Source: Candidatus Bathyarchaeota archaeon (GTDB lineage: Archaea; Thermoproteota; Bathyarchaeia; Bathyarchaeales; Bathycorpusculaceae). Taken from it: a DNA stretch of 64,000 bases. The notes beneath the pieces are model-generated. The model made no database searches and was not told the DNA's origin. It saw only the letters and a program-made list of their open reading frames with translations. The stretch is from NCBI GenBank assembly GCA_003151735.1, contig PLYI01000055.1, forward strand, positions 62,001-126,000, read 5' to 3'. This document shows, one piece after another, positions 1 to 64,000 of the stretch (position 1 is its first letter; the number at the start of each line of letters is the position of its first letter). A program made the position numbers and the translations under genes.

Positions 1-52
1 GAACTTGGAGTTTATGTATTTTTTCTGCCGTTGAACGGATTGTTTCTGCCAT
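1..52 (-). CDS. 5' end of a gene leaving the left edge (partial)
   Basis: A minus-strand reading frame starts with ATG at 52 and runs off the window edge; the visible residues begin MAETIRSTAEKIHKL. An AAGGT ribosome-binding site lies about 9 nt upstream and an A/T-rich TATA-like stretch lies near 90-103, so this looks like a true gene start divergent from the GH3-like gene. Between the two starts are two tandem copies of AAACGTT (66-79), which could be an operator. Only 17 codons are visible, so no family can be assigned. Confidence 0.35.
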   Translation of the reverse strand, partial: MAETIRSTAEKIHKLQV

Positions 53-136
53 GGTTCTCTACCTTAAACGTTAAACGTTTCGCAGTTCTATTTTATTTGT
101 GGAGAAGCATATAAGCAAATTCATACCAAATTAATA

Positions 137-1285
137 GTGAGCGTTATGTTGCCTGATGAAGATAGCATCAATGGTATTCTGCGACCGTACATTCAGCCAT
201 GGTATGATTCCATCGAGGATCCGCAGAAGGCGCAGGATGGTGTGCTAGCTGACTTGTTGCAGGGATACGGTGGAACAGAATATGGCATAAGCCACAATGC
301 TTCTCAAGTTAAGAGCATTGCTGATTATCGGATAAATTTTCCCATAATTAGCTATTCAGGGCTCACTTCGCACCTGAATCAGGTAAAAGAACGCAGTTAC
401 AGGGCGTTTTTGGCTGAACCGCCTGAATGCTGGGTTATGACACGTGGCTCAACAGGAAAATCCAAAGTCCTACCCGCAACAAAAACCCACCTAAAACAAA
501 TCTACAGCTGCGGCGCAAGAGGACTCATAAACTACGCAGTAAGAAAAAAGAACTACGAAGTTTTTCTGGGCGTCATCCTCAACTTAAATTTTCCCTCAAA
601 CGTCCACACAATGAACGTCGACGGTAAACAAGTCAATTACGGCTACAGTTCAGGCACCTACGCAAGACTAAATCCCATGTTTGATAGGGTAAGTCTTTTG
701 CCTCGCCAAGAAGAAATCGATGCTTTAGGCTGCGGTGTCAGTAGGAAAGATTGGGAAAAACGCTTCGACCTCGCCTACCAAATGGCTCTTAACCAAAACG
801 TATCCGCAGCCATGGGCGTAACCCCTGTGATTTTGTCCTTTGCCAGATATGTTAAGCGCAAATACGGAAAAAGACCCGGTGACATATGGAAAACCCAGGC
901 GCTCTTCTGCACCAGCGTGCCCAAAATCCACTTCAAGTACGGTCCCACCCTCAAATGGTACTTCGGTGACGTGCCAATTGTGGAAATGTACACTGCGACG
1001 GAAGGAGTCTTCGGTCAACAACTCGACGATTTACCCTACATAACGCCAAACTACGACTCATACCTCTTCGAAGTTGCCACAGGCAAAGGAGTAAAAATTC
1101 TGCATGAACTCAAACGTGGCGAATGGGGCAGACTGATCGTTTCCTCATGTATGTTTCCACGCTATGACATCGGCGACTTGATTGAAGCGGCAGGAAAAAA
1201 CCATTACCGCGTGTTCGGAAGAAAAAAATCTTTAACGCTTCTGGAACATAGGCTTTACCGAGCGTTTTTAGGAAGGCTAATCTAA
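137..1285 (+). CDS. GH3-family acyl-adenylating enzyme (acyl-amido synthetase-like)
   Basis: The protein (382 aa) resembles the GH3 branch of the adenylate-forming superfamily, whose plant members adenylate a carboxylic acid and join it to an amino acid. Visible signatures are the Ser/Thr-rich P-loop-like TRGSTGKSKVLP (about residues 102-113) and MYTATEGVFGQQ (about 285-296), matching the GH3 motif with the conserved EG. Plant GH3 proteins are near 600 aa; this one stops soon after a GRKK segment, so the usual C-terminal cap domain appears absent. The start is GTG at 137; an in-frame ATG follows at 146. Its 3' end overlaps the convergent zinc-ribbon gene by 4 bp. The substrate cannot be read from the sequence. 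Confidence 0.8.
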   Translation: MSVMLPDEDSINGILRPYIQPWYDSIEDPQKAQDGVLADLLQGYGGTEYGISHNASQVKSIADYRINFPIISYSGLTSHLNQVKERSYRAFLAEPPECWVMTRGSTGKSKVLPATKTHLKQIYSCGARGLINYAVRKKNYEVFLGVILNLNFPSNVHTMNVDGKQVNYGYSSGTYARLNPMFDRVSLLPRQEEIDALGCGVSRKDWEKRFDLAYQMALNQNVSAAMGVTPVILSFARYVKRKYGKRPGDIWKTQALFCTSVPKIHFKYGPTLKWYFGDVPIVEMYTATEGVFGQQLDDLPYITPNYDSYLFEVATGKGVKILHELKRGEWGRLIVSSCMFPRYDIGDLIEAAGKNHYRVFGRKKSLTLLEHRLYRAFLGRLI

Positions 1286-1689
1286 GATGGCTGAGGAGAA
1301 CGCTTCCGTGCAATAAAAGCTACGTAGACCGCACCGATGATGATGATTATGCCAATTATTAGCAGCATAATGGGCCAGACTTGTCCTGAATCAGTGAAGT
1401 AACCACTTATTTGCAGCACGGAGAAAAGTCCAAACGTAATCAGGATTAAACCGCCGATTAAGTAGCCGATAAATCCTGCCTCGCCTTTCTCTTGTTTTTC
1501 GCCTTTCTCAGGACGCTCCTGTTTTTCATGTTTCTCATTCTTCTCTGATTTCTCGTCTCTTCTGTGGGATGGTGGAGCAGGCGCTGGCGCAGGTTGAGCT
1601 GACGGAACGGCTTTTAATGATGCCCCGCAGTGAGGGCAGAAAACCATGGTTTCATCAATTTTGTTGCCGCAATTCGGACAATACGACAT
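1282..1689 (-). CDS. Zinc-ribbon membrane protein
   Basis: A 135-aa protein with an N-terminal double-CxxC zinc ribbon (CPNC and CPHC, residues 5-22). A Pro/Ala-rich linker and a highly charged Lys/Glu segment (about 45-70) follow, then two membrane helices (about 72-95 and 103-126). The ribbon and charged linker should face the cytoplasm and the two helices form a hairpin anchor. This is a common archaeal arrangement of unknown function; related layouts occur in this window at 6388-7083, 13512-13844 and 52525-52878. It ends convergently with the GH3-like gene. Confidence 0.8.
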   Translation of the reverse strand: MSYCPNCGNKIDETMVFCPHCGASLKAVPSAQPAPAPAPPSHRRDEKSEKNEKHEKQERPEKGEKQEKGEAGFIGYLIGGLILITFGLFSVLQISGYFTDSGQVWPIMLLIIGIIIIIGAVYVAFIARKRSPQPS

Positions 1690-1808
1690 GCAAGCTCACC
1701 CTAAATACAGTTTATCAGGTCTAGGTATTTAAAATATGCACATGCCCTCTTGAAGAGAAAGATATATTTGCCAAATGCTCCATTCTCGGATAGAGAATAA
1801 ACATCTTG

Positions 1809-2306
1809 ATGAACATCTTTAATCCGCAGGCGTTAACAGACAAGAAAAAAGAAAATCTGTTTACTGCCATCTACGTCGGCGGCCTCTTCATCATCATAGC
1901 TTTGATTTATTACATCCATGTAGCTGACAACCTTTGGAATGGCGTGATAAATTTTTTCACCTCTCTCACCCTTGCGCCCGTACCCACCACAGGCATCTCT
2001 TTGCCTGCGCCCTCGGACCCGACTGCGTACATGTCTCTCTATAACGCTGCTTTCCAACTTGCTATAGCTATAGGTATCTTAGAAATCGTGATTTTAGCGC
2101 TAAGAGTTTGGTTGGGTTCACCTGTGTCACGTAAAGCGGAGACCATTGAAAACATTGTTTTCTGGCTGGGTGCAAGCTACTTAATAGTTGCTTACCTTGA
2201 AAACATGACGATAATGAGCGAATGGTTTGTTTTCTGGGCTGGAATAATCCTTATCTTCGGGTTAGCGTTGGTGGCTCGAGCATTTGTGGTTTTAGCCAAA
2301 CGATAA
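1809..2306 (+). CDS. Four-helix integral membrane protein, unknown
   Basis: The product (about 165 aa) has four hydrophobic segments, roughly at residues 20-40, 80-100, 113-130 and 135-160, with short charged loops. No catalytic motif is visible. I prefer ATG at 1809 over TTG at 1806. The upstream region (1690-1805) is shared with the divergent zinc-ribbon gene and contains TATA-like A/T stretches. It meets the glycosyltransferase operon tail to tail with no spacer. I do not recognise the family. Confidence 0.72.
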   Translation: MNIFNPQALTDKKKENLFTAIYVGGLFIIIALIYYIHVADNLWNGVINFFTSLTLAPVPTTGISLPAPSDPTAYMSLYNAAFQLAIAIGILEIVILALRVWLGSPVSRKAETIENIVFWLGASYLIVAYLENMTIMSEWFVFWAGIILIFGLALVARAFVVLAKR

Positions 2307-3050
2307 CTACTGCTTTTTTACTTTCAGTTTCCACCAAAGCGACATTATCTGCCTGAACATATTCCAAGAATCCTTGAATAAGTTAACTTTGGTAGCTTTG
2401 CCGCTTTTCCATTCCACAGCAATCTCTTTCACTCGGAAGCCCTGCCTTTGGGCTCTTACCAAGATTTCTGTATCCCAAAACCAATGCGTCGCCTCAACCT
2501 TATCGAGTAACTCCATGAGTGGTTCTCTTTTGAAAGCTTTAAAGCCGCATTGGTGGTCTCGAAGTTTAGAGCCTAACATGCGTCTGACGAGGAAATTGTA
2601 GGTTTTGGAGCTTATGCCTCTGCTGAAGGTGCGTTCAGCCTTGCTCTCAGCCATCATCCTTGAGCCAGTTGAGAAGTCGTATCCTTCAACGGTGATTGCT
2701 TCAACAAGGGGCTTTAGGTACCTGAGGTCTGTGGCTAAATCTAAATCCATGTAAACCAAAACTTCACCGTTGCTCTGCTTAAACGCGTTGTTTAGTGCGG
2801 TTCCTCTTCCCAAGCGTTTTTCACGGTGAATGTGCCTGACAAACGGGGTTTTCTGCATTAGTTCCTCTGTGCGTTCGGCGGTGCCGTCGGTGCTGCCGTC
2901 TTCAGCAATGATTACTTCATAAGAATCTGCGAACTCGGTTAGGGTTTGGATGGTTTTCTCAACTGCTGGCTGCAGGTAGTCGACTTCGTTGTAAGCAGGA
3001 AGCACCACTGATACCTGAACTGTCTTACTGGGTGTGTTTAGTGTTGTCAT
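2307..3050 (-). CDS. Family 2 glycosyltransferase, dolichol-phosphate sugar synthase-like
   Basis: A GT-A fold glycosyltransferase of the DPM1/DPG synthase type, which moves mannose or glucose from a nucleotide sugar to dolichol phosphate at the inner membrane face. Visible motifs are VVLPAYNE at the N-terminus, EDGSTDGT, the metal-binding MDLDLATD, and the family segment DHQCGFKAF. There is no C-terminal membrane helix, as in soluble DPM1. I chose ATG 3050, which overlaps the upstream stop by one base (TAATG); a longer start at 3077 exists. It is the last gene of a three-gene glycosylation operon and probably makes the lipid-linked sugar used by the PMT-like enzyme. Confidence 0.9.
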   Translation of the reverse strand: MTTLNTPSKTVQVSVVLPAYNEVDYLQPAVEKTIQTLTEFADSYEVIIAEDGSTDGTAERTEELMQKTPFVRHIHREKRLGRGTALNNAFKQSNGEVLVYMDLDLATDLRYLKPLVEAITVEGYDFSTGSRMMAESKAERTFSRGISSKTYNFLVRRMLGSKLRDHQCGFKAFKREPLMELLDKVEATHWFWDTEILVRAQRQGFRVKEIAVEWKSGKATKVNLFKDSWNMFRQIMSLWWKLKVKKQ

Positions 3051-4861
3051 TACGCGAAATACCAGCTGGGGAACCATCTAAGATAGCTGTGAATAAATGA
3101 AGTTGATATAGGTGCGCCTGAAATCACAGAGTAAAAGAGCGCAAACACCGCTACCGTCCCCGCGAATATGGCTATGGCAGCAACCTTTCCTATGCGTGTA
3201 TTCCAGTACTTGTTAATGAAATAGGTTATTGCTAAGCAAAGCAGGGGAACGCTGAGATAGAAATGGTAGATGTATGTTGCTCTGCCTATGAAAACGTAAG
3301 GCAACCAAGAGAAGACGAATACAACAACGATGAATATTGCGGGTAAATCCCATCCCTTCGCGCGTATACTGATGCGTTGACGTGTAGATGACTTTGATAT
3401 TCGGCTCCACAAGCTCCTCGCCAATTCTCTCCCGTGAATAGCCCTCTCCGTTAAAACAAGCATTAAGGCAAAGCCAACCCACCAAACAACTGGGTTACCA
3501 AGAACCGTGATCGTGGAAACCATGTTGTTGGGCAAGCCATACGATATGTCAAACCATCTAGGCACGGAACCACTTATGCCGAACATGAAGGGCCAACTCC
3601 ACCAAGGAGCCGAAGATGAGTCGACTACATTGCCTGAATGGAAAGCAAACATGGCAGACTGCAAATGAATAATTGTTGGGAATGAGTCACCAGCAAGCAT
3701 GTCTGGGATATAGGTTGCAAAGTAAATCGCGACTGCAATGCCGATGAAGCCTAAAAGCAACAGGAAGGGTCGGTCAAAGAAAGCAACGTACTTGTCGCTT
3801 AAGCTCTTTTTTAGTTTTGACAGATCCTTTATTCTGACCGCTATCAGCAGCGCAAGCAAGCCGGCTGCGCCGTAGAGTGTAAACCATTTGGTTGAGAATC
3901 CCAATGCGAAGAAGACTACGGCTAAAAACAGCGGTAACACAGAGGTCTTCTTAAACCCAGTTTTAACCACGTTCATGAAGTAAATCAGGAAGAACAGTTG
4001 TGAAAGCAGCGAGAAGAACACCACATAAGTGTCAACTGTGCCAATGCGTGCCATCGTGAAATGCATAAAATCAAAAGCCAACAAAAACGCAGCTGAAAAC
4101 CCGCCAATCCACGTACCAAACAGCTTCTTCCCCAACAGATACATCAGAGGAATCATCAAGGTAGCGAATATTACGCCCATTATTCGCCAGCCAAACGGTG
4201 TTTCACCGAAAAGTGCCACTCCCGTGGCTTCCATCAGCTTCCCAAGTGGCGGGTGGGTTCGTTCATTAGGTATCTGGTGGTTAACATAGTTTTCTGCAGA
4301 CCTGGCGAAGTAAACTTCGTCAAAATACATCTTTGACATGTAAGTCGGAGGAATCTCAAGTTTGTTCTGTTCATCAATCAGTTTTCCTAAGGTTGGGTCG
4401 GTTGTGTTTTCGCCTGTGATTGCAACTATGGGTATTTGCTGGTTGGTTTGGCTTTCTGCTCCGATTTCCGCGATTTGTATGAAGGGTGAGAGGGGCTGGT
4501 CTGTGGGATTGGTTACGCCCCAGTTAGAGAACATCGGTTGAGAATCATAATTTACTGCTGTGACATTGAACTCTAAAAACTGAGTAGTCACACCTAAACC
4601 TATGGTTTGGTAAACTGAGTAGTCTGTGCCTCTTGGCTGCAAAGCAAATTGTCCCTGAGAGCTCCAGTTTCCAGGAACCCCCGAATACACGGTGACTGAT
4701 GCGTTGCCGCTGTGAACCCAAAAATAAACGTTCTGAACCTGCTGGTTCGAACCAAAGTTAATGTAAAAACTCTCTTGTGACGTAGTCTGCCAATTCGTGA
4801 CTGGATACGCAATTGAACCCACGTTCCAAGAGGCTATCCCAAAGAAAACTATCGATAACAA
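3050..4861 (-). CDS. PMT-family (GT39) protein O-mannosyltransferase
   Basis: A polytopic GT-C enzyme related to dolichyl-phosphate-mannose:protein mannosyltransferases. The luminal catalytic DE pair is in MYFDEVYFARSAENY, followed by the hallmark HPPLGK. About ten membrane helices follow. Residues 25-150 form an extracytoplasmic domain. The start is odd: TTG 4861 is the only standard start, yet the frame continues upstream to a stop at 4916-4918, adding a lysine-rich segment (KITKKD) suited to a cytoplasmic N-terminus. A GAGGTGA site is ideally spaced from an ATT codon at 4909, so initiation at ATT is possible (619 aa instead of 603). It sits between a GT87-like gene and the dolichol-phosphate sugar synthase. 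Confidence 0.9.
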   Translation of the reverse strand: MLSIVFFGIASWNVGSIAYPVTNWQTTSQESFYINFGSNQQVQNVYFWVHSGNASVTVYSGVPGNWSSQGQFALQPRGTDYSVYQTIGLGVTTQFLEFNVTAVNYDSQPMFSNWGVTNPTDQPLSPFIQIAEIGAESQTNQQIPIVAITGENTTDPTLGKLIDEQNKLEIPPTYMSKMYFDEVYFARSAENYVNHQIPNERTHPPLGKLMEATGVALFGETPFGWRIMGVIFATLMIPLMYLLGKKLFGTWIGGFSAAFLLAFDFMHFTMARIGTVDTYVVFFSLLSQLFFLIYFMNVVKTGFKKTSVLPLFLAVVFFALGFSTKWFTLYGAAGLLALLIAVRIKDLSKLKKSLSDKYVAFFDRPFLLLLGFIGIAVAIYFATYIPDMLAGDSFPTIIHLQSAMFAFHSGNVVDSSSAPWWSWPFMFGISGSVPRWFDISYGLPNNMVSTITVLGNPVVWWVGFALMLVLTERAIHGRELARSLWSRISKSSTRQRISIRAKGWDLPAIFIVVVFVFSWLPYVFIGRATYIYHFYLSVPLLCLAITYFINKYWNTRIGKVAAIAIFAGTVAVFALFYSVISGAPISTSFIHSYLRWFPSWYFA

Positions 4862-4893
4862 AACAATCGTTATGATGTCTTTTTTGGTTATTT

Positions 4894-6165
4894 TTAATCC
4901 GAAGTTAATTTGGGGTCACCTCTCTTTTGAGTTTGCTGTAGTGTGGGTGGTTGGGGATTTAGCCATCCGCGTCCTTTCAACTCGTACCACATTAGTACTG
5001 ACGCATACACAAGCATCAATAAATTGATAATGCTTACCAATGGAACGATGGGGTCTCGGGTTAAATCAGCAAAATTTGGGTAAGCAGCGTTGAGTGCATA
5101 TAGAACGTATGCTTCATTGACGAACAATGTCGCTGTCAACGCAACATACAGAAGACGGGTTTTTTTGAGAAGCGGAAACATCAAAGCTAACATAGCCATA
5201 GCTGGAAACATGTAACGCTCATGAATCCGCGTGGGCAACATAAAGAAACTAAACAATAGCATGAACGCCGCGAAAATAGCGAGATAATCGCCTGAAACTC
5301 TAAAACGCCTATGCAAAACGTAGAGCGTAAACACAGCGGCTACACCGAAAAGTATCCACCCAACAATGAAGAGACTGCCATCCGGCATCCACAGTAAGCC
5401 AAGCGCACCCCACAGATTAAAAGCGTTAATCGAAGCAAAAGCGTAACCACCATATGCGCCGAAGTATATGCCGCTCAAGAAAGACACAGGGTTGCTCCAT
5501 TCAAACGGCAAAATAACCACGAAAACCGTTGCGGCAAAGGCAAGCACAGATGTCAGCAGCCTCTTCAATCCATTCTTCTTGTAAATCAAAAGAATAATCA
5601 ACGGGGCTAAAGCTATGCCCTGCGGCTTAGTAAGGATGCCCAACGCGAAGGTAACGGCAGACATTTCTGGTTTGCTTTTAAGCGCAAGAAGCAGGGAGAG
5701 AACTAAAAAGAAAGCGTAGACAGCGTCGTATTGTCCCCAGACTGCCGCGTTGTAAATTACTGCTGGGTTAAACACATAGAGTGCCATTGAAAGAATAGCT
5801 ATCTTAAATGTGGCTTGTTTTCTGACAAAAACGTAAATGAGTAATCCTGTGGCTAAATCAAAGAGGTTCGGAACAACCTTAACCATGGCTGCCATGCTTA
5901 TGTTTGAAGCGTTGGCTAATGATCCGAACGCCCAAAAAATGTACACGTTAAACGGCGGGTAATCAGCGAATCCTGCAAGAGAATAGAATGGTCTTATACC
6001 ATGCTGAGATGCCGTTGTAAACCAAGAGATAAAATCTCCTGTGTCAACTGGGTACCCTTTTAGGGGAAATAGAAGAACCCTAACTAAGGTGGAAACGGCA
6101 AGCACCACAGCTAAAATTGCAATCTCGCGTTTGGCAAACGAGAAGTTAACCGCGTTTCCCCCCAA
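4894..6165 (-). CDS. GT-C membrane glycosyltransferase (GT87-like)
   Basis: A 423-aa polytopic protein with about ten helices and the features of prenyl-phosphate-sugar-dependent GT-C enzymes. An acidic luminal loop follows helix 1 (YPVDTGDFISW), and DYPPF, VWGQYDAVY and KPQG motifs follow. The pattern fits the GT87/DUF2029 and ALG-like group, which add hexoses or pentoses to lipid-linked glycans. The C-terminal 25 residues are polar and cytoplasmic. It is the first gene of the three-gene minus-strand operon; its coding end overlaps the possible ATT start region of the PMT-like gene. Sugar and acceptor are unknown. Confidence 0.85.
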   Translation of the reverse strand: MGGNAVNFSFAKREIAILAVVLAVSTLVRVLLFPLKGYPVDTGDFISWFTTASQHGIRPFYSLAGFADYPPFNVYIFWAFGSLANASNISMAAMVKVVPNLFDLATGLLIYVFVRKQATFKIAILSMALYVFNPAVIYNAAVWGQYDAVYAFFLVLSLLLALKSKPEMSAVTFALGILTKPQGIALAPLIILLIYKKNGLKRLLTSVLAFAATVFVVILPFEWSNPVSFLSGIYFGAYGGYAFASINAFNLWGALGLLWMPDGSLFIVGWILFGVAAVFTLYVLHRRFRVSGDYLAIFAAFMLLFSFFMLPTRIHERYMFPAMAMLALMFPLLKKTRLLYVALTATLFVNEAYVLYALNAAYPNFADLTRDPIVPLVSIINLLMLVYASVLMWYELKGRGWLNPQPPTLQQTQKRGDPKLTSD

Positions 6166-6387
6166 TCAAAAAACAGTTGGCACTCATGGAATAAGAAGCT
6201 TTTTCCCAAACAAGTCTTCCTAACGCCTAAGAAGGATAAATCAATATTGGTGTTTTCAGGCGCCAAAGGATGCGAATTATAATTTAAACTGGTGGTGTTG
6301 AGTATCGGTATCTAATCTGTTCAGGATTGGTTCAAGCAAGACCCTAAGAGATTAGATATAAATCAAAAAAAAATAAAAAAGGAATTC

Positions 6388-7083
6388 TTAAACATCCACT
6401 TTTTTGCCACAGTTGGAACAATAAGTTGCTTGCGGTTTCAGTGGTGTGCCGCAATTAGAGCAGTATATCGGTGTTGGTCCTGCTGAAGGCTGCGCAGGCG
6501 ACGAAGTGTATCCATAGGGCTGCGAAGCGTACGGTTGCTGTGGAGATTTCATAGTGAAGAAGCCTACTATTGCAAATATCCACGCGATGAATATCAGTAG
6601 TACGCCGAATCCGATTATCGTCAGTATAGCGCCCAGCCAAAGTAAAGTGCCTGCAGTTTCAAACGAGTGTTCCCCTGACTTTTGCTCGAGTGTGTTGAAT
6701 GTTTTTCTCAGATGTGTAGCTGCGAGGACGTAGAATACGAATGCGACTACTAGAAACGCGATGCCAACTGCTAATCCAATTGCATGGCCAATGCCGAATG
6801 ATGCTGGAAAGTCGTTAAAGTTGATATTTATGAAAGCAACTATGAATCCAGCGCCTGCAACTGCCAACGCGATTAAGGCAACAATGTAATACTTGACGCC
6901 TGTTAACGCGTTCTGGTAGATTTCGTTGTCTTGATAGTAGTTCGCGAACTCTTTCATTGCCCTGAGTAATAGGATGACGCCTATGATGCCAAGTACCCAG
7001 CCCACGTATGGAACCAAGCCGAGTATGGTTAATATTGAGCCTTCCACGGCTAAAGTTTTGCTGTATTGGAAATTTGTTCCCAT
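6388..7083 (-). CDS. DUF996-type membrane protein with C-terminal zinc ribbon
   Basis: The 231-aa protein has an N-terminal GTNFQYSKTLA segment followed by about five helices (residues 15-40, 63-88, 95-122, 143-175), typical of DUF996. A Pro/Gln/Tyr-rich linker leads to a double-CxxC zinc ribbon at the C-terminus (YCSNCG twice, about residues 207-227). DUF996 proteins are common and often multicopy in archaea but have no known role. An AGGAG-like site precedes the start. It is monocistronic. About 220 bp without genes separate it from the GT-C operon start. Confidence 0.85.
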   Translation of the reverse strand: MGTNFQYSKTLAVEGSILTILGLVPYVGWVLGIIGVILLLRAMKEFANYYQDNEIYQNALTGVKYYIVALIALAVAGAGFIVAFININFNDFPASFGIGHAIGLAVGIAFLVVAFVFYVLAATHLRKTFNTLEQKSGEHSFETAGTLLWLGAILTIIGFGVLLIFIAWIFAIVGFFTMKSPQQPYASQPYGYTSSPAQPSAGPTPIYCSNCGTPLKPQATYCSNCGKKVDV

Positions 7084-7283
7084 TTGTTTTTTCTCCTAAA
7101 TTTTTATTTTCCTACCTCACTACAAGGTGTGTGCGCGATATAGCCCTAACATTTAGAGCTGCACATCTAAGGGTTAGAGTCATAAGCAAACCACCAAATA
7201 ATAGTGAAAACATGGAAACAAAATTTAGCTGCAGGGGTCTGTTTATCTTTGCGGCTGTTGCTTAGCAGGAGCAGTGAGTGTAA

Positions 7284-7760
7284 GTGTCAAAGTCACGTGG
7301 AATAAGCGCTGATATTCAGTCGCCCAGAACCAAGCTGCTGTACTTCATCTATTCAGCCTCTAACAACAGAATTAAGGCTAACCCGGGCGTAAAATCAAGC
7401 TTGTGTTCTGCTTTGGGCTACAAGTCTGACGGACATTTCCACTACGACTGGAACTATCTGATGAACGCAGGCATGATAGAGGAAAAACAAGGCTACTTTC
7501 AGGTGACAGACGCGGGAAAGAAAGAGTTCACTCTACAAGCTACGGCTTCCAGAAGCAACTTGACGATGATTGCAATAGGAGTCGCCATGGTTTTCTTCAC
7601 TTTAACGCTTGAACTTGGAATTCTGCCCAAAGAAAGCGTGTTATTTTTCGGAGTCGTACTGATTATTGTTGGCGCACTCTTCTTAGGCGTGAACAAAAGA
7701 AACAAACCGAAAATGCCACCTAAAGCACGAGACTTGCTTAAAGAATTAAATCGGCGCTAA
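7284..7760 (+). CDS. Winged-helix protein with two C-terminal membrane helices
   Basis: A 158-aa protein. Residues 12-90 look like a winged helix: a helical segment (TKLLYFIYSASNNRIK), a recognition helix in HFHYDWNYLMNAGMIEEK, and a wing ending VTDAGKKEF. Two helices follow (about 95-113 and 119-137), then a basic tail. It may be a membrane-tethered DNA-binding regulator, a type frequent in archaea; this is inference. The start is GTG 7284. The gene ends just before the degenerate tRNA-Thr fragment that marks the left end of the first island. Confidence 0.72.
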   Translation: MSKSRGISADIQSPRTKLLYFIYSASNNRIKANPGVKSSLCSALGYKSDGHFHYDWNYLMNAGMIEEKQGYFQVTDAGKKEFTLQATASRSNLTMIAIGVAMVFFTLTLELGILPKESVLFFGVVLIIVGALFLGVNKRNKPKMPPKARDLLKELNRR

Positions 7761-7768
7761 ATTATTAA

Positions 7769-7804
7769 TTGGAGCCTTCGGCGGCATTTGGACCGCGATC
7801 ATGG
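7769..7804. repeat. Degenerate copy of the tRNA-Thr 3' end (probable old attachment site)
   Basis: This stretch matches the last ~36 nt of the tRNA-Thr gene at 14819-14895 in the same orientation. The first 16 bases (TTGGAGCCTTCGGCGG) are identical; then there is a G to C change, a missing C, a C to T change and divergence in the anticodon-arm part. It cannot encode a tRNA. A partial 3' tRNA copy in direct orientation is what tRNA-targeting archaeal integrases leave behind, so I read it as the far boundary of a 7-kb island. Confidence 0.55.
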
Positions 7805-7811
7805 CCAGTCA

Positions 7812-8072
7812 TCATTGAATTAGCTCTATTCCTTTAATGGATTTAAAGTGCTTGTCCCGAGTCAGGATACTTTCGCCATTTGTTTTGGCTATTGCAGCAA
7901 TTAGAATGTCAAATTCGCTGATCATTTTGCCCGATTTTTTTAATTCGCAAAATATGTTTGATGCCTCCTCGCATGCTTCTGGAGACAAATCAAGAACTTG
8001 CATCTTGGATATCGCTTCTTTAACATGTTTTAGGTTGTCTTCAGGTTTCGATGAGAGGCGCGCACCTTTCAA
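7812..8072 (-). pseudogene. VapC-type PIN-domain toxin, N-terminal part missing
   Basis: The 86 residues match only the second half of a VapC-like PIN ribonuclease, including the late acidic stretch ISEFDILIAAIAKT and the final TRDKHF. The first ~45 residues, with the essential first Asp and the middle acidic residue, are missing. The upstream DNA is already the 3' end of the radical-SAM gene. The nominal start is a TTG inside the fold. No VapB-like partner is present. It lies next to the degenerate attachment site, so it is probably a remnant cut by rearrangement. Confidence 0.6.
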
Positions 8073-8089
8073 AAATATACTTCCCGGTA

Positions 8090-9454
8090 TTAATGCACCT
8101 GGTTGTAAAGGGTATCTGTTAAGTTTTCAAAAGGTGTGCCCAGCAATTTGTAACCATTTTTTCCCAAGTGTTTTCGGATATAGAACTGAATCATACCTTT
8201 GATGATTGCAAACTTTAGTTTGCGTTCAGATAATCCAGAGTTGAAAAGCAATTTGTGTTTCACCAAGTTAATGTTTTTTGGTTCTTCCCATTCGTCTGAA
8301 ATCAATTCTCCATTTAATCTCTCATAAAGAGGAGTCCCAGGAATAGGATAGGGCAGAGTAAACGAAAGATAATCAAGAGGAAGCGAAGAGGCGAACTTAA
8401 TTGTTTCTAGGACAGTTTTGTCATTCTCTCCAGGATAACCTACAATAAAAAAAGCTCCGGCTTTGATCCCGCTATCCTTGCACAAAGACAATGCTTTATA
8501 CACTTGTTTGGTGGTTATCTGTTTTTTCATCAAAGCAAGGATGGAATCGTTTCCTGATTCAATTCCAAAGAACATCCTGAGGCATCCAGCCTGCTTCATC
8601 TTGTCTACTGTCTCTGGATCCAACGTGTCGACCCTTGAAAGACATTCCCAACCTATTTTCAATCCGCGATTAATAATTTCATCACAAATTCCTATCAGGC
8701 GGTTGCGGTCCAGGGTAAAACAATCATCCGCAAACCATATTCGACTGTAGCCTAAAGAAATAACTTCTTCAATTTCATCAGCAACGTTAGAAGCTACTCT
8801 TGCCCTAAAGGTATTACCAAAAACGGGTTTACTGCAGAAATCACAAGAAAAGGGGCAACCCCTTGAGCTCATGACCGCGGTTGTTGTGTAACCAAACTTT
8901 TTAGAATAATATTTTTTGTAGGCATTGTTATCGAATAATTCTCTTGAAGGATTGGGAAAAGTATTCAGATCCTGTTTCAAGTCCCTTTGGGGAGTCTTTT
9001 TAATTTGGCCAGTTTCTTTCCCGCGATAAACGATTCCTTTAACTTGAGAATAATCGCCACCAATCTTGAACTGGTTAACGATCTCTAACATAGTTTGCTC
9101 TCCTTCACCTATAACTGCAACATCGAACTTTTCAAGAAATGTCTCCGGTTCGGTGGTTGGAAGCGCTCCTCCTGCAACAAGTAACTCACAATGAGCCCTC
9201 AGCATTTTAGCTAGTTCTATTGATTTTTCTTTCATCGAATACATCGATTGGATTCCAATTATCTTTGGTTTTGAATCGATAATTTTTCTGAGCGCTTCTT
9301 TCTGTTTGAGAAAAGTGCAGTCTACTATCTCGACAGAAATGCCATTTTGTTTCAGGTAAGCTGCAATGTACCCTAATCCTAATGGGGGAAACCTGAAGAT
9401 GGATGAGTCAGCATGAGGATGGAAGTATGGATAAACTAAGGTAACAACAGCCAT
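8090..9454 (-). CDS. Cobalamin-binding radical SAM protein
   Basis: A class B-type radical SAM protein of 454 aa. Residues 1-130 form a Rossmann-like B12-binding domain (FPPLGLGYIAAYL, then VVAGGALPTTEPE and VIGEGE). The radical SAM core carries CPFSCDFC (Cys about 200, 204, 207). Later motifs FGIESGND and FIVGYPGE are typical. Members methylate unactivated carbons or rearrange lipids, cofactors and natural products; the substrate here is unknown. I chose ATG 9454 (MAVVTLVYPYF), which leaves a 7-bp gap from the upstream gene, rather than the upstream start at 9511 that overlaps it. It is co-transcribed with the unknown gene 9462-10325 and lies inside the tRNA-Thr island. Confidence 0.9.
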   Translation of the reverse strand: MAVVTLVYPYFHPHADSSIFRFPPLGLGYIAAYLKQNGISVEIVDCTFLKQKEALRKIIDSKPKIIGIQSMYSMKEKSIELAKMLRAHCELLVAGGALPTTEPETFLEKFDVAVIGEGEQTMLEIVNQFKIGGDYSQVKGIVYRGKETGQIKKTPQRDLKQDLNTFPNPSRELFDNNAYKKYYSKKFGYTTTAVMSSRGCPFSCDFCSKPVFGNTFRARVASNVADEIEEVISLGYSRIWFADDCFTLDRNRLIGICDEIINRGLKIGWECLSRVDTLDPETVDKMKQAGCLRMFFGIESGNDSILALMKKQITTKQVYKALSLCKDSGIKAGAFFIVGYPGENDKTVLETIKFASSLPLDYLSFTLPYPIPGTPLYERLNGELISDEWEEPKNINLVKHKLLFNSGLSERKLKFAIIKGMIQFYIRKHLGKNGYKLLGTPFENLTDTLYNQVH

Positions 9455-9461
9455 TTGAATT

Positions 9462-10325
9462 TCAACCCAACAGTTCAATTTCATACTCAAAATGACAATA
9501 TTTAGAGTCAAGTTCGTAATCTAGACCTATCCAGTTTAAAGAACCCTCCATCAATTCCCTTCCTCGCCTCAACATACTTCCCTCTATGCTCTTCAGACGG
9601 AACCCAATGTTGTTTTGTTCATCTGCTATTTTCGCCGATTCTGCCGTTACATTGTCCCATGCGCCGATTTCTTCATCAACCAGCCTCAAACCTTCTGAAT
9701 CAGAGTAAGTCCTAAAGAAATGCGCGCCTTGTTCGTTCAGAATAAAAACTTTATCAAGATTGGCTTGCTCAAGTTGACTGAAGTTCAGTTTCACCTGAAT
9801 TCGGTTTCGGTCCATAATATATGTGACAATGATAGTGCCCTTATGTGGGCTTTTCATAAAGCTCGATTTTATTCCAAACTTAAAAAACAAGCCTCTCACA
9901 ATTAGAACTGGTCGAACAACACGCTTATGCCTCTGATACTGCGAGCAAAAAAAGGCAGATAACATTCGAATTCCGGGAATTTTAAGTTTGAAACTTCGGA
10001 GTCGATCTCTACCAGTCAAATCCATTAGAAACTCTTTTCGAATTTCTATGATGTTTCCCAGCCTACGGACATAAAGGGAGGATGAGCCTGAAAATACGGT
10101 TTCACCAGAGTACTTAACAACCGGAACTCCAAACCCTGTGCCTTCCCCGATAACCTCAGTTCCATTACATAGAAGAATCAAGCCCTTTTGCAAGCTGGCT
10201 ATTTTCATGTTTTGTGGATTAGTACTAGAATAAACTTTGAGAGCCACAGAATCTGAAATGATGAAAGCGTATTGAGGGGCTTCCAAGAAAGGCGAATTTT
10301 CACTTTCATCTGTCATTTCCAGCAT
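9462..10325 (-). CDS. Unknown protein paired with the B12 radical SAM enzyme
   Basis: The 287-aa protein is soluble and rich in beta strands. An N-terminal part (VALKVYSSTNPQNMKI, LILLCNGTEVIGEGTGFGVPVV) is followed by basic segments near 105-150, and the C-terminal half ends in a run of acidic and aromatic residues (YCHFEYEIELLG). I see no family motif. An AAAGGAAAG site precedes ATG 10325 and a TATA-like AATTAAATA lies near 10368-10378, so this is the first gene of a two-gene operon with the radical SAM enzyme 7 bp downstream. It may supply or bind that enzyme's substrate; this is inferred from position only. Confidence 0.7.
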   Translation of the reverse strand: MLEMTDESENSPFLEAPQYAFIISDSVALKVYSSTNPQNMKIASLQKGLILLCNGTEVIGEGTGFGVPVVKYSGETVFSGSSSLYVRRLGNIIEIRKEFLMDLTGRDRLRSFKLKIPGIRMLSAFFCSQYQRHKRVVRPVLIVRGLFFKFGIKSSFMKSPHKGTIIVTYIMDRNRIQVKLNFSQLEQANLDKVFILNEQGAHFFRTYSDSEGLRLVDEEIGAWDNVTAESAKIADEQNNIGFRLKSIEGSMLRRGRELMEGSLNWIGLDYELDSKYCHFEYEIELLG

Positions 10326-10421
10326 GCCGAAACTTTCCTTTAATGTTATTCAAGTTTCAGCGATCAGTCTATTTAATTATTCTCTATTCTAGCAAGCAAG
10401 ATTTGAAATGGATTCAAACGA

Positions 10422-10606
10422 CTATAGTTCGACTAGCAGTCGGTCTGCGTCTGTTCTGCAATTATACGTACGTAACTGTTTTCCAGCTGGTCCTCTAATC
10501 ACCAAACCATTTTTAATATTGAAACGGGATCCATGCCAAGGGCACTGCAGAACATCATCTTTCAGCTCCCCTTAAACAAGAGGTGCTCCGGCATGAGTAC
10601 GCCGCG
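10422..10606 (-). pseudogene. Rieske [2Fe-2S] ferredoxin remnant
   Basis: Read on the minus strand, this region gives the second Rieske iron-sulfur box CPWHGSRFNIKNG followed by a typical C-terminus (RTYNCRTDADRLLVEL and a TAG at 10422-10424). Upstream in the same frame is the first box, but its cysteine codon is now CGT (Arg, 10599-10601; it reads RTHAGAPLV). A TAA stop at 10572-10574 separates the boxes, and another stop lies further upstream. The N-terminus is gone. The cluster cannot form, so this is a decayed gene. Confidence 0.7.
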
Positions 10607-10723
10607 CCTACAAACAATATATCTGCATAGAATATTTAACGACCAAGATCTAAGCTTCTTTTAAGACAAATTCCCTTAACTCTCCTTCTAAGACTTCACT
10701 TATACGGCAAAGAAAATAGAAAG

Positions 10724-10927
10724 TCATGGCAATTTCTCCAAAGTACCTGAGCCAAGATTTGGAATTGTGGATAAGAGCTCTTTTTGCTTCTCAATATACT
10801 CGCAAACTGCAATCACAAATTCTGCGTGACTCCAAGATAGTAGCGCTACAGAAATTGCCTCACCAGTGTGAGGGTTAATCTGTTCTGCTAATTCTCCGAA
10901 TGGCAAAGCATGCTTAGCGGTTGTCAT
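10724..10927 (-). pseudogene. C-terminal fragment of a GH15 glucoamylase-like enzyme
   Basis: The 67 residues resemble only the extreme C-terminus of archaeal GH15 (glucan 1,4-alpha-glucosidase-like) proteins: LAEQINPHTGEAISV, then LLSWSHAEFVIAVCEYI. Intact enzymes are about 600 residues or more, so roughly 90 percent is missing. The nominal ATG overlaps the 2-TM gene upstream by 14 bp and is probably accidental. It sits close to the Rieske remnant, which supports a zone of gene decay. It could be an expressed short protein, but nothing suggests that. Confidence 0.5.
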
Positions 10928-11147
10928 TCTTAATCTTAGAAGAGGGCTGTTTCTCTGGTTCTTCTTCCAAAAGAATCACGGAACCTATTGCCAATGGCAA
11001 GGCGCCACCCACGATTAACAAAACAAAGTTAACCTGATGATTGTAATAATAATTCAAATTGTATAATATCTCCTCAATAGACAACACAGTAAGGATTGCC
11101 AAGCCAATTAAAAAAAGAAACCAACCAACTAATCTTAATCTTCTCAT
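10914..11147 (-). CDS. Small two-helix membrane protein, unknown
   Basis: A 77-aa protein with a basic N-terminus (MRRLRL), two membrane helices (about 7-27 and 38-61) and a polar, charged C-terminal tail. No known family is recognised. It is an island gene with an AT-rich upstream region. Its stop lies within the beginning of the GH15-like fragment. Confidence 0.5.
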   Translation of the reverse strand: MRRLRLVGWFLFLIGLAILTVLSIEEILYNLNYYYNHQVNFVLLIVGGALPLAIGSVILLEEEPEKQPSSKIKNDNR

Positions 11148-11407
11148 GTTTCCACTCTTTTTGTACGTTAGACCTGCTTAAAAGATTTCATTTGTTAGTT
11201 ACTTGGTTCAAATACGAAAAAGTACCTTGAACGATATGAGACATAAGACCTTTCTTGATTAAATTTAAGCACTTTGCAAGTTAGATGCAAAATAAACTTA
11301 AGCAACTGTTACAATAGTATAATAGCTAAGGTTAAGATATCTCAAAATAGTCAAGTTTTGGGCTACTTGTGCAATATAAATTTGTGGCAGGTGATGTTTT
11401 ATTGAAA

Positions 11408-11650
11408 ATGTTTGATGCCATGCTATTAAAAAGAGAAATAATAACAAGCTGCAACATTGATGTTAAAATTCTAGAAACCTTGAAGGATGGACTTGTGTTA
11501 AGGGTCGAAAACATAGAAAGTAGCAGCTCACTTGAGCTCATGAAAAATTTTGCTAACCAACATCAACTAAATATGTTAGCTGATAATGAAGGTTATTTCA
11601 TTTCTAAGCAAATCCTTGCCCCATCAGAGCCAACTTATTTATCAGAATAA
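11408..11650 (+). CDS. Island small-protein family member A
   Basis: An 80-aa soluble protein starting MFDAMLLKREI. It shares a clear pattern with the 76-aa protein at 15880-16110: KREI-x-T-x-C-x-IDVK-x-L, then KDGLVL-x-VE, then a C-terminal amphipathic half. I chose ATG 11408 because it aligns with the start of that paralog and has AGGTGAT about 12 nt upstream; GTG 11369 is a longer option. The predicted fold is small alpha/beta. Function is unknown. A weaker relative follows at 11982-12299. Family members occur in both tRNA-flanked islands, suggesting an element-borne function. Confidence 0.55.
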   Translation: MFDAMLLKREIITSCNIDVKILETLKDGLVLRVENIESSSSLELMKNFANQHQLNMLADNEGYFISKQILAPSEPTYLSE

Positions 11651-11963
11651 TGTGGGCACGTTCAATAACAGCCCTTAAGATGTAAGCCCTGCGTGATTTT
11701 AACATCCTGTCAATTATGCCTTGGGCGTTCTTTCCCGTTTTTAACTAGTTTCATTTCTTTATAAAAAAGAAAGAACTAACTAAAGCAGTTGATATTTAAT
11801 TGTATGATAGGAAGCGGCGTTCTCACAATTTGCAAATTAGAGTTGGCAAGAGGCAAAGTTTTCTTTGCAGATTGAGCGAATTGATGTTCTTAAGAAGTGT
11901 TATTTGGCATTAAATGTAACTTTGTTATTAGGCTGCAAAGTATGAGCACACGTAAAATTCCTC
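11651..11963. other. Intergenic stretch with an imperfect hairpin and a repeated 3' flank
   Basis: No convincing gene. Near 11660-11690 the sequence AACAGCCCTTAAGATGTAAG resembles the sequence just after the next gene (AACAGACATTAAGACGTAAG, about 12307-12326). This suggests that gene and 3' flank were duplicated together. Around 11745-11782 an AGTT/TTTCTTT stretch pairs with AAAGAAA/AACT, possibly a terminator. A CTTAAGAAGTGTTA motif near 11889 recurs as TTTAAGAAGTGTTAG near 13205. Confidence 0.35.
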
Positions 11964-11981
11964 TTGAAAACAAAAGCTACT

Positions 11982-12299
11982 ATGGCGGAGTCTACTATTT
12001 TATGCATCATGGCAAGAAGCCCAAACCCCAATGCAATAGGGGAATTACGGTTGGATAGGGTTCAAGCTATGAACCTTCTCAAAGAAATTGCAAGCAAAAT
12101 TCCAGAGTTGGGACCCCAAGCTATGTCTATAGCAGAAAGTGAACCGAATAATTCCCAGCAAGCAGGTTGTGCAATACACTTCAAGGGTTTATCCACCGAT
12201 TGCATAGAACAAATTAAGATAATTGCAAAGAACCATTCTTTAGCAATTTCAGATAATAGCATTGATTTAACTATCTATACTCCAACTCAACGAGAATAG
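11982..12299 (+). CDS. Island small protein, distant relative of family member A
   Basis: About 105 aa from ATG 11982 (a TTG at 11964 would add six residues). The C-terminal half (CAIHFKGLSTDCIEQIKII, then AKNHSLAISDNSIDLTIY) has the same strand-helix-strand pattern as the small proteins at 11408-11650 and 15880-16110. The N-terminal half has an amphipathic helix (RVQAMNLLKEIASKI). No catalytic motif is seen. Its 3' flank resembles that of the 11408 gene, pointing to tandem duplication and divergence. Confidence 0.52.
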   Translation: MAESTILCIMARSPNPNAIGELRLDRVQAMNLLKEIASKIPELGPQAMSIAESEPNNSQQAGCAIHFKGLSTDCIEQIKIIAKNHSLAISDNSIDLTIYTPTQRE

Positions 12300-12412
12300 T
12301 GTCATAAACAGACATTAAGACGTAAGACCTACTTCTTCCATCAACAGCATTTCTTCCTAAATGCAAATGCTTAAAATTATTTTAAACAAATAAGAAAGAG
12401 AGGCGTAAAAAC

Positions 12413-12664
12413 ATGAATAAAGGCAGACTTTATGAAGAGTTAATTCCAATTGAACAATTATCATATAAAGGCTATAATACTCCTGAACTTGCAAATGCTA
12501 AAATAAAACAAATCTTAGACGAAGCTAAAAAAGAAATGCCGCCTTTCACAGATAAATGGGTTAATACAGAAAACGAAAACCCTGATTGGAAAGCAACCTG
12601 TGAAACTATGAACGAGAGAACAATGGCAAGAGAAAAGTGGTTTATTAAATGGTTTGGTGAATAA
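12413..12664 (+). CDS. Small hypothetical island protein
   Basis: An 83-aa soluble, charged protein with several Trp residues near the C-terminus (MAREKWFIKWFGE). A GAGAGGCG site precedes the ATG and a TATA-like TTAAAATTATTTTAAAC lies about 35 nt upstream, so it is probably expressed. No family recognised. A short frame starting GTG inside its 3' end (reading VNKTLDKEEKKEF) overlaps it but is too short to call. Confidence 0.55.
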   Translation: MNKGRLYEELIPIEQLSYKGYNTPELANAKIKQILDEAKKEMPPFTDKWVNTENENPDWKATCETMNERTMAREKWFIKWFGE

Positions 12665-12890
12665 AACTCTGGATAAAGAAGAGAAAAAAGAGTTTTCTAG
12701 GCTCTTTCAAAAATCATAGGAAATTGCTTGAAGAAAGCCATTCAAGAAACGGTGCAAATTCGCTCAGTAAGGACAAAGGCAAGCATTATTGAAATGGACT
12801 CTCTGCTTTGTCCATAGAATATTTTAATAGAACATGTCTGGGATGCTTAGAATAAATAAAGCATATTCGCCTTTCAGTGATGGATTAAGC

Positions 12891-12912
12891 AATTTAGAAC
12901 ATATTCTAAATT
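12891..12912. promoter_or_regulatory. Perfect 9-bp inverted repeat, candidate operator
   Basis: AATTTAGAA and TTCTAAATT form perfect 9-bp arms around CATA. The site lies just upstream of a TATA-like TTCATATATC (about 12920-12929) that precedes the 48-aa zinc-ribbon gene, a natural place for a repressor or activator site. A looser version occurs near 13177-13195. Confidence 0.4.
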
Positions 12913-12960
12913 CATAATGTTCATATATCATTTGCTTCCAAAGAGAAAGATTGATGCAAA

Positions 12961-13107
12961 ATGACTCACTGTCCTAGTTGCGGCAAAGAGGTTAACAAAC
13001 CTTCAAGAGAACTCAAAAACTTCAATTTTACCATTCAAGCCTACACTTGCGAAAAATGCCACCATAACTTCAAAGTCACAGTTAACCAATCATTCTACAT
13101 TGTATAA
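12961..13107 (+). CDS. 48-aa zinc-ribbon protein
   Basis: A short gene starting ATG 12961 and ending TAA 13105-13107. The product starts MTHCPSCGKEV and has a second pair YTCEKCHHNF, giving a CxxC-x27-CxxC zinc ribbon followed by a short strand-forming tail (VTVNQSFYIV). It is preceded by a TATA-like element and a perfect inverted repeat. The size and layout suit a DNA- or RNA-binding accessory protein of a mobile element; the role is unknown. Confidence 0.6.
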   Translation: MTHCPSCGKEVNKPSRELKNFNFTIQAYTCEKCHHNFKVTVNQSFYIV

Positions 13108-13219
13108 TCTAATCCCATATCTTTTCTTAATCTACTCTTCTAAATGGATGGAAAGTTGCCCTAGCTGATTTCCATATTTAGAGCATATACTGGAAAATAA
13201 TTGTTTTAAGAAGTGTTAG

Positions 13220-13402
13220 CTAAACATTATAGCTTTTTCTTCTTGCTTCTTTAGCAAACAGGTCAGCCAATCTAGCCTTAAAGGTTGAATCTTCCTCCAT
13301 AATTGTTGTAATCAATTTTGAAAATTTCTTCTTTAACTCAGGATCACTCAAAACTAAATCTATCATTTCTTCAATCTCTACTTTATTCATATTTTTACAC
13401 AT
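13220..13402 (-). CDS. Small helical hypothetical protein
   Basis: A 60-aa, almost entirely helical acidic/basic protein (IEEMIDLVLSDPELKKKF, then LADLFAKEARRKS). The palindromic A/T box TTAAAATATTTTAA lies upstream near 13421-13434 and could be its promoter. No family recognised; the size and position in the island suggest an element accessory gene. Confidence 0.45.
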   Translation of the reverse strand: MCKNMNKVEIEEMIDLVLSDPELKKKFSKLITTIMEEDSTFKARLADLFAKEARRKSYNV

Positions 13403-13511
13403 TAGCTATTTGGTAGTTCCATTAAAATATTTTAATGTATATTCCCGCAAATTAGTTAGATAATAAAGCAGCATCGAAGGCTCCAAAATTAGTTCTTAGA
13501 GGACCTACAAT

Positions 13512-13844
13512 TCAATCAAGTTGTTGATTGCATTTTTTGCAGAATGAGGCATCCTCATCTACTATTGCTCCACAATATGGACAAGTTCTTACGTTCTGTA
13601 AGTTTTTCTTCTTAAGAGGGATAAACGCTGGAACGGTAATTCTAAGTATAGCAATTGCAAAAACAAAGCAAATAATACCTGCAACAAAATAGTTACCATA
13701 GATAGAAGTTGAATGTCCCATAACTTGTTTAACAGTAAAAAAATACGCTATTGAACTGATGCCTAATACCACAAATAAGACACCAATACCTACTCCCATT
13801 GCATAACCTGCTTTCATCCTTCTTAGGGACAATCTGACCCTCAA
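13512..13844 (-). CDS. Two-helix membrane protein with C-terminal zinc ribbon
   Basis: A 110-aa protein with two membrane helices (about 13-35 and 50-70) followed by a basic linker and a double-CxxC ribbon (CPYCG and CKKCN). Start may be at residue 10 (MKAGYAMG). It has the same elements as the zinc-ribbon membrane proteins elsewhere in the window, but in the opposite order to the one at 1282-1689. Function unknown. Confidence 0.65.
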   Translation of the reverse strand: MRVRLSLRRMKAGYAMGVGIGVLFVVLGISSIAYFFTVKQVMGHSTSIYGNYFVAGIICFVFAIAILRITVPAFIPLKKKNLQNVRTCPYCGAIVDEDASFCKKCNQQLD

Positions 13845-14234
13845 CTATTGTAGGTCTATTCTTTTAAATAACCTTTGAGCAAAGTTACCAATAGCCCTAA
13901 AGATCTTGTTTTAGGGGTCATTTTAAGCAGAGTTGACCATTCTGGTCAGCTCCAAGCAAAGGAAGTATTTGAATGAAGATTAAATGCCATAGTGAGATTG
14001 AATGTGAAGTTTAGCAATCAAAGGAATGTTACAGGTATTTCTAAACAAAGAAGATAAACCAAAGTATGGGCGAATAAGGCATAGTCAAAAGACAGAAGAT
14101 AAGAAGACTATATTTAGCTATCATCTCAATCTCTAGCTTACATTTCTCAAAAGATAAATCTTAACTTATGCAATATTGACCTAGGTCAAAAAGATGGTTC
14201 TAAAGATCAACTCAATTCTAGCTCTAAATTAGAA
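13845..14234. other. Gene-poor island stretch with two TTGACC palindromes
   Basis: I see no gene here; the longest ATG frame seen is 13 codons. Two symmetrical sites contain the same core. A hairpin at 13930-13952 pairs GAGTTGACCA with TGGTCAGCTC (one G-T mismatch) around TTC, and 14176-14189 is a perfect 14-bp palindrome TTGACCTAGGTCAA. They lie upstream of the HicBA cassette and the inner tRNA copy and may be binding sites for an element regulator. Confidence 0.35.
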
Positions 14235-14282
14235 TTGGAGCCTTCGGCGGGATTTGGACCCGCGACCATTACCTACCAAGGT
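14235..14282. repeat. Second partial copy of the tRNA-Thr 3' half (attachment site)
   Basis: The first ~40 bases, including the CCA end, acceptor strand, T-arm and variable region, are identical and in the same orientation as 14819 onward. After one missing base, ACCAAGGT continues and the match ends inside the anticodon arm. The tRNA 5' half is absent. With the intact tRNA it forms direct repeats bracketing a ~580-bp unit that contains only hicB and hicA. Confidence 0.75.
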
Positions 14283-14368
14283 CCTGCAGCGTTGATTGGA
14301 TGGAAAAATCTTCTTTATATCAAAGCTTATATGGTCAAAACAGGGCTCTATATTGTAAGTGACAGTTA

Positions 14369-14593
14369 ATGGTGAAAATCAAGGGAGAAAAATTCACAGT
14401 TATCCTCCGAGAGGAGCCCGAAGGTGGCTACTCAGCGCAGTGTCTTGAACTTCCAGGAGCAATAAGCGAAGGAGAAAACCGCAAAGAAGCTCTCGCCAAT
14501 ATAAAAGAAGCCATAGAAGGCTACTTGGAAGCTTTCCCTGAAGAGGTTGACCAGCTTAAATGCAAAAAAGAGCTGGTGGAAATAACTGTCTGA
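14369..14593 (+). CDS. hicB: HicB-family antitoxin
   Basis: A 74-aa protein with the partly degraded RNase-H-like HicB fold: FTVILREEPEGGYSAQC, LPGAISEGENRKEALA, and the helix NIKEAIEGYLEAF. HicB binds and neutralises the HicA mRNA interferase and often represses its own operon. It lacks the extra C-terminal DNA-binding domain of longer HicB proteins. Its end overlaps hicA. The TTGACC palindromes upstream are possible operators. The pair lies between a tRNA-Thr fragment and the intact tRNA-Thr. Confidence 0.87.
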   Translation: MVKIKGEKFTVILREEPEGGYSAQCLELPGAISEGENRKEALANIKEAIEGYLEAFPEEVDQLKCKKELVEITV

Positions 14594-14810
14594 GAAGTTA
14601 CCCTCTGCCTCTTGGCGAAAAATCGTTAAGGCTTTAACCGAAAGAGGCTTCAAAAGTGTCAGTCAGAGGGGCAGCCACATATTTTTAACGGATGGAAAAC
14701 ATAAACTTACGGTTCCACGGCATGACCCGGTCAAGAAAGGTACACTGCTCTCAACCATACAACAGGCAGGGTTGACAAGGGAAGAATTCCTTGAACTTCT
14801 CAAAGAGTAA
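14586..14810 (+). CDS. hicA: HicA-family mRNA interferase toxin with CTG start
   Basis: The frame encodes a complete 74-aa HicA: (M)SEKLPSASWRKIVKALTE, then the dsRBD-like core SQRGSHIFLTD with the catalytic His, KLTVPRHDPVKKGTL, and QQAGLTREEFLELL. HicA cleaves mRNA. There is no ATG, GTG or TTG near the N-terminus. An upstream stop (14583-14585) is followed directly by CTG at 14586, which gives a normal HicA beginning, so CTG is probably the start and translation is coupled to hicB (8-bp overlap). Weak initiation would keep toxin low. It ends 8 bp before the tRNA-Thr. Confidence 0.8.
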   Translation: MSEKLPSASWRKIVKALTERGFKSVSQRGSHIFLTDGKHKLTVPRHDPVKKGTLLSTIQQAGLTREEFLELLKE

Positions 14811-14818
14811 AGATTAGT

Positions 14819-14895
14819 TGGAGCCTTCGGCGGGATTTGGACCCGCGACCATTACCTTACCAAGGTAACGCCCCACCGGGCTAGGCTACGAAGGC
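14819..14895 (-). tRNA. tRNA-Thr (GGT)
   Basis: Minus-strand cloverleaf: acceptor GCCTTCG pairs perfectly with CGAAGGC, the anticodon stem TTACC/GGTAA closes loop TTGGTAA with anticodon GGT, and the T-stem GCGGG/CCCGC closes loop TCCAAAT. CCA is encoded. The discriminator is T. Partial 3' copies at 14235-14282 and 7769-7804 mark it as an integration target. A T-rich stretch directly 5' on the plus strand corresponds to its upstream region. Confidence 0.95.
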
Positions 14896-15310
14896 TTTTT
14901 TCTTTTTCTTCTTGAAAGTGATTGCGGTATGCAATAAAGAGCTTACGGTTACAACGCTGCATCGCAACAAAAGAATTCAACAAAACATATCTTTCTCAAA
15001 CCAAGGCGCCCACAACCTTCTCACTTTAACATAATCCACACCCACAAACGGCAAAACCACTATGCTTGTGAAGCCAAAACCCCCCACACTACACTCACAC
15101 TGCCCAACATAGCATCCATGATAACTGTGTGGGATCAACCTCTCTTTCCACACTCAAACCGCAAGAGAGAAACAACCCAAACCAAAAAAGCAAACAATTC
15201 CAAAGCCCCAAGTGTAGTGTGCATTTTTATCGCACCACACCCACACAAAACAAGTCAACGGCAAATAAATATTAAAGCAACCTAACCTATTTCACACTAC
15301 GCATCCTTGG
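14896..15310. other. Intergenic region between tRNA-Thr and tRNA-Leu
   Basis: No gene is evident. The plus strand is C/A-rich with related words (ACACTACACT near 15090 and its exact complement AGTGTAGTGT near 15218), so a long-range RNA stem is possible. An AAATAAATATTAAA stretch at about 15262-15275 is a plausible TATA element for the tRNA-Leu gene beginning at 15311. Confidence 0.3.
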
Positions 15311-15398
15311 GCAGGGGTCTCCAAGCCAGGTCAACGGAGTAGGGCTTAGGACCCTATCGCGTAGGCGTTCGTGGGTTCGAATCCCACCCCCTGCACCA
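15311..15398 (+). tRNA. tRNA-Leu (TAG)
   Basis: Class II tRNA with a long variable arm. Acceptor GCAGGGG pairs with CCCCTGC, anticodon stem TAGGG/CCCTA closes loop CTTAGGA with anticodon TAG, and T-stem GTGGG/CCCAC closes loop TTCGAAT. Discriminator A and CCA are encoded. A degenerate copy of its last 29 bases lies at 17741-17769, so it is probably the integration target for the second island. Confidence 0.95.
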
Positions 15399-15612
15399 AT
15401 ATAAGCAAAACGTATGGGGATCCGTTCGGGTGATTGTTTCTTGCTTTTTGTGCGAAGTTTGCGTTTTCTACTTCTGCACGTCCAAACTCGTCGAGCCCCG
15501 AATTTGTTTAATAAATCACTGGTGTTTCAACGTATAACCACAAAATAATTCTAGGTTGATGGATAATTCAACATGATATTTGGAATTAGGGTTTCTCGGA
15601 AGTCGCTTTCCC

Positions 15613-15849
15613 ATGTTAGAAATTCTTAAACAGAAACCATGGAGCGTTTTTCTAGCCAACGGATATTTCCTGAACAATCAAGTCACTTCGGGACGCTGCC
15701 AAGACTGTAGGTCAACAGGCGAAGTATCAAGAGTCAGCTTCAGCAATCCCAACCTGTTATTGTACGGTTGCAGAAACAGCAAGTGTAGGCATAGGATGTT
15801 ACGCATAGATTTCGGGGCAGAAATTGAAGGAAAAAGCTTGGTTGACTAG
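15613..15849 (+). CDS. Small Cys-rich hypothetical protein
   Basis: A 78-aa protein from ATG 15613 (TTG 15580 would add 11 residues). The middle contains CQDC and later CRNSKC, a possible zinc knuckle with an unusual second spacing. The ends are hydrophobic then acidic (IDFGAEIEGKSLVD). No family recognised. It is the first gene after tRNA-Leu, in the second island. Confidence 0.45.
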   Translation: MLEILKQKPWSVFLANGYFLNNQVTSGRCQDCRSTGEVSRVSFSNPNLLLYGCRNSKCRHRMLRIDFGAEIEGKSLVD

Positions 15850-15879
15850 CTCGACTCAAACAGACAAAGCCTCAACGCG

Positions 15880-16110
15880 TCAATGAGGAGGCAGGGCATG
15901 GGTAGATATGATAAAGTTCCCGATGTCCAGTTGCAGACTCAAATCATTCTCGGCGGAAAAATCGGCCAAGAGCTTGTAAGCACTGACGTCAAGTGTTTTT
16001 CTCTCAACGTACAAAACAAGGCCATCTTTGGCGAAATCAAGCATCTTAACATCTATTCCGCAGGTGGTTTGGATTTCTCGTTTAAACTTCATTGCCTCAG
16101 ACATATTCAA
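15880..16110 (-). CDS. Island small-protein family member B
   Basis: A 76-aa protein starting MNMSEAMKFKREIQTTCGIDVK, with KDGLVLYVERKTLDV and a final strand FIISTHAL. It aligns along its whole length with the 80-aa protein at 11408-11650 (shared KREI, IDVK, KDGLVL and VE). It lies in the tRNA-Leu island while the relatives lie in the tRNA-Thr island, so the family probably travels with these elements. Function unknown; no catalytic residues stand out. Confidence 0.55.
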   Translation of the reverse strand: MNMSEAMKFKREIQTTCGIDVKMLDFAKDGLVLYVERKTLDVSAYKLLADFSAENDLSLQLDIGNFIISTHALPPH

Positions 16111-16386
16111 CGTTGCTCACCCAGCCAAGCAGGCTACAGTTAAATGGTCTAATAAGTAATTGAATCTTTGCAGGGCCTTTCACGAATAAGAAGGTATAAG
16201 CAAAGAGAACTCAAATTATTTTTTTTGTTTTTTATGTGTGTTCTGATAATTAGCTAAAATCTAAGACTTATTTCACTCTTTGAGGGTAAGTTTCTTTAAA
16301 ATGCCATCGTAACTTGGCGAGAAAGGTCGTTTTATGGAGAATAAAAAAAAGAAAAATAGAGAGATGACTATGCCTTTTCCGAGGGT

Positions 16387-16440
16387 TTACTTTTTCTTTA
16401 CTGGTTTCTTTTCTTCTTTCTTAACTGGTTTCTTAGCCAC
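16387..16440 (-). CDS. Tiny lysine-rich peptide (17 aa), tentative
   Basis: A GTG-started frame of 17 codons reads AKKPVKKEEKKPVKKK after the initiator. A GAGGTTA site is 6-8 nt upstream. It is almost a tandem repeat of KKPVKK, like the basic tails of archaeal chromatin proteins, and lies next to the histone gene. A comparable 22-aa Lys-rich frame occurs at 35886-35954. It may be an expressed microprotein, a degraded tail or chance. Confidence 0.3.
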   Translation of the reverse strand: MAKKPVKKEEKKPVKKK

Positions 16441-16566
16441 TAAAATAACCTCGGGATTTAATGTATAGTGACTATTAGTATTTATAATTTGCTAAAACAA
16501 GGAGGAAAAAGATAACAAAGCTTAATATTAACTTAAAAAGAAAAAGAGACTGCGGAGAAAGTCGAT

Positions 16567-16788
16567 ATGAACGAATTAGAAATAGCAGTGGCTCCAATGC
16601 ATAGATTATGTAAGAAAGCTGGAGCGGACAGGGTGAGTGAAGCAGCAGCGGAGTTACTTGCAAAAGTTCTTGAGGGAATTGGCATTAAGATTGCTAAAGA
16701 AGCACTTGATTATGCTATGCATGCCCGAAGAAAAACCATTAAAACGGAAGATATTGAAATCGCAAGTAGAAAAGTTATGGGAAAATAA
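16567..16788 (+). CDS. Archaeal histone (HMf family)
   Basis: A 73-aa single histone fold: IAVAPMHRLCKKAGADRVSE, the long central helix (AAAELLAKVLEGIG), and KTIKTEDIEIASRKV. Archaeal histones dimerise and wrap DNA. Conserved features are the PMHRL entry, the Arg in GADRVSE, and the K-T-I-K loop before the last helix. It has a slightly extended N-terminus. It lies between tRNA-Leu and its degenerate 3' copy, so it may be an element-borne histone; Alba is encoded separately at 43474-43764. Confidence 0.92.
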   Translation: MNELEIAVAPMHRLCKKAGADRVSEAAAELLAKVLEGIGIKIAKEALDYAMHARRKTIKTEDIEIASRKVMGK

Positions 16789-17000
16789 ACTAATAACTCA
16801 AGCGCGCTCCTTTTCTTCTTTCTTTACTGAATAATTTTGTTTAATAGGCTATGTTTTGTTCACATAATTAACTTCGGTTGGGGCTCAGAATACCAGTACC
16901 CATAGTCACGGCGTATATAGCGCTGGATCTACCTACGTTTTTGAATTGAAAAGCAAAGACAGAAATCCACCTCTAAATATATTATCTATTGAGAGATTTT

Positions 17001-17117
17001 GTGAGTAAAAGCAGACTTTTTGATTCACCAAATTGTGGAAGCTGCATCTACAAAAGCAGCAGTTACTGTTGAGGGCAATGCTCCCTTAACATCTGGAAAA
17101 GAGACAGAGAGTATTAG
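17001..17117 (+). pseudogene. Nonsense-interrupted Cys-rich mini-gene, tentative
   Basis: From GTG 17001 the frame reads MSKSRLFDSPNCGSCIYK, then SSSYC, a TGA at 17070-17072, then GQCSLNIWKRDREY and TAG. Ignoring the TGA, the four cysteines form a plausible small metal knuckle (CxxC and CxxxC). The simplest reading is a small zinc protein with a nonsense mutation. Confidence 0.22.
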
Positions 17118-17176
17118 CGCTATTTGGAATTGTTTGTGAAGCTGAAAAGGAATGAATTTTGCATTTCATTTTTGGC

Positions 17177-17218
17177 TTAAACCAAAACTCAAACGAATAC
17201 CTTGATAAACTGTAATTT
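17177..17218. repeat. 42-nt direct repeat, copy 1
   Basis: Begins TTAAACCAAAACTCAAACGA and ends ACTGTAATTT. It matches 17658-17699 at 34 of 42 positions in the same orientation. The two copies bracket the frameshifted winged-helix gene. Confidence 0.5.
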
Positions 17219-17318
17219 TCGACAATATCTATGCCCTTCTTCAATCATGTTACCGATTAAGTCTTTTTCAAAGAGTTTTTATGGCAATGTAACAATAGTT
17301 TAATGTGAGGTTTTGGAG

Positions 17319-17599
17319 TTGTCTGAAAATTTTGAACTAGACGATTTTAACATGATTGATATGAAAGCGAAAAAATCCTTGAAGCGCTTTCAGAATCCAC
17401 TAAAGGTGAACTTATAAAAGGTGAGGAAATCCACAAGAAAACCGGATTAACTCCAGATGACATAAACGAAGCAATCAAAGCACTGGAAAAATCGTTACTC
17501 GTAGAAATACCGAATGTTTTTCAGAGATTGACTCTTTATGATTTTCATTCGGTTGAGATAACTGATTTTGGAAGACAAGTTTTAGAAAAATACAAGTAG
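17319..17599 (+). pseudogene. Winged-helix regulator with a frameshift
   Basis: From TTG 17319 the frame reads MSENFELDDFNMIDMKAKK and then leaves its natural continuation at an A6 run (17370-17375). Adding one A joins it to ILEALSESTKGELIKGEEIH, then KKTGLTPDDINEAIKALEKS and a wing ending VEITDFGRQVLEKYK. Together this is a normal ~94-aa archaeal winged-helix protein. The break may be a real mutation or a homopolymer sequencing error. It is bracketed by 42-nt direct repeats and lies in the tRNA-Leu island. Confidence 0.55.
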
Positions 17600-17657
17600 C
17601 AAATTAATCGGAGATTATTCAGATACCCGCTGTTGAAAGAATGCCCCACACGCTATT

Positions 17658-17699
17658 TTAAACCAAATGCCAAACGAATCCTCCGATAAACTTTAATTT
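17658..17699. repeat. 42-nt direct repeat, copy 2
   Basis: Begins TTAAACCAAATGCCAAACGA and ends ACTTTAATTT; 34 of 42 positions match the copy at 17177-17218. It lies about 40 nt before the degenerate tRNA-Leu 3' copy. Confidence 0.5.
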
Positions 17700-17740
17700 A
17701 AATAAAAAAAGGGAAATGCGGGAGATGCCTCCACGGCTTA

Positions 17741-17769
17741 GAGGGTTAGAATCTCACCCCCTGCAACAA
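17741..17769. repeat. Degenerate copy of the tRNA-Leu 3' end (probable attachment site)
   Basis: Twenty-five of 29 bases match tRNA-Leu 15371-15399 in the same orientation, covering the T-arm, 3' acceptor strand and CCA (the run CACCCCCTGCA is kept). No 5' half exists. It closes a 2.3-kb unit starting at the intact tRNA. The DUF1385 gene ends 2 bp later, so the island abuts core genes. Confidence 0.65.
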
Positions 17770-17771
17770 CT

Positions 17772-18701
17772 TTATGCTTTTTCTTGTAGTGTGGAGCAGA
17801 TAAGTCTGTTTACTTCTGTGACTGCTTTTATGGATACTTCCAACATGTCGTTTGTGGGTTCTTTGGTTGTTAAATGTTGAAATGCCAGTCCAGGTGCGAC
17901 CAGGACTTTTGTGATTGGGGAATCTTTGTATTTTGCACTCAATCTCAGCAGTTCATAAGAGATTCCAGCAATGACTGGAATTAGGAGCAAGCGGTAAGCT
18001 AAGTTTACTGCGAAGCCTAAGTTTGGCATTACAGTGAAGAGAACTATGCTGATTATTACCACTATGAAGAGAAAGCTTGTTCCACACCGCGGATGCAGCC
18101 GCGAAAAACCTTTAACGTGCTCAACATCCATGGGAACGCCTGCTTCATGAGCATGTATAGCTTTGTGCTCAGCGCCGTGATACATCAACACGCGCTTGTA
18201 TTGACCCCACAAGGAGATGGCAGATAAGTAACCCACAAACATAGCCAGACGAATGACAGCCTCAACTAAGTTGAAGACAAAACCCTTAAGGTTAAGCCAA
18301 GTAGACAAAAGAAAAGGCACTAAAAAGAAGACAGCCATTATGCCTACAACGCCAGCGGCAAGCAAACCGATTTCTGCGTAGCCAAACTCTATCTTTTCGG
18401 GCTCTCCTCCTTCGCCTTCAATTTCAAACGCTGTAGTTGCAGAAGTCATCATGGCTTTCATACCGAGGTAGAAGTTTTCAACCATGTTTACTATGCCTCT
18501 GAAAAAAGGCCAGCCTAAAATTTTATGTTTTTCAGAGTAGGGAGTTATCGTTTTTATATCTACTACGATTTCTTTTCTGGGATTTCTAACGCATGATACC
18601 ATGTGTTTTCGGGAGCGTATCATTACGCCTTCGATTAATGCTTGTCCACCAAACGCTAATGATGGCTCTTTTTTCAATTTATTTGACAGACCCTCACCCA
18701 A
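17772..18701 (-). CDS. DUF1385 (YqhQ-like) membrane protein
   Basis: A 309-aa protein with all marks of the YqhQ/DUF1385 family: GGQALIEGVMIR near the start, HGAEHKAIHAHE in the middle, and HPRCGTSFLF. Four or more helices lie between about 105 and 255. The conserved His/Glu/Cys residues suggest metal binding; the family's role is not established. Start is TTG 18701. It is the first core gene after the tRNA-Leu island. Confidence 0.86.
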   Translation of the reverse strand: MGEGLSNKLKKEPSLAFGGQALIEGVMIRSRKHMVSCVRNPRKEIVVDIKTITPYSEKHKILGWPFFRGIVNMVENFYLGMKAMMTSATTAFEIEGEGGEPEKIEFGYAEIGLLAAGVVGIMAVFFLVPFLLSTWLNLKGFVFNLVEAVIRLAMFVGYLSAISLWGQYKRVLMYHGAEHKAIHAHEAGVPMDVEHVKGFSRLHPRCGTSFLFIVVIISIVLFTVMPNLGFAVNLAYRLLLIPVIAGISYELLRLSAKYKDSPITKVLVAPGLAFQHLTTKEPTNDMLEVSIKAVTEVNRLICSTLQEKA

Positions 18702-18848
18702 CTAGATATCCCAGCACAATTTGGTGTTTATAGAATATTACACGTCAAGATATAAATGTCGCTAACAAAAACCAAAAACGACGTTTCGTCCAACTGGGGC
18801 TATCATTTATGATTGGGGGAGGATTGAATCCCTCTCCGCATTACCTTT

Positions 18849-20870
18849 TCACAGCTTTTTGTGAGAATGATTTCGGACACGTTTGAACAAAACGAACCCA
18901 AGCACAATAACTACAACAGCAATTACGGCGGCAAACAACAAAAGAACAGTTTGGTTGGAAGCTGCAACCACTATGTATGGGCGCATCATTTCATTGTCTT
19001 CATGATCCAAAATGTGGCAGTGCCAAACATATCCAGGGCCAACTGTTGGATCAAACTTATAGCTGGAACCGTCCTGAGATGCAAAGCGTACTCTAATAAT
19101 TGTGACCGAGCCACCTTCTGCTTGAATGGTATCTTTCCAACCTTGTTCACTCGGGGCAGGCTTAATCGGTTGATCTAAAAGGTACCGATCTAAAGAAGCA
19201 ACGTTGATGGTGCTATGATTCAGGGGAAGATTTCCATTCAAGCCAATCCAGTCATTCAAATATTCAGTCGAAGCCAGAGTTTGGCGTTGCACAAGTTGAA
19301 ACTGCACCAGATGCAAATGAATGGGGTGCGAATTCATTGTGGGGTTGACAATAACCCAGTCTTCTGTGGTTCCCAATACTGGTTTCTCAGAGATTGGAGC
19401 ATCCCAAGATTGCCCATCCAGAAGCATCGCCTCCGTATTAGGAGCATTGCCTTGCTCGACTAAAGTAAATGTTCTAGTTTTTTGTGGTGATGGCAAATTT
19501 GGAAAGTTACCAAGCAGCGTCGGATTTAATTCTGAAGGCAAGGACTTTGGCGAATACCCTTTCTCGTTAGAGACTGTAAACTGAATAATTTGACCTACAG
19601 TTTGCTTTTCACTGGCGGTTAAAGCTGGATCTGAATTCTCAAGAATGATTTTTTCGCCTGGCGCTGTATTGGAAAAATCGACAAGCAAATCAACTCGTTC
19701 CCCTGGCGAAATCGTTAGAGAAGTCTGGGGCGCTGAACCTTTAAGGTATCCGCCGTCACTTCCTATCTGAGTAAAAGCCATGCCGTTTGAGAACTGCAGA
19801 GTGTAGAAGCGAGAGTTTGAGCCGTCTAGAATTCTAAGGCGGTATTGGCCTTGTTTAACATCCATGTTTGGCCACACCAAACCATTAACCATGATGGTGT
19901 TTCCCAAAAAAATGGGATTCCAATATGGATGAACCGCAGAATCAATTCCGTCAGTAGGAAAGTAAAGTGAACCGTCCTGGAGAAAACTCCGATCTTGAAT
20001 TGCAAGAGGAATCTCAAATTCACCACTTGGCAACAACCCCGCAACTTGGTCACTGGGACTTCTTAGAAGATAGAACCCAGCAAGCCCAGACATAACATTA
20101 AGACGAGTAATCCCCAATGCATGATCATGATACCAAAGCGTTGTGGCTTGCTGTTCATTAGGATAAACAAAAACTGCTGAATTGTTTTCTGTGGGCAACT
20201 CAGTGTTGTAGGCTGGTCCATGCAAACCGTTTGCGGTCCACCATGCGTCGGGGTTTCCATCAGAAGTTGACGGATCTTCTCCTCCATGGAGATGTATTGA
20301 GATGGGAACTGGGCTTTGCGCTTGAGGATAACCTGTTGAAGGTGCAGAATTTGGATTAGGCATCGCTATACCGTCAGGGTTAGCCCAATGAATAGTTGGG
20401 TCAACAGCAAACAGGTTCGGTAGCGGATTGCCCGAAGCATCCACCAAGTCATTTACCCACTTTACCTGAGCTGGAATACCCTTTATGGCTTCAAAAGTAC
20501 CGCCTGGAGTACTGCGGACTAAACCAAGATTCTCTCCTGTTACTGCATCTTTGGCTTCCCCTTCAAACCCCCAAACCGTAGTTGCTCCAAACCCCGTTGG
20601 ATTTCCGTTGGAGTCGAAAGCAGGCAACAACTGCTGTTTAAATTGACCTACGCTAACAGTGTATTCTTGGCGGATTAGTTTCCCAGATTTATCTGTAACG
20701 TTGGTTGGAACATAGATTGGGGGAGCCTTGTCGAGTTGGTTTACCCACTTGGGAATTATTGTGGGATCTAAAATGCTTGTAGTCTGCGAGAAGACACCTT
20801 GGACGGCGATACTTGAAAAGATCGAGCATAAAAGAATAATTATCGAAAAAAAACAGATTTTCCCCCTCAT
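18849..20870 (-). CDS. Secreted, membrane-anchored multicopper oxidase
   Basis: A 673-aa three-domain multicopper oxidase of the CotA/bilirubin oxidase type, which couples substrate oxidation to reduction of O2 to water. Copper motifs are visible: HLHGG (about 193), WYHDH (about 246), HPIHLH (about 515) and WHCHILDHEDNEM (about 616), with the T1 Cys in WHCH and an axial Met. A signal peptide starts MRGKICFFSII and a C-terminal helix (about 642-663) with a basic tail anchors it outside the membrane. I chose ATG 20870 with AGGGCG upstream rather than 20909. The substrate may be metal ions or phenols. It stands alone. Confidence 0.95.
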   Translation of the reverse strand: MRGKICFFSIIILLCSIFSSIAVQGVFSQTTSILDPTIIPKWVNQLDKAPPIYVPTNVTDKSGKLIRQEYTVSVGQFKQQLLPAFDSNGNPTGFGATTVWGFEGEAKDAVTGENLGLVRSTPGGTFEAIKGIPAQVKWVNDLVDASGNPLPNLFAVDPTIHWANPDGIAMPNPNSAPSTGYPQAQSPVPISIHLHGGEDPSTSDGNPDAWWTANGLHGPAYNTELPTENNSAVFVYPNEQQATTLWYHDHALGITRLNVMSGLAGFYLLRSPSDQVAGLLPSGEFEIPLAIQDRSFLQDGSLYFPTDGIDSAVHPYWNPIFLGNTIMVNGLVWPNMDVKQGQYRLRILDGSNSRFYTLQFSNGMAFTQIGSDGGYLKGSAPQTSLTISPGERVDLLVDFSNTAPGEKIILENSDPALTASEKQTVGQIIQFTVSNEKGYSPKSLPSELNPTLLGNFPNLPSPQKTRTFTLVEQGNAPNTEAMLLDGQSWDAPISEKPVLGTTEDWVIVNPTMNSHPIHLHLVQFQLVQRQTLASTEYLNDWIGLNGNLPLNHSTINVASLDRYLLDQPIKPAPSEQGWKDTIQAEGGSVTIIRVRFASQDGSSYKFDPTVGPGYVWHCHILDHEDNEMMRPYIVVAASNQTVLLLFAAVIAVVVIVLGFVLFKRVRNHSHKKL

Positions 20871-21114
20871 TTTGCGCCCTCCAAAACTAGAACTTTTCCT
20901 GAGGAACATTTAGATGCAGGCAGTATTTAAAAATAACAATCCACCGATATACAAAAAAACAAGGTGATGTTACGAAACGAGGTTTTTTTACGTAGAAAAC
21001 CTTATCTTAAACGCAACAAGTTTTATTTCAGGAGTTTTTGCTAATGAGAGGGAAGATGTGCTTTGCGCAAAATAATGCAGCAAAGATGAGTCTTCTTTGA
21101 GTAGGATGTAAATA

Positions 21115-21903
21115 ATGTCTGAACATAAACCTGAATGGCCTGAATCGGGCGACCTCGTGATCGCGACAATAGAAAGTGTGATGGATTATGGAGCGTACGC
21201 TAACCTAGACGAATACAGCCGAAGAGGCTTCCTTCATATCTCCGAAATCTCCAGCGCCCGCATAAGAAACGTCCGTGACTTTGTTCGTGAAAACCAAAAA
21301 ATGGTACTTAAAGTTCTCCGCGTAGACGTCGAAAAAGGCCACATCGACCTGTCTCTTAGACGCGTTACAAAACGTGAACGAATCGAAAAAATCAAATCCT
21401 GGAAAAAAGACCGCAAAGGCGATGCACTCCTGCATGCAGTCGCAGAAAAAACTGGTTTACCCATCCATGAAGTCTACCAGAAAGCAGGAGTTATTCTGGA
21501 AGAAAAATATGGTTTGTACGATGGCTTCGAAAAAGTAGTGAAAGAAGGCATAGATGTCTTAACTAAACTTGAAATTCCCGAAGACCTCGCCAAAGTCATC
21601 GTTCAAGTTGCAGAAGAACGCATAAAAATCAAGACTGTGCAAGTTAGAGGCGTAATTGAGGTTCGCTGCATGAAGCCCAATGGCGTTAGATGCATCCAAC
21701 AGGCATTCAGCGGAGCCAAGAAAGCACAAGAAGCAAAAGATGCTAAAATCGAGTTCTCCGTCATTGCTGCTCCAAAATACCGCGTTGAAGTCTCAGCTGA
21801 TAATTGGAAACGCGCTGAAGAAGTGCTTGATAAGGTTAGCGAAAACGTAGTTACCAACATCACTAAAGCTGGCGGTAATGGTTCTTTTAAGAGAGAAAAA
21901 TAG
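21115..21903 (+). CDS. eif2a: Translation initiation factor aIF2 subunit alpha
   Basis: A 262-aa aIF2-alpha. Residues 10-85 form the S1/OB domain (GDLVIATIESVMDYGAYANL and RRGFLHISEIS), followed by the helical domain and the C-terminal alpha/beta domain (EVRCMKPNGVRCIQQAF). It is the subunit that with beta and gamma delivers Met-tRNAi to the ribosome. The position matching the eukaryotic regulatory Ser51 region lies in the S1 loop. An AGGATG site precedes the ATG. It is followed after 10 bp by a gene of unknown function. Confidence 0.95.
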   Translation: MSEHKPEWPESGDLVIATIESVMDYGAYANLDEYSRRGFLHISEISSARIRNVRDFVRENQKMVLKVLRVDVEKGHIDLSLRRVTKRERIEKIKSWKKDRKGDALLHAVAEKTGLPIHEVYQKAGVILEEKYGLYDGFEKVVKEGIDVLTKLEIPEDLAKVIVQVAEERIKIKTVQVRGVIEVRCMKPNGVRCIQQAFSGAKKAQEAKDAKIEFSVIAAPKYRVEVSADNWKRAEEVLDKVSENVVTNITKAGGNGSFKREK

Positions 21904-21913
21904 CGGTGAAAAA

Positions 21914-22288
21914 GTGAGAGAATCCAGCGAAAAAATAGAATGGGGTCAAGTGGAGAAGGTCGGTAAAGGGACCAAGGCAAGTTATGATTCAAAAAAGAAA
22001 GTGCTTACTTTCTGCTTTAACAGAGGTCCTGAGACATCGAGCGAGTTGTTGAGAGCTTCGCGCGAACTCTTGATGAAAGAGCTAAGCGAATTAGGCTACC
22101 CTAGCCGCATGAAGTACAACGGAGAAGTTGTTGTCGATAACGTTGAAGAGAGTAAAGTGGTTCTTGTTAAGAAAAACCATAAACTTGTGATTCGCTTAAG
22201 CGAAAAGCAAGATGAAGAGAAAGCCAAATCTTCCTCAGAACCGCTTGACTCTAATGGTGAGAGCCAAAGCAAAATAAAATTTTCTTAA
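21914..22288 (+). CDS. Unknown protein downstream of aIF2-alpha
   Basis: About 124 aa from GTG 21914, which lies just past the aIF2-alpha stop; a start at 21878 would overlap. The core has strand-helix-strand features (VLTFCFNRGPETSSELLRA, MKYNGEVVVDNV, KLVIRLSEKQ) and a charged, low-complexity C-terminus. It could be a small RNA-binding or regulatory protein; I do not recognise a family. Close spacing suggests the same transcript as aIF2-alpha. Confidence 0.65.
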   Translation: MRESSEKIEWGQVEKVGKGTKASYDSKKKVLTFCFNRGPETSSELLRASRELLMKELSELGYPSRMKYNGEVVVDNVEESKVVLVKKNHKLVIRLSEKQDEEKAKSSSEPLDSNGESQSKIKFS

Positions 22289-22409
22289 AATAGACCTAAA
22301 ATTATGGTTTAAAATTGCGAGACGGGTAATTTCAGCTCTGGAATTGCCCTGATTTTAAATTGAATTTTGGGAAAACAACTAAATACTTGGCTATGGCAAT
22401 GTTAGAGAC

Positions 22410-23108
22410 ATGGCTATTAAAAGGAAAAGTTCACCTAAGAAACTGTACATTGCCATCATTCTATTAGTTATACTAATTGCGGCAACCGCAGCAGTAGTAA
22501 TCAACGCAACCCAACCTACCCCACTTAACGTGAAAGTAGGCGTTCATGTTGGCGACAGCTTTACTTACGGCATTGTGGGTACCTCAGTTTTGACGGATCT
22601 TAATGCAGTTGAAAGTCCTGGTTTCTCGGAATATAACCAAACAGACTATTTCAAAATTACAATAACAGGTGTGAATGGCACTTCTGTATCATTTAATACA
22701 GTGTGGCGATTTACAAATGGAACAGAAATACCCGCCAATCAAACAATTGACTTGTCAAACGGAATGAAAACCGACTCAAATGGCTTCTGGGCTATTTACG
22801 CTGCTAACCTTAACGTAGGTGCCCTACTTCGCCCAACCGGCTTTGATGGGTTAACAGTTAACGCAACTGACACTCAATCATACGCTGGCAGTACACGGGA
22901 AAGAAACTTGTGGTTCATAGAAAACCAGTTCTTCGACGTTAACGATCCAACACACAATACACTGCGCGATGACTACACACGTGTTTACTTCGATAAACAA
23001 ACAGGAATGCTTGTAACTTTAGACAGTATAACTTATTACAACAATCCATTAAAGACGGAAGCCATCACTTGGACCCTTGTCAGTTCAACAGTTTGGACTG
23101 TCCGATAG
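22410..23108 (+). CDS. Secreted membrane-anchored protein, unknown
   Basis: A 232-aa protein with a Lys-rich N-terminus, one membrane helix (about 12-32) and a long beta-rich extracytoplasmic domain with repeated Asn-x-Thr/Ser sequons (NGT, NQT, NAT), so it is probably N-glycosylated. No enzyme motif is visible. It may be a surface lipoprotein-like or binding protein. It is monocistronic and followed by a hairpin and T-run. Confidence 0.75.
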   Translation: MAIKRKSSPKKLYIAIILLVILIAATAAVVINATQPTPLNVKVGVHVGDSFTYGIVGTSVLTDLNAVESPGFSEYNQTDYFKITITGVNGTSVSFNTVWRFTNGTEIPANQTIDLSNGMKTDSNGFWAIYAANLNVGALLRPTGFDGLTVNATDTQSYAGSTRERNLWFIENQFFDVNDPTHNTLRDDYTRVYFDKQTGMLVTLDSITYYNNPLKTEAITWTLVSSTVWTVR

Positions 23109-23172
23109 TTCCCTCGCATTTTTTTTAAGTTAAACTATTTTTTAGTCAACAATCTGTTCTTTCGGGATATTT

Positions 23173-23204
23173 TCGCCTGCAGGATAGGCGATTAATGTTT
23201 TTTT
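23173..23204 (+). terminator. Hairpin plus T7 run
   Basis: TCGCCT (23173-23178) pairs with AGGCGA (23186-23191) around a 7-nt loop, and T7 follows at 23198-23204. It lies 65 bp after the stop of the secreted protein and before pyrF, so it may end that transcript. Confidence 0.4.
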
Positions 23205-23256
23205 ACGGAAAAAATGAAATAGTCAGTCGCTAACACCTATAGCACGAGGACCCCAA

Positions 23257-24024
23257 ATGTCGTTTAAAACAAAAATGGATGAAGCCGCAAAAAGCAAAGG
23301 GTCACGCCTTGTTTTAGCATTGGATTTCCCGTTCGAAGCAGCCGAGAATAGAGACAAAATTTTCGTTAAAGCGCAAGAAGTCCTCAAAGCCGTTCACCCC
23401 TACATTTGCGCGGTAAAAATCAATCATCATTTGACTCTCCCGCTGGGAACCTTTGATGGCGTGCAGCGGCTTGTAGAGCAGATTCGCGGGCAAGGGATGC
23501 TTGCAATCATGGACGCGAAAGTCAACGACATAGGCAACACAAACCAAATTATAGGGGAATACTATTTTGCGGCGGGTTTTGATGCTGTAATCGCTAATCC
23601 CTTTGTTGGGTGGGAAGAGGGTTTAAAACCGCTCTTTGATGTTTCAAAGCGACTTAACCGAGGCGTAATCCTCCTTACATACATGAGCCATAAAGGCGCA
23701 AGCGAAGGCTACGGACAAACCATAGTTGACTCTGAAACAGGCGAAAAAACCCTACAGTACGTTTCTTTTGCCAAAAAAGCTTTGAAGTGGGGTGCAGACG
23801 GAGTAGTTGTTGGAGCCACCGTTCCTCAGAAGATTGCTGAAGTGAAACAAATTCTTGGCGAAAAAGTTGCGATTTACTCCCCCGGTGTAGGCGCACAGGG
23901 TGGAGCGGCTGAAACAGCAGTTAAAGCAGGTGCAAACTATCTAATTGTTGGACGAGAAATAGTCAACTCAGACAACCCAGCGCAAGCCGCCCGCATTCTT
24001 TGCGATTCTACAAAGGGGATATAG
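23257..24024 (+). CDS. pyrF: Orotidine 5'-phosphate decarboxylase
   Basis: A 255-aa TIM barrel of the OMP decarboxylase family, the last step of UMP synthesis. Visible motifs: RLVLALDF, the catalytic MDAKVNDIGNTN (Asp-Lys-Asp), and the phosphate-binding GVGAQGG and LIVGREIVNS. Its length fits the longer type II-like enzymes, and the MDAKVNDIGNTN form is also of this group. A convergent ribbon-helix-helix gene ends 7 bp downstream. Confidence 0.95.
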   Translation: MSFKTKMDEAAKSKGSRLVLALDFPFEAAENRDKIFVKAQEVLKAVHPYICAVKINHHLTLPLGTFDGVQRLVEQIRGQGMLAIMDAKVNDIGNTNQIIGEYYFAAGFDAVIANPFVGWEEGLKPLFDVSKRLNRGVILLTYMSHKGASEGYGQTIVDSETGEKTLQYVSFAKKALKWGADGVVVGATVPQKIAEVKQILGEKVAIYSPGVGAQGGAAETAVKAGANYLIVGREIVNSDNPAQAARILCDSTKGI

Positions 24025-24031
24025 GTCAGTT

Positions 24032-24184
24032 TTATCTGCGTTTGTTTTCCCAAAGCTCTTTTTTGAGCAAGTCGCGAACTGAAGAGCGGATTACGCTGCT
24101 TCTGCTGGGATACATATTTGCTCGGACTAATTCATCTAACCCTTCAAGATAAGCTTCTGGCAATAGGACTGTTACTAGTTTCAA
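24032..24184 (-). CDS. Ribbon-helix-helix (CopG-like) regulator, 50 aa
   Basis: A complete short gene starting TTG 24184 with GGAGG about 9 nt upstream and ending 24032. The protein starts MKLVTVLLPEAYLEGLDELV, then MYPSRSSVIRSSVRDLLKK, the strand-helix-helix of a CopG/MetJ-type DNA-binding dimer. It lies tail to tail with pyrF. There is no toxin gene beside it, so it is more likely a stand-alone regulator than an antitoxin. Confidence 0.72.
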   Translation of the reverse strand: MKLVTVLLPEAYLEGLDELVRANMYPSRSSVIRSSVRDLLKKELWENKRR

Positions 24185-24263
24185 TTTTTTGTTTTCCTCC
24201 TCAAGCTATATCATGCATATAACATGTGGCAAATATAAGATTAGCGTAGCAAACCCTGACTAA

Positions 24264-25106
24264 TCATAATTGCCTAAGCTGATTAAGTGTTCCAAGAAAT
24301 GTCCCGTCTAAAAGGTAAAGCTCCGACTCATCCACATCCACCGCTTCCGAACGCAAAACAGGCCCAATCAACGCTTCACTGCCGATTTCTTTTCGGGGTC
24401 GAGTTTCGTTTACTGGTCGTCCGCCGAGGAAATCGTTGAAGCTGGGCATGATGAAAATCTCTGTTGCCTTCGCTCGAATACTGTAATGTTTCTTTAACGT
24501 TTCAGCAACCGAGCCCTCGATTTTTACTCCGCTCTTCTGCAACAAAGTTTTCGCCAAGACTTCGGTGTCGCATTTCGCCTTCATCCACACTTGCCTTGTA
24601 ATTTTACAGCCAGTTGGGTCACGGAAAACCACCACGGGATGTAGATGCCCCATAACCAACGTCTTGCACCCCAACAGAGCAGGCGAAGGCCATTTGTGAC
24701 CATGAAAAACCCCAACATCACCAATGACAGCTCCGGTCGCAGGCAAAAGCTCAACTTTCTCCGGCAACAACGGTTCAAGGTTGGCGTCATGATTGCCCCG
24801 TACAACGGCTATGCTGCCAATGCAGCTTTCAAGTTTATGAAAAAAATCCGGGATATCCTGCCATTCGCCAAATTCATGTGAAACAACCGTGTACTTTACG
24901 TCACCAAGAATAACCAGCCGGTCAGGTTTGTACTTGCTTATTATTGCCGTTAGCTTGTTTAGAATTTTCGCGGTTTGGCTTGGCACATGTATGCCTTTTT
25001 CCTGCAGCTGCATTTCCCAACCCAGGTGTGGGTCAGCGATAAGAAGAGTTTTGGTTTTTTCTGTTTTTACGAGGGCGCAGGGGTTGGGCAAGAGCAAATT
25101 TAACAT
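24264..25106 (-). CDS. Calcineurin-like metallophosphoesterase
   Basis: A 280-aa phosphoesterase with the full di-metal motif set: DPHLGWE, GDVKYT, GNHDAN, FHGHKW and MGHLHP. It resembles archaeal SbcD-like or ICC-like single-domain phosphoesterases. The substrate is unknown. Its ATG overlaps the stop of the IMPase gene by one base (TGATG), so the two are translationally coupled and co-regulated. Confidence 0.9.
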   Translation of the reverse strand: MLNLLLPNPCALVKTEKTKTLLIADPHLGWEMQLQEKGIHVPSQTAKILNKLTAIISKYKPDRLVILGDVKYTVVSHEFGEWQDIPDFFHKLESCIGSIAVVRGNHDANLEPLLPEKVELLPATGAVIGDVGVFHGHKWPSPALLGCKTLVMGHLHPVVVFRDPTGCKITRQVWMKAKCDTEVLAKTLLQKSGVKIEGSVAETLKKHYSIRAKATEIFIMPSFNDFLGGRPVNETRPRKEIGSEALIGPVLRSEAVDVDESELYLLDGTFLGTLNQLRQL

Positions 25107-25930
25107 CAGGGTTTTACCAAGCTTATGATTTTTTGGTGAATTTCCACGTTTGCCGAGGCAATGAAACTCAGCTTTTGCATGGGATCCAACTTTACATTTA
25201 CTGGTTTGTTTTCGCGGTCGGTTACAAGTCCGCCTGCTTCTTTAACTATGAGGAATCCCGCTGCAACATCGGTTGTGCGTATTTTGCCTCGTAAATCTAT
25301 GAAGGCATCGGTTAATCCAGCTGCGACTTGGCAGATTTCAAGAGCGTTGGCGCCGAAGTGCCGTGTATGCTTGACGTTTTCGATTAATGCCGCTGCCATT
25401 TTTATGTCCAGTTTAGCTTTGTAAGCATTCAAATCTACACCTATGACTGCATCATCGAGCGTCTGGGTTTTTGATGTAAGTATCAGCTCGCCATTGCGGT
25501 ATGCGCCCCTGTCTCTAAGCGAAATGTAGGTTTCGTCATGGAAGAGATCAACAACCATGCCAGCGTAGACGCCGGCGAGTTCAGGTTTGCTGGAGACAGC
25601 GATGGAGGAAGCATAAAACGGCAAGCCATGCGTCAAATTAGTAGTGCCATCGATTGGGTCAACGCAAATATAGCATTCTTTAGGGGTGGCACCGTATTTT
25701 TTTATGCCTGATTCTTCGCTGATAAGTGTGAATGAAACGTCGTGGTTTTGAATAGTTTGCACAATTGCAGTTTCAGCTGCCAAATCCGCTGGCTTCATCA
25801 TGTCTCCGCCTGCTCCTATGCCCAGGTTAGGTTGAGGTTCCTTTAGGGTTTTAAGGCAGGGCTTGATGACTGTTTGAATGTTGCTTTTGCATTCAATTAG
25901 GATTTGTTGCCAGTCGGATTGGGTCTTCAT
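25106..25930 (-). CDS. suhB: Inositol monophosphatase/fructose-1,6-bisphosphatase family
   Basis: A 274-aa lithium-sensitive phosphatase family member. The metal sites are visible in ISEESG, DPIDGTTNLTHG (about 91-102) and TDVAAGFLIVKEAGG. Archaeal members often act on both inositol-1-phosphate and fructose-1,6-bisphosphate, thereby serving inositol-lipid synthesis and gluconeogenesis. It leads a two-gene operon with the metallophosphoesterase. Confidence 0.92.
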   Translation of the reverse strand: MKTQSDWQQILIECKSNIQTVIKPCLKTLKEPQPNLGIGAGGDMMKPADLAAETAIVQTIQNHDVSFTLISEESGIKKYGATPKECYICVDPIDGTTNLTHGLPFYASSIAVSSKPELAGVYAGMVVDLFHDETYISLRDRGAYRNGELILTSKTQTLDDAVIGVDLNAYKAKLDIKMAAALIENVKHTRHFGANALEICQVAAGLTDAFIDLRGKIRTTDVAAGFLIVKEAGGLVTDRENKPVNVKLDPMQKLSFIASANVEIHQKIISLVKP

Positions 25931-26207
25931 TGCTTAACCTTCAGTTTCTATATTGCACGTCAAGTTGATAAAGACTATACCAGCCTATTTGGAGCCTAAT
26001 ACTGGTTCATTGCAGAAACGATAGAGGGGGGTCGTATTGGCTTTTACCTACAAACAGAATTTTCCAAAGATAGATAGCCCGCAGTTATTTTAGAAGAATA
26101 CTCAAACTAACTTGGGTTTTTTTCCAAAAATTAGCCAAATTGAAACTGGTAAAACCATGAAAACTCTTAAATTATACAATTCCCAACAGAACTGCAAGGT
26201 CCCTTCA

Positions 26208-27221
26208 ATGTCATCAAACACTAACCCGCTTGAAATCCAAAGCTACGATGATAAAGAAAAAATGTTTCTAGTAAAATCGCCTTCAGGCGGCATAGTTAAG
26301 GTTCAAGATACCTTCGCCGAAATGTTCGCTCTATGGGCAGGAAGAGTCTTGATTACCGCTCAAAACGAGAAATGGGCACAAATCGCCGCAAGCCTAACCA
26401 CTGGTTTTGCCACAAGCGTAATTGCCGCTTCAGCAGAAGCCTCCATCGAACGAACAGTTCCAGCAGACCAGACACCCGACAAACGACCTGGCGTTCTTAT
26501 TCAAATTTACAATCGTGACCGCTTCGAACTCAAGCATCAGCTTATGGAACGCATCGGTCAATGCACCATGACTTGTCCTACAACCGCAGCCTTCAACGGC
26601 TTAACAGGCAAACGCGTCCTCACCGTTGGCAGCAGCCTACGTTATTTTGGAGATGGTTTTCAGAAGAAAGCCATGGTCGGCGGAAGAAAATGCTGGAAAA
26701 TTCCAGTTATGGAAGGCAACTTCATCGTTGAAGATGGCTTCGGAGCCATGGAAGCAGTTGCAGGGGGTAACTTTATGATTTTCGCCAAAACCCAGCAGGA
26801 AGGACTTCAAGCGGCAGAAGCAGCAGCAGACGCAATTCGCGCAAATGCGCCTGATGTCATCATGATTTTCCCAGGTGGAGTTTGCCGAGCAGGAAGTAAA
26901 GCGGGCTCTCTCAAATACAAGTTGAAGGCTTCCACTAACCATCCTTATTGCCCAACCTTACGTACAATTGTGCCTGACAGTGTTGTTCCAGAGGGCGTTG
27001 AGAGCGTTTATGAAATTGTCATAAACGGTTTAACTTTGGACGCTGTTAAAAAAGGAATAAAAGAAGGCGTGATTGCAGCCATCGGTGTTCCTGGCGTAGT
27101 AAAGATTTCGTCTGGCAATTACGGTGGAAAATTGGGTCCGTTCAAGGCTTACCTCAGAGAAGCCATAGGCGCACCCGCTCTAGAGCCAGTTGCGGCGCCG
27201 CCAGCTAAAGCAAAAGCCTAA
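26208..27221 (+). CDS. ftr: Formylmethanofuran:tetrahydromethanopterin formyltransferase
   Basis: The cytoplasmic enzyme that moves a formyl group between methanofuran and H4MPT, in the methyl branch of archaeal C1 metabolism. Diagnostic stretches: DTFAEMFALWAGRVLITAQ, WAQIAASLTTGFATSVI, QCTMTCPTTAAF and IMIFPGGVCRAGSKAGS. Known Ftr proteins are about 297 aa. I chose ATG 26208, with AAGGT 7 nt upstream (337 aa); a start at 26262 gives the family length and 26112 gives 369 aa. The C-terminus has an Ala/Pro-rich tail. No other methanofuran genes are adjacent. Confidence 0.93.
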   Translation: MSSNTNPLEIQSYDDKEKMFLVKSPSGGIVKVQDTFAEMFALWAGRVLITAQNEKWAQIAASLTTGFATSVIAASAEASIERTVPADQTPDKRPGVLIQIYNRDRFELKHQLMERIGQCTMTCPTTAAFNGLTGKRVLTVGSSLRYFGDGFQKKAMVGGRKCWKIPVMEGNFIVEDGFGAMEAVAGGNFMIFAKTQQEGLQAAEAAADAIRANAPDVIMIFPGGVCRAGSKAGSLKYKLKASTNHPYCPTLRTIVPDSVVPEGVESVYEIVINGLTLDAVKKGIKEGVIAAIGVPGVVKISSGNYGGKLGPFKAYLREAIGAPALEPVAAPPAKAKA

Positions 27222-27301
27222 ACTTCCGTTTTTTGTGTCGGAACTTTTATTTGATTCCTTTTAACGTTAGTTATCAAAGTTAAAGATACTCGTGAAGTTA
27301 T

Positions 27302-28570
27302 TTGAGTACAGCAAAAAAAAGCTCCCTTGAACTATTCAGGCTAAGAAAAACCCTCAATGCCCTAGCGAACAAAGAGGGCAGCCATACAGAACTCATCACT
27401 GTCTACGTTCCGCCCGGCAAACAAATCAGCGACGCCCTAAACCTTCTGCGCAACGAGTATGGAACCGCCAGCAACATCAAATCTAACGTCACACGCAAAA
27501 ACGTCCTCGACGCCATCACTAAAGCACAGCAGAAACTCAAGCTCTACAAGGACCCCGGTGAAAAAGGCATAGTGATTTTTACGGGTGCCCTTCTGCAGGA
27601 AGGCGGCGCACCTGGAACCGAACGCATGGAAGCCTACGTCATCGTTCCGCCTGAACCCATCAAAATCTTCCTCTACCGCTGCGACTCACGTTTCCACACC
27701 GAACATTTGCAAGAGATGCTCCGGGAAAAAGAAACCTACGGCATTTTGCTGGTGGACGCCAACAACGCTACGATTGCAACGTTGCAGGGGAAACGTATGC
27801 AGATCGTGCGGGAGATGCATTCGGGTGTTTCAGGAAAAACTAAAGCAGGTGGGCAATCAGCTAGGCGATATGAACGTTTAAGGGACATGCAGCTAAACGA
27901 GTATTTTACTCGTGTGGGCGCGCATGCCGACGACATATTTCTGCCAATCGACACATTGAAAGGTATTATTCTAGGTGGTCCTGGACCAACTAAATACGAT
28001 TTTGAAAAAGGCGGCTACCTGAACTATCAATTAAAGAACAAGATTCTCGACGTAATTGACACAGCTTACGTGGAAGAACAGGGCGTCAAAGAAATAGTTG
28101 ATAAGGCGCCTGAAATCATGCGTAAAGTCCGTTACATCGAAGAAAAAGAAATCATGCAGAAATTCCTCTACGAAGTCGGCCACGACACAGGTCTGATAAC
28201 GTATGGTGAAGGTGAAGTGAGGCGTTTGCTGCAGAATGGTGCGGTGCGAACGGTGTTGATGTCGGAGGATTTGGATTTAGTCCGCGTTATCGTTAAGTGC
28301 AGTGCTTGCGGCTATGAAGAACAACACACCGTGAAAGGCAAGGAAGTAGCTGATTTCGAGAAAGGCTTAGTTGGAAAACCTTGTGCAGCCTGCAAAGCCC
28401 CATCGTTCACGATAGTGGATAAGAAGGATGTTGTTGACGACTTAGCAGAACTCGCAGAACTCTCAAACACAGATGTCGAAATCATTTCTACCGAGACTGA
28501 AGAGGGACAAATGCTAAAGAACGCCTTCGGCGGCATCGCAGCAATGCTGCGGTTCAAAATGCAAGGTTAA
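27302..28570 (+). CDS. prf1: Peptide chain release factor aRF1
   Basis: A 422-aa archaeal/eukaryotic class I release factor. Domain 1 carries NIKS (residues 58-61) for stop-codon reading, domain 2 carries GGQ (183-185) that triggers peptidyl-tRNA hydrolysis, and domain 3 (about 280-420) has a CxxC zinc pair (CSACGYEE, CAACKAPS). It recognises all three stops. Start is TTG 27302; no ATG lies nearby. It stands alone. Confidence 0.95.
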   Translation: MSTAKKSSLELFRLRKTLNALANKEGSHTELITVYVPPGKQISDALNLLRNEYGTASNIKSNVTRKNVLDAITKAQQKLKLYKDPGEKGIVIFTGALLQEGGAPGTERMEAYVIVPPEPIKIFLYRCDSRFHTEHLQEMLREKETYGILLVDANNATIATLQGKRMQIVREMHSGVSGKTKAGGQSARRYERLRDMQLNEYFTRVGAHADDIFLPIDTLKGIILGGPGPTKYDFEKGGYLNYQLKNKILDVIDTAYVEEQGVKEIVDKAPEIMRKVRYIEEKEIMQKFLYEVGHDTGLITYGEGEVRRLLQNGAVRTVLMSEDLDLVRVIVKCSACGYEEQHTVKGKEVADFEKGLVGKPCAACKAPSFTIVDKKDVVDDLAELAELSNTDVEIISTETEEGQMLKNAFGGIAAMLRFKMQG

Positions 28571-28704
28571 TTGACTGTTTTTCAACATGTGTTTGGCTTG
28601 AATAGTCGCCAATACGACCTCCCCCTCTTGGGGATTCAAAATTTTCAGCCGATAAACCGCTTTAATTTATTTTCTTAAAACCTAAAGTTGAATTGGGGTA
28701 AGGT

Positions 28705-28729
28705 GAGGGGTCAGTCCCTCTCTCTTTTT
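28705..28729 (+). terminator. Hairpin plus T5 run
   Basis: GAGGG pairs with CCCTC around a short loop, and TCTCTTTTTG follows. It lies 135 bp beyond the aRF1 stop, before the convergent DUF167 gene; it may end the aRF1 transcript. Confidence 0.35.
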
Positions 28730-28800
28730 GTTCTCTCTTGTTATTGAATTACAATTGATTTTTTTTGCTTATATGGGATATTTCGATTCTCGTAATATAT

Positions 28801-29079
28801 CTAAGACATCGACTTCAAATGTTGCTCTGCCTGCTGCTTATCCATACCCTTAACGAACAGTTGCTTTTGTTTAGAAGTTAAACCAGACGTAAATTCCACC
28901 TTAACATGCAGGATTTTTGAAAGTTCTTTTATAATTTCTTTGTTGACTTTGCCTTTAACTGGTTCCTCAGTTGAATGGACAATTATTTCGTCGCCTTCAA
29001 TTTCAACGCTAAATTTTGGGCAGTTGGGTTTAACAAAAATCGTGATAATTACGCCGTCTTTGGTTTCGTTGATGCTCAT
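28801..29079 (-). CDS. DUF167 (YggU-like) protein
   Basis: A 92-aa member of the DUF167/UPF0235 family: DGVIITIFVKPNCPKFSVE, HSTEEPVKGKVNKEIIKEL, and the C-terminal VEFTSGLTSKQKQLFVKG. The family has a compact alpha/beta fold and no agreed function. I chose ATG 29079, which overlaps the topoisomerase stop as ATGA, so it is translated with topoisomerase IB. Confidence 0.85.
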   Translation of the reverse strand: MSINETKDGVIITIFVKPNCPKFSVEIEGDEIIVHSTEEPVKGKVNKEIIKELSKILHVKVEFTSGLTSKQKQLFVKGMDKQQAEQHLKSMS

Positions 29080-30740
29080 GCAGTGATGCACTCAGGTTGC
29101 GGTTTGCCAGATTGTAGCGCCCAACTGAATTTGTTGCGCAGGGTTTGGGGATAGAATTTTTCGATGTCGAACTTGACTTTTTTTGCCCATTTAACGTATG
29201 CGGTCGGGTCAATGTAGGATTTTAGCGATGTTCCAAGGTTGTATTCTTTGGTTAGCTTTGTTAATTGGATGTCGAGTTTGGCTCTTTCAATTCGGGTTTC
29301 AAGCGATTCAGTCTTTTTGCCTGCCGCTTTTTTCGCTATCAACTGCGCCTGAAGGTTTTTGAGGTTTTCTTCTTTTTTAGCTACGCGGTCGTCAAAGGTC
29401 GGCGGAACCTTGCGTTTGTGGTTTGCCACCTCTGCCACCTTAAAGTTTGCCATTTTAGCCGCAAACATCTTCTTGTAATCCGGGTCATCCTTGGTTACTC
29501 CGCTTTTCTCCAGCTCTTCCTTAACCGTTTTTGTGCATCTCCATGTACGGAACACTTTAGCGGTGAGTTTTGGCATTTTCTCAGAGAGGAAACGGCTGAC
29601 CTTTTTGGAGTCGACGCCTTCGAAGAGGTATTCTTTGCTTGTTTGGGAGAAGTGTTGGATGTTTCGAATGACTTCAGGTGGCGCCTTGTACTGTTTTACC
29701 CATCGAACGCTGTCTTTGCCTAAAAAGTCAAAGTGGATGATGTCGCCCTCGATATTGATGTGTTCTTTACGAAGCGTTATGGCGCCCACGGTGTCAGCTT
29801 CGTCTGGGTCTTTTTCGTCGCCAACCCTCATGTTAGGCACCAAAATCAGCCAGGACACAGTTGCTACTTTGCGTCTTGTCTCATCTTTATCGTTGAGGTT
29901 TTTGAGAATGTGTTTTTCTATTGTGCCAATTTGTTTATCCAAGGTTTCGGCTTTTTGGAATTTCTCTTTCTCACGGTTCTGCTTGAGGAATGCTGTGTCG
30001 CTGAACCAGACGTACTTGATTTTGCCGGTTAGTTTGTCTTCCCACTTTGCCACATACATCTTGTTTGGTTCCCAAACAATGCCCTTCCAGTTACCTGCGG
30101 GTCTTTCTACCAAGAGCTTACCTTTTTCGTCCTTAGGCAGGTTAAGAATAATGTCTTGCTCGCTTGGTCCATCCTTCCATTTTCCACGTTGCGGATGGTC
30201 ACCGCGCCCAGCGAAAAGGCAGGATGGCTCCGAAGTCCAGTTGGCAATCTCAAGTTTTTGCCCGTTAACTTCTGCGTAGCCGTATTTTTCTTTGAATGCT
30301 AAGCGTTTGATTTTGCGTTCTTCTGCCTGCTGTTTTTTGGTTTCTTTTGTTAGTGCTTCTTTGTTTGCTTTGTCTTGCGCTATGAAGTTGCAGACTTGTG
30401 AGAAGTCGATTTCCTGTGCCGTTGATTGGTTTCCGTTGTTTAGGTGCGCAGGCGGATTATCGATGGCGGCAAGATACTTTAAAGCGACCGTATCCAAGAA
30501 AGTTGCTTGAGGGTTCTCTTTTTTGAGTTGCTCAAGAAATTCCTTCATGAAGTTCTTTTTGAAAAGGTTATCAGGCGGAGAAACGGTTGATAGAGTCTTT
30601 CTTGCCCATGCAACCGCCATCTGCTCGCTTTTAGGCGTCAACTTTACGGTTTGGCCTTGGACTTTTACGCTAAAGCCCTTGTAATCGTAAGGCGGAACGA
30701 ATATGCCGTTATGCTTCAAGCTTTTCATAACGTGTTTCAT
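29076..30740 (-). CDS. top1: Eukaryote-type DNA topoisomerase IB
   Basis: A 554-aa topoisomerase IB that relaxes supercoils via a 3'-phosphotyrosyl bond. The N-terminal core has the family signatures EPSCLFAGRGDHPQRGKWK and NWKGIVWEPNKMYVAKWED, the catalytic core carries the Arg-rich RTWRCTKTV region and HKRKVPP, and the active-site Tyr is about residue 509 in SYIDPTAYVKW. A Lys/Glu-rich linker lies near 440-485. Human TOP1 has a long N-terminal extension; this protein lacks it. This type is restricted among archaea to a few lineages. DUF167 is coupled downstream. Confidence 0.94.
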   Translation of the reverse strand: MKHVMKSLKHNGIFVPPYDYKGFSVKVQGQTVKLTPKSEQMAVAWARKTLSTVSPPDNLFKKNFMKEFLEQLKKENPQATFLDTVALKYLAAIDNPPAHLNNGNQSTAQEIDFSQVCNFIAQDKANKEALTKETKKQQAEERKIKRLAFKEKYGYAEVNGQKLEIANWTSEPSCLFAGRGDHPQRGKWKDGPSEQDIILNLPKDEKGKLLVERPAGNWKGIVWEPNKMYVAKWEDKLTGKIKYVWFSDTAFLKQNREKEKFQKAETLDKQIGTIEKHILKNLNDKDETRRKVATVSWLILVPNMRVGDEKDPDEADTVGAITLRKEHINIEGDIIHFDFLGKDSVRWVKQYKAPPEVIRNIQHFSQTSKEYLFEGVDSKKVSRFLSEKMPKLTAKVFRTWRCTKTVKEELEKSGVTKDDPDYKKMFAAKMANFKVAEVANHKRKVPPTFDDRVAKKEENLKNLQAQLIAKKAAGKKTESLETRIERAKLDIQLTKLTKEYNLGTSLKSYIDPTAYVKWAKKVKFDIEKFYPQTLRNKFSWALQSGKPQPECITA

Positions 30741-30887
30741 AATTTAACCCCGATTTGCGGCAAAGTTTTCTTCCTTTGCCAACTATATTTTATGCATGCT
30801 TTTTTTAGTTTTCGTTTCTAAAGATGCAGCTTTCCATTTACCTTAGCTACGAACCTTAAAAATGTTCAGCAGAAAACCATGCATTTC

Positions 30888-31295
30888 TCAGGAAAAAAGC
30901 GATTTTTGCCGCTTTGCAGCCCTGTCACTTTGCAATTTATTATAAACTATATCTACGGTTCTTCGGTTAACGTATATTTTGTGGTTGCGGAAGCCTCCTG
31001 AGAATCCGCCTGGAATATGCATAAGTTCATGAATCAGAGTTTTTTCTCTATCCTCAGAGGACATGCGGTCGAAGATTTCAGAGATAACCTCAATGGTGTA
31101 GGATGGCGGAAGGTTCAAAACACCCTGCCAAACCTTTCCTAACCCGTGGATCCGCGCGATTGTGCGCCGTGCTTTGGATCCTTTGCTTCTTATGCAGAAA
31201 ACAAATTGGGGCACAACATGGTAGAACTCGCATTCTTCTGCTAACTGATCAACTTGCTTTTTGATTTCTGGAGCCTCAAAATACTTTATCGGCAA
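30888..31295 (-). CDS. Putative phage-type zinc metallopeptidase
   Basis: A 135-aa protein with an HExxH motif in LIHELMHIPGGFSGGFRNH, where the downstream His may be the third zinc ligand. The N-terminus has KYFEAPEIKKQVDQLAEEC. The layout fits the small putative phage metallopeptidase family. The target is unknown. It lies between topoisomerase IB and the P-type ATPase, transcribed with them but separated by gaps of 147 and 48 bp. Confidence 0.75.
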   Translation of the reverse strand: MPIKYFEAPEIKKQVDQLAEECEFYHVVPQFVFCIRSKGSKARRTIARIHGLGKVWQGVLNLPPSYTIEVISEIFDRMSSEDREKTLIHELMHIPGGFSGGFRNHKIYVNRRTVDIVYNKLQSDRAAKRQKSLFS

Positions 31296-31343
31296 TGCAT
31301 CCCTCTCCCGTTACCCTGTGATATTGTTGTTTGAGTTAAAAAG

Positions 31344-33947
31344 CTAAGTGCTTCTCCGCAGAATTTTGGCAAGCTCCATCCAGAAGGTAGCTAGAAAAGG
31401 CACCACGATGACTAGAGCCCAGTCTTGCAGGCGTAAACTCGTAATCTGCAAAGAAGTCTGTATGAACGGCAGTGAAGTCCCCAAAACCAAAGTCACAAGC
31501 ACAAGCAGCGCCCACAGCAACATAACTTTGTTTGAAAGCAATCCTTCCTTAATCAACGGTTCGTGTTCTGATCTGAAGTTTAGTGCGAGAAAAATGTGAC
31601 CAAACATCCAAGTGGCAAACGCTACTGTCCGAGCGTAAAATATGCTTTGGGTCGTGTAATAGACAAACAAGAAGGTAGCAGTAACCGCTATTAAGAGGCT
31701 CAGTGCGCCCAAGAACAGGGTTCTAAGCATAGGTTTGCTTAGGAATTTTTCTTTTTGATCGGCAGGTGGTTTTTGCATGGTTCCAGTTTCTTCAGGTTCC
31801 GCCACAAAGGTTGCCGATGCAGCTAAATCCATGAACAATTCAAGCACTATGATTTGTATTGGAGCAAAGGGCAGAGGAATGCCAAGGACGATTGGGATGA
31901 GGAAAATTGATACTAAGGCCACTTTGCATGATAGGTAGTAGCGGACGCCTTTGCGTAAGTTGCTGTAGAGTTTGCGTCCTTCTTTAACGGCGACTTCTAT
32001 GGTGGCGAAGTTGTCATCGGTTAATATCATGCTTGCCGCTTCTTTGGCAACGTCCGTTCCGCGGATGCCCATTGCAATGCCGATATGGGCTTCTTTAAGC
32101 GCTGGAGCATCGTTAATGCCGTCGCCAGTAACAGCAACGACTTCGCCGTTTTCCTTTAGTAGCCTCACCAAACGCAGTTTGTCTTCAGGAGTTACACGAG
32201 CAAAAACATACGTTCGTTTCAGTGCTTCCTTCAAGTCAGCATCAGACATTTTTGCGATTTCACCGCCCGTTAAAACGTTTGAGCTGTTTATGCCGACTTG
32301 ACTTGCAATTGTTCTCGCCGTCTCGGGATGGTCGCCTGTAATCATGATTACTTTGATTCCTGCTTCTTGACAGGTTTTGATAGCGCCTCTAACTTCTCTG
32401 CGTGGGGGGTCAATGAAGCCGATGATGCCGACGAAAACGATGTCGCGTTCAAGATTTTCCTTGTTCGCTGCAGAATCAACGGGAAGTCGGTGATATCCAA
32501 AAGCCAAAAGACGCTCGCCCGAACGAGCCATCTGCGCTATTACACCCAAAATTTCATTTCTCAAGGTGTCAGTGAGTGGTGCTTCTTCTCCTTTGAGCAG
32601 GATTTTGCTGGAGTTTTCAAGGATTTTCTCAGGTGCACCGCTCGACATAGCTACTCGGGAGCTGCCGAATTGGTAAATGTACGAGGCAAGTTTGCGTTTA
32701 ACATCAAAGCTTAACTCGTCCTTGAGCACCCAATCCTTAGATATTGTTTGAACGTTGAGGCCGTCCTGTTTTAGGCGTTGCAGGATTGCTTGCACCATCG
32801 GATTACCTAACACTATGGTGTCTCGGATGGCATCGCTTGCCAAAAGAGCAGTTTTTAAGGCGGCTTTCTCATTTTCCTTAAACTCCCTTGTTGAGTGGAT
32901 TGAGCCGTCAAAGTAGAGGTGTTCAACTCGCATCGTGTTTTCTGTAATCGTGCCCGTTTTGTCTGTGGCTATAACCGTTACGTTTCCAAGGGTTTCAGCA
33001 GCACGCAAACGCTTGACTATGGCACCTTTGCGGGATAAGGCGTAGCTGCCGACTCCTAAAACCATGGTGATTATGATGGGGAGTTCCTCTGGAATAACCA
33101 CGAACGCCAAAGACAAGCCATAAAGCACAGCTTCTCCTGGGCTAGGCTGCAAACCTCGAATGTAACTCAAAAGAGGAATGAGAATGGCAAAGAACAACGC
33201 AACCCAAACAAGCGTTTTCGAAAGCTGCTTCATCGCCAGTTGAAGCGCGGTTTTCGGTTCCTTCGCCGTTTTGATTATGCCTGCAACTCTTCCAAGCTCC
33301 GTGTTTACGCCCGTTGCAACCACAACCGCTTTTGCCCTTCCACGGGTAACCACGGTTCCTGTGAAAACCATGCTTGTTTGATCGGTGATTCGAGTTTCAC
33401 TCGGCAAAACCACATTGGCATCTTTAGCCACTGGGAACGATTCGCCAGTTAACGATGATTCATCAACTTCTAATCCATAAGCCTCAAGAAGTCGAGCGTC
33501 GGCCGGAACACGCTGCCCCACTTTCACAAGCAAAATGTCGCCGGGAACCAAAAAAGCTGTCTTCTCTTCTACAGGCTTACCGTTCCTAAGCACCAAGGCC
33601 GTCGGCGGAGCCAGCTGCCTCAATGCCGAAATGGAGCGTTTGGCTCGGTACTCGTTCCATACTTCTGCCAAAACAAGGATAATGATTATTACAATGATTG
33701 TTAGGGCGTCGGTTAAGCTGCCTAAGATACTGTAGAGTACTCCGACGGCGATAAGCAGTAGAATCATGGGTTCGGTTATTTCTTCCCTAAGGATACCTAA
33801 GAAACGGATTTCTCGTTCTTCTATAAGGCTGTTTTTTCCAAATTGTCTTAGGCGCAACGCTGCCTCATGATCCGTTAAGCCCTGCTCAGGATTAACGCCT
33901 AATGAACGAATCAGCTCTTCTTGGTCTTTTGAATGCGCTTGGCTCAT
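31344..33947 (-). CDS. Cation-transporting P-type ATPase (Ca2+-ATPase-like, P2/P3)
   Basis: An 867-aa pump. Visible are TGES (actuator, 168-171), PEELP in helix M4, the phosphorylated Asp329 in DKTGTITENT, and the hinge TGDGINDAPALK. About ten helices are predicted. Ca2+-ATPases usually have PEGLP in M4; PEELP suggests a related cation such as H+, Mn2+ or Ca2+. An N-terminal cation-ATPase domain (HSKDQEELIRSLGV) is present. The upstream intergenic region is over 300 bp. Confidence 0.93.
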   Translation of the reverse strand: MSQAHSKDQEELIRSLGVNPEQGLTDHEAALRLRQFGKNSLIEEREIRFLGILREEITEPMILLLIAVGVLYSILGSLTDALTIIVIIIILVLAEVWNEYRAKRSISALRQLAPPTALVLRNGKPVEEKTAFLVPGDILLVKVGQRVPADARLLEAYGLEVDESSLTGESFPVAKDANVVLPSETRITDQTSMVFTGTVVTRGRAKAVVVATGVNTELGRVAGIIKTAKEPKTALQLAMKQLSKTLVWVALFFAILIPLLSYIRGLQPSPGEAVLYGLSLAFVVIPEELPIIITMVLGVGSYALSRKGAIVKRLRAAETLGNVTVIATDKTGTITENTMRVEHLYFDGSIHSTREFKENEKAALKTALLASDAIRDTIVLGNPMVQAILQRLKQDGLNVQTISKDWVLKDELSFDVKRKLASYIYQFGSSRVAMSSGAPEKILENSSKILLKGEEAPLTDTLRNEILGVIAQMARSGERLLAFGYHRLPVDSAANKENLERDIVFVGIIGFIDPPRREVRGAIKTCQEAGIKVIMITGDHPETARTIASQVGINSSNVLTGGEIAKMSDADLKEALKRTYVFARVTPEDKLRLVRLLKENGEVVAVTGDGINDAPALKEAHIGIAMGIRGTDVAKEAASMILTDDNFATIEVAVKEGRKLYSNLRKGVRYYLSCKVALVSIFLIPIVLGIPLPFAPIQIIVLELFMDLAASATFVAEPEETGTMQKPPADQKEKFLSKPMLRTLFLGALSLLIAVTATFLFVYYTTQSIFYARTVAFATWMFGHIFLALNFRSEHEPLIKEGLLSNKVMLLWALLVLVTLVLGTSLPFIQTSLQITSLRLQDWALVIVVPFLATFWMELAKILRRST

Positions 33948-34282
33948 CGGCAGTACCTAAATGTTTAACCTTGAAATAATTACTAAAGGTTGCGAAAGCG
34001 AGCTTGCCCTAAAAAGATTGCGCAGGTAATCGATGGAATTTTGAGGTTTCATTGGGTAGCTTTTTCATTTTTTATGTTACTTATCATTCGATTTGCCTAA
34101 AAAACAACCAAACCTCAACAAGAAAACGATGGTTCCAAGCTTAATAGCAAGGTGAAACCCTGAACTGGTTCATTGCAAGCAATCACTAAACACCGATTTA
34201 TTTTTTGCAACCATTTTTTAGCTTATTATGCAAAACTTTATAACAGCGCCGAACGTTTTGAGTCTAAAAAGGTAGAAGCAAG
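33948..34282. other. Divergent promoter region
   Basis: No gene is seen between the P-type ATPase and the plus-strand barrel-like gene. A TATA-like CTTTATAAC at 34236-34244 fits the gene starting at 34283. The 14-mer ACTGGTTCATTGCA near 34161 also occurs upstream of ftr near 26000; the shared block is short and may be chance. Confidence 0.4.
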
Positions 34283-35203
34283 ATGAAATTCGGCACATAC
34301 ATGTTTGAAGCAAAGAAAGTTCCAGGCTTCGACTATGACCTTTTCCGAGTAAAACCAGAAGTAGGCAGACGAATGCCGCCAAAAGCTGATATGCACAGCA
34401 ACATCGCAATTTTCGGAGACAACGTAACCGCCCGCATTCACCCAGATTGGATTAGCCAATCCGACTTAGGACCCGCATGGAGAACAAACGACAACTTTAA
34501 CGTACGATGGGAAGTCCTCTGCGCAACACAACCAGAACACAGAGCAGAACAACTAGACTACATCGAAGACGTAGCACGCAAAAGCCAAGGAATCTGGCTA
34601 AACAGCATCCACTTCGCAGAACACGGCCACTGCACATGCCCACGCTGCAAAGACCTATGGAAGAAAAGTGGTTTAAGCTGGTATGAATGGAGACGAAAAG
34701 AAGTCACTGACTATATGACGCAGGTAAGCGACCGCGTACGCAACAGAGCAAAGAAAAAATTCGTCATCGGTGTCCTTCCAGACCCAGTTACAAACTATGA
34801 ACGCTTTGGGGTCAACTTCGACGATTTAGCACCTTTAACCGACGAATTCCTCGTTGTCATGTTCAACAAAAACTACGCTACACCATGGTATAACGAAACG
34901 CTTACACGAAACTTCAAAAAACTCTTCAAAGACGTCAAACTAAACATTGCACTCTACGTTATCGGACCCGGAGACGACCCAAAAGAAACACCAACCCCAG
35001 CTGAACTCTTAACAGTTTCAGTCCGCATGGCACGCGCAGGAGTAGACGGACTACTATACCTCACAGACAAAGCAGCACAAATGCAAGAATTCCAGAAACA
35101 AGCAGTTGCTCTAACAGATGTTCGCGAACGCCTAAAGAGTTACGGTGGAAAGCAAGGTCAAGAAGTTCTCGACTTAGTTACAAGTTGGGAAAAGCTAGAA
35201 TAA
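34283..35203 (+). CDS. Putative TIM-barrel glycoside-hydrolase-like protein
   Basis: A 306-aa soluble protein. Barrel-like features are repeated strand-helix units, GIWLNSIHFAEHGHCTCPRC with a CxC-x2-C knuckle (about 115-130), and DPVTNYERFGVNFDDLAPLT. The pattern is reminiscent of GH-like families where a Cys knuckle follows a strand carrying a His/Glu. I cannot name the family or the catalytic pair. A TATA box lies about 40 nt upstream and a hairpin with a T-run follows, so it is a single-gene unit. Confidence 0.7.
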   Translation: MKFGTYMFEAKKVPGFDYDLFRVKPEVGRRMPPKADMHSNIAIFGDNVTARIHPDWISQSDLGPAWRTNDNFNVRWEVLCATQPEHRAEQLDYIEDVARKSQGIWLNSIHFAEHGHCTCPRCKDLWKKSGLSWYEWRRKEVTDYMTQVSDRVRNRAKKKFVIGVLPDPVTNYERFGVNFDDLAPLTDEFLVVMFNKNYATPWYNETLTRNFKKLFKDVKLNIALYVIGPGDDPKETPTPAELLTVSVRMARAGVDGLLYLTDKAAQMQEFQKQAVALTDVRERLKSYGGKQGQEVLDLVTSWEKLE

Positions 35204-35243
35204 GCCTTCACAAAAAAACATTGCAGGCAGAAACAACCTAGAG

Positions 35244-35272
35244 TGGTGAAAGCCACCAAGGCCGCCCTTTTT
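35244..35272 (+). terminator. Hairpin plus T-run
   Basis: TGGTG (35244-35248) pairs with CACCA (35254-35258), followed by TTTTTATTT. It lies 40 bp after the barrel-like gene, just before the convergent coiled-coil gene. Confidence 0.4.
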
Positions 35273-35286
35273 ATTTAATTTTGTTT

Positions 35287-35739
35287 TTACTGTATGTAAC
35301 CGAGGTTTTTGTTCTGGGTTTCGTTTATTTCTTTCATCGACTCGTAATGGGCTTCTATCAGGATTTTGAGTGCGTCGATGTTTTTTGTTATGTCTTCTAC
35401 TTCGCCGCTTTTCTGCAAAACCCCCGACTTCACAAGCTGCTCATTTATCTTGCTGACTGAAACTTCAATCACTTTGACTTTGAAAGCAAAAATCTGCAGC
35501 GTATAGAGCAAACTTAATTGAGAATTCAACCGTTCTAATCGGTCTAATTCAAGTGTTTTTGCTATGAACGCTTTTAGTTTTTGTTCCTGAGACGATAGCG
35601 GTGAAACAAGAAGTCCCTCATAAATCGCTGTTTGTTTTGCGGTGGCTTCTTTTGTTTCATCCACAACTTTCTGTACGCGCTTTGCAGTTTTATCCAGCAT
35701 TTCTAAGACTTCATCCAACCCAATTCTCCCCCAAATCAA
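35287..35739 (-). CDS. Coiled-coil hypothetical protein
   Basis: A 150-aa, almost wholly helical protein with heptad patterning (EVLEMLDKTAKRVQKVVDET, IEVSVSKINEQLVKSGVLQK). No transmembrane segment, signal or metal motif is visible. It could be a structural or partner-binding protein. No family recognised. Confidence 0.65.
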   Translation of the reverse strand: MIWGRIGLDEVLEMLDKTAKRVQKVVDETKEATAKQTAIYEGLLVSPLSSQEQKLKAFIAKTLELDRLERLNSQLSLLYTLQIFAFKVKVIEVSVSKINEQLVKSGVLQKSGEVEDITKNIDALKILIEAHYESMKEINETQNKNLGYIQ

Positions 35740-35885
35740 CAGTCAATAGACTTTCATGAGACTGTAAGACCTATTATATATAGCTTAAACTGCATCCAAA
35801 TTTGTTTTTCAGTGTTTTTAATAGGTAAGCTTTTAGGGCAATTACATACATAATAAGTAAACCAGAATTAACCAAGAGGAATATT

Positions 35886-35954
35886 ATGCCTTCATTAGCA
35901 AAAAAGAACGCAGCAAAAAAGAAGAAACATGAAGAAAAAACCGGCAAGAAGTAG
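35886..35954 (+). CDS. Tiny lysine-rich peptide (22 aa), tentative
   Basis: ATG 35886 to TAG 35952-35954 encodes MPSLAKKNAAKKKKHEEKTG plus KK. AGAGGA lies 5-6 nt before the ATG. The composition resembles the 17-aa frame at 16387-16440 and chromatin-protein tails. A longer overlapping minus-strand frame (35774-36154) is less convincing. Confidence 0.35.
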   Translation: MPSLAKKNAAKKKKHEEKTGKK

Positions 35955-36176
35955 CTCTTTTCGTTGCTGAAAGCTACCTTAACGGAAAATCCTAAACATA
36001 TCTTTTCTCTTTTGTCACAGTTGATATTGCTGAATGCAAAGGCACTGGCACAATTTTTTTGCACGTTTCCGCAATCCAAGAACTCGCGTAGAAATTGATT
36101 GTTTCCCCGATAATTTAGTCCCCAGTTAACTTTGTCTTGGCTTTTACTGCTCATCCAAAGTTACGCTGTCTTAATG

Positions 36177-36389
36177 TTACCTTAGATATTCAACTTTCCG
36201 TTTGTGGTACCGCTTGCATTCCTTAACCACTTTGCCGATGTATGGCGTCGGATACATCGTAGCCATTCCAGCAAGCCACATGAATTGACTTGCCTCATCG
36301 ATCTTTGTCTCCCTATAATCCGGGCATCCTGCACATTGATCGGGGAACTCATTGAAGCACGCACGTTGTACTTGCAACACTATCCCCAA
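36177..36389 (-). CDS. Small Cys-containing hypothetical protein
   Basis: A 70-aa frame from TTG 36389 containing DQCAGCPDYRETKIDEAS and a later Cys in VVKECKRYHKRK. Upstream is A/T-rich with TTTAAAAAT near 36413. The three Cys could bind a metal. Composition is gene-like and the opposite frame is less so, but I do not recognise a family. Confidence 0.4.
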   Translation of the reverse strand: MGIVLQVQRACFNEFPDQCAGCPDYRETKIDEASQFMWLAGMATMYPTPYIGKVVKECKRYHKRKVEYLR

Positions 36390-36603
36390 TTCAAGTTAAT
36401 CGAGTTCAGGTATTTAAAAATGGCTAAAGTAATGAGGTTGCAGCGGTGCGACAAGAAATCCTCCTCCTTGTTTTAATTTAATAAGTTATCAGCTTAAGCT
36501 GCTGAATCCGATACGGATAAAAATGTGTGTAATCCATAAATTAAGTGCAGATTTTCCAATCGCTAAAAACCTTAAAAAGAGGTGATTTTGAATCAAGAAA
36601 TTT

Positions 36604-36970
36604 ATGATTCTATATATGGCACCAGTATCAGCGGAAGCGCAGATGAACGTGAGTCCTGAAGAAATGAAGAAAGAAATGGAACCGTGGAACGCTTGGTATA
36701 AGAAATGTGGAAAATCAATCGTTGACATGGGTGCGCCATTGGGAAAAGCAACATGTGTTGACAAAAAAGGAGCCGCAAAAAGCCAAAGCCAAGTAACAGG
36801 CTACACTGTTGTTCAGGTTGACGCAGCAAAAGCCCATGCTTACTGACCATCCACATCTCATGATGCCGAAAGCAAGCATTGAAATCCTTGAAATCATGCC
36901 CATGACCATTAGACAAAATTTAAAATTTCTGCGAATCCAAATTTGCCTATCTTTTTTAATCATTATTTAA
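36604..36970 (+). pseudogene. YCII-related small protein, frameshifted and probably start-less
   Basis: The first frame reads MILYMAPVSAEAQM, then EEMKKEMEPWNAWYKKCGKS, IVDMGAPLG and GYTVVQVDAAKA, typical of YCII-like proteins. It then stops early; the expected ending LTDHPHLMMPKASIEILEIM lies in the next frame from about 36836. Removing one C from CCC at 36833-36835 restores it. The AGAGGTGA site (about 36578-36585) is placed for an ATC at 36592 rather than ATG 36604, hinting that the original ATG was lost. Real decay or a local assembly error are both possible. Confidence 0.6.
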
Positions 36971-36988
36971 GAGAAACATTTTTTTGGG

Positions 36989-38929
36989 GTGCTGATTTTT
37001 GGTTATAGAAAAAAGATTGGAAATAAAACCGTTTTTCTATGCGATATTTGCGGTCTCGGATATTCAAAAAAGTACATAACTAAAGACTGCGAGGATTACT
37101 GCAAAGCCCATCCTGGTTCTTGCAGCGTAGAGATAACTAAGAAAGCGGTTTATTTTCCAGATATTACCCATGATAACGCGTTATTTCTGTATGGCACTCG
37201 AGCCCTTACTAATAAGGGTAAAGATATTTACTTAGGCACCCCATTGAATAATAGGCGATATCTAATGAACACAAATCAAATGTTCTGTTATCAATGTGAG
37301 CAAACAGCTGAAGGAAAAGGCTGCACAACTTTCGGTGTTTGCGGAAAAAATCCTGAAGTGAGCGCGCTTCAAGATTTGTTGATCTACATGCTTAGAGGAT
37401 TATCACAGTTAGCAGTAGAAGGAAAGAAAGTGGGAGTCAAAGATGATGCTTTGAACTTGTTCATTTGCGAGTCTGCTTTCAGCACATTAACTAATGTTAA
37501 CTTTGACCCAGACACACTAATTGAATTCATTAACAAATCTGTGAAACTACGTGATGCCCTCCGTGAAAAACTACAGTCAGCAGGAGGATACGTCGGATTC
37601 CATGGTCCAGTCGATATGCAACTTGAAAAGACCAAAGAAGGACTGGTTAATCAAGGAAAACAGGTCGGAGTAAACTCTGAACTCTCAAACGACCCCGACT
37701 TGCACGGGCTTATTTGGCTCCTTATTTACGGGGTAAAAGGAGTTTCAGCATACGCTTATCATGCTTACCGACTGGGAAAAAAGGATGACAGAGTTTTTGA
37801 GTTTATTCAGCAAAGCCTCGCAGCAACCCTAGATAAGTCGCTTGGCGTTGATGACTTTTTTGATCTCGCTTCAAAATGCGGAGAAATCAACATCAGAGCC
37901 ATGGAGCTTTTGGACGCTGGAAACACAGAAGCTTACGGTCATCCAACTCCTACCCAAGTTCCGCTTGGTCACAAAAAAGGCAAAGCAATTCTGGTGTCTG
38001 GTCACGATCTAAAAGATTTAGACGAAATTCTAAACCAAAGCCAAGGCAGAGGTATCTATGTTTACTCACACGGAGAGATGCTCCCGTCACACTCATATCC
38101 TAACTTAAAGAAGTATCCTCATTTTTTTGGCCACTACGGGACCGCATGGCAAAATCAACAAATAGAATTCGCGGCTTTCCCAGGCGCAATTCTGATGACC
38201 ACCAACTGCCTGCAGAAACCCGCGGACAACTACAAAGGAAATCTATTCACTTCCGGCCCAGTAGCCTGGCCGGGTGTAACTCATATAGAAACTTCCAACA
38301 CGGTATCCACCGACTTTTCACCTGTCATAGAAAAAGCATTGGCGATGCCGGGTTTCAAAGAAGACAAGATGAACAAAACTGTGACTGTTGGTTTTGCAAG
38401 AAAATCCTTTTTTTCATTGGTGGACAATATAACTGAATCAGTGATGAAAGGACACATTAACTCTTTCTTCCTCGTAGCAGGCTGCGACGGCGCAAAACCA
38501 GGTCGTAACTACTACACTGAGTTTGTTGAGAAGACGCCTAATGATTCTCTCGTATTGACTTTGGCTTGCGGAAAATATCGGTTCTTCGACAAAGAAATTG
38601 GCCAGGTAGATGGTATTCCCAGATTGCTAGATATAGGACAATGCAACGACGCCTACTCAGCCATTAAGATAGCTCAAACTTTTGAAGAAATTTTCAAGTG
38701 TGGGATTAACGAGTTACCTTTGTTCTTTATTCTTTCGTGGTATGAACAAAAAGCTGTCGCCATTCTGCTGTCTCTTTACTATTTAGGTGTAAAAAATATT
38801 CGCTTGGGACCGAGTTTTCCCGCATTTATGACCCCGAAAATACTTGAAAGGTTAAACATAAAGCCTTTAAAAACGCCCGACGAGGACTTGAAAGCAATTC
38901 TTGACTATGTTAACGGTGTTGTTCCATGA
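36989..38929 (+). CDS. hcp: Hybrid-cluster protein (Hcp) with an N-terminal zinc-binding extension
   Basis: The Hcp part (554 aa, from an internal ATG 37265) has MFCYQCEQTAEGKG and FGVCGK, the CxxC-x(7)-C-x(5)-C ligands of its N-terminal [4Fe-4S], and later Cys/His residues for the hybrid cluster. Hcp reduces hydroxylamine and nitric oxide or transfers NO in stress responses. The open frame begins 92 codons earlier, at GTG 36989. That extension (KKIGNKTVFLCDICGLGYSK, then DCEDYC and GSCSVEITKKAV) is itself a small Cys-rich protein usually found alone. It may be an accidental in-frame fusion or two overlapping genes. A cobalamin-fold protein gene follows 88 bp later. Confidence 0.9.
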   Translation: MLIFGYRKKIGNKTVFLCDICGLGYSKKYITKDCEDYCKAHPGSCSVEITKKAVYFPDITHDNALFLYGTRALTNKGKDIYLGTPLNNRRYLMNTNQMFCYQCEQTAEGKGCTTFGVCGKNPEVSALQDLLIYMLRGLSQLAVEGKKVGVKDDALNLFICESAFSTLTNVNFDPDTLIEFINKSVKLRDALREKLQSAGGYVGFHGPVDMQLEKTKEGLVNQGKQVGVNSELSNDPDLHGLIWLLIYGVKGVSAYAYHAYRLGKKDDRVFEFIQQSLAATLDKSLGVDDFFDLASKCGEINIRAMELLDAGNTEAYGHPTPTQVPLGHKKGKAILVSGHDLKDLDEILNQSQGRGIYVYSHGEMLPSHSYPNLKKYPHFFGHYGTAWQNQQIEFAAFPGAILMTTNCLQKPADNYKGNLFTSGPVAWPGVTHIETSNTVSTDFSPVIEKALAMPGFKEDKMNKTVTVGFARKSFFSLVDNITESVMKGHINSFFLVAGCDGAKPGRNYYTEFVEKTPNDSLVLTLACGKYRFFDKEIGQVDGIPRLLDIGQCNDAYSAIKIAQTFEEIFKCGINELPLFFILSWYEQKAVAILLSLYYLGVKNIRLGPSFPAFMTPKILERLNIKPLKTPDEDLKAILDYVNGVVP

Positions 38930-39017
38930 GCACCAAAACCGGGTCATGCGCAAATAACAGCAACATTAAAAGCGTCTATGATTATCAACTAGAAATGGAA
39001 TAGGAGTTAGTTTTGAA

Positions 39018-39458
39018 ATGTCTTGGCTAAAAGCAATGAGAGAAAAAGAACCACCAGAACCAGTCAATCCAGTTGGAACCGTTGTAATTGGCACTCTTTA
39101 CCCAGAAGTAATGGACACAGCTAAAGATATGGTAAGAAGATCACTTAAACTTGCACAGTTCAAAACTTTTGATGTTGGAAAAGGAGTTTCTCCCCAAGCT
39201 TTTGCTTCAAAAGCTAAAGAGGTAAATGCCGACATAATTGTAGTATCTGTTTTGCTCACAGCCGCTAAGGAGAATCTTCCAAAACTAATTTCTGCTCTAG
39301 AGCTTGAAGGACTAAAGGACAAATGTGTAATTATGATTGGGGGTGCCGCTGTGACTAAAGAAGATGCAGACAAAATCGGAGCAATGTTTGGCAAAACAAG
39401 AGAAGATGCGGTTGTTTTAGCAAAGAAAATCGTTGAGCAAAAACGGAATAAACCTTGA
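39018..39458 (+). CDS. B12-binding-like protein lacking the cobalt-ligand His
   Basis: A 146-aa Rossmann protein that follows the corrinoid-protein pattern: TVVIGTLYPEVMDTAKDMV, ADIIVVSVLLTAAKENLPKLI, and VIMIGGAAVTKEDADKIGA. In true corrinoid proteins the first loop carries DxHxxG, where His ligates cobalt. Here that segment is EVMDTA, with no His. It lacks the N-terminal helical bundle of methyltransferase-associated forms. It may bind cofactor base-on or have another role. The gene is close behind hcp. Confidence 0.8.
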   Translation: MSWLKAMREKEPPEPVNPVGTVVIGTLYPEVMDTAKDMVRRSLKLAQFKTFDVGKGVSPQAFASKAKEVNADIIVVSVLLTAAKENLPKLISALELEGLKDKCVIMIGGAAVTKEDADKIGAMFGKTREDAVVLAKKIVEQKRNKP

Positions 39459-39514
39459 TAATTCATTTTTGAGTATCTTTCAAGAATTTCCTTTCTTTTC
39501 TTAAAAGAACAAAG

Positions 39515-39588
39515 TGGACTGGGGGGGATTTGAACCCCCGACCTCTTGAGTGCAAGTCAAGCGTTCATGCCAGCTGAACTACCAGCCC
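39515..39588 (-). tRNA. tRNA-Ala (TGC)
   Basis: Minus-strand cloverleaf: acceptor GGGCTGG pairs with CCAGTCC, including the G3-U70 wobble that identifies Ala. Anticodon stem CTTGA/TCAAG closes loop CTTGCAC with anticodon TGC; T-stem GGGGG/CCCCC closes TTCAAAT. CCA is not encoded. No partial copies are seen nearby. Confidence 0.95.
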
Positions 39589-39713
39589 GCTTTCCCGAAT
39601 GTTTAGCAATTCAATGATATTTAGGTTTTGCCAACTAAAAAATATTGCAGAAAAAAATTTTCTTAAAAAGTTAAATCCACCAAAACATTAACAGTAAACT
39701 GGGAGGCTTAAAA

Positions 39714-40199
39714 GTGGAGTTAAAAACAGTAAAAATTGAACCGCCCAAAGACGCCAACACCATCCTCGGCATGGCGCACTTCATAAAAACCGCCGAAGAC
39801 CTCTACGAAGCGCTGGTGAATTCTGTCCCAGACATCAAATTTGGCGTAGGATTCTGCGAAAGCTCAGGACCCTGTCTTATCCGCCATGAAGGAAACGACG
39901 ATGAACTGAGAAAGCTAGCGGCGGAGAAAACTTTGGAAATTGGCTGCGGCCACAGCTTTTTGGTATTCATAAAAAATGCTTATCCTCTAAATGTTTTGGA
40001 TAAAATCAAGAAGGTGCCGGAAGTATGCACGATTTACGCTGCAACAGCCAATCCGCTGGAAGTAATAATCGCTGAAACCAGTCAGGGAAGAGGCATCGTT
40101 GGCGTTGTTGATGGATTAAAAAGCAAAGGCATAGAAAATGACCAAGACATTGCGGAGAGGCGGATGTTTCTGCGCAAAATAGGTTACAAACTCAGCTAA
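39714..40199 (+). CDS. Adenosine-specific kinase (DUF355)
   Basis: A 161-aa member of the archaeal adenosine-specific kinase family. Signatures: [39 protein letters not shown], and [20 protein letters not shown]. The family is reported to phosphorylate adenosine with ATP. The start is GTG 39714 with GGGAGG about 8 nt upstream. It is monocistronic, convergent with the threonine dehydratase gene. Confidence 0.9.
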
Positions 40200-40207
40200 A
40201 CAGCGCT

Positions 40208-41176
40208 TTACTTTTCCCAAGCTAACAATGTTTGAAACAATGAATCATCAATGTTTCCGCCAGTCAACACCAACGCAACCGTTTTGCCTGCAAACAAATC
40301 CTTATTCTCAACAAGCAACGCAACAGCCGCGGCGCCTGAACCCTCCATAACTTGCTTTTCGTTTTCCCAAAGCAAATAAACCGCATGCCTAATCGACTCT
40401 TCCCTAACTAGGAACACATCATCAACATACATTTGTACAATCGTAAAAGTTATAGAGCCTTTCTCAATGCCACCGGAAAGCCCTTCAGCAATGGTTACGG
40501 GTTCATGTCTGTGAGCTTTGACTATTTCGCCGGATTTTAAAGACTCAAACATTATCGGAACCGCAGCGGACTGTACTCCTAAAACCTGTACGTTAGGCTT
40601 AAGATTCTTCATGGCTATGCTGACACCTGAGATTAAACCTCCACCGCCGACTGGCACAACAATTACATCAACGTTTGGAAGCGCCTTCAAAACTTCCAAC
40701 GCCACAGTTCCATGTCCAGCAATAATTAACTCGTCGTTGTAAGGTGAAATGTACAGGCGTCCTTCAAGTTGCGCCAACTCTTTAGCTTTACATTCAGATT
40801 CAGGGTAAGTTGCACCATACAATACAAGTTCTGCCCCAAACTGTTTTATGCCATCTATCTTTATTTTCGGCGTGTTTGTAGGCACAACAATTTTTGCTTT
40901 AAAACCAAGTTGCCTTGCCCCAAAAGCCACAGCCTGGCCATGATTTCCCGCGGAAGCCGTCACCACACCTCTTGCCTTTTCTTCAGAAGTCAAGTTCAGC
41001 AGTTTGTTTATGACTCCTCGAATCTTGAAGGAATGTGTAACCTGCAGGTTTTCAAGCTTTAAGTACACCTCGGCGTTGCAGAGTTCGCTTAGAAATTTCG
41101 AGCGAATTAAAGGGGTGGTTTTTGCATAGGGCGCAATGGCTTTTTGTGCGTTCTCTATACTTTGAAGTGTTACCAT
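40208..41176 (-). CDS. PLP-dependent threonine/serine dehydratase
   Basis: A 322-aa fold-type II PLP enzyme, with the Schiff-base Lys in THSFKIRG, the Asn/Gly ring SAGNHGQAVAF, and the phosphate-binding VPVGGGGL. It deaminates Thr to 2-oxobutyrate (isoleucine route or catabolism) and possibly Ser to pyruvate. There is no C-terminal ACT domain, so allosteric control by isoleucine is unlikely; it resembles the catabolic type. Serine racemase is a possible alternative. Confidence 0.9.
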   Translation of the reverse strand: MVTLQSIENAQKAIAPYAKTTPLIRSKFLSELCNAEVYLKLENLQVTHSFKIRGVINKLLNLTSEEKARGVVTASAGNHGQAVAFGARQLGFKAKIVVPTNTPKIKIDGIKQFGAELVLYGATYPESECKAKELAQLEGRLYISPYNDELIIAGHGTVALEVLKALPNVDVIVVPVGGGGLISGVSIAMKNLKPNVQVLGVQSAAVPIMFESLKSGEIVKAHRHEPVTIAEGLSGGIEKGSITFTIVQMYVDDVFLVREESIRHAVYLLWENEKQVMEGSGAAAVALLVENKDLFAGKTVALVLTGGNIDDSLFQTLLAWEK

Positions 41177-41293
41177 TTATTGTCGCCTAAAAGACCGCTT
41201 GCTTACATGCATAGGGTAATTACCTTAAACTATTTTTGCTTTCCCTATACAAAACTATAGACTTGTGGGGTTACCGAGTTGCCCAGAAAAAAA

Positions 41294-41854
41294 TTAGGTT
41301 TTCTGTTTTATCTCTCGGTGTAACCACCAAATGAGCGCAATAGTTGCAGGAATCCCAAAGATAACTAGAACCCAAGCTAAAATTGTAAACATAGAATACA
41401 CAATGTAGTTTAATGTCCAAGTTGCAATAGCGACGTTCCAGTTTCCGTCAACATAAACTTTGATGGCGAACGCAACAAAGAAAAATGCAGACACCCCGCC
41501 GCCTCCTCGTGCTGTGCGTGAGCGTTTGCCAAAAAAATGATATTCTTTCTTGTCCTCATCAGGCAGTCTTTTCCACCATTGCCAACCTGCTACTGCTCCT
41601 ATAATTGCTGGAATTCCGATGAAGAGCAGTTCCCAGAAAACTGCATGCAAAATAAACCAAACTAAATGGCCCATCGTCCAAAGACCCAAAGTCGATGGCA
41701 CTAAACCTGTTGCTTGAGCATCTCCTACAAACCATAAATAAACATAAATTGCACCGGCAAAACCCAAAACTCCTGCGGCTACAAATATAACCACTATGTT
41801 CCAATGTTTTCTTAAGAATTTCTTCCAACCAGAACCGTTTTCTTCTCCAACCAC
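41294..41854 (-). CDS. Four-helix membrane protein, unknown
   Basis: About 186 aa from GTG 41854 (AAGGAA upstream); a longer frame begins at 41968. Four helices are seen, with a Lys/Arg- and Gly-rich cytoplasmic loop (GKRSRTARGGGGVSAFFFVA) between the second and third. It ends in a basic tail. No family motif recognised. Confidence 0.65.
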   Translation of the reverse strand: MVGEENGSGWKKFLRKHWNIVVIFVAAGVLGFAGAIYVYLWFVGDAQATGLVPSTLGLWTMGHLVWFILHAVFWELLFIGIPAIIGAVAGWQWWKRLPDEDKKEYHFFGKRSRTARGGGGVSAFFFVAFAIKVYVDGNWNVAIATWTLNYIVYSMFTILAWVLVIFGIPATIALIWWLHREIKQKT

Positions 41855-42050
41855 ATAAAATTCCTTCTTGAATAAGCAATTACTTGCTGTTTGCTTTACG
41901 TATATAATTTTTTGCATTGATTTACGATTTAGCGATGGTCTTGGATTACTGTAACATTTAATTCCCAATTTCTATTTCTCAAGGGTAAGCATAAACTATT
42001 TTAATTCACTTAAAGAATCAAACTTAGACAGCACTTAACGATGTGTTTTT

Positions 42051-42899
42051 ATGGCTTTAGAAAGAAACATGGCTCAACTTCAAGCTTACCAAAAACAAGC
42101 AGCCCAAGAACAACAAAAGCTAAAAGATGCAATGGCCAAAATTAAACGTAAAATCGCCATTATAAGCGGAAAAGGCGGAGTTGGAAAAAGCACCGTCACA
42201 GTGAACCTTGCTACGGCTTTTGCGATGCAGGGAAAACGCGTTGGCGTTTTAGACGCAGACATTCACGGACCTAGTGTGCCGAGACTTCTGGGGTTAGAAG
42301 GACAAAAAGTCAAAACTGGCCCTCATGGTACTTTTCCCGTTGATGGACCACTGGGAATGAAGGTTATGTCTATAGACTTCTTTTTGCCCGAGCAGACACC
42401 GACGATTTGGCGTGGACCGCTAAAAATGCGTGCAATCCGACAGTTCCTCGCAGACATTGAATGGGGCGAATTAGATTTTCTCTTTATCGATTTGCCGCCT
42501 GGAACCGGCGATGAACCCTTAAGTGTAGCTCAGCTTCTACCCGACATCGATGGCGTGGTGATCGTAACTATGCCTTCTGAACTTTCCAGTTCTATAGTTA
42601 AAAAAGCCATCACATTCGCTCAAAGACTAAACATGCCTATCATCGGGGTCGTCGAAAACATGAGCGGGTTTGTTTGTCCCGGCTGTGGAGAAAAAATAGA
42701 GATTTTCAAGTCAGGCGGCGGCAAAAAAATGGCTCAAGAAATGGCGGTTGAGTTTCTCGGCAGTATCCCCATTGACCCGACTGTTGGCGCTGATTCTGAT
42801 AAGGGAACGCCCTTCATATTCGCGCATAAGGATTCAGCCGCCGCGAAGGCATTCATGGATATCGTTTTGAAAGTTGAAGAACGTCTAAGCAAGAAATAG
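42051..42899 (+). CDS. Mrp/NBP35-type iron-sulfur cluster carrier ATPase
   Basis: A 282-aa P-loop ATPase with the deviant Walker A SGKGGVGKSTVTVNLA, LDADIHGPSVPRLLG, and Walker B-like FLFIDLPPGTGDEPL. The CPGCG pair (about 205-209) holds the bridging [4Fe-4S] cluster in a dimer. The first 30 residues are a helical lead with no Cys cluster. It delivers Fe-S clusters to target proteins. It is preceded by a TATA-like TATTTTAATT. Confidence 0.93.
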   Translation: MALERNMAQLQAYQKQAAQEQQKLKDAMAKIKRKIAIISGKGGVGKSTVTVNLATAFAMQGKRVGVLDADIHGPSVPRLLGLEGQKVKTGPHGTFPVDGPLGMKVMSIDFFLPEQTPTIWRGPLKMRAIRQFLADIEWGELDFLFIDLPPGTGDEPLSVAQLLPDIDGVVIVTMPSELSSSIVKKAITFAQRLNMPIIGVVENMSGFVCPGCGEKIEIFKSGGGKKMAQEMAVEFLGSIPIDPTVGADSDKGTPFIFAHKDSAAAKAFMDIVLKVEERLSKK

Positions 42900-42936
42900 G
42901 GTCTAATCTTCCTATCCGATGAGGCTAATTGAAAAG

Positions 42937-43338
42937 TCAGTTGATTTTGGAGTGAGTTTCGTCTTTGCTTAGTCTTTCAAATAAATGGATTTTATGGAAA
43001 AGCTTGTTTGTTATATAACCCAGCATATAAACTGACGCTATTAAGCCAAAGTAGGCTCCGATTATAACTGGCAGAAAAAGTTGAACTCCGAATAGAGTTA
43101 AAATTGCTGCAATGGCTACTGACCCTCCGTAACTTATGAGAAAGAAGATTTCAATTATCGCTATCAAAACTAATGTTTTTTTGGGTTTTAGATATTCAAG
43201 GTACACTCCGACCAGAATGGCTTGAAGGACCCAGCCTGAAAGTGGAATGTAAACAAAGATAAAGTCAATTGCAAGTACCCCCATGCCGATGCTTAAAAAA
43301 GCATAGAAAAGAGCTTTCGGTAAACCCACTTCAGTCAT
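42937..43338 (-). CDS. Four-helix membrane protein, unknown
   Basis: A 133-aa hydrophobic protein with helices near 8-28, 33-50, 55-80 and 85-110 and a charged C-terminus (FERLSKDETHSKIN). No family motif. It lies convergent with mrp. Confidence 0.65.
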   Translation of the reverse strand: MTEVGLPKALFYAFLSIGMGVLAIDFIFVYIPLSGWVLQAILVGVYLEYLKPKKTLVLIAIIEIFFLISYGGSVAIAAILTLFGVQLFLPVIIGAYFGLIASVYMLGYITNKLFHKIHLFERLSKDETHSKIN

Positions 43339-43473
43339 AATCTGAGTTATGCCTGTAGGGATTATAAGGCTTTTATGGAATTACAGAGAACATCGATGAG
43401 CACGTGAAAAAGAAACAAAAGTAAAAAGATTGGAGAGCTTAAAAACTCCCAGGTTTAATTTATCCGTAGTTAA

Positions 43474-43764
43474 CTACTCTTTTGTAAGAGTAATTTCTAT
43501 CGTTGAAACCATCCTGGACCTATTCTCGCCTTCTCGTGGTGGCATCTCAGCGGTACCGATTGCTATCTTTGTCACTTTGAGGTCTTTTATGAAGCGGCTT
43601 CTTGTGATTTCTGCAACGTCAACTGCTGTTGTGATTGCTTGTCCTCTTGCTTTTAGGGTAATTTCTTTTCCTGCGCCTGCGGAGAACGCGGTTATGATTG
43701 CGAGTACATAGCTCATTGGAGGTTTGTTTCCGACGAATATTACGTCATTAGCTTTTTCTGTCAT
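43474..43764 (-). CDS. albA: DNA/RNA-binding protein Alba
   Basis: A 96-aa Alba: DVIFVGNKPPMSYVLAI, the basic loop with LKARGQAITTAVDVAEITRS, and the final strands TAEMPPREGENRSRMVSTIE. Alba dimers coat DNA and RNA; affinity is set by Lys acetylation in some archaea. An AGGAG-like site (GGAGTG) precedes the ATG. Both Alba and histone are encoded in the window. Confidence 0.93.
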   Translation of the reverse strand: MTEKANDVIFVGNKPPMSYVLAIITAFSAGAGKEITLKARGQAITTAVDVAEITRSRFIKDLKVTKIAIGTAEMPPREGENRSRMVSTIEITLTKE

Positions 43765-44047
43765 TTCATATCACACTCCTTTTTTAGTTGTTTGTTTGCG
43801 ATGTAGATAACATTCTTTTGTCTTTTCAGACTGGGAACGTTAACTCATCAGTAACGCTAAACTTCCTAATAAACCAAATTCAGCAATCTGACATATGAGT
43901 CAGCGCCAACTAAAAAGTCAACAATGCGAAATCGTGCTTAATTGCCAATTTTACAACTTTTTTTTCAAAGGTAAACCCATGGTTTTTGTTTGGTTCTTGG
44001 AAAAAAGCGCTATAGTTTTATACCTCAACTTTGAAGGAGGAGTACAA

Positions 44048-44836
44048 GTGGAGAGGAACTATTTCATGTCTGTATCGCCTGGTCTAAGAGAGGTTTTAGC
44101 GAGAAGAATTGCTGGAGAAATAATTCTTTCAAGCAAACCAGGCTCAACCATGAAGAAGTGGCGCGAACTCTTCGCTGTTTCCCAAATTAATCTCTCCGAA
44201 GCCATGGGACTCTCCTCTTCAGTCATAAGTGACTATGAGAGCTGCAGAAGAAAAAGCCCGGGCGCCAAATTCATCCGAAGATTCGTGCTCTCGCTTCTGC
44301 GTATTGATGAGGGCAAAGGTAGCCGCTTCATCCGTGAATTCGCTAAACTTACCAGTTCACCCAGCATGGCAATTGTGGATCTTCGCGAGTTTCCCATACC
44401 TGCCAGAGTAGAGTACCTATGCAAAGCAATCAGCGGCGAAGTGGTAGCTTGCAAAGAAAAATATGTTAAAGAAGTTAACGGCTACACAGTAATCGACAGC
44501 AGAAAAGCGGTTGAAGCATATTCTGGTTTGGAGTACGCGCAGCTTTTTGGCGCTTCAACCGAGCGGGCGGTTATTTTTACCAACGTTGAAGTCGGTTGCT
44601 TGCCCATGATGATTGTGCGTGTCAGCAGCCTCAAACCACGCATCGTGGTCTTCCACAAGACGAGACCAGATGAAGAAGCTATAAGGATAGCCGAGTACGA
44701 ACAGATACCGCTAATCTACTCCACTTCACCCAGTGTTGAGCAGCTGGTGATGTCACTGCGTAAGCTATACCGCATTGCTTTACGTGTGAAGCTCGGCAGA
44801 AGAAAAGTACGCCCGCCACCAAAAATAAGCGCCTAA
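44048..44836 (+). CDS. Helix-turn-helix (XRE-type) regulator with long C-terminal domain
   Basis: About 262 aa from GTG 44048, which follows a strong AAGGAGGAG site; frames begin upstream at 43895 but are less likely. The XRE HTH is at about residues 35-65 (FAVSQINLSEAMGLSSSVIS, then DYESCRRKSPGAKF). The C-terminal half (about 110-245) is alpha/beta with a Tyr/Thr-rich start (NGYTVIDSRKAVEAYSGLEY), as in a conserved archaeal regulator family. A TATA-like AGTTTTATACC lies 30 nt upstream. A structured 3' region follows. Confidence 0.8.
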   Translation: MERNYFMSVSPGLREVLARRIAGEIILSSKPGSTMKKWRELFAVSQINLSEAMGLSSSVISDYESCRRKSPGAKFIRRFVLSLLRIDEGKGSRFIREFAKLTSSPSMAIVDLREFPIPARVEYLCKAISGEVVACKEKYVKEVNGYTVIDSRKAVEAYSGLEYAQLFGASTERAVIFTNVEVGCLPMMIVRVSSLKPRIVVFHKTRPDEEAIRIAEYEQIPLIYSTSPSVEQLVMSLRKLYRIALRVKLGRRKVRPPPKISA

Positions 44837-44848
44837 AAAAGCGGTTCT

Positions 44849-44905
44849 GGTGGAGTGACTATTCACCGGGGCTCTGCTTGCTCTTCCGACCTACCTACCT
44901 CCACC
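44849..44905. ncRNA. Candidate structured RNA or 3' element
   Basis: GGTGGAG (44849-44855) pairs with CTCCACC (44899-44905) and encloses a GC-rich loop region with further pairing potential (CGGGGCTCTGC). It begins only 12 bp after the regulator's stop. It could be a 3' UTR stem, a terminator or a small RNA. I cannot name it; a T-run is not present. Confidence 0.3.
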
Positions 44906-44918
44906 CTTTAGGTTTCTG

Positions 44919-44956
44919 CATAGAACCTCTAATGGATTCAAATAGGTTCGTGAGCT
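44919..44956. repeat. Two-copy intergenic element, copy A
   Basis: Begins CATAGAACCTCTA and continues with an AGGTT that can pair with AACCT. The same 13-mer and AGGTT occur at 54630-54670. Both copies lie about 80 nt after a plus-strand stop codon. Confidence 0.4.
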
Positions 44957-45004
44957 CAAATCCTTATAACTAAGAAAAGCACTTTTCCATATTTGTGATT
45001 CGAA

Positions 45005-45184
45005 ATGTGTGAATTTAACATAATTTTAGATGGAAAAGTCCAATTCAAAGATGTCATTTACACTAAAGTAGACGGAGATAACGTAACAGTCAAGAACATT
45101 ATGGGTGAAGGCAAAGAGTTCAAAGGCTGCAAAATCATTGAAGTGGATGTTCCCAACACGCGGCTTGTACTGGTGCCTCTCTAA
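45005..45184 (+). CDS. CooT-like small nickel-binding protein
   Basis: A 59-aa protein beginning MCEFNIILDGKVQFKDVIYT and ending VDVPNTRLVLVPL. The N-terminal Met-Cys-Glu and the strand pattern match the CooT family, whose dimer binds Ni2+ through Cys2 in the maturation of carbon monoxide dehydrogenase. In other organisms it lies with coo genes; none is visible here. It lies between the XRE regulator and cytochrome b genes. Confidence 0.75.
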   Translation: MCEFNIILDGKVQFKDVIYTKVDGDNVTVKNIMGEGKEFKGCKIIEVDVPNTRLVLVPL

Positions 45185-45572
45185 AGCAGCAAAAATGAAT
45201 CCTCCAAGTTGAGATATTTCTTAAGAGCCAAAAAAATTCAGCTCGGCCCACTAACCCAAAAATAGAGGCTCTCTGAAGCAAACATAAGACCAAAACTTGG
45301 CTATCGATTAAGTGCTGACTATACTCAAGTAAGTATAACCGTAAGGAATAAATATTGTTTGATTCTTTCTTTATTTGAGGCGTTTTCTTGAGTCAAATTT
45401 GCATAATACAGTTTTTTTCCAGAGTATTTTTTCGGATTATGCCGATTAAGAAAAAGGCCTTAATTTTTTTGAGTTCCCTTGCTTGTTTTGCACCAAGGCG
45501 ACACTATGATAATAATTATATATATAATAACAATCATATGATATGAGGCGTAAATACAGGAGAGAATAATGT
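45185..45572. other. Long leader/promoter region of cytochrome b
   Basis: No gene is seen. An inverted repeat TATACT/AGTATA (45320-45337, 6-nt spacer) could be an operator. A strong TATA element TTATATATATAA lies at 45516-45527, and AGGAGAG at 45558-45564 serves the start at 45573. Confidence 0.45.
45516..45527 (+). promoter_or_regulatory. TATA box of the cytochrome b gene
   Basis: TTATATATATAA lies 46-57 nt before ATG 45573 and fits the archaeal TBP consensus; it implies a start of transcription near 45552 and a short leader with AGGAGAG. Confidence 0.6.
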
Positions 45573-46691
45573 ATGTCGACTGACGATGAAAGTAAAAGTA
45601 TATGGTCTCGCGTTGGAGACCAGTTAGGTTATGGCGTTGTACGTGACTATCTTGTACCCGTAGAAACAAACAATGTATGGTATTCACTGGGAGGCATCCT
45701 TGGAATTGCGATAGTGCTCCAGTTCATTTTCGGATTCATCCTATTATACAAATACATACCTGATGCAGGCATTGCATTCGGCATTACCCAGTCATTTATC
45801 AATTCGCCCACATGGAAAATTATGCTTAACTTTCATTTCTACAACTCATTTCTGATTGCAGGATTACTTGCCGCGCACATGATGCGTGTTTTCATAAGCG
45901 GCGCATACCGCGGTGCCAAGAAGGGACTTTGGCTAATAGGCGCTGCTCTATCAGGATTGGTACTTCTAATCTACATCACTGGAGAAGCATTACATTGGGA
46001 CGAAATTGGTTTTGGAGTTCCATGGAACATCAAAGAGTCCCTAGCCGCAGTCAATCTGGCAGGCTTCTTTAGATACACCGACACCAGTTTACTATCAATC
46101 CCAACTGCAACGGAAAAATTAACCCAGCTCTACGCCGTGCACGTCGCGCTTGCACCAATTCTCATCATGATTTTTGTAGGTTTACATCTGTACCTAGTCA
46201 GAGCTAAAGGAATCTCCATGCCATTTTGGAAAAAGCCATCTGGTAGAAAAGCACCGTTCATCTCTCACATAAAGATATGGCTTGCAGGCGGGTTAGTTAT
46301 ACTCATAGCTTTACTTTTGCTTGCTGCTTTTGTACCACGTGACGCAGGAGTGGCTCCTCAGCTAATACCAAGCTCACCTTTCTATGGAGTAGATAACGAT
46401 CCAGGTGGATTAGGATTTAAGCCTACCTTCTTTATTGGGTGGACCCGCGGCATGAACATTTTTGCGGCTGATTTAGGAATATCACCTGATATTTTAGGAG
46501 CTATGTCGGCGACTGGGTTGTTTGCTTTGATTCTGTTAATCATACCGTTTATCGATAGAGTACGAAAGGAGCCAAGCGATAGAGCGGAGATCTTTTCAAG
46601 AAAGAGAATCTGGGCATTTATAGCTATAGCCGTATTTTGGGCAATTTTTGTTATCGGCATTGTCCTAAATGCAATCACCGCCGTTGGCTAA
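45573..46691 (+). CDS. Cytochrome b-type membrane protein
   Basis: A 372-aa protein like the N-terminal part of cytochrome b/b6. Helix II has HFYNSFLIAGLLAAH with two His 14 apart, and helix IV has HVALAPILIMIFVGLH with the same spacing, so two b hemes are expected across the membrane. It then has further helices, as in the b6/subunit IV or fused forms. It moves electrons between quinols and a partner. No Rieske, cytochrome c or molybdenum partner gene is adjacent; the only Rieske sequence in the window is the broken one at 10.4 kb. Confidence 0.9.
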   Translation: MSTDDESKSIWSRVGDQLGYGVVRDYLVPVETNNVWYSLGGILGIAIVLQFIFGFILLYKYIPDAGIAFGITQSFINSPTWKIMLNFHFYNSFLIAGLLAAHMMRVFISGAYRGAKKGLWLIGAALSGLVLLIYITGEALHWDEIGFGVPWNIKESLAAVNLAGFFRYTDTSLLSIPTATEKLTQLYAVHVALAPILIMIFVGLHLYLVRAKGISMPFWKKPSGRKAPFISHIKIWLAGGLVILIALLLLAAFVPRDAGVAPQLIPSSPFYGVDNDPGGLGFKPTFFIGWTRGMNIFAADLGISPDILGAMSATGLFALILLIIPFIDRVRKEPSDRAEIFSRKRIWAFIAIAVFWAIFVIGIVLNAITAVG

Positions 46692-46695
46692 AGCA

Positions 46696-46714
46696 GCGGG
46701 CCCTCCCTTTTTTT
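46696..46714 (+). terminator. GC-rich stem plus T7 run
   Basis: GCGGGCCCTCCC followed by TTTTTTT lies directly after the cytochrome b stop; GGGCCC can self-pair. It probably ends the cytochrome b transcript. A second T-run and the TATA-like TTTATATATT (46737-46746) of the next gene follow. Confidence 0.35.
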
Positions 46715-46805
46715 AGGCAACTCTTTTTTTTCAGGCTTTATATATTCTAAAGTGACTAGACATTTTTGCAAGGTCGCAACGCCAGCTATTGGGCAGAGAA
46801 GCAAA

Positions 46806-47486
46806 ATGAGTAACAGGGAAAAATTTGACCGTGATTTAACTATTCTACTGTCTAGGCTAACGTTTGATGCTGGGCCGGAAGTTGAAAACAAACTTAACAT
46901 GCTAAAGGATTGGCTGATTAAACTTCAAAAAGAGAACGTTGTAAAAATCAACCACTCTGTAATGGAACTTGTATGCGCCAAACACTTAATCCAAAAAGGA
47001 TACGAAGTCCAAATTGAATATCCACTGAACGAAATCTTAACCTGCGACTTATATGGAATCAAAGGATTAGGCAATCTGATTGTTGAGATAGAAACAGGTT
47101 TTATTCCTCCCGAAAACGCTTTGGCACCCTTAACCTATACGACTGCTCGGTTAGCAAGCAAAATAATCAGGTACAGCAGCTTCGCAGGGAAATTTGCTTT
47201 AGGCGTGCCGCCCCATTACATTCTGCCTTTCCCATCAACATTAGCAAAGCCTCCTAGAAATCGTTCAGACCAAGAAATAGCACAAATAAAAAAACTCTGC
47301 GACAAATATTACCAAAAACCACCTGTAACTATTGAGGAAATACGCAACGCGCGCATACAAGAAATCTACATAATCGACGTGGACCGTGGGAAAGTACAGG
47401 AAATTGACCCAGACGCTTACCTAAAGAGGGCAATGCAGAAAGGCATAGTCTATGATTACTTTCCACCCGAAGTCAAGGAGCAATAA
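46806..47486 (+). CDS. Unknown protein with a possible PD-(D/E)xK nuclease core
   Basis: About 226 aa from ATG 46806 (a start at 46752 adds 18 residues). After a helical N-terminus comes HSVMELVCAKHLIQKGYEVQ, EYPLNEILTCDLYGIKGLGN and LIVEIETGFI. The Asp in CDLYG and the acidic E-I-E on the next strand, preceded by a helix with Glu, resemble the PD-(D/E)xK endonuclease core. The motif is not perfect, so nuclease activity is inference. It begins a three-gene plus-strand run with a GIY-YIG and an MGMT-like gene, suggesting DNA repair or processing. Confidence 0.6.
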   Translation: MSNREKFDRDLTILLSRLTFDAGPEVENKLNMLKDWLIKLQKENVVKINHSVMELVCAKHLIQKGYEVQIEYPLNEILTCDLYGIKGLGNLIVEIETGFIPPENALAPLTYTTARLASKIIRYSSFAGKFALGVPPHYILPFPSTLAKPPRNRSDQEIAQIKKLCDKYYQKPPVTIEEIRNARIQEIYIIDVDRGKVQEIDPDAYLKRAMQKGIVYDYFPPEVKEQ

Positions 47487-47493
47487 AGCGCAA

Positions 47494-47748
47494 ATGTCGT
47501 TTTACGTTTACATCTTGCTATGCAGGGATGGAAGCTTCTATACTGGCTATACAAAAGATTTGAATGAACGTACAAAACAGCATGAAAATGGGAAAGGAGC
47601 AAAATACACAAAAACTCACCGACCTCAAAAGCTGGCGTATTTTGAACTTCTTAATTCAAGAAGTAGCGCAATGAAGCGGGAGAGGGCAATAAAAAAGTTA
47701 ACCCATCAACAAAAACAGGAACTAATCAATTCTAAAACGACGAAATAA
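47494..47748 (+). CDS. GIY-YIG domain nuclease (UPF0213)
   Basis: An 84-aa single-domain GIY-YIG protein: FYVYILLCRDGSFYTGYTKD has the Tyr pair (YVY, YTG), RTKQHENGKGAKYTKT has the catalytic Arg, and the helix AMKRERAIKKL includes the conserved Glu. Such stand-alone domains may act in DNA repair. ATG 47494 (AAGGAG 14 nt upstream) starts 7 bp after the upstream gene stop; a longer start at 47452 overlaps it. Confidence 0.9.
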   Translation: MSFYVYILLCRDGSFYTGYTKDLNERTKQHENGKGAKYTKTHRPQKLAYFELLNSRSSAMKRERAIKKLTHQQKQELINSKTTK

Positions 47749-47799
47749 TTTTACGAAAGCTAAAAATAAACAGTCTTTCAATCCCTTTTTAGTGAGATT

Positions 47800-48279
47800 G
47801 TGCCAAAAAAGAAGCCCACATGGCAAGAAAAATTAAACGACAGCAAAGGCTATCCCAAAGTGGAAGAAATCAAGGGCGGCATGAGCCGAAGATGGGGCAC
47901 AGGCACAGTTGTCATTCCAGCTCCAGTCGAGGTGGATCAATTGATGCGGAAAGTGCCCAGGGGGAAACTTACCACTATCAACGAAATCCGGCAAGCCCTC
48001 GCAACCAAACACAATGCAACCATCGGTTGCCCCTTTACCACAGGAATCTTTGCTTGGATTGCAGCCCACGCGGCAGAAGAACAAAAGCAACAGGGCAAAA
48101 TAGAAATTACCCCTTACTGGAGGACTTTGAAAGTTAGAGGGTTGATAAACGAGAAATACCCCGGCGGCACAGAAGCCCAAACTGCGCTTTTGCAGCAAGA
48201 AGGGCACAGCGTAATTAAAAGGGGCAAAAACTGTTTTGTTAAAGACTATGAGAATGCGCTTTTTAGGTTAGACCAGTAA
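47800..48279 (+). CDS. MGMT-family (alkyltransferase-like) protein
   Basis: A 159-aa protein with the winged DNA-binding part of O6-methylguanine-DNA methyltransferases: VPRGKLTTINEIRQALATKH, GCPFTTGIFAWIAAHAAEEQ, and a PYWRTLK segment. The PCHR active-site Cys motif of true MGMT is not obvious (GCPFTTG has a Cys at another place). It is probably an alkyltransferase-like damage sensor or a divergent enzyme. Start is GTG 47800. It overlaps the convergent HAD-kinase gene at the 3' end. Confidence 0.8.
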   Translation: MPKKKPTWQEKLNDSKGYPKVEEIKGGMSRRWGTGTVVIPAPVEVDQLMRKVPRGKLTTINEIRQALATKHNATIGCPFTTGIFAWIAAHAAEEQKQQGKIEITPYWRTLKVRGLINEKYPGGTEAQTALLQQEGHSVIKRGKNCFVKDYENALFRLDQ

Positions 48280-49507
48280 GTAAAGTTAAAGCTGCACCCG
48301 TAATCAATGGCACCAACACGTTATCGTTCACTGGCAGCGGCAAAACCTCGATTGTCATAGCAATCGCTGCGCCAACCAAAGCCAACCATGGCGAAACAAA
48401 GAACAACCCAGCCAAAAACGCAAAAATGAACCCAGCCAACGAACCTTCCCAAGTCTTTCCCTTGTTGAAGGGCAGAGAAGTAGAGATTAATCCTCCGAAA
48501 AGGGAAGCTGCACTATCACCGAAGCAGAACATTGCTATGGCTGCTCCGCCTGCGCGTGTTGGGAAAAGAAGCAGAGTCGCAACAATTCCAAAAGCGAAGT
48601 AGAGAGGCGCAGCTGCAAAGCCGTACAGCTCCGATTGGGAAGCCGCATGGCGAGTAATGGCGGAAACCAACGGCAATTCACGTCCCTCCAAACGCGAAAG
48701 CTCAGACACAGTGTAAACAAGTGAGATAAAGATAATTATCGTGGCGACAACAGGAATACCAATCAGGCCTGCAATAATCGGCATAAAAAATCCTGACGCG
48801 TGAATGTCTTCTCTAACTAAATCATTCGTTGATGGAAAGGAACGCTTATGCTTTTTCCCATCGATAACTGCCAAGATTCCTGAAAGTCTACCATTAACAA
48901 CTCGGTCAGCCTTAAGCCGTATAACAAAATCGGGGTTAAAACCGATTTTTAACATGCCAGGCAAAAAAATACAACGGTTATTTCTGTCGTCAGCAACAAC
49001 AACGCAATCTTCCAAACGCAAATTTTCTTGACTCAAGATTTCAAGCAGAATCTTTTGTTTTCCATTCTTTACGATGGCGCCGCCCCCGATTTCACCCGTT
49101 AACTCTCCCTCTTTTATTCCAACTTCAACGCCAAAAGCGTAATCTGCACCCAACGTCGCCGCCAACTTTTTAACGATAACTGCGGGTATCCCTGAACTAA
49201 TTATAGCAATCTTGAAGTTGCGTTCTTTAAGCTGGCAAAAAAAGCTCTGCAGGTAAGGAGTAGCTGGAATTTTGCCGAAAATGAACAATAAAGTTTCGAG
49301 GTTGACGCCTTTTAAATCCTTGAAAATGTGTCTTAAGGCTGATTCTAACTTTATAATGCCTGCTTCATAAAGAAAACCAAAGAAAAGAAGCTTAACTAAA
49401 TAGGAGAAGCCTAAACTTCTGCCCACTTCAAAAATGAAGCGGTTTTTAGGAATCAACACTCCTTCCACATCGAAAACAATAAGCCTGGGCTTTTCTGATC
49501 GAGCCAT
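48263..49507 (-). CDS. HAD phosphatase-like domain fused to a dolichol kinase-like domain
   Basis: A 414-aa fusion. Residues 8-210 are a HAD domain similar to phosphoserine phosphatases: LIVFDVEGVLIPKN, IISSGIPA and CVVVADDRNN. The classical DxD is DVE here, so the second Asp is Glu. Residues 235-414 are a multi-helix membrane domain with GDSAASLFGG and FNKGKTWEGSLAGF, the signature of dolichol/phytol kinases (SEC59 type). Such a protein may remove and add phosphates on lipid carriers; this is inference. It is the last gene of the cluster with the radical-SAM enzyme (66-bp gap). Confidence 0.8.
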   Translation of the reverse strand: MARSEKPRLIVFDVEGVLIPKNRFIFEVGRSLGFSYLVKLLFFGFLYEAGIIKLESALRHIFKDLKGVNLETLLFIFGKIPATPYLQSFFCQLKERNFKIAIISSGIPAVIVKKLAATLGADYAFGVEVGIKEGELTGEIGGGAIVKNGKQKILLEILSQENLRLEDCVVVADDRNNRCIFLPGMLKIGFNPDFVIRLKADRVVNGRLSGILAVIDGKKHKRSFPSTNDLVREDIHASGFFMPIIAGLIGIPVVATIIIFISLVYTVSELSRLEGRELPLVSAITRHAASQSELYGFAAAPLYFAFGIVATLLLFPTRAGGAAIAMFCFGDSAASLFGGLISTSLPFNKGKTWEGSLAGFIFAFLAGLFFVSPWLALVGAAIAMTIEVLPLPVNDNVLVPLITGAALTLLTGLT

Positions 49508-49573
49508 ATCTCTCTAAACTCACGATTTAGCGCTATTTGCCTTAGAAGAGAATGGTCGCTTGCTGAAGATAAA

Positions 49574-50908
49574 TTATCCTGTCCCGCTACATTGGTGTTC
49601 TTTGTTTTGTAGCTCCAGTGGGCATCCGCCACCACAAATCTGCAGTTGCGAGCAATCCTTGCATTTTTCCTCGGCGTATTCTCGGTTGCGCAGCTTTTCT
49701 GCTAAGGGGTGATGCCAAATTTTCTCCCAGGGTTCTGTTAGGATGTTTCCGAGGCTTTCAAAGTAGCTTTGGCAAGGGTAAACGTCGCCGTTTGGTCCCA
49801 CGCTAGCGTTTATCATGGCTGCCGTGCAGGTTTTAACGCCTAAACCCAACTGCACAGGGTCAAATTGACAGTACTGCGTGGGTGTATACCAGAGGAATTT
49901 TAAGCCAATCATGTGGGCTTTGTCTCGAATTTGAGGCAAAAGGGCGTTTAATTCTTCGATGGATAGTGCGAATTCTTCGCTTGCAGCAGGTGCTTTGCCT
50001 GAGTAGATTAGGCTGTTGCAGCCGAAAGCGCCAACGCCCAGACTTTTGATGTAATCTATAGTTGTCAAAAAGTCGGCTGCGTTGTGTTTGCTAAGAGTGG
50101 TGTTGGTTGAAACGTAAATTTTCGATTGCACCGCATTTCGGATTCCCGCAAGGGTTTCTTTCCAGCTGCCTTTTGCTCCAGTCATTAAATCGTGTATTAG
50201 TGGCTTGTGGGACTCCAAAGTTATCTGCACAAAGTCTAACCCTGACTTCTCAAGCACATCAACGTAGGCTTTATCCTTGAACCTTCGCCCATTACTAATC
50301 AAACCCGTAACCATGCCCTTGTTCTGAGCGTACATGAGAAGCTCAGGCAAATCCTCCCGCGTTGTGGGTTCGCCGCCCGTAAAGGTTAAAATGAAAACGC
50401 CGATTTCACTGAGTTTATCAATTACGCTTTTCCATTGCACTGTTGAAAGTTCGGGTGTTTCATGTGGTCCGCCAGCATAGCAGTGGACGCAGTCATTTTG
50501 GCATCTAAAGGTTAACGCTAAATCCATCCGCAGGGGCGCTGAATACTGGTGAGAAAACGGCTCTTCTTTTTCAATTTCCAAAAACGTGACAGGATCAATC
50601 TTTTCGGTTTGTGCCAACGTGCTGATAGTGTAGACTAGTTTCTCGTAATCGGTTTTCGCTGTTTCAGCGCTGACACGGTACATACGTCGAATCTTTTTAA
50701 TAACTTCTTTGTGAGACAAGCCCTGCATGAAAAAATATGCTAACGCTGTAGCAGTATGGTTTAAGTGCAAAACCGAATTGGCGTTGATTACCATGACTCC
50801 TTGTCCACTTTGTTCGATGCGTAGTTGAAGCGACATTCCTGCAAACTTGTCTGTCCCACGGTAAGTAAAACGTCCTGTTGGAACCTTCTTTTTCCTAAAA
50901 AAACTCAT
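49574..50908 (-). CDS. Radical SAM/SPASM maturase with N-terminal PqqD-like domain
   Basis: A 444-aa enzyme. Residues 28-110 form a PqqD/RRE-like winged helix (MVINANSVLHLNHTATALAY, SHKEVIKKIRRMYRVS), the peptide-recognition domain of RiPP enzymes. The radical SAM site CQNDCVHC (Cys 136, 140, 143) binds the SAM cluster. The C-terminal SPASM domain carries CQSY (about 373), CKDC, CGGGC and a last Cys near 440 for auxiliary clusters. Such enzymes crosslink Cys thiols or other side chains of a substrate tail. The start ATG follows the stop of the DUF2207 gene with no gap, and that protein ends in Cys repeats, so it is the probable substrate. Confidence 0.9.
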   Translation of the reverse strand: MSFFRKKKVPTGRFTYRGTDKFAGMSLQLRIEQSGQGVMVINANSVLHLNHTATALAYFFMQGLSHKEVIKKIRRMYRVSAETAKTDYEKLVYTISTLAQTEKIDPVTFLEIEKEEPFSHQYSAPLRMDLALTFRCQNDCVHCYAGGPHETPELSTVQWKSVIDKLSEIGVFILTFTGGEPTTREDLPELLMYAQNKGMVTGLISNGRRFKDKAYVDVLEKSGLDFVQITLESHKPLIHDLMTGAKGSWKETLAGIRNAVQSKIYVSTNTTLSKHNAADFLTTIDYIKSLGVGAFGCNSLIYSGKAPAASEEFALSIEELNALLPQIRDKAHMIGLKFLWYTPTQYCQFDPVQLGLGVKTCTAAMINASVGPNGDVYPCQSYFESLGNILTEPWEKIWHHPLAEKLRNREYAEEKCKDCSQLQICGGGCPLELQNKEHQCSGTG

Positions 50909-52531
50909 TTAATGGCCACCTCCACCTGCACAGGCGCAAGCGCATGAAACGCAGGCACAGGCACATGCTGCACACGCACAAACGCAGTCCGCTTTAGGAT
51001 GAGCTGGATCATGGGAAGTTTTGGGCGGTGGCGGAACGATGGCGTTGGCGAATTTTTCTATGTTAACTACAATGTTGTTCGAGGTTTTCTCTACGGATGT
51101 GGCTATGTTGTTTGCGAAGTCGGCGCCTGGAATCTTTGGCGGCGGACCCGACTGAGCTGGCGCGTTAACGTTTGGTGTGTACGTGGGGTTAGGATGATAG
51201 GTTGTGTAGCCGTACCACCACCAGAACCACAAGGGACTTGGCTGAATAACCTTGTCTCTGAATACAGTTTCAGTGCGGGTTCGCTGGTTGGGGTCAAGCA
51301 ATAGCCAAAGCAGCTGCTCATCATAAGCGTTCGCTGCCAACTCAACCGTTCCAGCCTGCTCCACCTGTGTCCATGCTTGAGCTGCAATTTTTCTGTAATA
51401 GTCCACGGTGTCTTTTCGGCTGTAACCCTGCAGTTTCTGCTCAACCGTATCACGGAGAAACATGATTGTATGTGCAAGTTTTTCTTCGTCAAGTGAGCCG
51501 TCGGGTTTGAGAGAATTTAAAAAGTCAATTTCGTAGTATCGCAGGGGATTGTCTTTTGGACCTGTTTTGTTATCAAAGGGCGGTAGCACTTTTAGTTTGA
51601 GCGAGGGTTTGGTTTCTTGTGCCCAGACTGCTCTTTTCTGCAGTAGGCTGTAGAGTATTTCGGTAACTATCTGCGGCGGCTTTAGGTCAAGAAGATATGA
51701 GGCTTCAACTGCGGTTAAGCCGCGTTTAATGCCAAGGGTTTCCATGCTGATTTTTGGCGATGCGTAGTTGCTTTTGCGAATCATAAAGATGATTACGCCA
51801 AAAATGGCGATTGCAAATAATACGCCGACAACTCCTATAGCTATTCCCAAAGGTCCAAAGTTGAATCCGCCTGAAGTAGGAACATAATTCGGTAAAAATC
51901 TGGCTGGAAAAGATACGCCGACCATGAACTGCTCGTTTGGTTGTATGACTAGTTTTTCCCAGTAAACGGCCAAGCGCCCATCAACCACTGCGGTGCCATT
52001 ATAAAAGTTCGAAGTAGTTTTCACATCGCTTACGGTTGTATCTGGGGGCAAAACAATCTGCAAACGCAAATCGCTAATCGGCACATCGCTTATCCACTGG
52101 GGGATAAACTGCATGCCAAAGTTGCCTGGGTTCTGGGTATCGTTGCTAATCATGCCTGCAACGTTGGTTGTAACCGTAAACCACACGGAGTTTCCAGCTG
52201 TTAAAGGCTGGTTTAACGTGACGTCGACTCGATAATCGCTGCCGCTGTCGGCTCTGGCAACCTGAAGCACGTTACCATATTGGTCCGTTGCTTGGCCTGG
52301 TGTATAGTCGCTTTTTGGTTGACCAACATAGAATCCGTGCATAACTCCCGAAGAAACAGACACAGTAATGTTGTAGGTTAAGTCGATTGTGCCATCTTGG
52401 TTGATGAAGATTTGCGACCACTCATGATCCACACTGTAAACCAAGCTTTGCGCATGGATTGCACTTGCCGCGGAAACAGCCAACGTCAAAGTCAGCAATA
52501 AAACTAAAAGAAGTGGAAATTTCCTTACCAT
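50909..52531 (-). CDS. DUF2207 membrane protein with a C-terminal Cys-heptad tail
   Basis: A 540-aa protein: signal peptide (1-27), an extracellular DUF2207 beta domain (about 30-215), one membrane helix (226-251), then a cytoplasmic region. The C-terminus has three tandem 7-residue repeats, CVCACAA, CACACVS and CACACAG (Cys 516, 518, 520; 523, 525, 527; 530, 532, 534), then GGGH. Most DUF2207 proteins end in Gly-rich tails with no such Cys array. Nine Cys with strict heptad phasing look like a modification substrate or a metal site. The gene abuts the radical SAM/SPASM gene and overlaps the zinc-ribbon gene upstream by 7 bp. Confidence 0.88.
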   Translation of the reverse strand: MVRKFPLLLVLLLTLTLAVSAASAIHAQSLVYSVDHEWSQIFINQDGTIDLTYNITVSVSSGVMHGFYVGQPKSDYTPGQATDQYGNVLQVARADSGSDYRVDVTLNQPLTAGNSVWFTVTTNVAGMISNDTQNPGNFGMQFIPQWISDVPISDLRLQIVLPPDTTVSDVKTTSNFYNGTAVVDGRLAVYWEKLVIQPNEQFMVGVSFPARFLPNYVPTSGGFNFGPLGIAIGVVGVLFAIAIFGVIIFMIRKSNYASPKISMETLGIKRGLTAVEASYLLDLKPPQIVTEILYSLLQKRAVWAQETKPSLKLKVLPPFDNKTGPKDNPLRYYEIDFLNSLKPDGSLDEEKLAHTIMFLRDTVEQKLQGYSRKDTVDYYRKIAAQAWTQVEQAGTVELAANAYDEQLLWLLLDPNQRTRTETVFRDKVIQPSPLWFWWWYGYTTYHPNPTYTPNVNAPAQSGPPPKIPGADFANNIATSVEKTSNNIVVNIEKFANAIVPPPPKTSHDPAHPKADCVCACAACACACVSCACACAGGGGH

Positions 52532-52878
52532 TTTGGTTCCTCAGTAACCTCAAACGTGGTACCGCAGTAGGGACACTTAACGTATGGCACGCCTGACTCA
52601 ATTCTTATTTGGTCGGCGCTTATAGAGCCGCCGCAGTTGGGACATTTAATTTGGGCTGCCGCCATCTGCCCCGAAACCTCTAAACGCTGGATAACCGTTT
52701 TGGGTTTGCGCGTGGTGTAGTAGATGCCGACGATTACTGCGAGCCCAACTATGAAGAGGATGCCGCTGGTAGCCAGCCTTTCTGTAGTGGCTTGGACAGA
52801 AGCGGCAAGCGCAAAGATAACTGCAAAAAAGAACAAAACCGCCGCCGCTATGCCCCCAAAGATAGGAAGGAGTCTCAT
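52525..52878 (-). CDS. Two-helix membrane protein with C-terminal zinc ribbon
   Basis: A 117-aa protein with helices near 5-28 and 38-58, then KCPNCGGSISADQIRIES and VKCPYCGTTFEVTEE, a complete zinc ribbon facing the cytoplasm. It is the first gene of the radical-SAM operon and overlaps DUF2207 by 7 bp. It could serve as a membrane chaperone or docking protein for the Cys-repeat tail; this is inference from position. Confidence 0.75.
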   Translation of the reverse strand: MRLLPIFGGIAAAVLFFFAVIFALAASVQATTERLATSGILFIVGLAVIVGIYYTTRKPKTVIQRLEVSGQMAAAQIKCPNCGGSISADQIRIESGVPYVKCPYCGTTFEVTEEPKW

Positions 52879-53077
52879 AATTAGTTGCTGTGTAAGCCTT
52901 GAAGATTTAAAGCTAGTCCCAGCCCACTCTTGACCTTTCTCAGAAACATGCGGTTGAATGTTTAAGCGAGAATTTGAACTCGTAAGAAACCAAGTGAAAC
53001 AAAAGTCTAAATGGGAAAAGCTTGCAATATTTATTTAAACTTGAAATGCCAAACATAGCGATAATATCAATTAATAT

Positions 53078-53860
53078 ATGCATGGTGCGCAATCAAGTTA
53101 CCGAGGATGGCATGGCTTGGTATGGTATGATGACCCAGTAACAGTAACAGCTGTTATGCTAGTGGTAATCATCGCTGTGGGAACCTTAATTTTTGCTATG
53201 CGAAGGTACGGAAAAAAATCTGAACCTAAAAAGCCGCAGAAAAATGTCGATTTGGACCCTGAATACAGCAATTTGCCGTTTAAAGTTTCTAAAAGCGTCC
53301 AAACAAACATGGCGTCCAGCGCAAAAGATGAATTGCGCATGTTAGATTTAGAACGTGACATCTTGGGCGACGCAATAAGAAAGCTATATGAAGCTCATGC
53401 TGAAGGCAAAATTACTGAGCAAGAACGAGAGAAATTAGCAGTTACCTACAAAAACAGGATGAATTTGATAAAGGAATCAATTTCTAAAGACGAAAGCATC
53501 GTTGCACTTCACGAGCTTGAAGGCATGCAGGAAGACCTTATGAAACTCTTCAGCGAACGATTCGGAGAATTAACAAGCAAAGTTGAAGAGCTCAGAACAA
53601 GAATTGACGTAAAACCGATTCGTGAAATCCCAATAAAAATGCCGGCGCACACTCCAACACAAATGGAGAAAGATGGGGAAGAAGAAGCAGAAGAAGAGGG
53701 TACAGCTGAGGCAGGCGGAGAAGAGAAACCTAAAAAGAAGCGTAAACCGCCAGAAGAGAAACCTACCGCTAAAACCGAAGCAGAAAGACGCATAGAATCA
53801 ATTAGAAGTGAAGTTGAGAAGGTTTTGGATAAACTGGGGCAGATGGAAATTGAAAGTTAA
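53078..53860 (+). CDS. Membrane-anchored coiled-coil protein, unknown
   Basis: A 260-aa protein with one helix (about 20-40), a cytoplasmic coiled-coil (about 80-185) and a charged low-complexity tail (GEEEAEEEGTAEAGGEEKPK). No enzyme motif. The 3' end overlaps the start of rpiA by about 11 bp, so the two are linked in translation. Confidence 0.7.
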   Translation: MHGAQSSYRGWHGLVWYDDPVTVTAVMLVVIIAVGTLIFAMRRYGKKSEPKKPQKNVDLDPEYSNLPFKVSKSVQTNMASSAKDELRMLDLERDILGDAIRKLYEAHAEGKITEQEREKLAVTYKNRMNLIKESISKDESIVALHELEGMQEDLMKLFSERFGELTSKVEELRTRIDVKPIREIPIKMPAHTPTQMEKDGEEEAEEEGTAEAGGEEKPKKKRKPPEEKPTAKTEAERRIESIRSEVEKVLDKLGQMEIES

Positions 53861-54563
53861 CCTTGACCCAATTCAAGCAGCAAAGCAGAAAGCAGCGTTA
53901 GAAGCGGTTAAACATGTTAAAGACGGCTTTGTCGTGGGTTTAGGGAGTGGAAGCACAGCCGCGTTTGCCATCGAGGCGCTGGGTGAAAGAATCAAAAAAG
54001 AAAACTTGCATATTATGGGTATTCCAACTTCTTACCAAGCTTTCCTCTTAGCTATTGAATGCGGCATTCCGATAACGACGTTGGATGAGCACCCAGAAAT
54101 CAACGTAACCATCGATGGCGCCGACCAAGTGACTCCTGAACTGAACTTAATCAAAGGTATGGGTGCAGCAATGGCAAGAGAAAAAATCGTTGCAGCCGCC
54201 TCCAAACTCAACGTCATAATTGCAGACCAAAACAAAAAAGTCAAGCTTCTAGGCGAGAACAACCAAGTTGTACCAATCGAAGTGTTGCCGTTTGCTATTT
54301 CGCTGGCTAAACGAAAACTCGTTGCCATCGGCGGAAAACCTACTGTTCGGGAAGGCAAAGGCAAACTTGGCCCAGTAATAACCGACAACGGAAACGCCAT
54401 TTTGGACACCTATTTTGGCGAGATAAAGGATCCTGCGGAGTTGGCGGTTAAGGTTAAGATGATTCCTGGGGTAGTTGAAACAGGATTTTTCATCGGTTTA
54501 ACCGACATTGTCTACTTTGGTTTAAGCAGCGGCGTAGAGAAAATCGAAGAGCTGAGAAAGTAA
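53850..54563 (+). CDS. rpiA: Ribose-5-phosphate isomerase A
   Basis: A 237-aa enzyme of the pentose phosphate pathway converting ribose-5-phosphate and ribulose-5-phosphate. Motifs: FVVGLGSGSTAAFAIEAL, VTIDGADQVTPELNLIKG and MIPGVVETGFFIGL. The TTG 53850 start gives a normal N-terminus (KVNLDPIQAAKQKAALEAV); a frame start at 53808 is unlikely. It overlaps the upstream gene by 11 bp. Confidence 0.92.
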   Translation: MKVNLDPIQAAKQKAALEAVKHVKDGFVVGLGSGSTAAFAIEALGERIKKENLHIMGIPTSYQAFLLAIECGIPITTLDEHPEINVTIDGADQVTPELNLIKGMGAAMAREKIVAAASKLNVIIADQNKKVKLLGENNQVVPIEVLPFAISLAKRKLVAIGGKPTVREGKGKLGPVITDNGNAILDTYFGEIKDPAELAVKVKMIPGVVETGFFIGLTDIVYFGLSSGVEKIEELRK

Positions 54564-54629
54564 GCACTGAAATTCAGCATGCTAATGGCCGCTGAAAATG
54601 CAATACAGCCTACCCCTCTATCGTTTTAA

Positions 54630-54670
54630 CATAGAACCTCTATTAGGATCCTAACAGGTTGGTGCAAGCT
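54630..54670. repeat. Two-copy intergenic element, copy B
   Basis: Begins CATAGAACCTCTA and continues to AGGTT and AGCT, like 44919-44956. Copy A lies 82 nt after the XRE regulator, copy B 66 nt after rpiA. AACCT/AGGTT can pair in both. Confidence 0.4.
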
Positions 54671-54731
54671 ACACCTTCAATATGTTAGTATTCATGCTTG
54701 CGCTTCTAAGAAAAAGAATTTAGAAAAAATG

Positions 54732-55130
54732 CTAACCTAAGCGCTTTATTTTTAGCTCCTTTACCCTGCCAAAGTGGGCATCTGTCGTAACTACACAATC
54801 GACTTTTTCAGCAATAGCAGTGGCTGCATGGATTGCATCTCTTGGCTCAAGATGATATTCTCTAATAATATACAAGGCTGAGGAAACGACTTCTCTGTCA
54901 GCGGAAACAATTTCCAAGTTAGGAAAATTCAATAGGGCTTCACATGCTTCTAATGCTAGTTCCAAATTGTGCTTTTTAACTGCCCAGAAGACTTCGTCAA
55001 AAGTTAGCGCTGAGGTCGCTGCTTTTTCTTCACCCTGCTGGATTTTTCTAAGCAAGGTCCTAGCTTTTTCTCCTAACTCTTGGGTGTTGATAATTGAGTA
55101 GATTAAGATGTTAGCGTCCAGATAGAGCAC
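54732..55130 (-). CDS. vapC: VapC-type PIN toxin
   Basis: About 132 aa from GTG 55130 (a start at 55160 would overlap VapB more). Active-site acids are visible: LYLDANILIY, the Glu in TFDEVFW, Asp in EPRDAIHAATA and VTTDAHF. The PIN ribonuclease cuts RNA unless bound by its partner. It overlaps vapB by 20 bp, the common order of antitoxin before toxin. Confidence 0.87.
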   Translation of the reverse strand: MLYLDANILIYSIINTQELGEKARTLLRKIQQGEEKAATSALTFDEVFWAVKKHNLELALEACEALLNFPNLEIVSADREVVSSALYIIREYHLEPRDAIHAATAIAEKVDCVVTTDAHFGRVKELKIKRLG

Positions 55131-55359
55131 GTCGAGTTCTCTCTTCAAGTTCTTCTTCATACGCGTGAGGATCTATTTTCCTATCGTCGTGAATTTCTCG
55201 GGCTATTTTTTGGAAAACTGCGACTGCATCGAAAGAGGGTTTTTCTAAAATTACTTTGTCATCATATAAGGTGAATTGGACCTTTGAACCAGGTTCTATT
55301 TTTAGGGCTTTTCGTATTGCTCTTGGAATTACGACTTGCCCTTTTGGTCCGACTTTCAT
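55111..55359 (-). CDS. vapB: VapB-type antitoxin (AbrB-like)
   Basis: An 82-aa AbrB/SpoVT-type protein: MKVGPKGQVVIPRAIRKALK, KVQFTLYDDKVILEKP, with a C-terminal toxin-binding helix (EEELEERTRRALS). It likely binds its own promoter as a dimer. ATG 55359 with AAGGAAGAA is preferred over 55410. A TATA-like TTATAC lies upstream. Divergent from fen1. Confidence 0.87.
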   Translation of the reverse strand: MKVGPKGQVVIPRAIRKALKIEPGSKVQFTLYDDKVILEKPSFDAVAVFQKIAREIHDDRKIDPHAYEEELEERTRRALSGR

Positions 55360-55474
55360 TTCTTCCTTAATCACGTATAACCACAAGTTATACAAATGTA
55401 TAACCGCCATTTATACTTTCAGAATTAGCAAACCTCATAAGAGGGTTTCTTGCCTATCTTTATTCGGTGTTGTT

Positions 55475-56503
55475 TTGGGCGTAAACTTCAAAGACCTCAT
55501 ACCAAAAACCCCAGTAAAACTCGAAGATTTAGGCGGCAAAATCATAGCCATAGACGCATACAACGCCATCTACCAGTTCCTCAGCATAATCCGACAGCCC
55601 GATGGCACACCACTCAAAGATAGCTCGGGAAAAATCACCAGCCATCTAAGCGGGCTCTTCTACCGCACAAGCAACCTAATCGAAATGGGAATAAAGCCCG
55701 TTTATGTTTTTGACGGGGAATCTCCAGCTTTAAAGGCTGCGGAAATTGAGAGGCGCAAACAAGTAAAGGTTGAGGCAGTTGTCCATTATGAGAAAGCGGT
55801 AGCAAAAGGCGATAAAGAAAAAATGTTCATGTATGCTCAGGCATCCACTAGCATGAAAGATTACATGTTGGGTGACAGCCAGAAACTTTTGGGGCTTATG
55901 GGCTTACCGTGGGTACAGGCACCGGGCGAAGGTGAAGCTCAAGCAGCACACATGAACAAGAAAGGCGACGCGGACTATTGCGCAAGTCAAGACTACGACA
56001 GCCTCCTTTTCGGTGCAGGTAAGCTCCTTAGAAATGTGACTATTTCTGGGAGAAGGAAAAGAGGAAATGTCACAATTGAGGTGGTGCCTGAAGTTATTGA
56101 GTTACCGAAAACGCTTCATGAATGTGGTTTAACACGGGAGCAGCTAATTGATGTCGGCATATTGATTGGCACTGACTTTAACCCCGACGGTGTAAAAGGG
56201 ATAGGACCAAAAACTGCCCTGAAACTCATAAAGCAATACGGCACATTGAAGAACGCTGTGCCCCATATAGAAAACTTGACTTTCGCTGATAAAATTGAGG
56301 AAATACAAGACATCTTCCTTCACCCAAAAGTCACCGACAACTACAAGATAGAATGGAGAGAACCCTACGAAGAAGGCATTATTGCTTTTATGTCTGGGGA
56401 AAAAGAGTTTGGTGAGGAACGCATCAAAAAATCCCTCGACCGAATGACCGCTGGCACCAAGAAGCAGAAGGGGAAGGTTTCGCTGGAAAAATGGTTCAGA
56501 TAA
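55475..56503 (+). CDS. fen: Flap endonuclease 1
   Basis: A 342-aa FEN1 starting TTG 55475 (GVNFKDLIP); frames upstream are not part of it. It removes 5' flaps in Okazaki fragment maturation and repair. Active-site acids: Asp27 (IIAIDAYNAIYQF), FDGESPALK, EGEAQAAHM, and IDVGILIGTDFNPDGVKGIG. The C-terminus ends SLEKWFR, a PIP-box-like motif for PCNA. It lies head to head with vapB. Confidence 0.95.
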   Translation: MGVNFKDLIPKTPVKLEDLGGKIIAIDAYNAIYQFLSIIRQPDGTPLKDSSGKITSHLSGLFYRTSNLIEMGIKPVYVFDGESPALKAAEIERRKQVKVEAVVHYEKAVAKGDKEKMFMYAQASTSMKDYMLGDSQKLLGLMGLPWVQAPGEGEAQAAHMNKKGDADYCASQDYDSLLFGAGKLLRNVTISGRRKRGNVTIEVVPEVIELPKTLHECGLTREQLIDVGILIGTDFNPDGVKGIGPKTALKLIKQYGTLKNAVPHIENLTFADKIEEIQDIFLHPKVTDNYKIEWREPYEEGIIAFMSGEKEFGEERIKKSLDRMTAGTKKQKGKVSLEKWFR

Positions 56504-56516
56504 AAAGAAAGTAAGG

Positions 56517-58346
56517 TTACTTCACTGTAACAGACTTCGCTAAGTTCCGTGGCATGTCAGGGTTATAGCCCTTCTCAAGTGCCGTATAGTATGCTAAGAG
56601 TTGCAGTGGCACAGCAAATGGAATTGGTGAAAGTATGCTGGGTATGCCTTTGGGCACTTCGATGAAGTCGTCAGCTAAGGACTCAATTTCTTTGTCACCT
56701 TCCTCAACAACGGCTATTATGTGGGCGCCTCGAGCTTTCATCTCCATGATGTTGCCGATGACGGTTTTATGGGTGTCATCTCTGGGACATATGAATACAA
56801 CTGGGAAGCCGTCTTCGATTAGGCTGATGGGGCCGTGTTTGCTTTCGCCTGCGGGAAACGCGATGGATGGGATGTAGGCGATTTCCATGAGTTTAAGTCT
56901 GCCTTCAAAAGCGGTGGCGGTGCTGATGCCTCTGCCTAAGAAGAAAAACACTTTAGAGTCAACGTATTTCTTGGCGATTTGCTTAATCTTTTCTTCTTGA
57001 GTCCGCACAATGGTTTCGACGTCGTCAGGCATCTTTTTAAGGTTCTCTTCGAGGCAGTCGATTTCATCCTGAGAGATTTTTCCTCGTTTCTTAGCAAGTT
57101 TTAGTGCAAGTTGAGCTAAAACTGAAAGCTGGGAAGTAAATGTCTTAGTGGCTGCAACCCCAATTTCAGGACCTGCCTGCGTGCCTATATAGACTCGGGA
57201 AATCCGAGTCATAGTGGAGCCGATAACGTTAGTTAAGCTTAGCACGGTTGCTGCACGTTGCTGAGCACAACTTACTGCGCCTATAGTGTCTGCGGTTTCT
57301 CCTGATTGACTCACAGCTAAAAGCGTGCTGTCGATGTTGACGGATTTGCCGCATTGCTCAAGAAATTCTGAGGCGTACACTGGATAAGTGGGCAGAAAGG
57401 CCAGTTTAGAGAACATGTATGAAGCTGCCAAGCATGCATGGTAGCTTGTTCCACACGCAACCAAAAATACTTCGTTTGCGCGGTCAAGAAATGTAGCCAG
57501 CAAATCCAAGTAGTGGTCTTGGATACGCAGGGTATTTCGCAGTGTTTCAGGTTGCTCATGGATTTCTTTAATCATAAAATGCGGATACCCCTGCTTTACC
57601 GCCATCTCTGCTGTCCACTCTACCTTTATGGGGTCACGAGTAACTGGGCTGTTATCGGAAATTCTCCGGATTTCATAACCGTCAGCGGTGAGAATGACTA
57701 GTTCACCGTTGTTTATCATAACGGCTTTATTGGTAACTTCCAAGAACGCTGGAATATCTGAGGCGCAAAAGACGCCTTTGCCGTTGATTCCTAAAACGAG
57801 GGGACTTTCGTTTCGGGCGCAGATTATCTTGTTGGGTTCGCGTGTAGAGATTATTGCGAAGGCATAGGAGCCTTCAATGCGTTTGAGGCTTGCTAAGACG
57901 GCTTGTTGGAACGTGAGGTTAGGGTTTTGTTTTAGGGTTTCTTCGATTAAGTGTGGCATTACTTCGGTGTCGGTTTTAGAAACAAATGTGTGGCCGAGGT
58001 TTTGCAGTTCAGCCCTCAGCTCCATAAAGTTCTCAATGATGCCGTTGTGTACTACGGCGATTTCGCCTGTGCAGTCGGTGTGTGGGTGAGAGTTAACTTT
58101 TAAGGGTGCACCATGAGTTGCCCACCGTGTGTGGCCGATGCCTAGGTTGCCGGGCATGTCGTCGAGGTTAACGATTTTGTCTACCTCATCAATCTTTCCC
58201 GAGTCTTTTTTTATGTACATTTTTCCGTCAGAGATAGTTGCTATACCGACGGAGTCGTAGCCTCGGTATTCGAGGCGTTTTAGGGATGAATGAATTAGGG
58301 GTGCAGCGTTTCCTTCTTTTAAAATACAGCCAAATATTCCACACAT
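56517..58346 (-). CDS. glmS: Glutamine--fructose-6-phosphate aminotransferase
   Basis: A 609-aa enzyme that makes glucosamine-6-phosphate for UDP-GlcNAc and N-glycans. The N-terminal glutaminase uses Cys2 (MCGIFGCIL) with GHTRWATHG; the two SIS domains carry VACGTSYHA, SQSGETADT and ATKTFTSQL; and the C-terminus ends LAKSVTVK as usual. No ribozyme-like leader is seen in the upstream region. It is a single gene divergent from the next regulator. Confidence 0.96.
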   Translation of the reverse strand: MCGIFGCILKEGNAAPLIHSSLKRLEYRGYDSVGIATISDGKMYIKKDSGKIDEVDKIVNLDDMPGNLGIGHTRWATHGAPLKVNSHPHTDCTGEIAVVHNGIIENFMELRAELQNLGHTFVSKTDTEVMPHLIEETLKQNPNLTFQQAVLASLKRIEGSYAFAIISTREPNKIICARNESPLVLGINGKGVFCASDIPAFLEVTNKAVMINNGELVILTADGYEIRRISDNSPVTRDPIKVEWTAEMAVKQGYPHFMIKEIHEQPETLRNTLRIQDHYLDLLATFLDRANEVFLVACGTSYHACLAASYMFSKLAFLPTYPVYASEFLEQCGKSVNIDSTLLAVSQSGETADTIGAVSCAQQRAATVLSLTNVIGSTMTRISRVYIGTQAGPEIGVAATKTFTSQLSVLAQLALKLAKKRGKISQDEIDCLEENLKKMPDDVETIVRTQEEKIKQIAKKYVDSKVFFFLGRGISTATAFEGRLKLMEIAYIPSIAFPAGESKHGPISLIEDGFPVVFICPRDDTHKTVIGNIMEMKARGAHIIAVVEEGDKEIESLADDFIEVPKGIPSILSPIPFAVPLQLLAYYTALEKGYNPDMPRNLAKSVTVK

Positions 58347-58516
58347 TTGTTTTCGAAGCCTTCAGACTTATTAAGGTAGCTTATTGGAGGTGCGTTTTGT
58401 TAATAAGGATTTTTAGTGTTATAGTTTGTACGCTAAAAACTTTTTTTTAGGAGTTATGCTTGATTTGCGTGCAAGTGGAGAACCGCAAGTGTTTTCTTGG
58501 CCAAATTTTTTGAACC

Positions 58517-58539
58517 ACTATAAATAAATTTTTTATAGT
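58517..58539. promoter_or_regulatory. TATA box inside an inverted repeat
   Basis: ACTATAAA (58517-58524) and TTTATAGT (58532-58539) are perfect inverted arms around 7 nt. The left arm reads as a TATA element 40 nt before ATG 58566. A dimer here would block TBP, consistent with autoregulation by the winged-helix gene. Confidence 0.45.
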
Positions 58540-58565
58540 ACAGCACGTTAATCCTTAAGACCACC

Positions 58566-59525
58566 ATGGACAAAAAATTGCTCCTCCAAGACAACGGCAA
58601 CTCCCAAGAAGCAAAAGAAATCAGCATCCTTAGCGACTCCCAACTCAAAATGATACTCGGTAACCTAAGCTGGAAAATCCTCACCATACTCTCGAAAAAA
58701 GAAATGTACCCCCTGGAAATGGCAAAGCAACTCGGCATGCACGAACAAAAAATCTACTACCACATAAGAAAACTAGCCAAAGCAGGAGCCATCACCGTTG
58801 TGCGCGAAGAAAAAAAGAAGGGCGCCACAGCAAAATACTATAAAACAGTCTCCCCAGCCTTCGGAGTAGAATTCCCACAAGGCTACAAACCAATCCAAAA
58901 CATATGCACCTTGAGTTTCGATGAGCCGCTAGAAAAGTTCTTCAAAGAATTCATCGACAACGGCACCTTCGACGGAAAAATAGTGGTGGGCAGCCCGCAG
59001 CCGCATGGACCTTTCAAAACCAGCGCCAGAGACGGCCACTACGCTGCGCATCTGGCTTTGTTCTTGGGGCAGTTCGCCAAGATGCCAGCCGAATTCGTGG
59101 TAAAGCTAGACGTTGATGTGAAGGTGGAGAAGGAAGAAAAAAATAACCTCATACTTGTGGGTGGTCCAGGAACAAACCTATTGACACAGGAAGTTAACGA
59201 TTATTTACCTATCAAATTCATAATGCAGTCATCCGGGCAAGGTTTTTTGCTAGGTGGTTTGTCATCAAAGAAGACTGGCCAGGTTTACACTTCGGATGTT
59301 TCGGGTGTTGTGGCTAAAATTGTGAATCCTTGGGATAGCTCCAAGCGCATCGTGGTTTTAGCTGGGAACAAAGCTGTGGGAACCAAAGCGTGTGTGTTGG
59401 CTTTGACGAATTTCTGGAAGAAAACATTGGAGAAATACAAGGGCGAAGAAACCTTTGCCGTGGCTATCCATGGGTTTGATTTAGATGGCGACGGAAAAGT
59501 GGATTCCATTGAGGTTAACGAGTAA
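58566..59525 (+). CDS. Winged-helix regulator with an S-layer-like C-terminal domain
   Basis: A 319-aa protein. Residues 30-100 form an ArsR-like winged helix (WKILTILSKKEMYPLEMAKQ, MHEQKIYYHIRKLAKAG). Residues 125-319 resemble the cell-surface S-layer-associated domain: LILVGGPGTNLLTQEVND, then YLPIKFI and VVAKIVNPWDSSKRIVVLAG, ending HGFDLDGDGKVDSIEV, a calcium-loop-like motif. There is no signal peptide, so it is cytoplasmic. It may sense a ligand and control transcription. The next gene starts immediately after its stop. Confidence 0.8.
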   Translation: MDKKLLLQDNGNSQEAKEISILSDSQLKMILGNLSWKILTILSKKEMYPLEMAKQLGMHEQKIYYHIRKLAKAGAITVVREEKKKGATAKYYKTVSPAFGVEFPQGYKPIQNICTLSFDEPLEKFFKEFIDNGTFDGKIVVGSPQPHGPFKTSARDGHYAAHLALFLGQFAKMPAEFVVKLDVDVKVEKEEKNNLILVGGPGTNLLTQEVNDYLPIKFIMQSSGQGFLLGGLSSKKTGQVYTSDVSGVVAKIVNPWDSSKRIVVLAGNKAVGTKACVLALTNFWKKTLEKYKGEETFAVAIHGFDLDGDGKVDSIEVNE

Positions 59526-59960
59526 TTGAGCCCAAAACAAACAAAGGAAATCATCAGGGCATTTGGGCATAAAAACATCCAAGCCATCCACCCCACAACA
59601 TTGATGCTCACAAAAGACAGCCAACTCACACAAACAGGCGACTGCATAACCGCAGTGGCAGCGGACAAAGCAACGGCAGATCTAAGCTTAGAATTCAAGG
59701 ATAAATTGAAAAACCCAAACGCTAAACTGACCATCTTAATCGAAGCTAGCGGGATAAAGGAGCAAATTAACGCGTCGGGTTCACCAAAGCTGATTTTAAG
59801 TCATCCAACCGACATGGTTGTTAGAAAAAGCGGTTATATTTGCAACAGAACTTTGGCGATTAATGCAGATAAGGCTTCGAATGATTTACCAAGAGCGCTT
59901 GTAGAGAAATTAAAGGACCCCAGACAAGAAGTCAAAATCACCCTAATAATTGAAAACTAA
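59526..59960 (+). CDS. DUF371 protein
   Basis: A 144-aa archaeal DUF371 member: EIIRAFGHKNIQAIHPTTLM, TQTGDCITAVAADKA, and VVRKSGYICNRTLAINADKA. The family function is unknown; the conserved Cys/Asp pattern suggests a small binding or enzyme domain. Start TTG 59526 directly abuts the regulator stop (TAATTG), so the pair is one operon. Its 3' end overlaps the convergent trm5 by 4 bp. Confidence 0.8.
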   Translation: MSPKQTKEIIRAFGHKNIQAIHPTTLMLTKDSQLTQTGDCITAVAADKATADLSLEFKDKLKNPNAKLTILIEASGIKEQINASGSPKLILSHPTDMVVRKSGYICNRTLAINADKASNDLPRALVEKLKDPRQEVKITLIIEN

Positions 59961-61033
59961 GCGATTTTTGCGTCCAGAACAATTTGCGACTCGAACGGTG
60001 CCGTTTCACGAATGGCTTTGGCGTAGAGGAAAGATTCTACTTTTCTGCCGTTTTTCTCTACTGCTTCCGAGAAGCGCTGTTGGAGGTTTTCTCTCAAGTC
60101 GGGTGCTCTGACAAAGCCATAAAAATGAGCTGTTCCGCCCTCTGGCTTGATTGAATTGCAAGCGGCATCTACAAAGTCTATTGCTGTTTCAGGCAAATTC
60201 ATAATCACCCGATCCGCGGTGCCCCTAAGTTTAGTGGCGGCGACTTCTCTTGCATCTGCAAATATGGGAAAAACTTGGGTATCAACCCTGTTCACCCTCA
60301 CGTTCACCTTAAGCAACTCAACAGCATCAGGGTTAAGGTCAACAGCGTAAACCTTCACCCCCGGATTAATTTTAGCAATAAGCACCGAGAACGGCCCAAC
60401 GCCAGCAAACAAATCCACCACAGTCTCGCCCGCCTGAACTAGCGACGCCACACGTTCATGCTCATGTGAAAGCCTAGGCGAAAAATACGCTTTTGCCACG
60501 TCAACGTGGAATTGACATCCGAATTCGCGGTGGATGGTTTTGGTTTTGTGTTCCCCTGCGATGTAATCATAGTCGCGTACACGAAAGATGCCGCTGATGT
60601 CACCTGCTTTGGCGAGGACGGTTTTGACGTTTTTTTGGGTTTGCATGATTGCTTCGCCGATTAAGTTCTGGTAGGGTTTGAGTTGTGGTTGAATGTCGAT
60701 TACAACTATGTCACCTATAATGTCGAAGGCTTGAGGAACCTTGGCAAGCAAATCGGCGGGCAATTTGTCTTGGAGAGCTTGTGTGAGGGTTTCTGGGGGA
60801 AGCTGCTTCTCGCTAAAAACAGCGGTGTAGATCATAAATTTTGGAATCTGACTTTTGATCGTAGCGAGTTCGATGCCTTTTGGTTCCCTAACCAGAGGAA
60901 TACAAAGGTTTTCTTCTTCTCGTTCAATAACTAGCGATTTATCGACGAGACCAAGTTTGGTTGCTAATGCAATTGTTTTTTCGCCTTGACTTTTTGGAAC
61001 TTTAACGCAGACAGACGGTTTAGGCATGAGCAC
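59957..61033 (-). CDS. trm5: tRNA (guanine37-N1)-methyltransferase Trm5
   Basis: A 358-aa archaeal Trm5, which makes m1G37 and so prevents frameshifting. An N-terminal D1-like part is followed by DYDYIAGEHKTKTIHREFGC, FHVDVAKAYFSPRLSHEHER, the SAM site DLFAGVGPFSVLIAK and the catalytic NLPE. It follows rtcA with no gap, so both RNA enzymes form one operon. Confidence 0.9.
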   Translation of the reverse strand: MLMPKPSVCVKVPKSQGEKTIALATKLGLVDKSLVIEREEENLCIPLVREPKGIELATIKSQIPKFMIYTAVFSEKQLPPETLTQALQDKLPADLLAKVPQAFDIIGDIVVIDIQPQLKPYQNLIGEAIMQTQKNVKTVLAKAGDISGIFRVRDYDYIAGEHKTKTIHREFGCQFHVDVAKAYFSPRLSHEHERVASLVQAGETVVDLFAGVGPFSVLIAKINPGVKVYAVDLNPDAVELLKVNVRVNRVDTQVFPIFADAREVAATKLRGTADRVIMNLPETAIDFVDAACNSIKPEGGTAHFYGFVRAPDLRENLQQRFSEAVEKNGRKVESFLYAKAIRETAPFESQIVLDAKIA

Positions 61034-62068
61034 TCAGCTTTTTTCTATTCGGTACAGGTTGTTTACTTTTTCGATTTTGAATTTAACGTTTAACATTTTT
61101 TCCATAAGCCAAATGTTAGACTCAATGTGCTCAGAAATTTTTCTTGACAGAAAAACAGATTTGCCCTGAGCCAACGCCATGTATGGAATGAGCATATCCG
61201 CCAAAAAAATATCCACGGTCGGCTTAGCAGACAGTTCCGTTAGGAGTCTTTCTGCAGCTTCTTTTCCAACGGCTTCTGCCATTTTTCTGAGTTCACCGAT
61301 GGCGTCAGCGCCGACGATAGTACCCGAGTTGGTTTCCGCCCATAGAACGATTGAACTGCCCTTCTGAATGGGGTTTGATTGATCGTTTACAACTTGGATG
61401 TGGGCCTTGAAACCATTTTGCATGAGGTAATCTTGTGCTGCTTTTGTTTGCCGCTCAGCGACTTGCCTATCAGCCAGAAAAGTGCAGACAGAAATGCCCT
61501 TCACGCTCTTTAATCCGCCAAAATTCTCCAAAGAGATTGATTTCAATTGGCGGTTTGGTTTAACAGTCAATGTTACTTCGCCATTGCCTTTAGGGTAATA
61601 ACCGTATTTTTGAACACTTATTTCAGCATCAATACCCATCCGCTTTAGGGCTGGTATGAATACAAATCTGAGGTAATTGATTGTTGGAGCGTGAATTGTG
61701 TCTGTTCCGCCCTTTGCCACATGCAATCGCACTGGGTTCTCGGCGTACAAACAAATCGGCAAAGTAGCCAAAAGCAGCATTGGAATGCTTCCTGCAGTTT
61801 CGATTAGGGCTTCAAGGTTGCCGCCTTTAATCTCCTGCGGCGTAAACCAAAGCTCCCTTGAACCTAAAGATGCTCCTTGGATTTTGGCGTTGCAAAGTCT
61901 TCCCGCGGTCAACACAGCTTCAAGATGCTGATTCTTTAGGCCCGGCTGGGGACGGTTCTGCCTGATATTCGTTATGTGGAGCGGTTGCTTGGTGATGGCA
62001 GCTAAGGCAATGGATAAGCGAAGGATTGTGCCGCTTCCGCTTTTTTGGCTTCCGTCAATTTCAATCAT
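61034..62068 (-). CDS. rtcA: RNA 3'-terminal phosphate cyclase
   Basis: A 344-aa RtcA that turns an RNA 3'-phosphate into a 2',3'-cyclic phosphate using ATP. It opens IEIDGSQKSGSGTILRLSIA; RQNRPQPGLKNQHLEAV and GKGGTDTIHAP-like segments (KGGTDTIHAPT) follow. The nucleotidyl-accepting His is in ISEHIESNIWLMEKM near the C-terminus. The gene precedes trm5. Confidence 0.94.
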   Translation of the reverse strand: MIEIDGSQKSGSGTILRLSIALAAITKQPLHITNIRQNRPQPGLKNQHLEAVLTAGRLCNAKIQGASLGSRELWFTPQEIKGGNLEALIETAGSIPMLLLATLPICLYAENPVRLHVAKGGTDTIHAPTINYLRFVFIPALKRMGIDAEISVQKYGYYPKGNGEVTLTVKPNRQLKSISLENFGGLKSVKGISVCTFLADRQVAERQTKAAQDYLMQNGFKAHIQVVNDQSNPIQKGSSIVLWAETNSGTIVGADAIGELRKMAEAVGKEAAERLLTELSAKPTVDIFLADMLIPYMALAQGKSVFLSRKISEHIESNIWLMEKMLNVKFKIEKVNNLYRIEKS

Positions 62069-62146
62069 GCAGGTTTTTCACTGGTCGCCGGTTTGCAAAT
62101 AATTAATAAGCGTCTGGGGTTATTTAGGAGTTGAGAGGGAGCGTTC

Positions 62147-62569
62147 ATGAGCACTGATAAAGAAAAATTGAATCAACTGTTGGAAAAAGTTGACGAAATC
62201 ACTTTAACTTTAAATAAAATTTCAGAAGAACTGCGTTCAGTTTCCGCGTCTATGAAGTCACTGGCTGTTGGCCAAATTACTCAGCCCTCAGCACACACAC
62301 CAGCGCCCCAAACTTCGGTGGCAGCTCCGGCAGTGCCGCGCGAATCCGCCAAGCAGAGGGGAGTTGATGATATCCGCATGTCCTTTCCAGAAGAACTTGA
62401 AGCCCGACTGAGCTTTGACGAAAAAGGCGACTACATCATAATTAAGCCTAAACAGTTTTTAGGCTCTGAAAACTTCGCTAAAATCGCTTCGGCAGTCCGA
62501 GGCATGGGCGGCGAATATATCAGCGCTGGGAAAGATTCGCATTTTAGGGTGCCTAAGAAAAAAGCGTAA
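62147..62569 (+). CDS. Coiled-coil protein with conserved C-terminal domain, unknown
   Basis: A 140-aa protein. Residues 1-40 form a coiled coil (KLNQLLEKVDEITLTLNKIS), followed by a Pro/Ala-rich linker and a compact C-terminal domain (about 85-138) with PKQFLGSENFAKIASAVRGM and GGEYISAGKDSHFRVPK. That domain resembles a short module seen in archaeal DNA-related proteins, but I cannot name it. GGGAGC precedes the ATG. Confidence 0.65.
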   Translation: MSTDKEKLNQLLEKVDEITLTLNKISEELRSVSASMKSLAVGQITQPSAHTPAPQTSVAAPAVPRESAKQRGVDDIRMSFPEELEARLSFDEKGDYIIIKPKQFLGSENFAKIASAVRGMGGEYISAGKDSHFRVPKKKA

Positions 62570-62574
62570 AAAAA

Positions 62575-62847
62575 TTAAAGCGCAATGAAATTCGAAAATT
62601 CGCCCTTAAAAGGTCCATAACTGACTTCCAGATTATTGACTCTTGCAGCAGGAGGACCCTGACGGCAATAGTTAACGAGTGTTTTTACCGCGTGTTCTTC
62701 GCCTTCAAAAACCGCTTCCACACGCCCATCCATCAGATTTCGCACCCAACCGTTAACGCCTAAGTTTTGGGCCTCAATCAGAGTGCTTTGTCTAAAGTAA
62801 ACGCCTTGAACTCGTCCCGAAACAAACAAGTGTGCTCTAACTTTCAT
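62575..62847 (-). CDS. acyP: Acylphosphatase
   Basis: A 90-aa enzyme that hydrolyses acyl phosphates. The catalytic Arg is in [18 protein letters not shown], the Asn in [17 protein letters not shown], and [11 protein letters not shown] ends the fold. Length and motif order are standard. Confidence 0.93.
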
Positions 62848-62920
62848 AATTCACATTCTTCAAAGTAAAAGAGAAAGAGGTTAAAAAATATAATTTTTAC
62901 AAAAAAGGAAAAAGGGTTGT

Positions 62921-63376
62921 TTACCATGGATCGATTTTTTCGCCCACGGTATACAAGAAAAGACTTGCCGAAGGTAGTCCTAGCCACTTGAATTTGTTAA
63001 CTAAATCCTTGGTTGCATTTGCATAGTTGCCTGATTTGTCGAGGCTGTCCAGGTATTTTTGGAATGAGCCGTAACGTTTTTCGAGGGCTACGAAGTTTTG
63101 TGCATTTTGTACGATGGCTTGTATCTTACTTTTGTTTCTGACAATGCCTGGGTCTTTTAAGAGTCGCTGAACGTCTTCGTCAGTAAAGCACGCTACTTTT
63201 TTGACGTCGAAATTTACAAAAGCTTCCTTTGTTGTTGCCCATTTGCCGTCGATTACCTGCCAGTTTAAGCCTGCTTGAAAAATGACTCTGCACATATTCT
63301 CGAAGTAAACGTTGTCATTGGATGGTCTTTTGTTTCGGCACCACCATTCAGGCATCTGCCAATGTTCTTCTTGCAT
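62921..63376 (-). CDS. tag: DNA-3-methyladenine glycosylase I-like
   Basis: About 151 aa from ATG 63376 (a frame start at 63469 overlaps the upstream gene). Features of the Tag helix-hairpin-helix superfamily: FENMCRVIFQAGLNWQVIDG, KKVACFTDEDVQRLLKDPGI and VRNKSKIQAIVQNAQNF. It removes 3-methyladenine from DNA. Usual Tag proteins are about 185 aa and carry zinc ligands at both ends; here only CRN near the N-terminus is evident, so metal binding may be lost. Confidence 0.85.
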   Translation of the reverse strand: MQEEHWQMPEWWCRNKRPSNDNVYFENMCRVIFQAGLNWQVIDGKWATTKEAFVNFDVKKVACFTDEDVQRLLKDPGIVRNKSKIQAIVQNAQNFVALEKRYGSFQKYLDSLDKSGNYANATKDLVNKFKWLGLPSASLFLYTVGEKIDPW

Positions 63377-63395
63377 AAAATTCCGACCTAAAAAG

Positions 63396-63821
63396 CTACT
63401 TCCATTCCCAAATTGTAATGTTCGTTTCCATCCACATTGGGTCAGCCGCTTCAAAAGTAACCAGAGCAATAGTGTCGTTTAGCCAGCCTAGTTTCTCGGA
63501 CATAGTCATGAAATTCCATAAGCCTACGCTTGTGGGTTTCGCGCCGGGCACCATCTTCATTAGGTCAAAGCCTTTTATTATGCCCATATCGCCGGTCATT
63601 GTCATAAGCATTCCTTGGTCTGTTGATGTTGCTATGCCTTTTGGAGGAGTCATGCTCATACCTGTCACGTTAAGGTTGCAGTCTACGCCCTTAGCTTTCC
63701 CCATGCCTTTCATCTGAGCTGTCCACGTGTACATTGAAGTTACACCTTCCATCCCGACTGATTTTATGAAACTTGCGCCACTTTTGCCTTTGCCTTCCCA
63801 AAGTTTTTCGCCAATTGTCAT
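63396..63821 (-). CDS. Hypothetical beta-rich protein
   Basis: A 141-aa protein with many Met and Gly residues (MKGMGKAKGVDCNLNVTGMS, QGMLMTMTGDMGIIKGFDLM). The pattern suggests a small beta barrel, perhaps ligand binding. No signal peptide. It is followed after 19 bp by tag, so they share a transcript. Not recognised. Confidence 0.65.
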   Translation of the reverse strand: MTIGEKLWEGKGKSGASFIKSVGMEGVTSMYTWTAQMKGMGKAKGVDCNLNVTGMSMTPPKGIATSTDQGMLMTMTGDMGIIKGFDLMKMVPGAKPTSVGLWNFMTMSEKLGWLNDTIALVTFEAADPMWMETNITIWEWK

Positions 63822-63834
63822 TTTATTTTCACCT

Positions 63835-64000
63835 CTATACCAGAAAGGGCTTTTCTTGGGGATTTAAGCCGTTGTGGTTGAGCTTGCACAGTAACAATTC
63901 TTGCGTGGCGGATTCACTTTCACTTATCCCTCTGCTGTTTGGAAGGGTCGTTGGTTGGCTTGCTTTAAAAGAGTTTTCCGCTGATTGCAATTTGGTGGTT
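63835..64000 (-). CDS. 3' end of a gene entering from the right edge (partial)
   Basis: On the minus strand a frame is open from the window edge to TAG at 63835-63837 (55 codons), reading KLQSAENSFKASQPTTLPNS then GISESESATQELLLCKLNHN. The composition is gene-like, and the next gene begins only 14 bp later. It is too short to identify and could be chance. Confidence 0.3.
   Translation of the reverse strand, partial: TTKLQSAENSFKASQPTTLPNSRGISESESATQELLLCKLNHNGLNPQEKPFLV

Follow-up and report, generated by a model that had tools for sequence, protein, structure and literature searches.

The locus studied here raises the question of whether the cysteine-rich C-terminus of an integral membrane protein can be the substrate of the radical SAM enzyme encoded directly behind it. 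We analysed a window of 64,000 nt from Candidatus Bathyarchaeota archaeon (GCA_003151735.1, contig PLYI01000055.1, positions 62,001-126,000 of the forward strand), in which three contiguous minus-strand genes encode a zinc-ribbon membrane protein, a DUF2207-like membrane protein and a radical-SAM enzyme (Table 1). The end of the zinc-ribbon gene overlaps the start of the DUF2207-like gene by 7 bases, and the stop codon of the latter (50911-50909) directly abuts the ATG of the enzyme (50908), as the initial annotation had noticed. That annotation had proposed that the tail is the enzyme's substrate. Our analysis points the same way: with a probability of roughly three in four, the three-gene cassette adds a RiPP-type modification to an integral membrane protein, at its cytoplasmic C-terminus. 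Sequence data give the pairing, the near-invariant tail and the enzyme architecture; the topology is predicted.

Table 1. Features of the locus, in positions of the window
Feature	Position	Strand	Description or basis
Zinc-ribbon membrane protein	52525..52878	-	117 aa; two TM helices; C-terminal CPNCGG...CPYCGTTFEVTEEPKW
DUF2207-like membrane protein, substrate candidate	50909..52531	-	540 aa
Order of parts in the DUF2207-like protein			Signal peptide, beta-sandwich ectodomain, one TM, cytoplasmic domain, leader-like helices, Cys-Ala tail
TM helix of the DUF2207-like protein, residues 230-248, then R-K	51788..51844	-	Predicted topology
Leader-like helical segment, residues ~461-500, PGADFANNIATSVE...NIEKFANAI	51032..51151	-	Conservation; proposed RRE-binding region
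Cys-Ala tail CVCACAACACACVSCACACAGGGGH, residues 516-540	50912..50986	-	Proposed modification site
RRE-radical SAM-SPASM enzyme, proposed tail maturase	49574..50908	-	444 aa
PqqD/RRE-like N-terminal domain of the enzyme, residues 12-100	50609..50875	-	PF05402 and predicted structure
CxxxCxxC of the enzyme (C136, C140, C143), SAM-binding cluster	50480..50503	-	Alignment
SPASM cysteines of the enzyme (C361, C379, C416, C419, C425, C429), auxiliary clusters	49622..49828	-	Alignment and Pfam SPASM

The membrane protein and its Cys-Ala tail

The membrane protein had been described as a DUF2207 protein, and this held in part: its N-terminal ectodomain resembles DUF2207 (PF09972), but at 17.7 bits against a gathering threshold of 24.4 the window protein is a remote relative only, whereas a relative of the second class introduced below (L205) reached 25.5 bits and passed the same threshold. 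Fold matches to ribophorin I and to the N-domains of M1 aminopeptidases covered the ectodomain only, at low TM-scores, and were set aside as having little functional meaning. The signal peptide, the single TM helix and the Arg-Lys pair that follows it predict that the tail faces the cytoplasm, on the same side as the enzyme, in agreement with the earlier view that the cytoplasmic end of the protein carries it. Beyond the cytoplasmic domain, conserved helices were predicted at residues 469-498, followed by a disordered tail, and P468, G469, F472, A473, V488 and F494 of the leader-like segment were invariant or nearly so.

The window tail reads CVCACAA-CACACVS-CACACAG-GGGH, exactly as first described. 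Its 7-residue period, which the initial annotation treated as the repeat unit, is true of the window tail but peculiar to it, since the tails of relatives read CVCACAA-CACACACVS-CACACAGGG or CACACACAGCACACAGGGR. We therefore rejected the heptad as a conserved feature and regard the Cys-Ala dipeptide as the conserved unit; the tail alternates Cys and Ala strictly, with near-absolute conservation of Ala. Judging from sequence comparison, the tail is under extreme selection at the protein level. The bacterial tail peptide CACACAGCACACAGGGR was identical in 27 of 27 proteins, and all 27 DNA sequences differed. Over the 17 codons of these bacterial tails (n=27), pairwise comparison gave 9.9 codon differences that were synonymous and 0 that were non-synonymous, as against 33 non-synonymous differences in the 45 codons preceding the tail. 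Between archaea and bacteria, residues 521-540 were 80% identical, compared with 11% for the preceding 20 residues and 16-47% for other regions. Some enzyme ORFs were artificially lengthened by reading frames that overlap the tail DNA, and one match to the tail pattern that was not a coding tail (G438, L145) was dropped.

Pairing of tail and enzyme in archaea and bacteria

A scan of species genomes identified 364 relatives of the enzyme, almost all of the sequences used in this study being from metagenome-assembled genomes. The best 80 of these 364 loci came from Bathyarchaeota, Chloroflexota, Coatesbacteria, Zymogenaceae, Edwardsbacteria, UBP2 and other groups. In 73 of these best 80 loci a tail protein lay upstream of the enzyme on the same strand and contig; the other seven comprised five genomes with one tail elsewhere, one N-masked locus and one genome in which no tail was detected.

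We found that among 257 Bathyarchaeia genomes the membrane protein was present in 76, the enzyme in 72 and both in 71, that is, in 71 of the 77 genomes having either. Five genomes carried the membrane protein only: three at contig ends (G069, G074 and G167), one with an N-masked enzyme (G184) and one in which the enzyme was missing and the membrane protein truncated (G112). The single enzyme-only genome had a run of N upstream of the enzyme. Within the window's own genus, 14 genomes had both genes and 18 had neither, indicating that the two are acquired or lost together. Similarly, 301 Chloroflexota genomes held 20 real tails and 20 enzymes (at E<1e-140), in exactly the same 20 genomes. Fisher p values for the co-occurrence, which are not corrected for phylogeny, were 4e-56 in Bathyarchaeia and 1e-31 in Chloroflexota, and enzyme divergence tracked membrane-protein divergence with r of 0.97 in archaea and 0.85 in bacteria. 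Homologous tails standing mostly without a radical SAM neighbour, an observation that the initial annotation had named as fatal to its proposal, were not found; co-occurrence was near-perfect in both Bathyarchaeia and Chloroflexota.

The zinc-ribbon gene, which matched the MJ0042 zinc finger, was earlier suggested as a partner and is, by gene content, a third and near-constant component of the cassette. It occurred in 71 of the 257 Bathyarchaeia genomes, and 70 of these belong to the 76 that encode the membrane protein, the gene usually lying directly upstream of that for the membrane protein; it is present at bacterial loci too, where the proteins end in ...YQLTEEPKW. The HAD/dolichol-kinase gene, put forward as another helper, was not borne out as a core gene, being found at 15 of 43 archaeal loci and 0 of 37 bacterial ones, and Pfam recognised its HAD part only. 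GIY-YIG and other archaeal neighbours were lineage-local and were likewise rejected as members. In Anaerolineales the operon order was zinc ribbon, tail protein, enzyme and enzyme paralogue. This paralogue keeps the PqqD domain and a GGEP motif without the CxxxCxxC (18 bacterial loci), and is probably a catalytically dead protein that helps to present the tail to the enzyme. No protease or exporter was recognised among the conserved neighbour groups, which were judged by sequence and annotated in part; classical RiPP clusters differ in this respect, and the result fits a permanent modification, with the tail staying attached. A methyltransferase was seen downstream in some bacterial loci, and lipid-like genes, as judged from their sequences, were seen downstream at locus L094.

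Two further observations bear on the coupling of tail and enzyme. At locus L076 (Anaerolineales), a gene lying 421 bases upstream of that for the enzyme encodes a 1139-aa Ser/Thr kinase-AAA protein whose C-terminal end is formed by the leader-like helix and a Cys-Ala tail, and the same genome has a standard zinc-ribbon/tail pair elsewhere. The presence of helix and tail on an unrelated kinase indicates that the module is portable. Moreover, a second enzyme clade, which is 32-39% identical to the first class and in which the RRE is clear (E 2e-9), adjoins a homologous membrane protein (profile match, 442 columns) with a different tail, which adds His (ACHSAC). In a pattern search over 140 genomes belonging to one bacterial class, 19 had this second tail; its own radical-SAM enzyme was adjacent in 17 of the 19 loci and was unseen within the short locus sequence of the other two. 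Thus, a different tail class goes with a different enzyme clade, on a scaffold that stays the same. Taken together, the co-occurrence, the identical tails, the kinase fusion and the second class with its own enzyme clade give good support to the proposal that the tail is the enzyme's substrate.

Enzyme architecture and candidate chemistry

Pfam searches with the window enzyme returned Radical_SAM (5e-23) and SPASM (1.5e-11), the latter bearing out the SPASM C-terminus that had been read from the sequence. The PqqD-like N-terminus was less plain: PF05402 stayed sub-threshold on the window protein itself (E 0.008; 16.9 bits versus a gathering threshold of 23.4), but rose above the Pfam cut-off in the orthologues L078 (33.7 bits, 4.8e-8) and L075 (30.6 bits, 4.3e-7) and in second-class enzymes (38.0 and 31.2 bits), and the predicted fold, with strands at residues 12-49 and helices at 51-100, agrees with such a domain. 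In an alignment of 76 enzymes, the CxxxCxxC was invariant in all 76, as were the six SPASM cysteines of Table 1 and C347, which lies just outside the SPASM set; a seventh C-terminal Cys was found in 52 of the 76 only. A fold search with the AlphaFold model (mean pLDDT 85.9) gave SkfB, SuiB and CteB as the nearest folds over about 413-465 columns. These three are RRE-containing peptide maturases, and EpeE and GDGT-MAS were also among the structural matches.

None of the curated NCBIfam cut-offs for radical SAM/SPASM families (SkfB, PqqE, mycofactocin, ACGX, NirJ, AhbC/D, GeoRSP and others) was reached. The top scores of the window enzyme were to the heme-related NirJ2 and AhbD/AhbC and also to PqqE, all far below cut-off (best 136.3 bits versus 500), and the bacterial enzymes likewise missed every curated cut-off. 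Assignment to a named NCBIfam family was rejected, and the reaction therefore cannot be named by homology. A defence reading from PADLOC was also dropped, as it reflected only generic viperin-like radical-SAM similarity and, at L076, generic kinase similarity.

The pairing of a near-invariant tail with an enzyme of the peptide-cross-linking type in both domains of life suggests that cells probably remodel the tail chemically. We propose that the RRE would grip the helices conserved directly ahead of the tail and that the flexible linker would allow the tail into the active site, where the 5'-deoxyadenosyl radical may abstract hydrogen from tail residues, most likely Ala. The Cys thiolates, held by a SPASM cluster, could then attack to give several thioether links, leaving on the membrane protein a compact structure, either a cap or a ligand site. 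In the weakest step, offered as a best guess, the modified tail might equip a sensor or scaffold that is anchored in the membrane and acts together with the zinc-ribbon partner.

It is possible, though we think it unlikely, that the same tail undergoes another reaction, namely Ala epimerisation, Cys oxidation or C-C linkage, instead of thioether formation. The strict alternation and the near-absolute conservation of Ala speak for such chemistry, alternating L-Cys and D-Ala would give a thiol-lined helix, and SPASM enzymes are diverse, with both SuiB, which makes C-C links, and EpeE, which epimerises, appearing in our fold search (PMC8326336). However, the closest solved structures include the thioether formers SkfB and CteB, and auxiliary clusters are absent from the proteusin epimerases, with EpeE having two clusters in total (PMC8326336), whereas the enzyme studied here keeps nearly the full set of SPASM cysteines. 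Thioether chemistry of the tail is the reading that we favour.

A more doubtful alternative is that the unmodified tail forms a metal or Fe-S site and that the enzyme modifies another target in a shared pathway, such as a small molecule or the zinc-ribbon protein. Runs of CxC look like thiolate clusters of the metallothionein type, the constancy of the zinc-ribbon gene is close to that of the enzyme gene, and the His of the second tail class would suit metal binding. However, this alternative leaves unexplained why the enzyme clade switches with the tail class, why a kinase-borne tail lies beside the enzyme and why the enzyme carries an RRE.

We consider it improbable that a heme-like cofactor or a membrane lipid is what the enzyme modifies, the membrane protein serving as a scaffold. 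The ranking of NirJ2 and AhbD/AhbC among the NCBIfam scores, the match to GDGT-MAS and the bacterial methyltransferase and L094 lipid-like genes would agree with it, but the scores are far under the cut-offs (136 of 500 bits), models of the NirJ2/AhbD type cover the radical SAM/SPASM part and not the RRE, the lipid-like genes are outside the neighbour groups conserved in archaea, and the invariant tail would be left without explanation. Finally, repetitive DNA is prone to spurious ORFs, as the lengthened enzyme ORFs illustrate, but an origin of the tail as a low-complexity accident or assembly artefact is refuted by the encoding of one peptide by 27 different DNA sequences, and the tail turns up on independent contigs from archaea and bacteria alike.

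Relation to known systems and implications

The closest published idea concerns membrane proteins of the TIGR04222 type that bear Cys-rich regions near the C-terminus and were proposed as substrates of MNIO (DUF692) enzymes (PMC12452194). Common to both systems are an integral membrane protein, a Gly/Ser-rich, Cys-bearing C-terminal tail and a RiPP-type enzyme encoded alongside. However, the enzyme there is an MNIO and here a radical SAM protein; the TIGR04222 tails are irregular and predicted to be periplasmic, more than a quarter of the proteins lack C-proximal Cys, most are from Actinomycetota and the association with MNIO is not systematic (PMC12452194), whereas the cassette described here has a near-invariant tail predicted to be cytoplasmic, a near-obligate enzyme and a distribution over archaea and bacteria. 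Weak similarity to TIGR04222 was detected in 5 of 62 members of the membrane-protein family (best E 1.1e-4), below the 43-bit cut-off; L205 scored 22.8 bits against this cut-off, and the window protein gave no match up to E = 1.

The best structural matches link the enzyme to the maturases of ranthipeptides (CteB, SCIFF) and sactipeptides (SkfB). As in those systems, an RRE-radical SAM-SPASM/twitch maturase is paired with a Cys-containing ribosomal substrate, and a Cys-rich core is encoded beside the maturase gene. The substrates there are short free peptides with an N-terminal leader, whereas here the candidate core is C-terminal, on the tail of a membrane protein of 540 aa, and the window enzyme reached 93.9 of the 300 bits of the NCBIfam SkfB model. 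The cassette would work like an RRE-dependent radical-SAM RiPP system, yet it lacks the short free precursor that defines such systems. In the ACGX system (TIGR04340), short Cys-containing repeats are likewise the proposed SPASM target, and they are carried by a small peptide; the window enzyme scored 67 of 400 bits on that model. A precedent for radical-SAM thioethers within a protein is QhpD, which places them inside quinohemoprotein amine dehydrogenase, where they are retained (PMC5682303, PMC8326336). Those links, however, join Cys to Asp or Glu in a redox-enzyme subunit that has neither a Cys-Ala tail nor a membrane anchor. DUF2207 itself has been studied in Streptococcus mutans in connection with stress tolerance and biofilm (PMC10457818). 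Our literature search found no paper that brings DUF2207 and radical SAM together and no description of the tail-protein/radical-SAM pair.

On balance, and with less confidence than in the modification itself, we lean towards a broader reading in which at least two types of near-invariant Cys-repeat tail, borne on one DUF2207-like membrane scaffold and once on a Ser/Thr kinase-ATPase, would be pan-prokaryotic protein-anchored RiPPs. Each would be remodelled by a dedicated RRE-radical SAM-SPASM enzyme and stay attached for good, serving as a permanent cytoplasmic cofactor or sensor. Radical-SAM RiPP chemistry is mainly known for small released peptides, and mining tools centred on peptides, which seek short precursors, would miss such a system. 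The two tail classes with their cognate enzymes, together with the portable module, could become a protein-tagging system. Here, a resident membrane protein carries a tail sequence that differs little between archaea and bacteria, and if this tail is modified, the cassette would represent a new way to make a protein-bound cofactor or sensor element.

Tail proteins and their adjoining enzymes

We found that a separate clade of RRE-radical SAM-SPASM enzymes adjoins the membrane proteins of the second tail class (ACHSAC-type Cys repeats), and that this class occurs in 19 of 140 genomes (one Chloroflexota class). At both second-class loci read at length, L204 and L205, the enzyme is followed by a coiled-coil protein of ~390-421 aa, a putative partner.

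A radical-SAM gene also adjoins the Ser/Thr kinase-AAA protein in locus L076, while the standard tail protein is present elsewhere in the same genome. In a variant arrangement at loci L248 and L249, the tail protein (CACAGCACACACAGGGR / CACAGCACACAGGGR) has radical-SAM-like genes on its upstream side, and the segment before its tail is unlike the usual leader-like helix.

Features at the scanned loci
Feature	Locus	Position	Strand
Second-class tail protein, DUF2207-type membrane protein	L205	4049-5794	-
Second-class tail protein, DUF2207-type membrane protein	L204	7090-8808	-
Second-class tail proteins, further loci	L228-L246		
Coiled-coil protein	L204	4462-5727	-
Coiled-coil protein	L205	1477-2649	-
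Ser/Thr kinase-AAA protein with C-terminal leader-like helix and CACACA tail	L076	990-4409	+
Pseudo-radical-SAM paralogue of enzyme	L089	7329-8483	
Pseudo-radical-SAM paralogue of enzyme	L101	7322-8479	
Pseudo-radical-SAM paralogue of enzyme	L094	10408-11559	
Class I methyltransferase	L124	4646-5404	

Additional genes at bacterial loci

The enzyme paralogue at bacterial loci retains an intact PqqD domain, lacks the CxxxCxxC motif and is nearly devoid of Cys; by its sequence, it is a pseudo-radical-SAM protein. Besides the three tabulated loci, it was identified in 15 more. A class I methyltransferase also lies 3' of the enzyme at many bacterial loci, being close to the enzyme or, at split loci, to the tail protein, and may be an additional bacterial component.

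Apparent joint loss in a Bathyarchaeia genome

At locus L201 of genome G112, the membrane-protein ORF is shortened to 145 aa and the radical-SAM gene is missing, an apparent loss of the two genes together.
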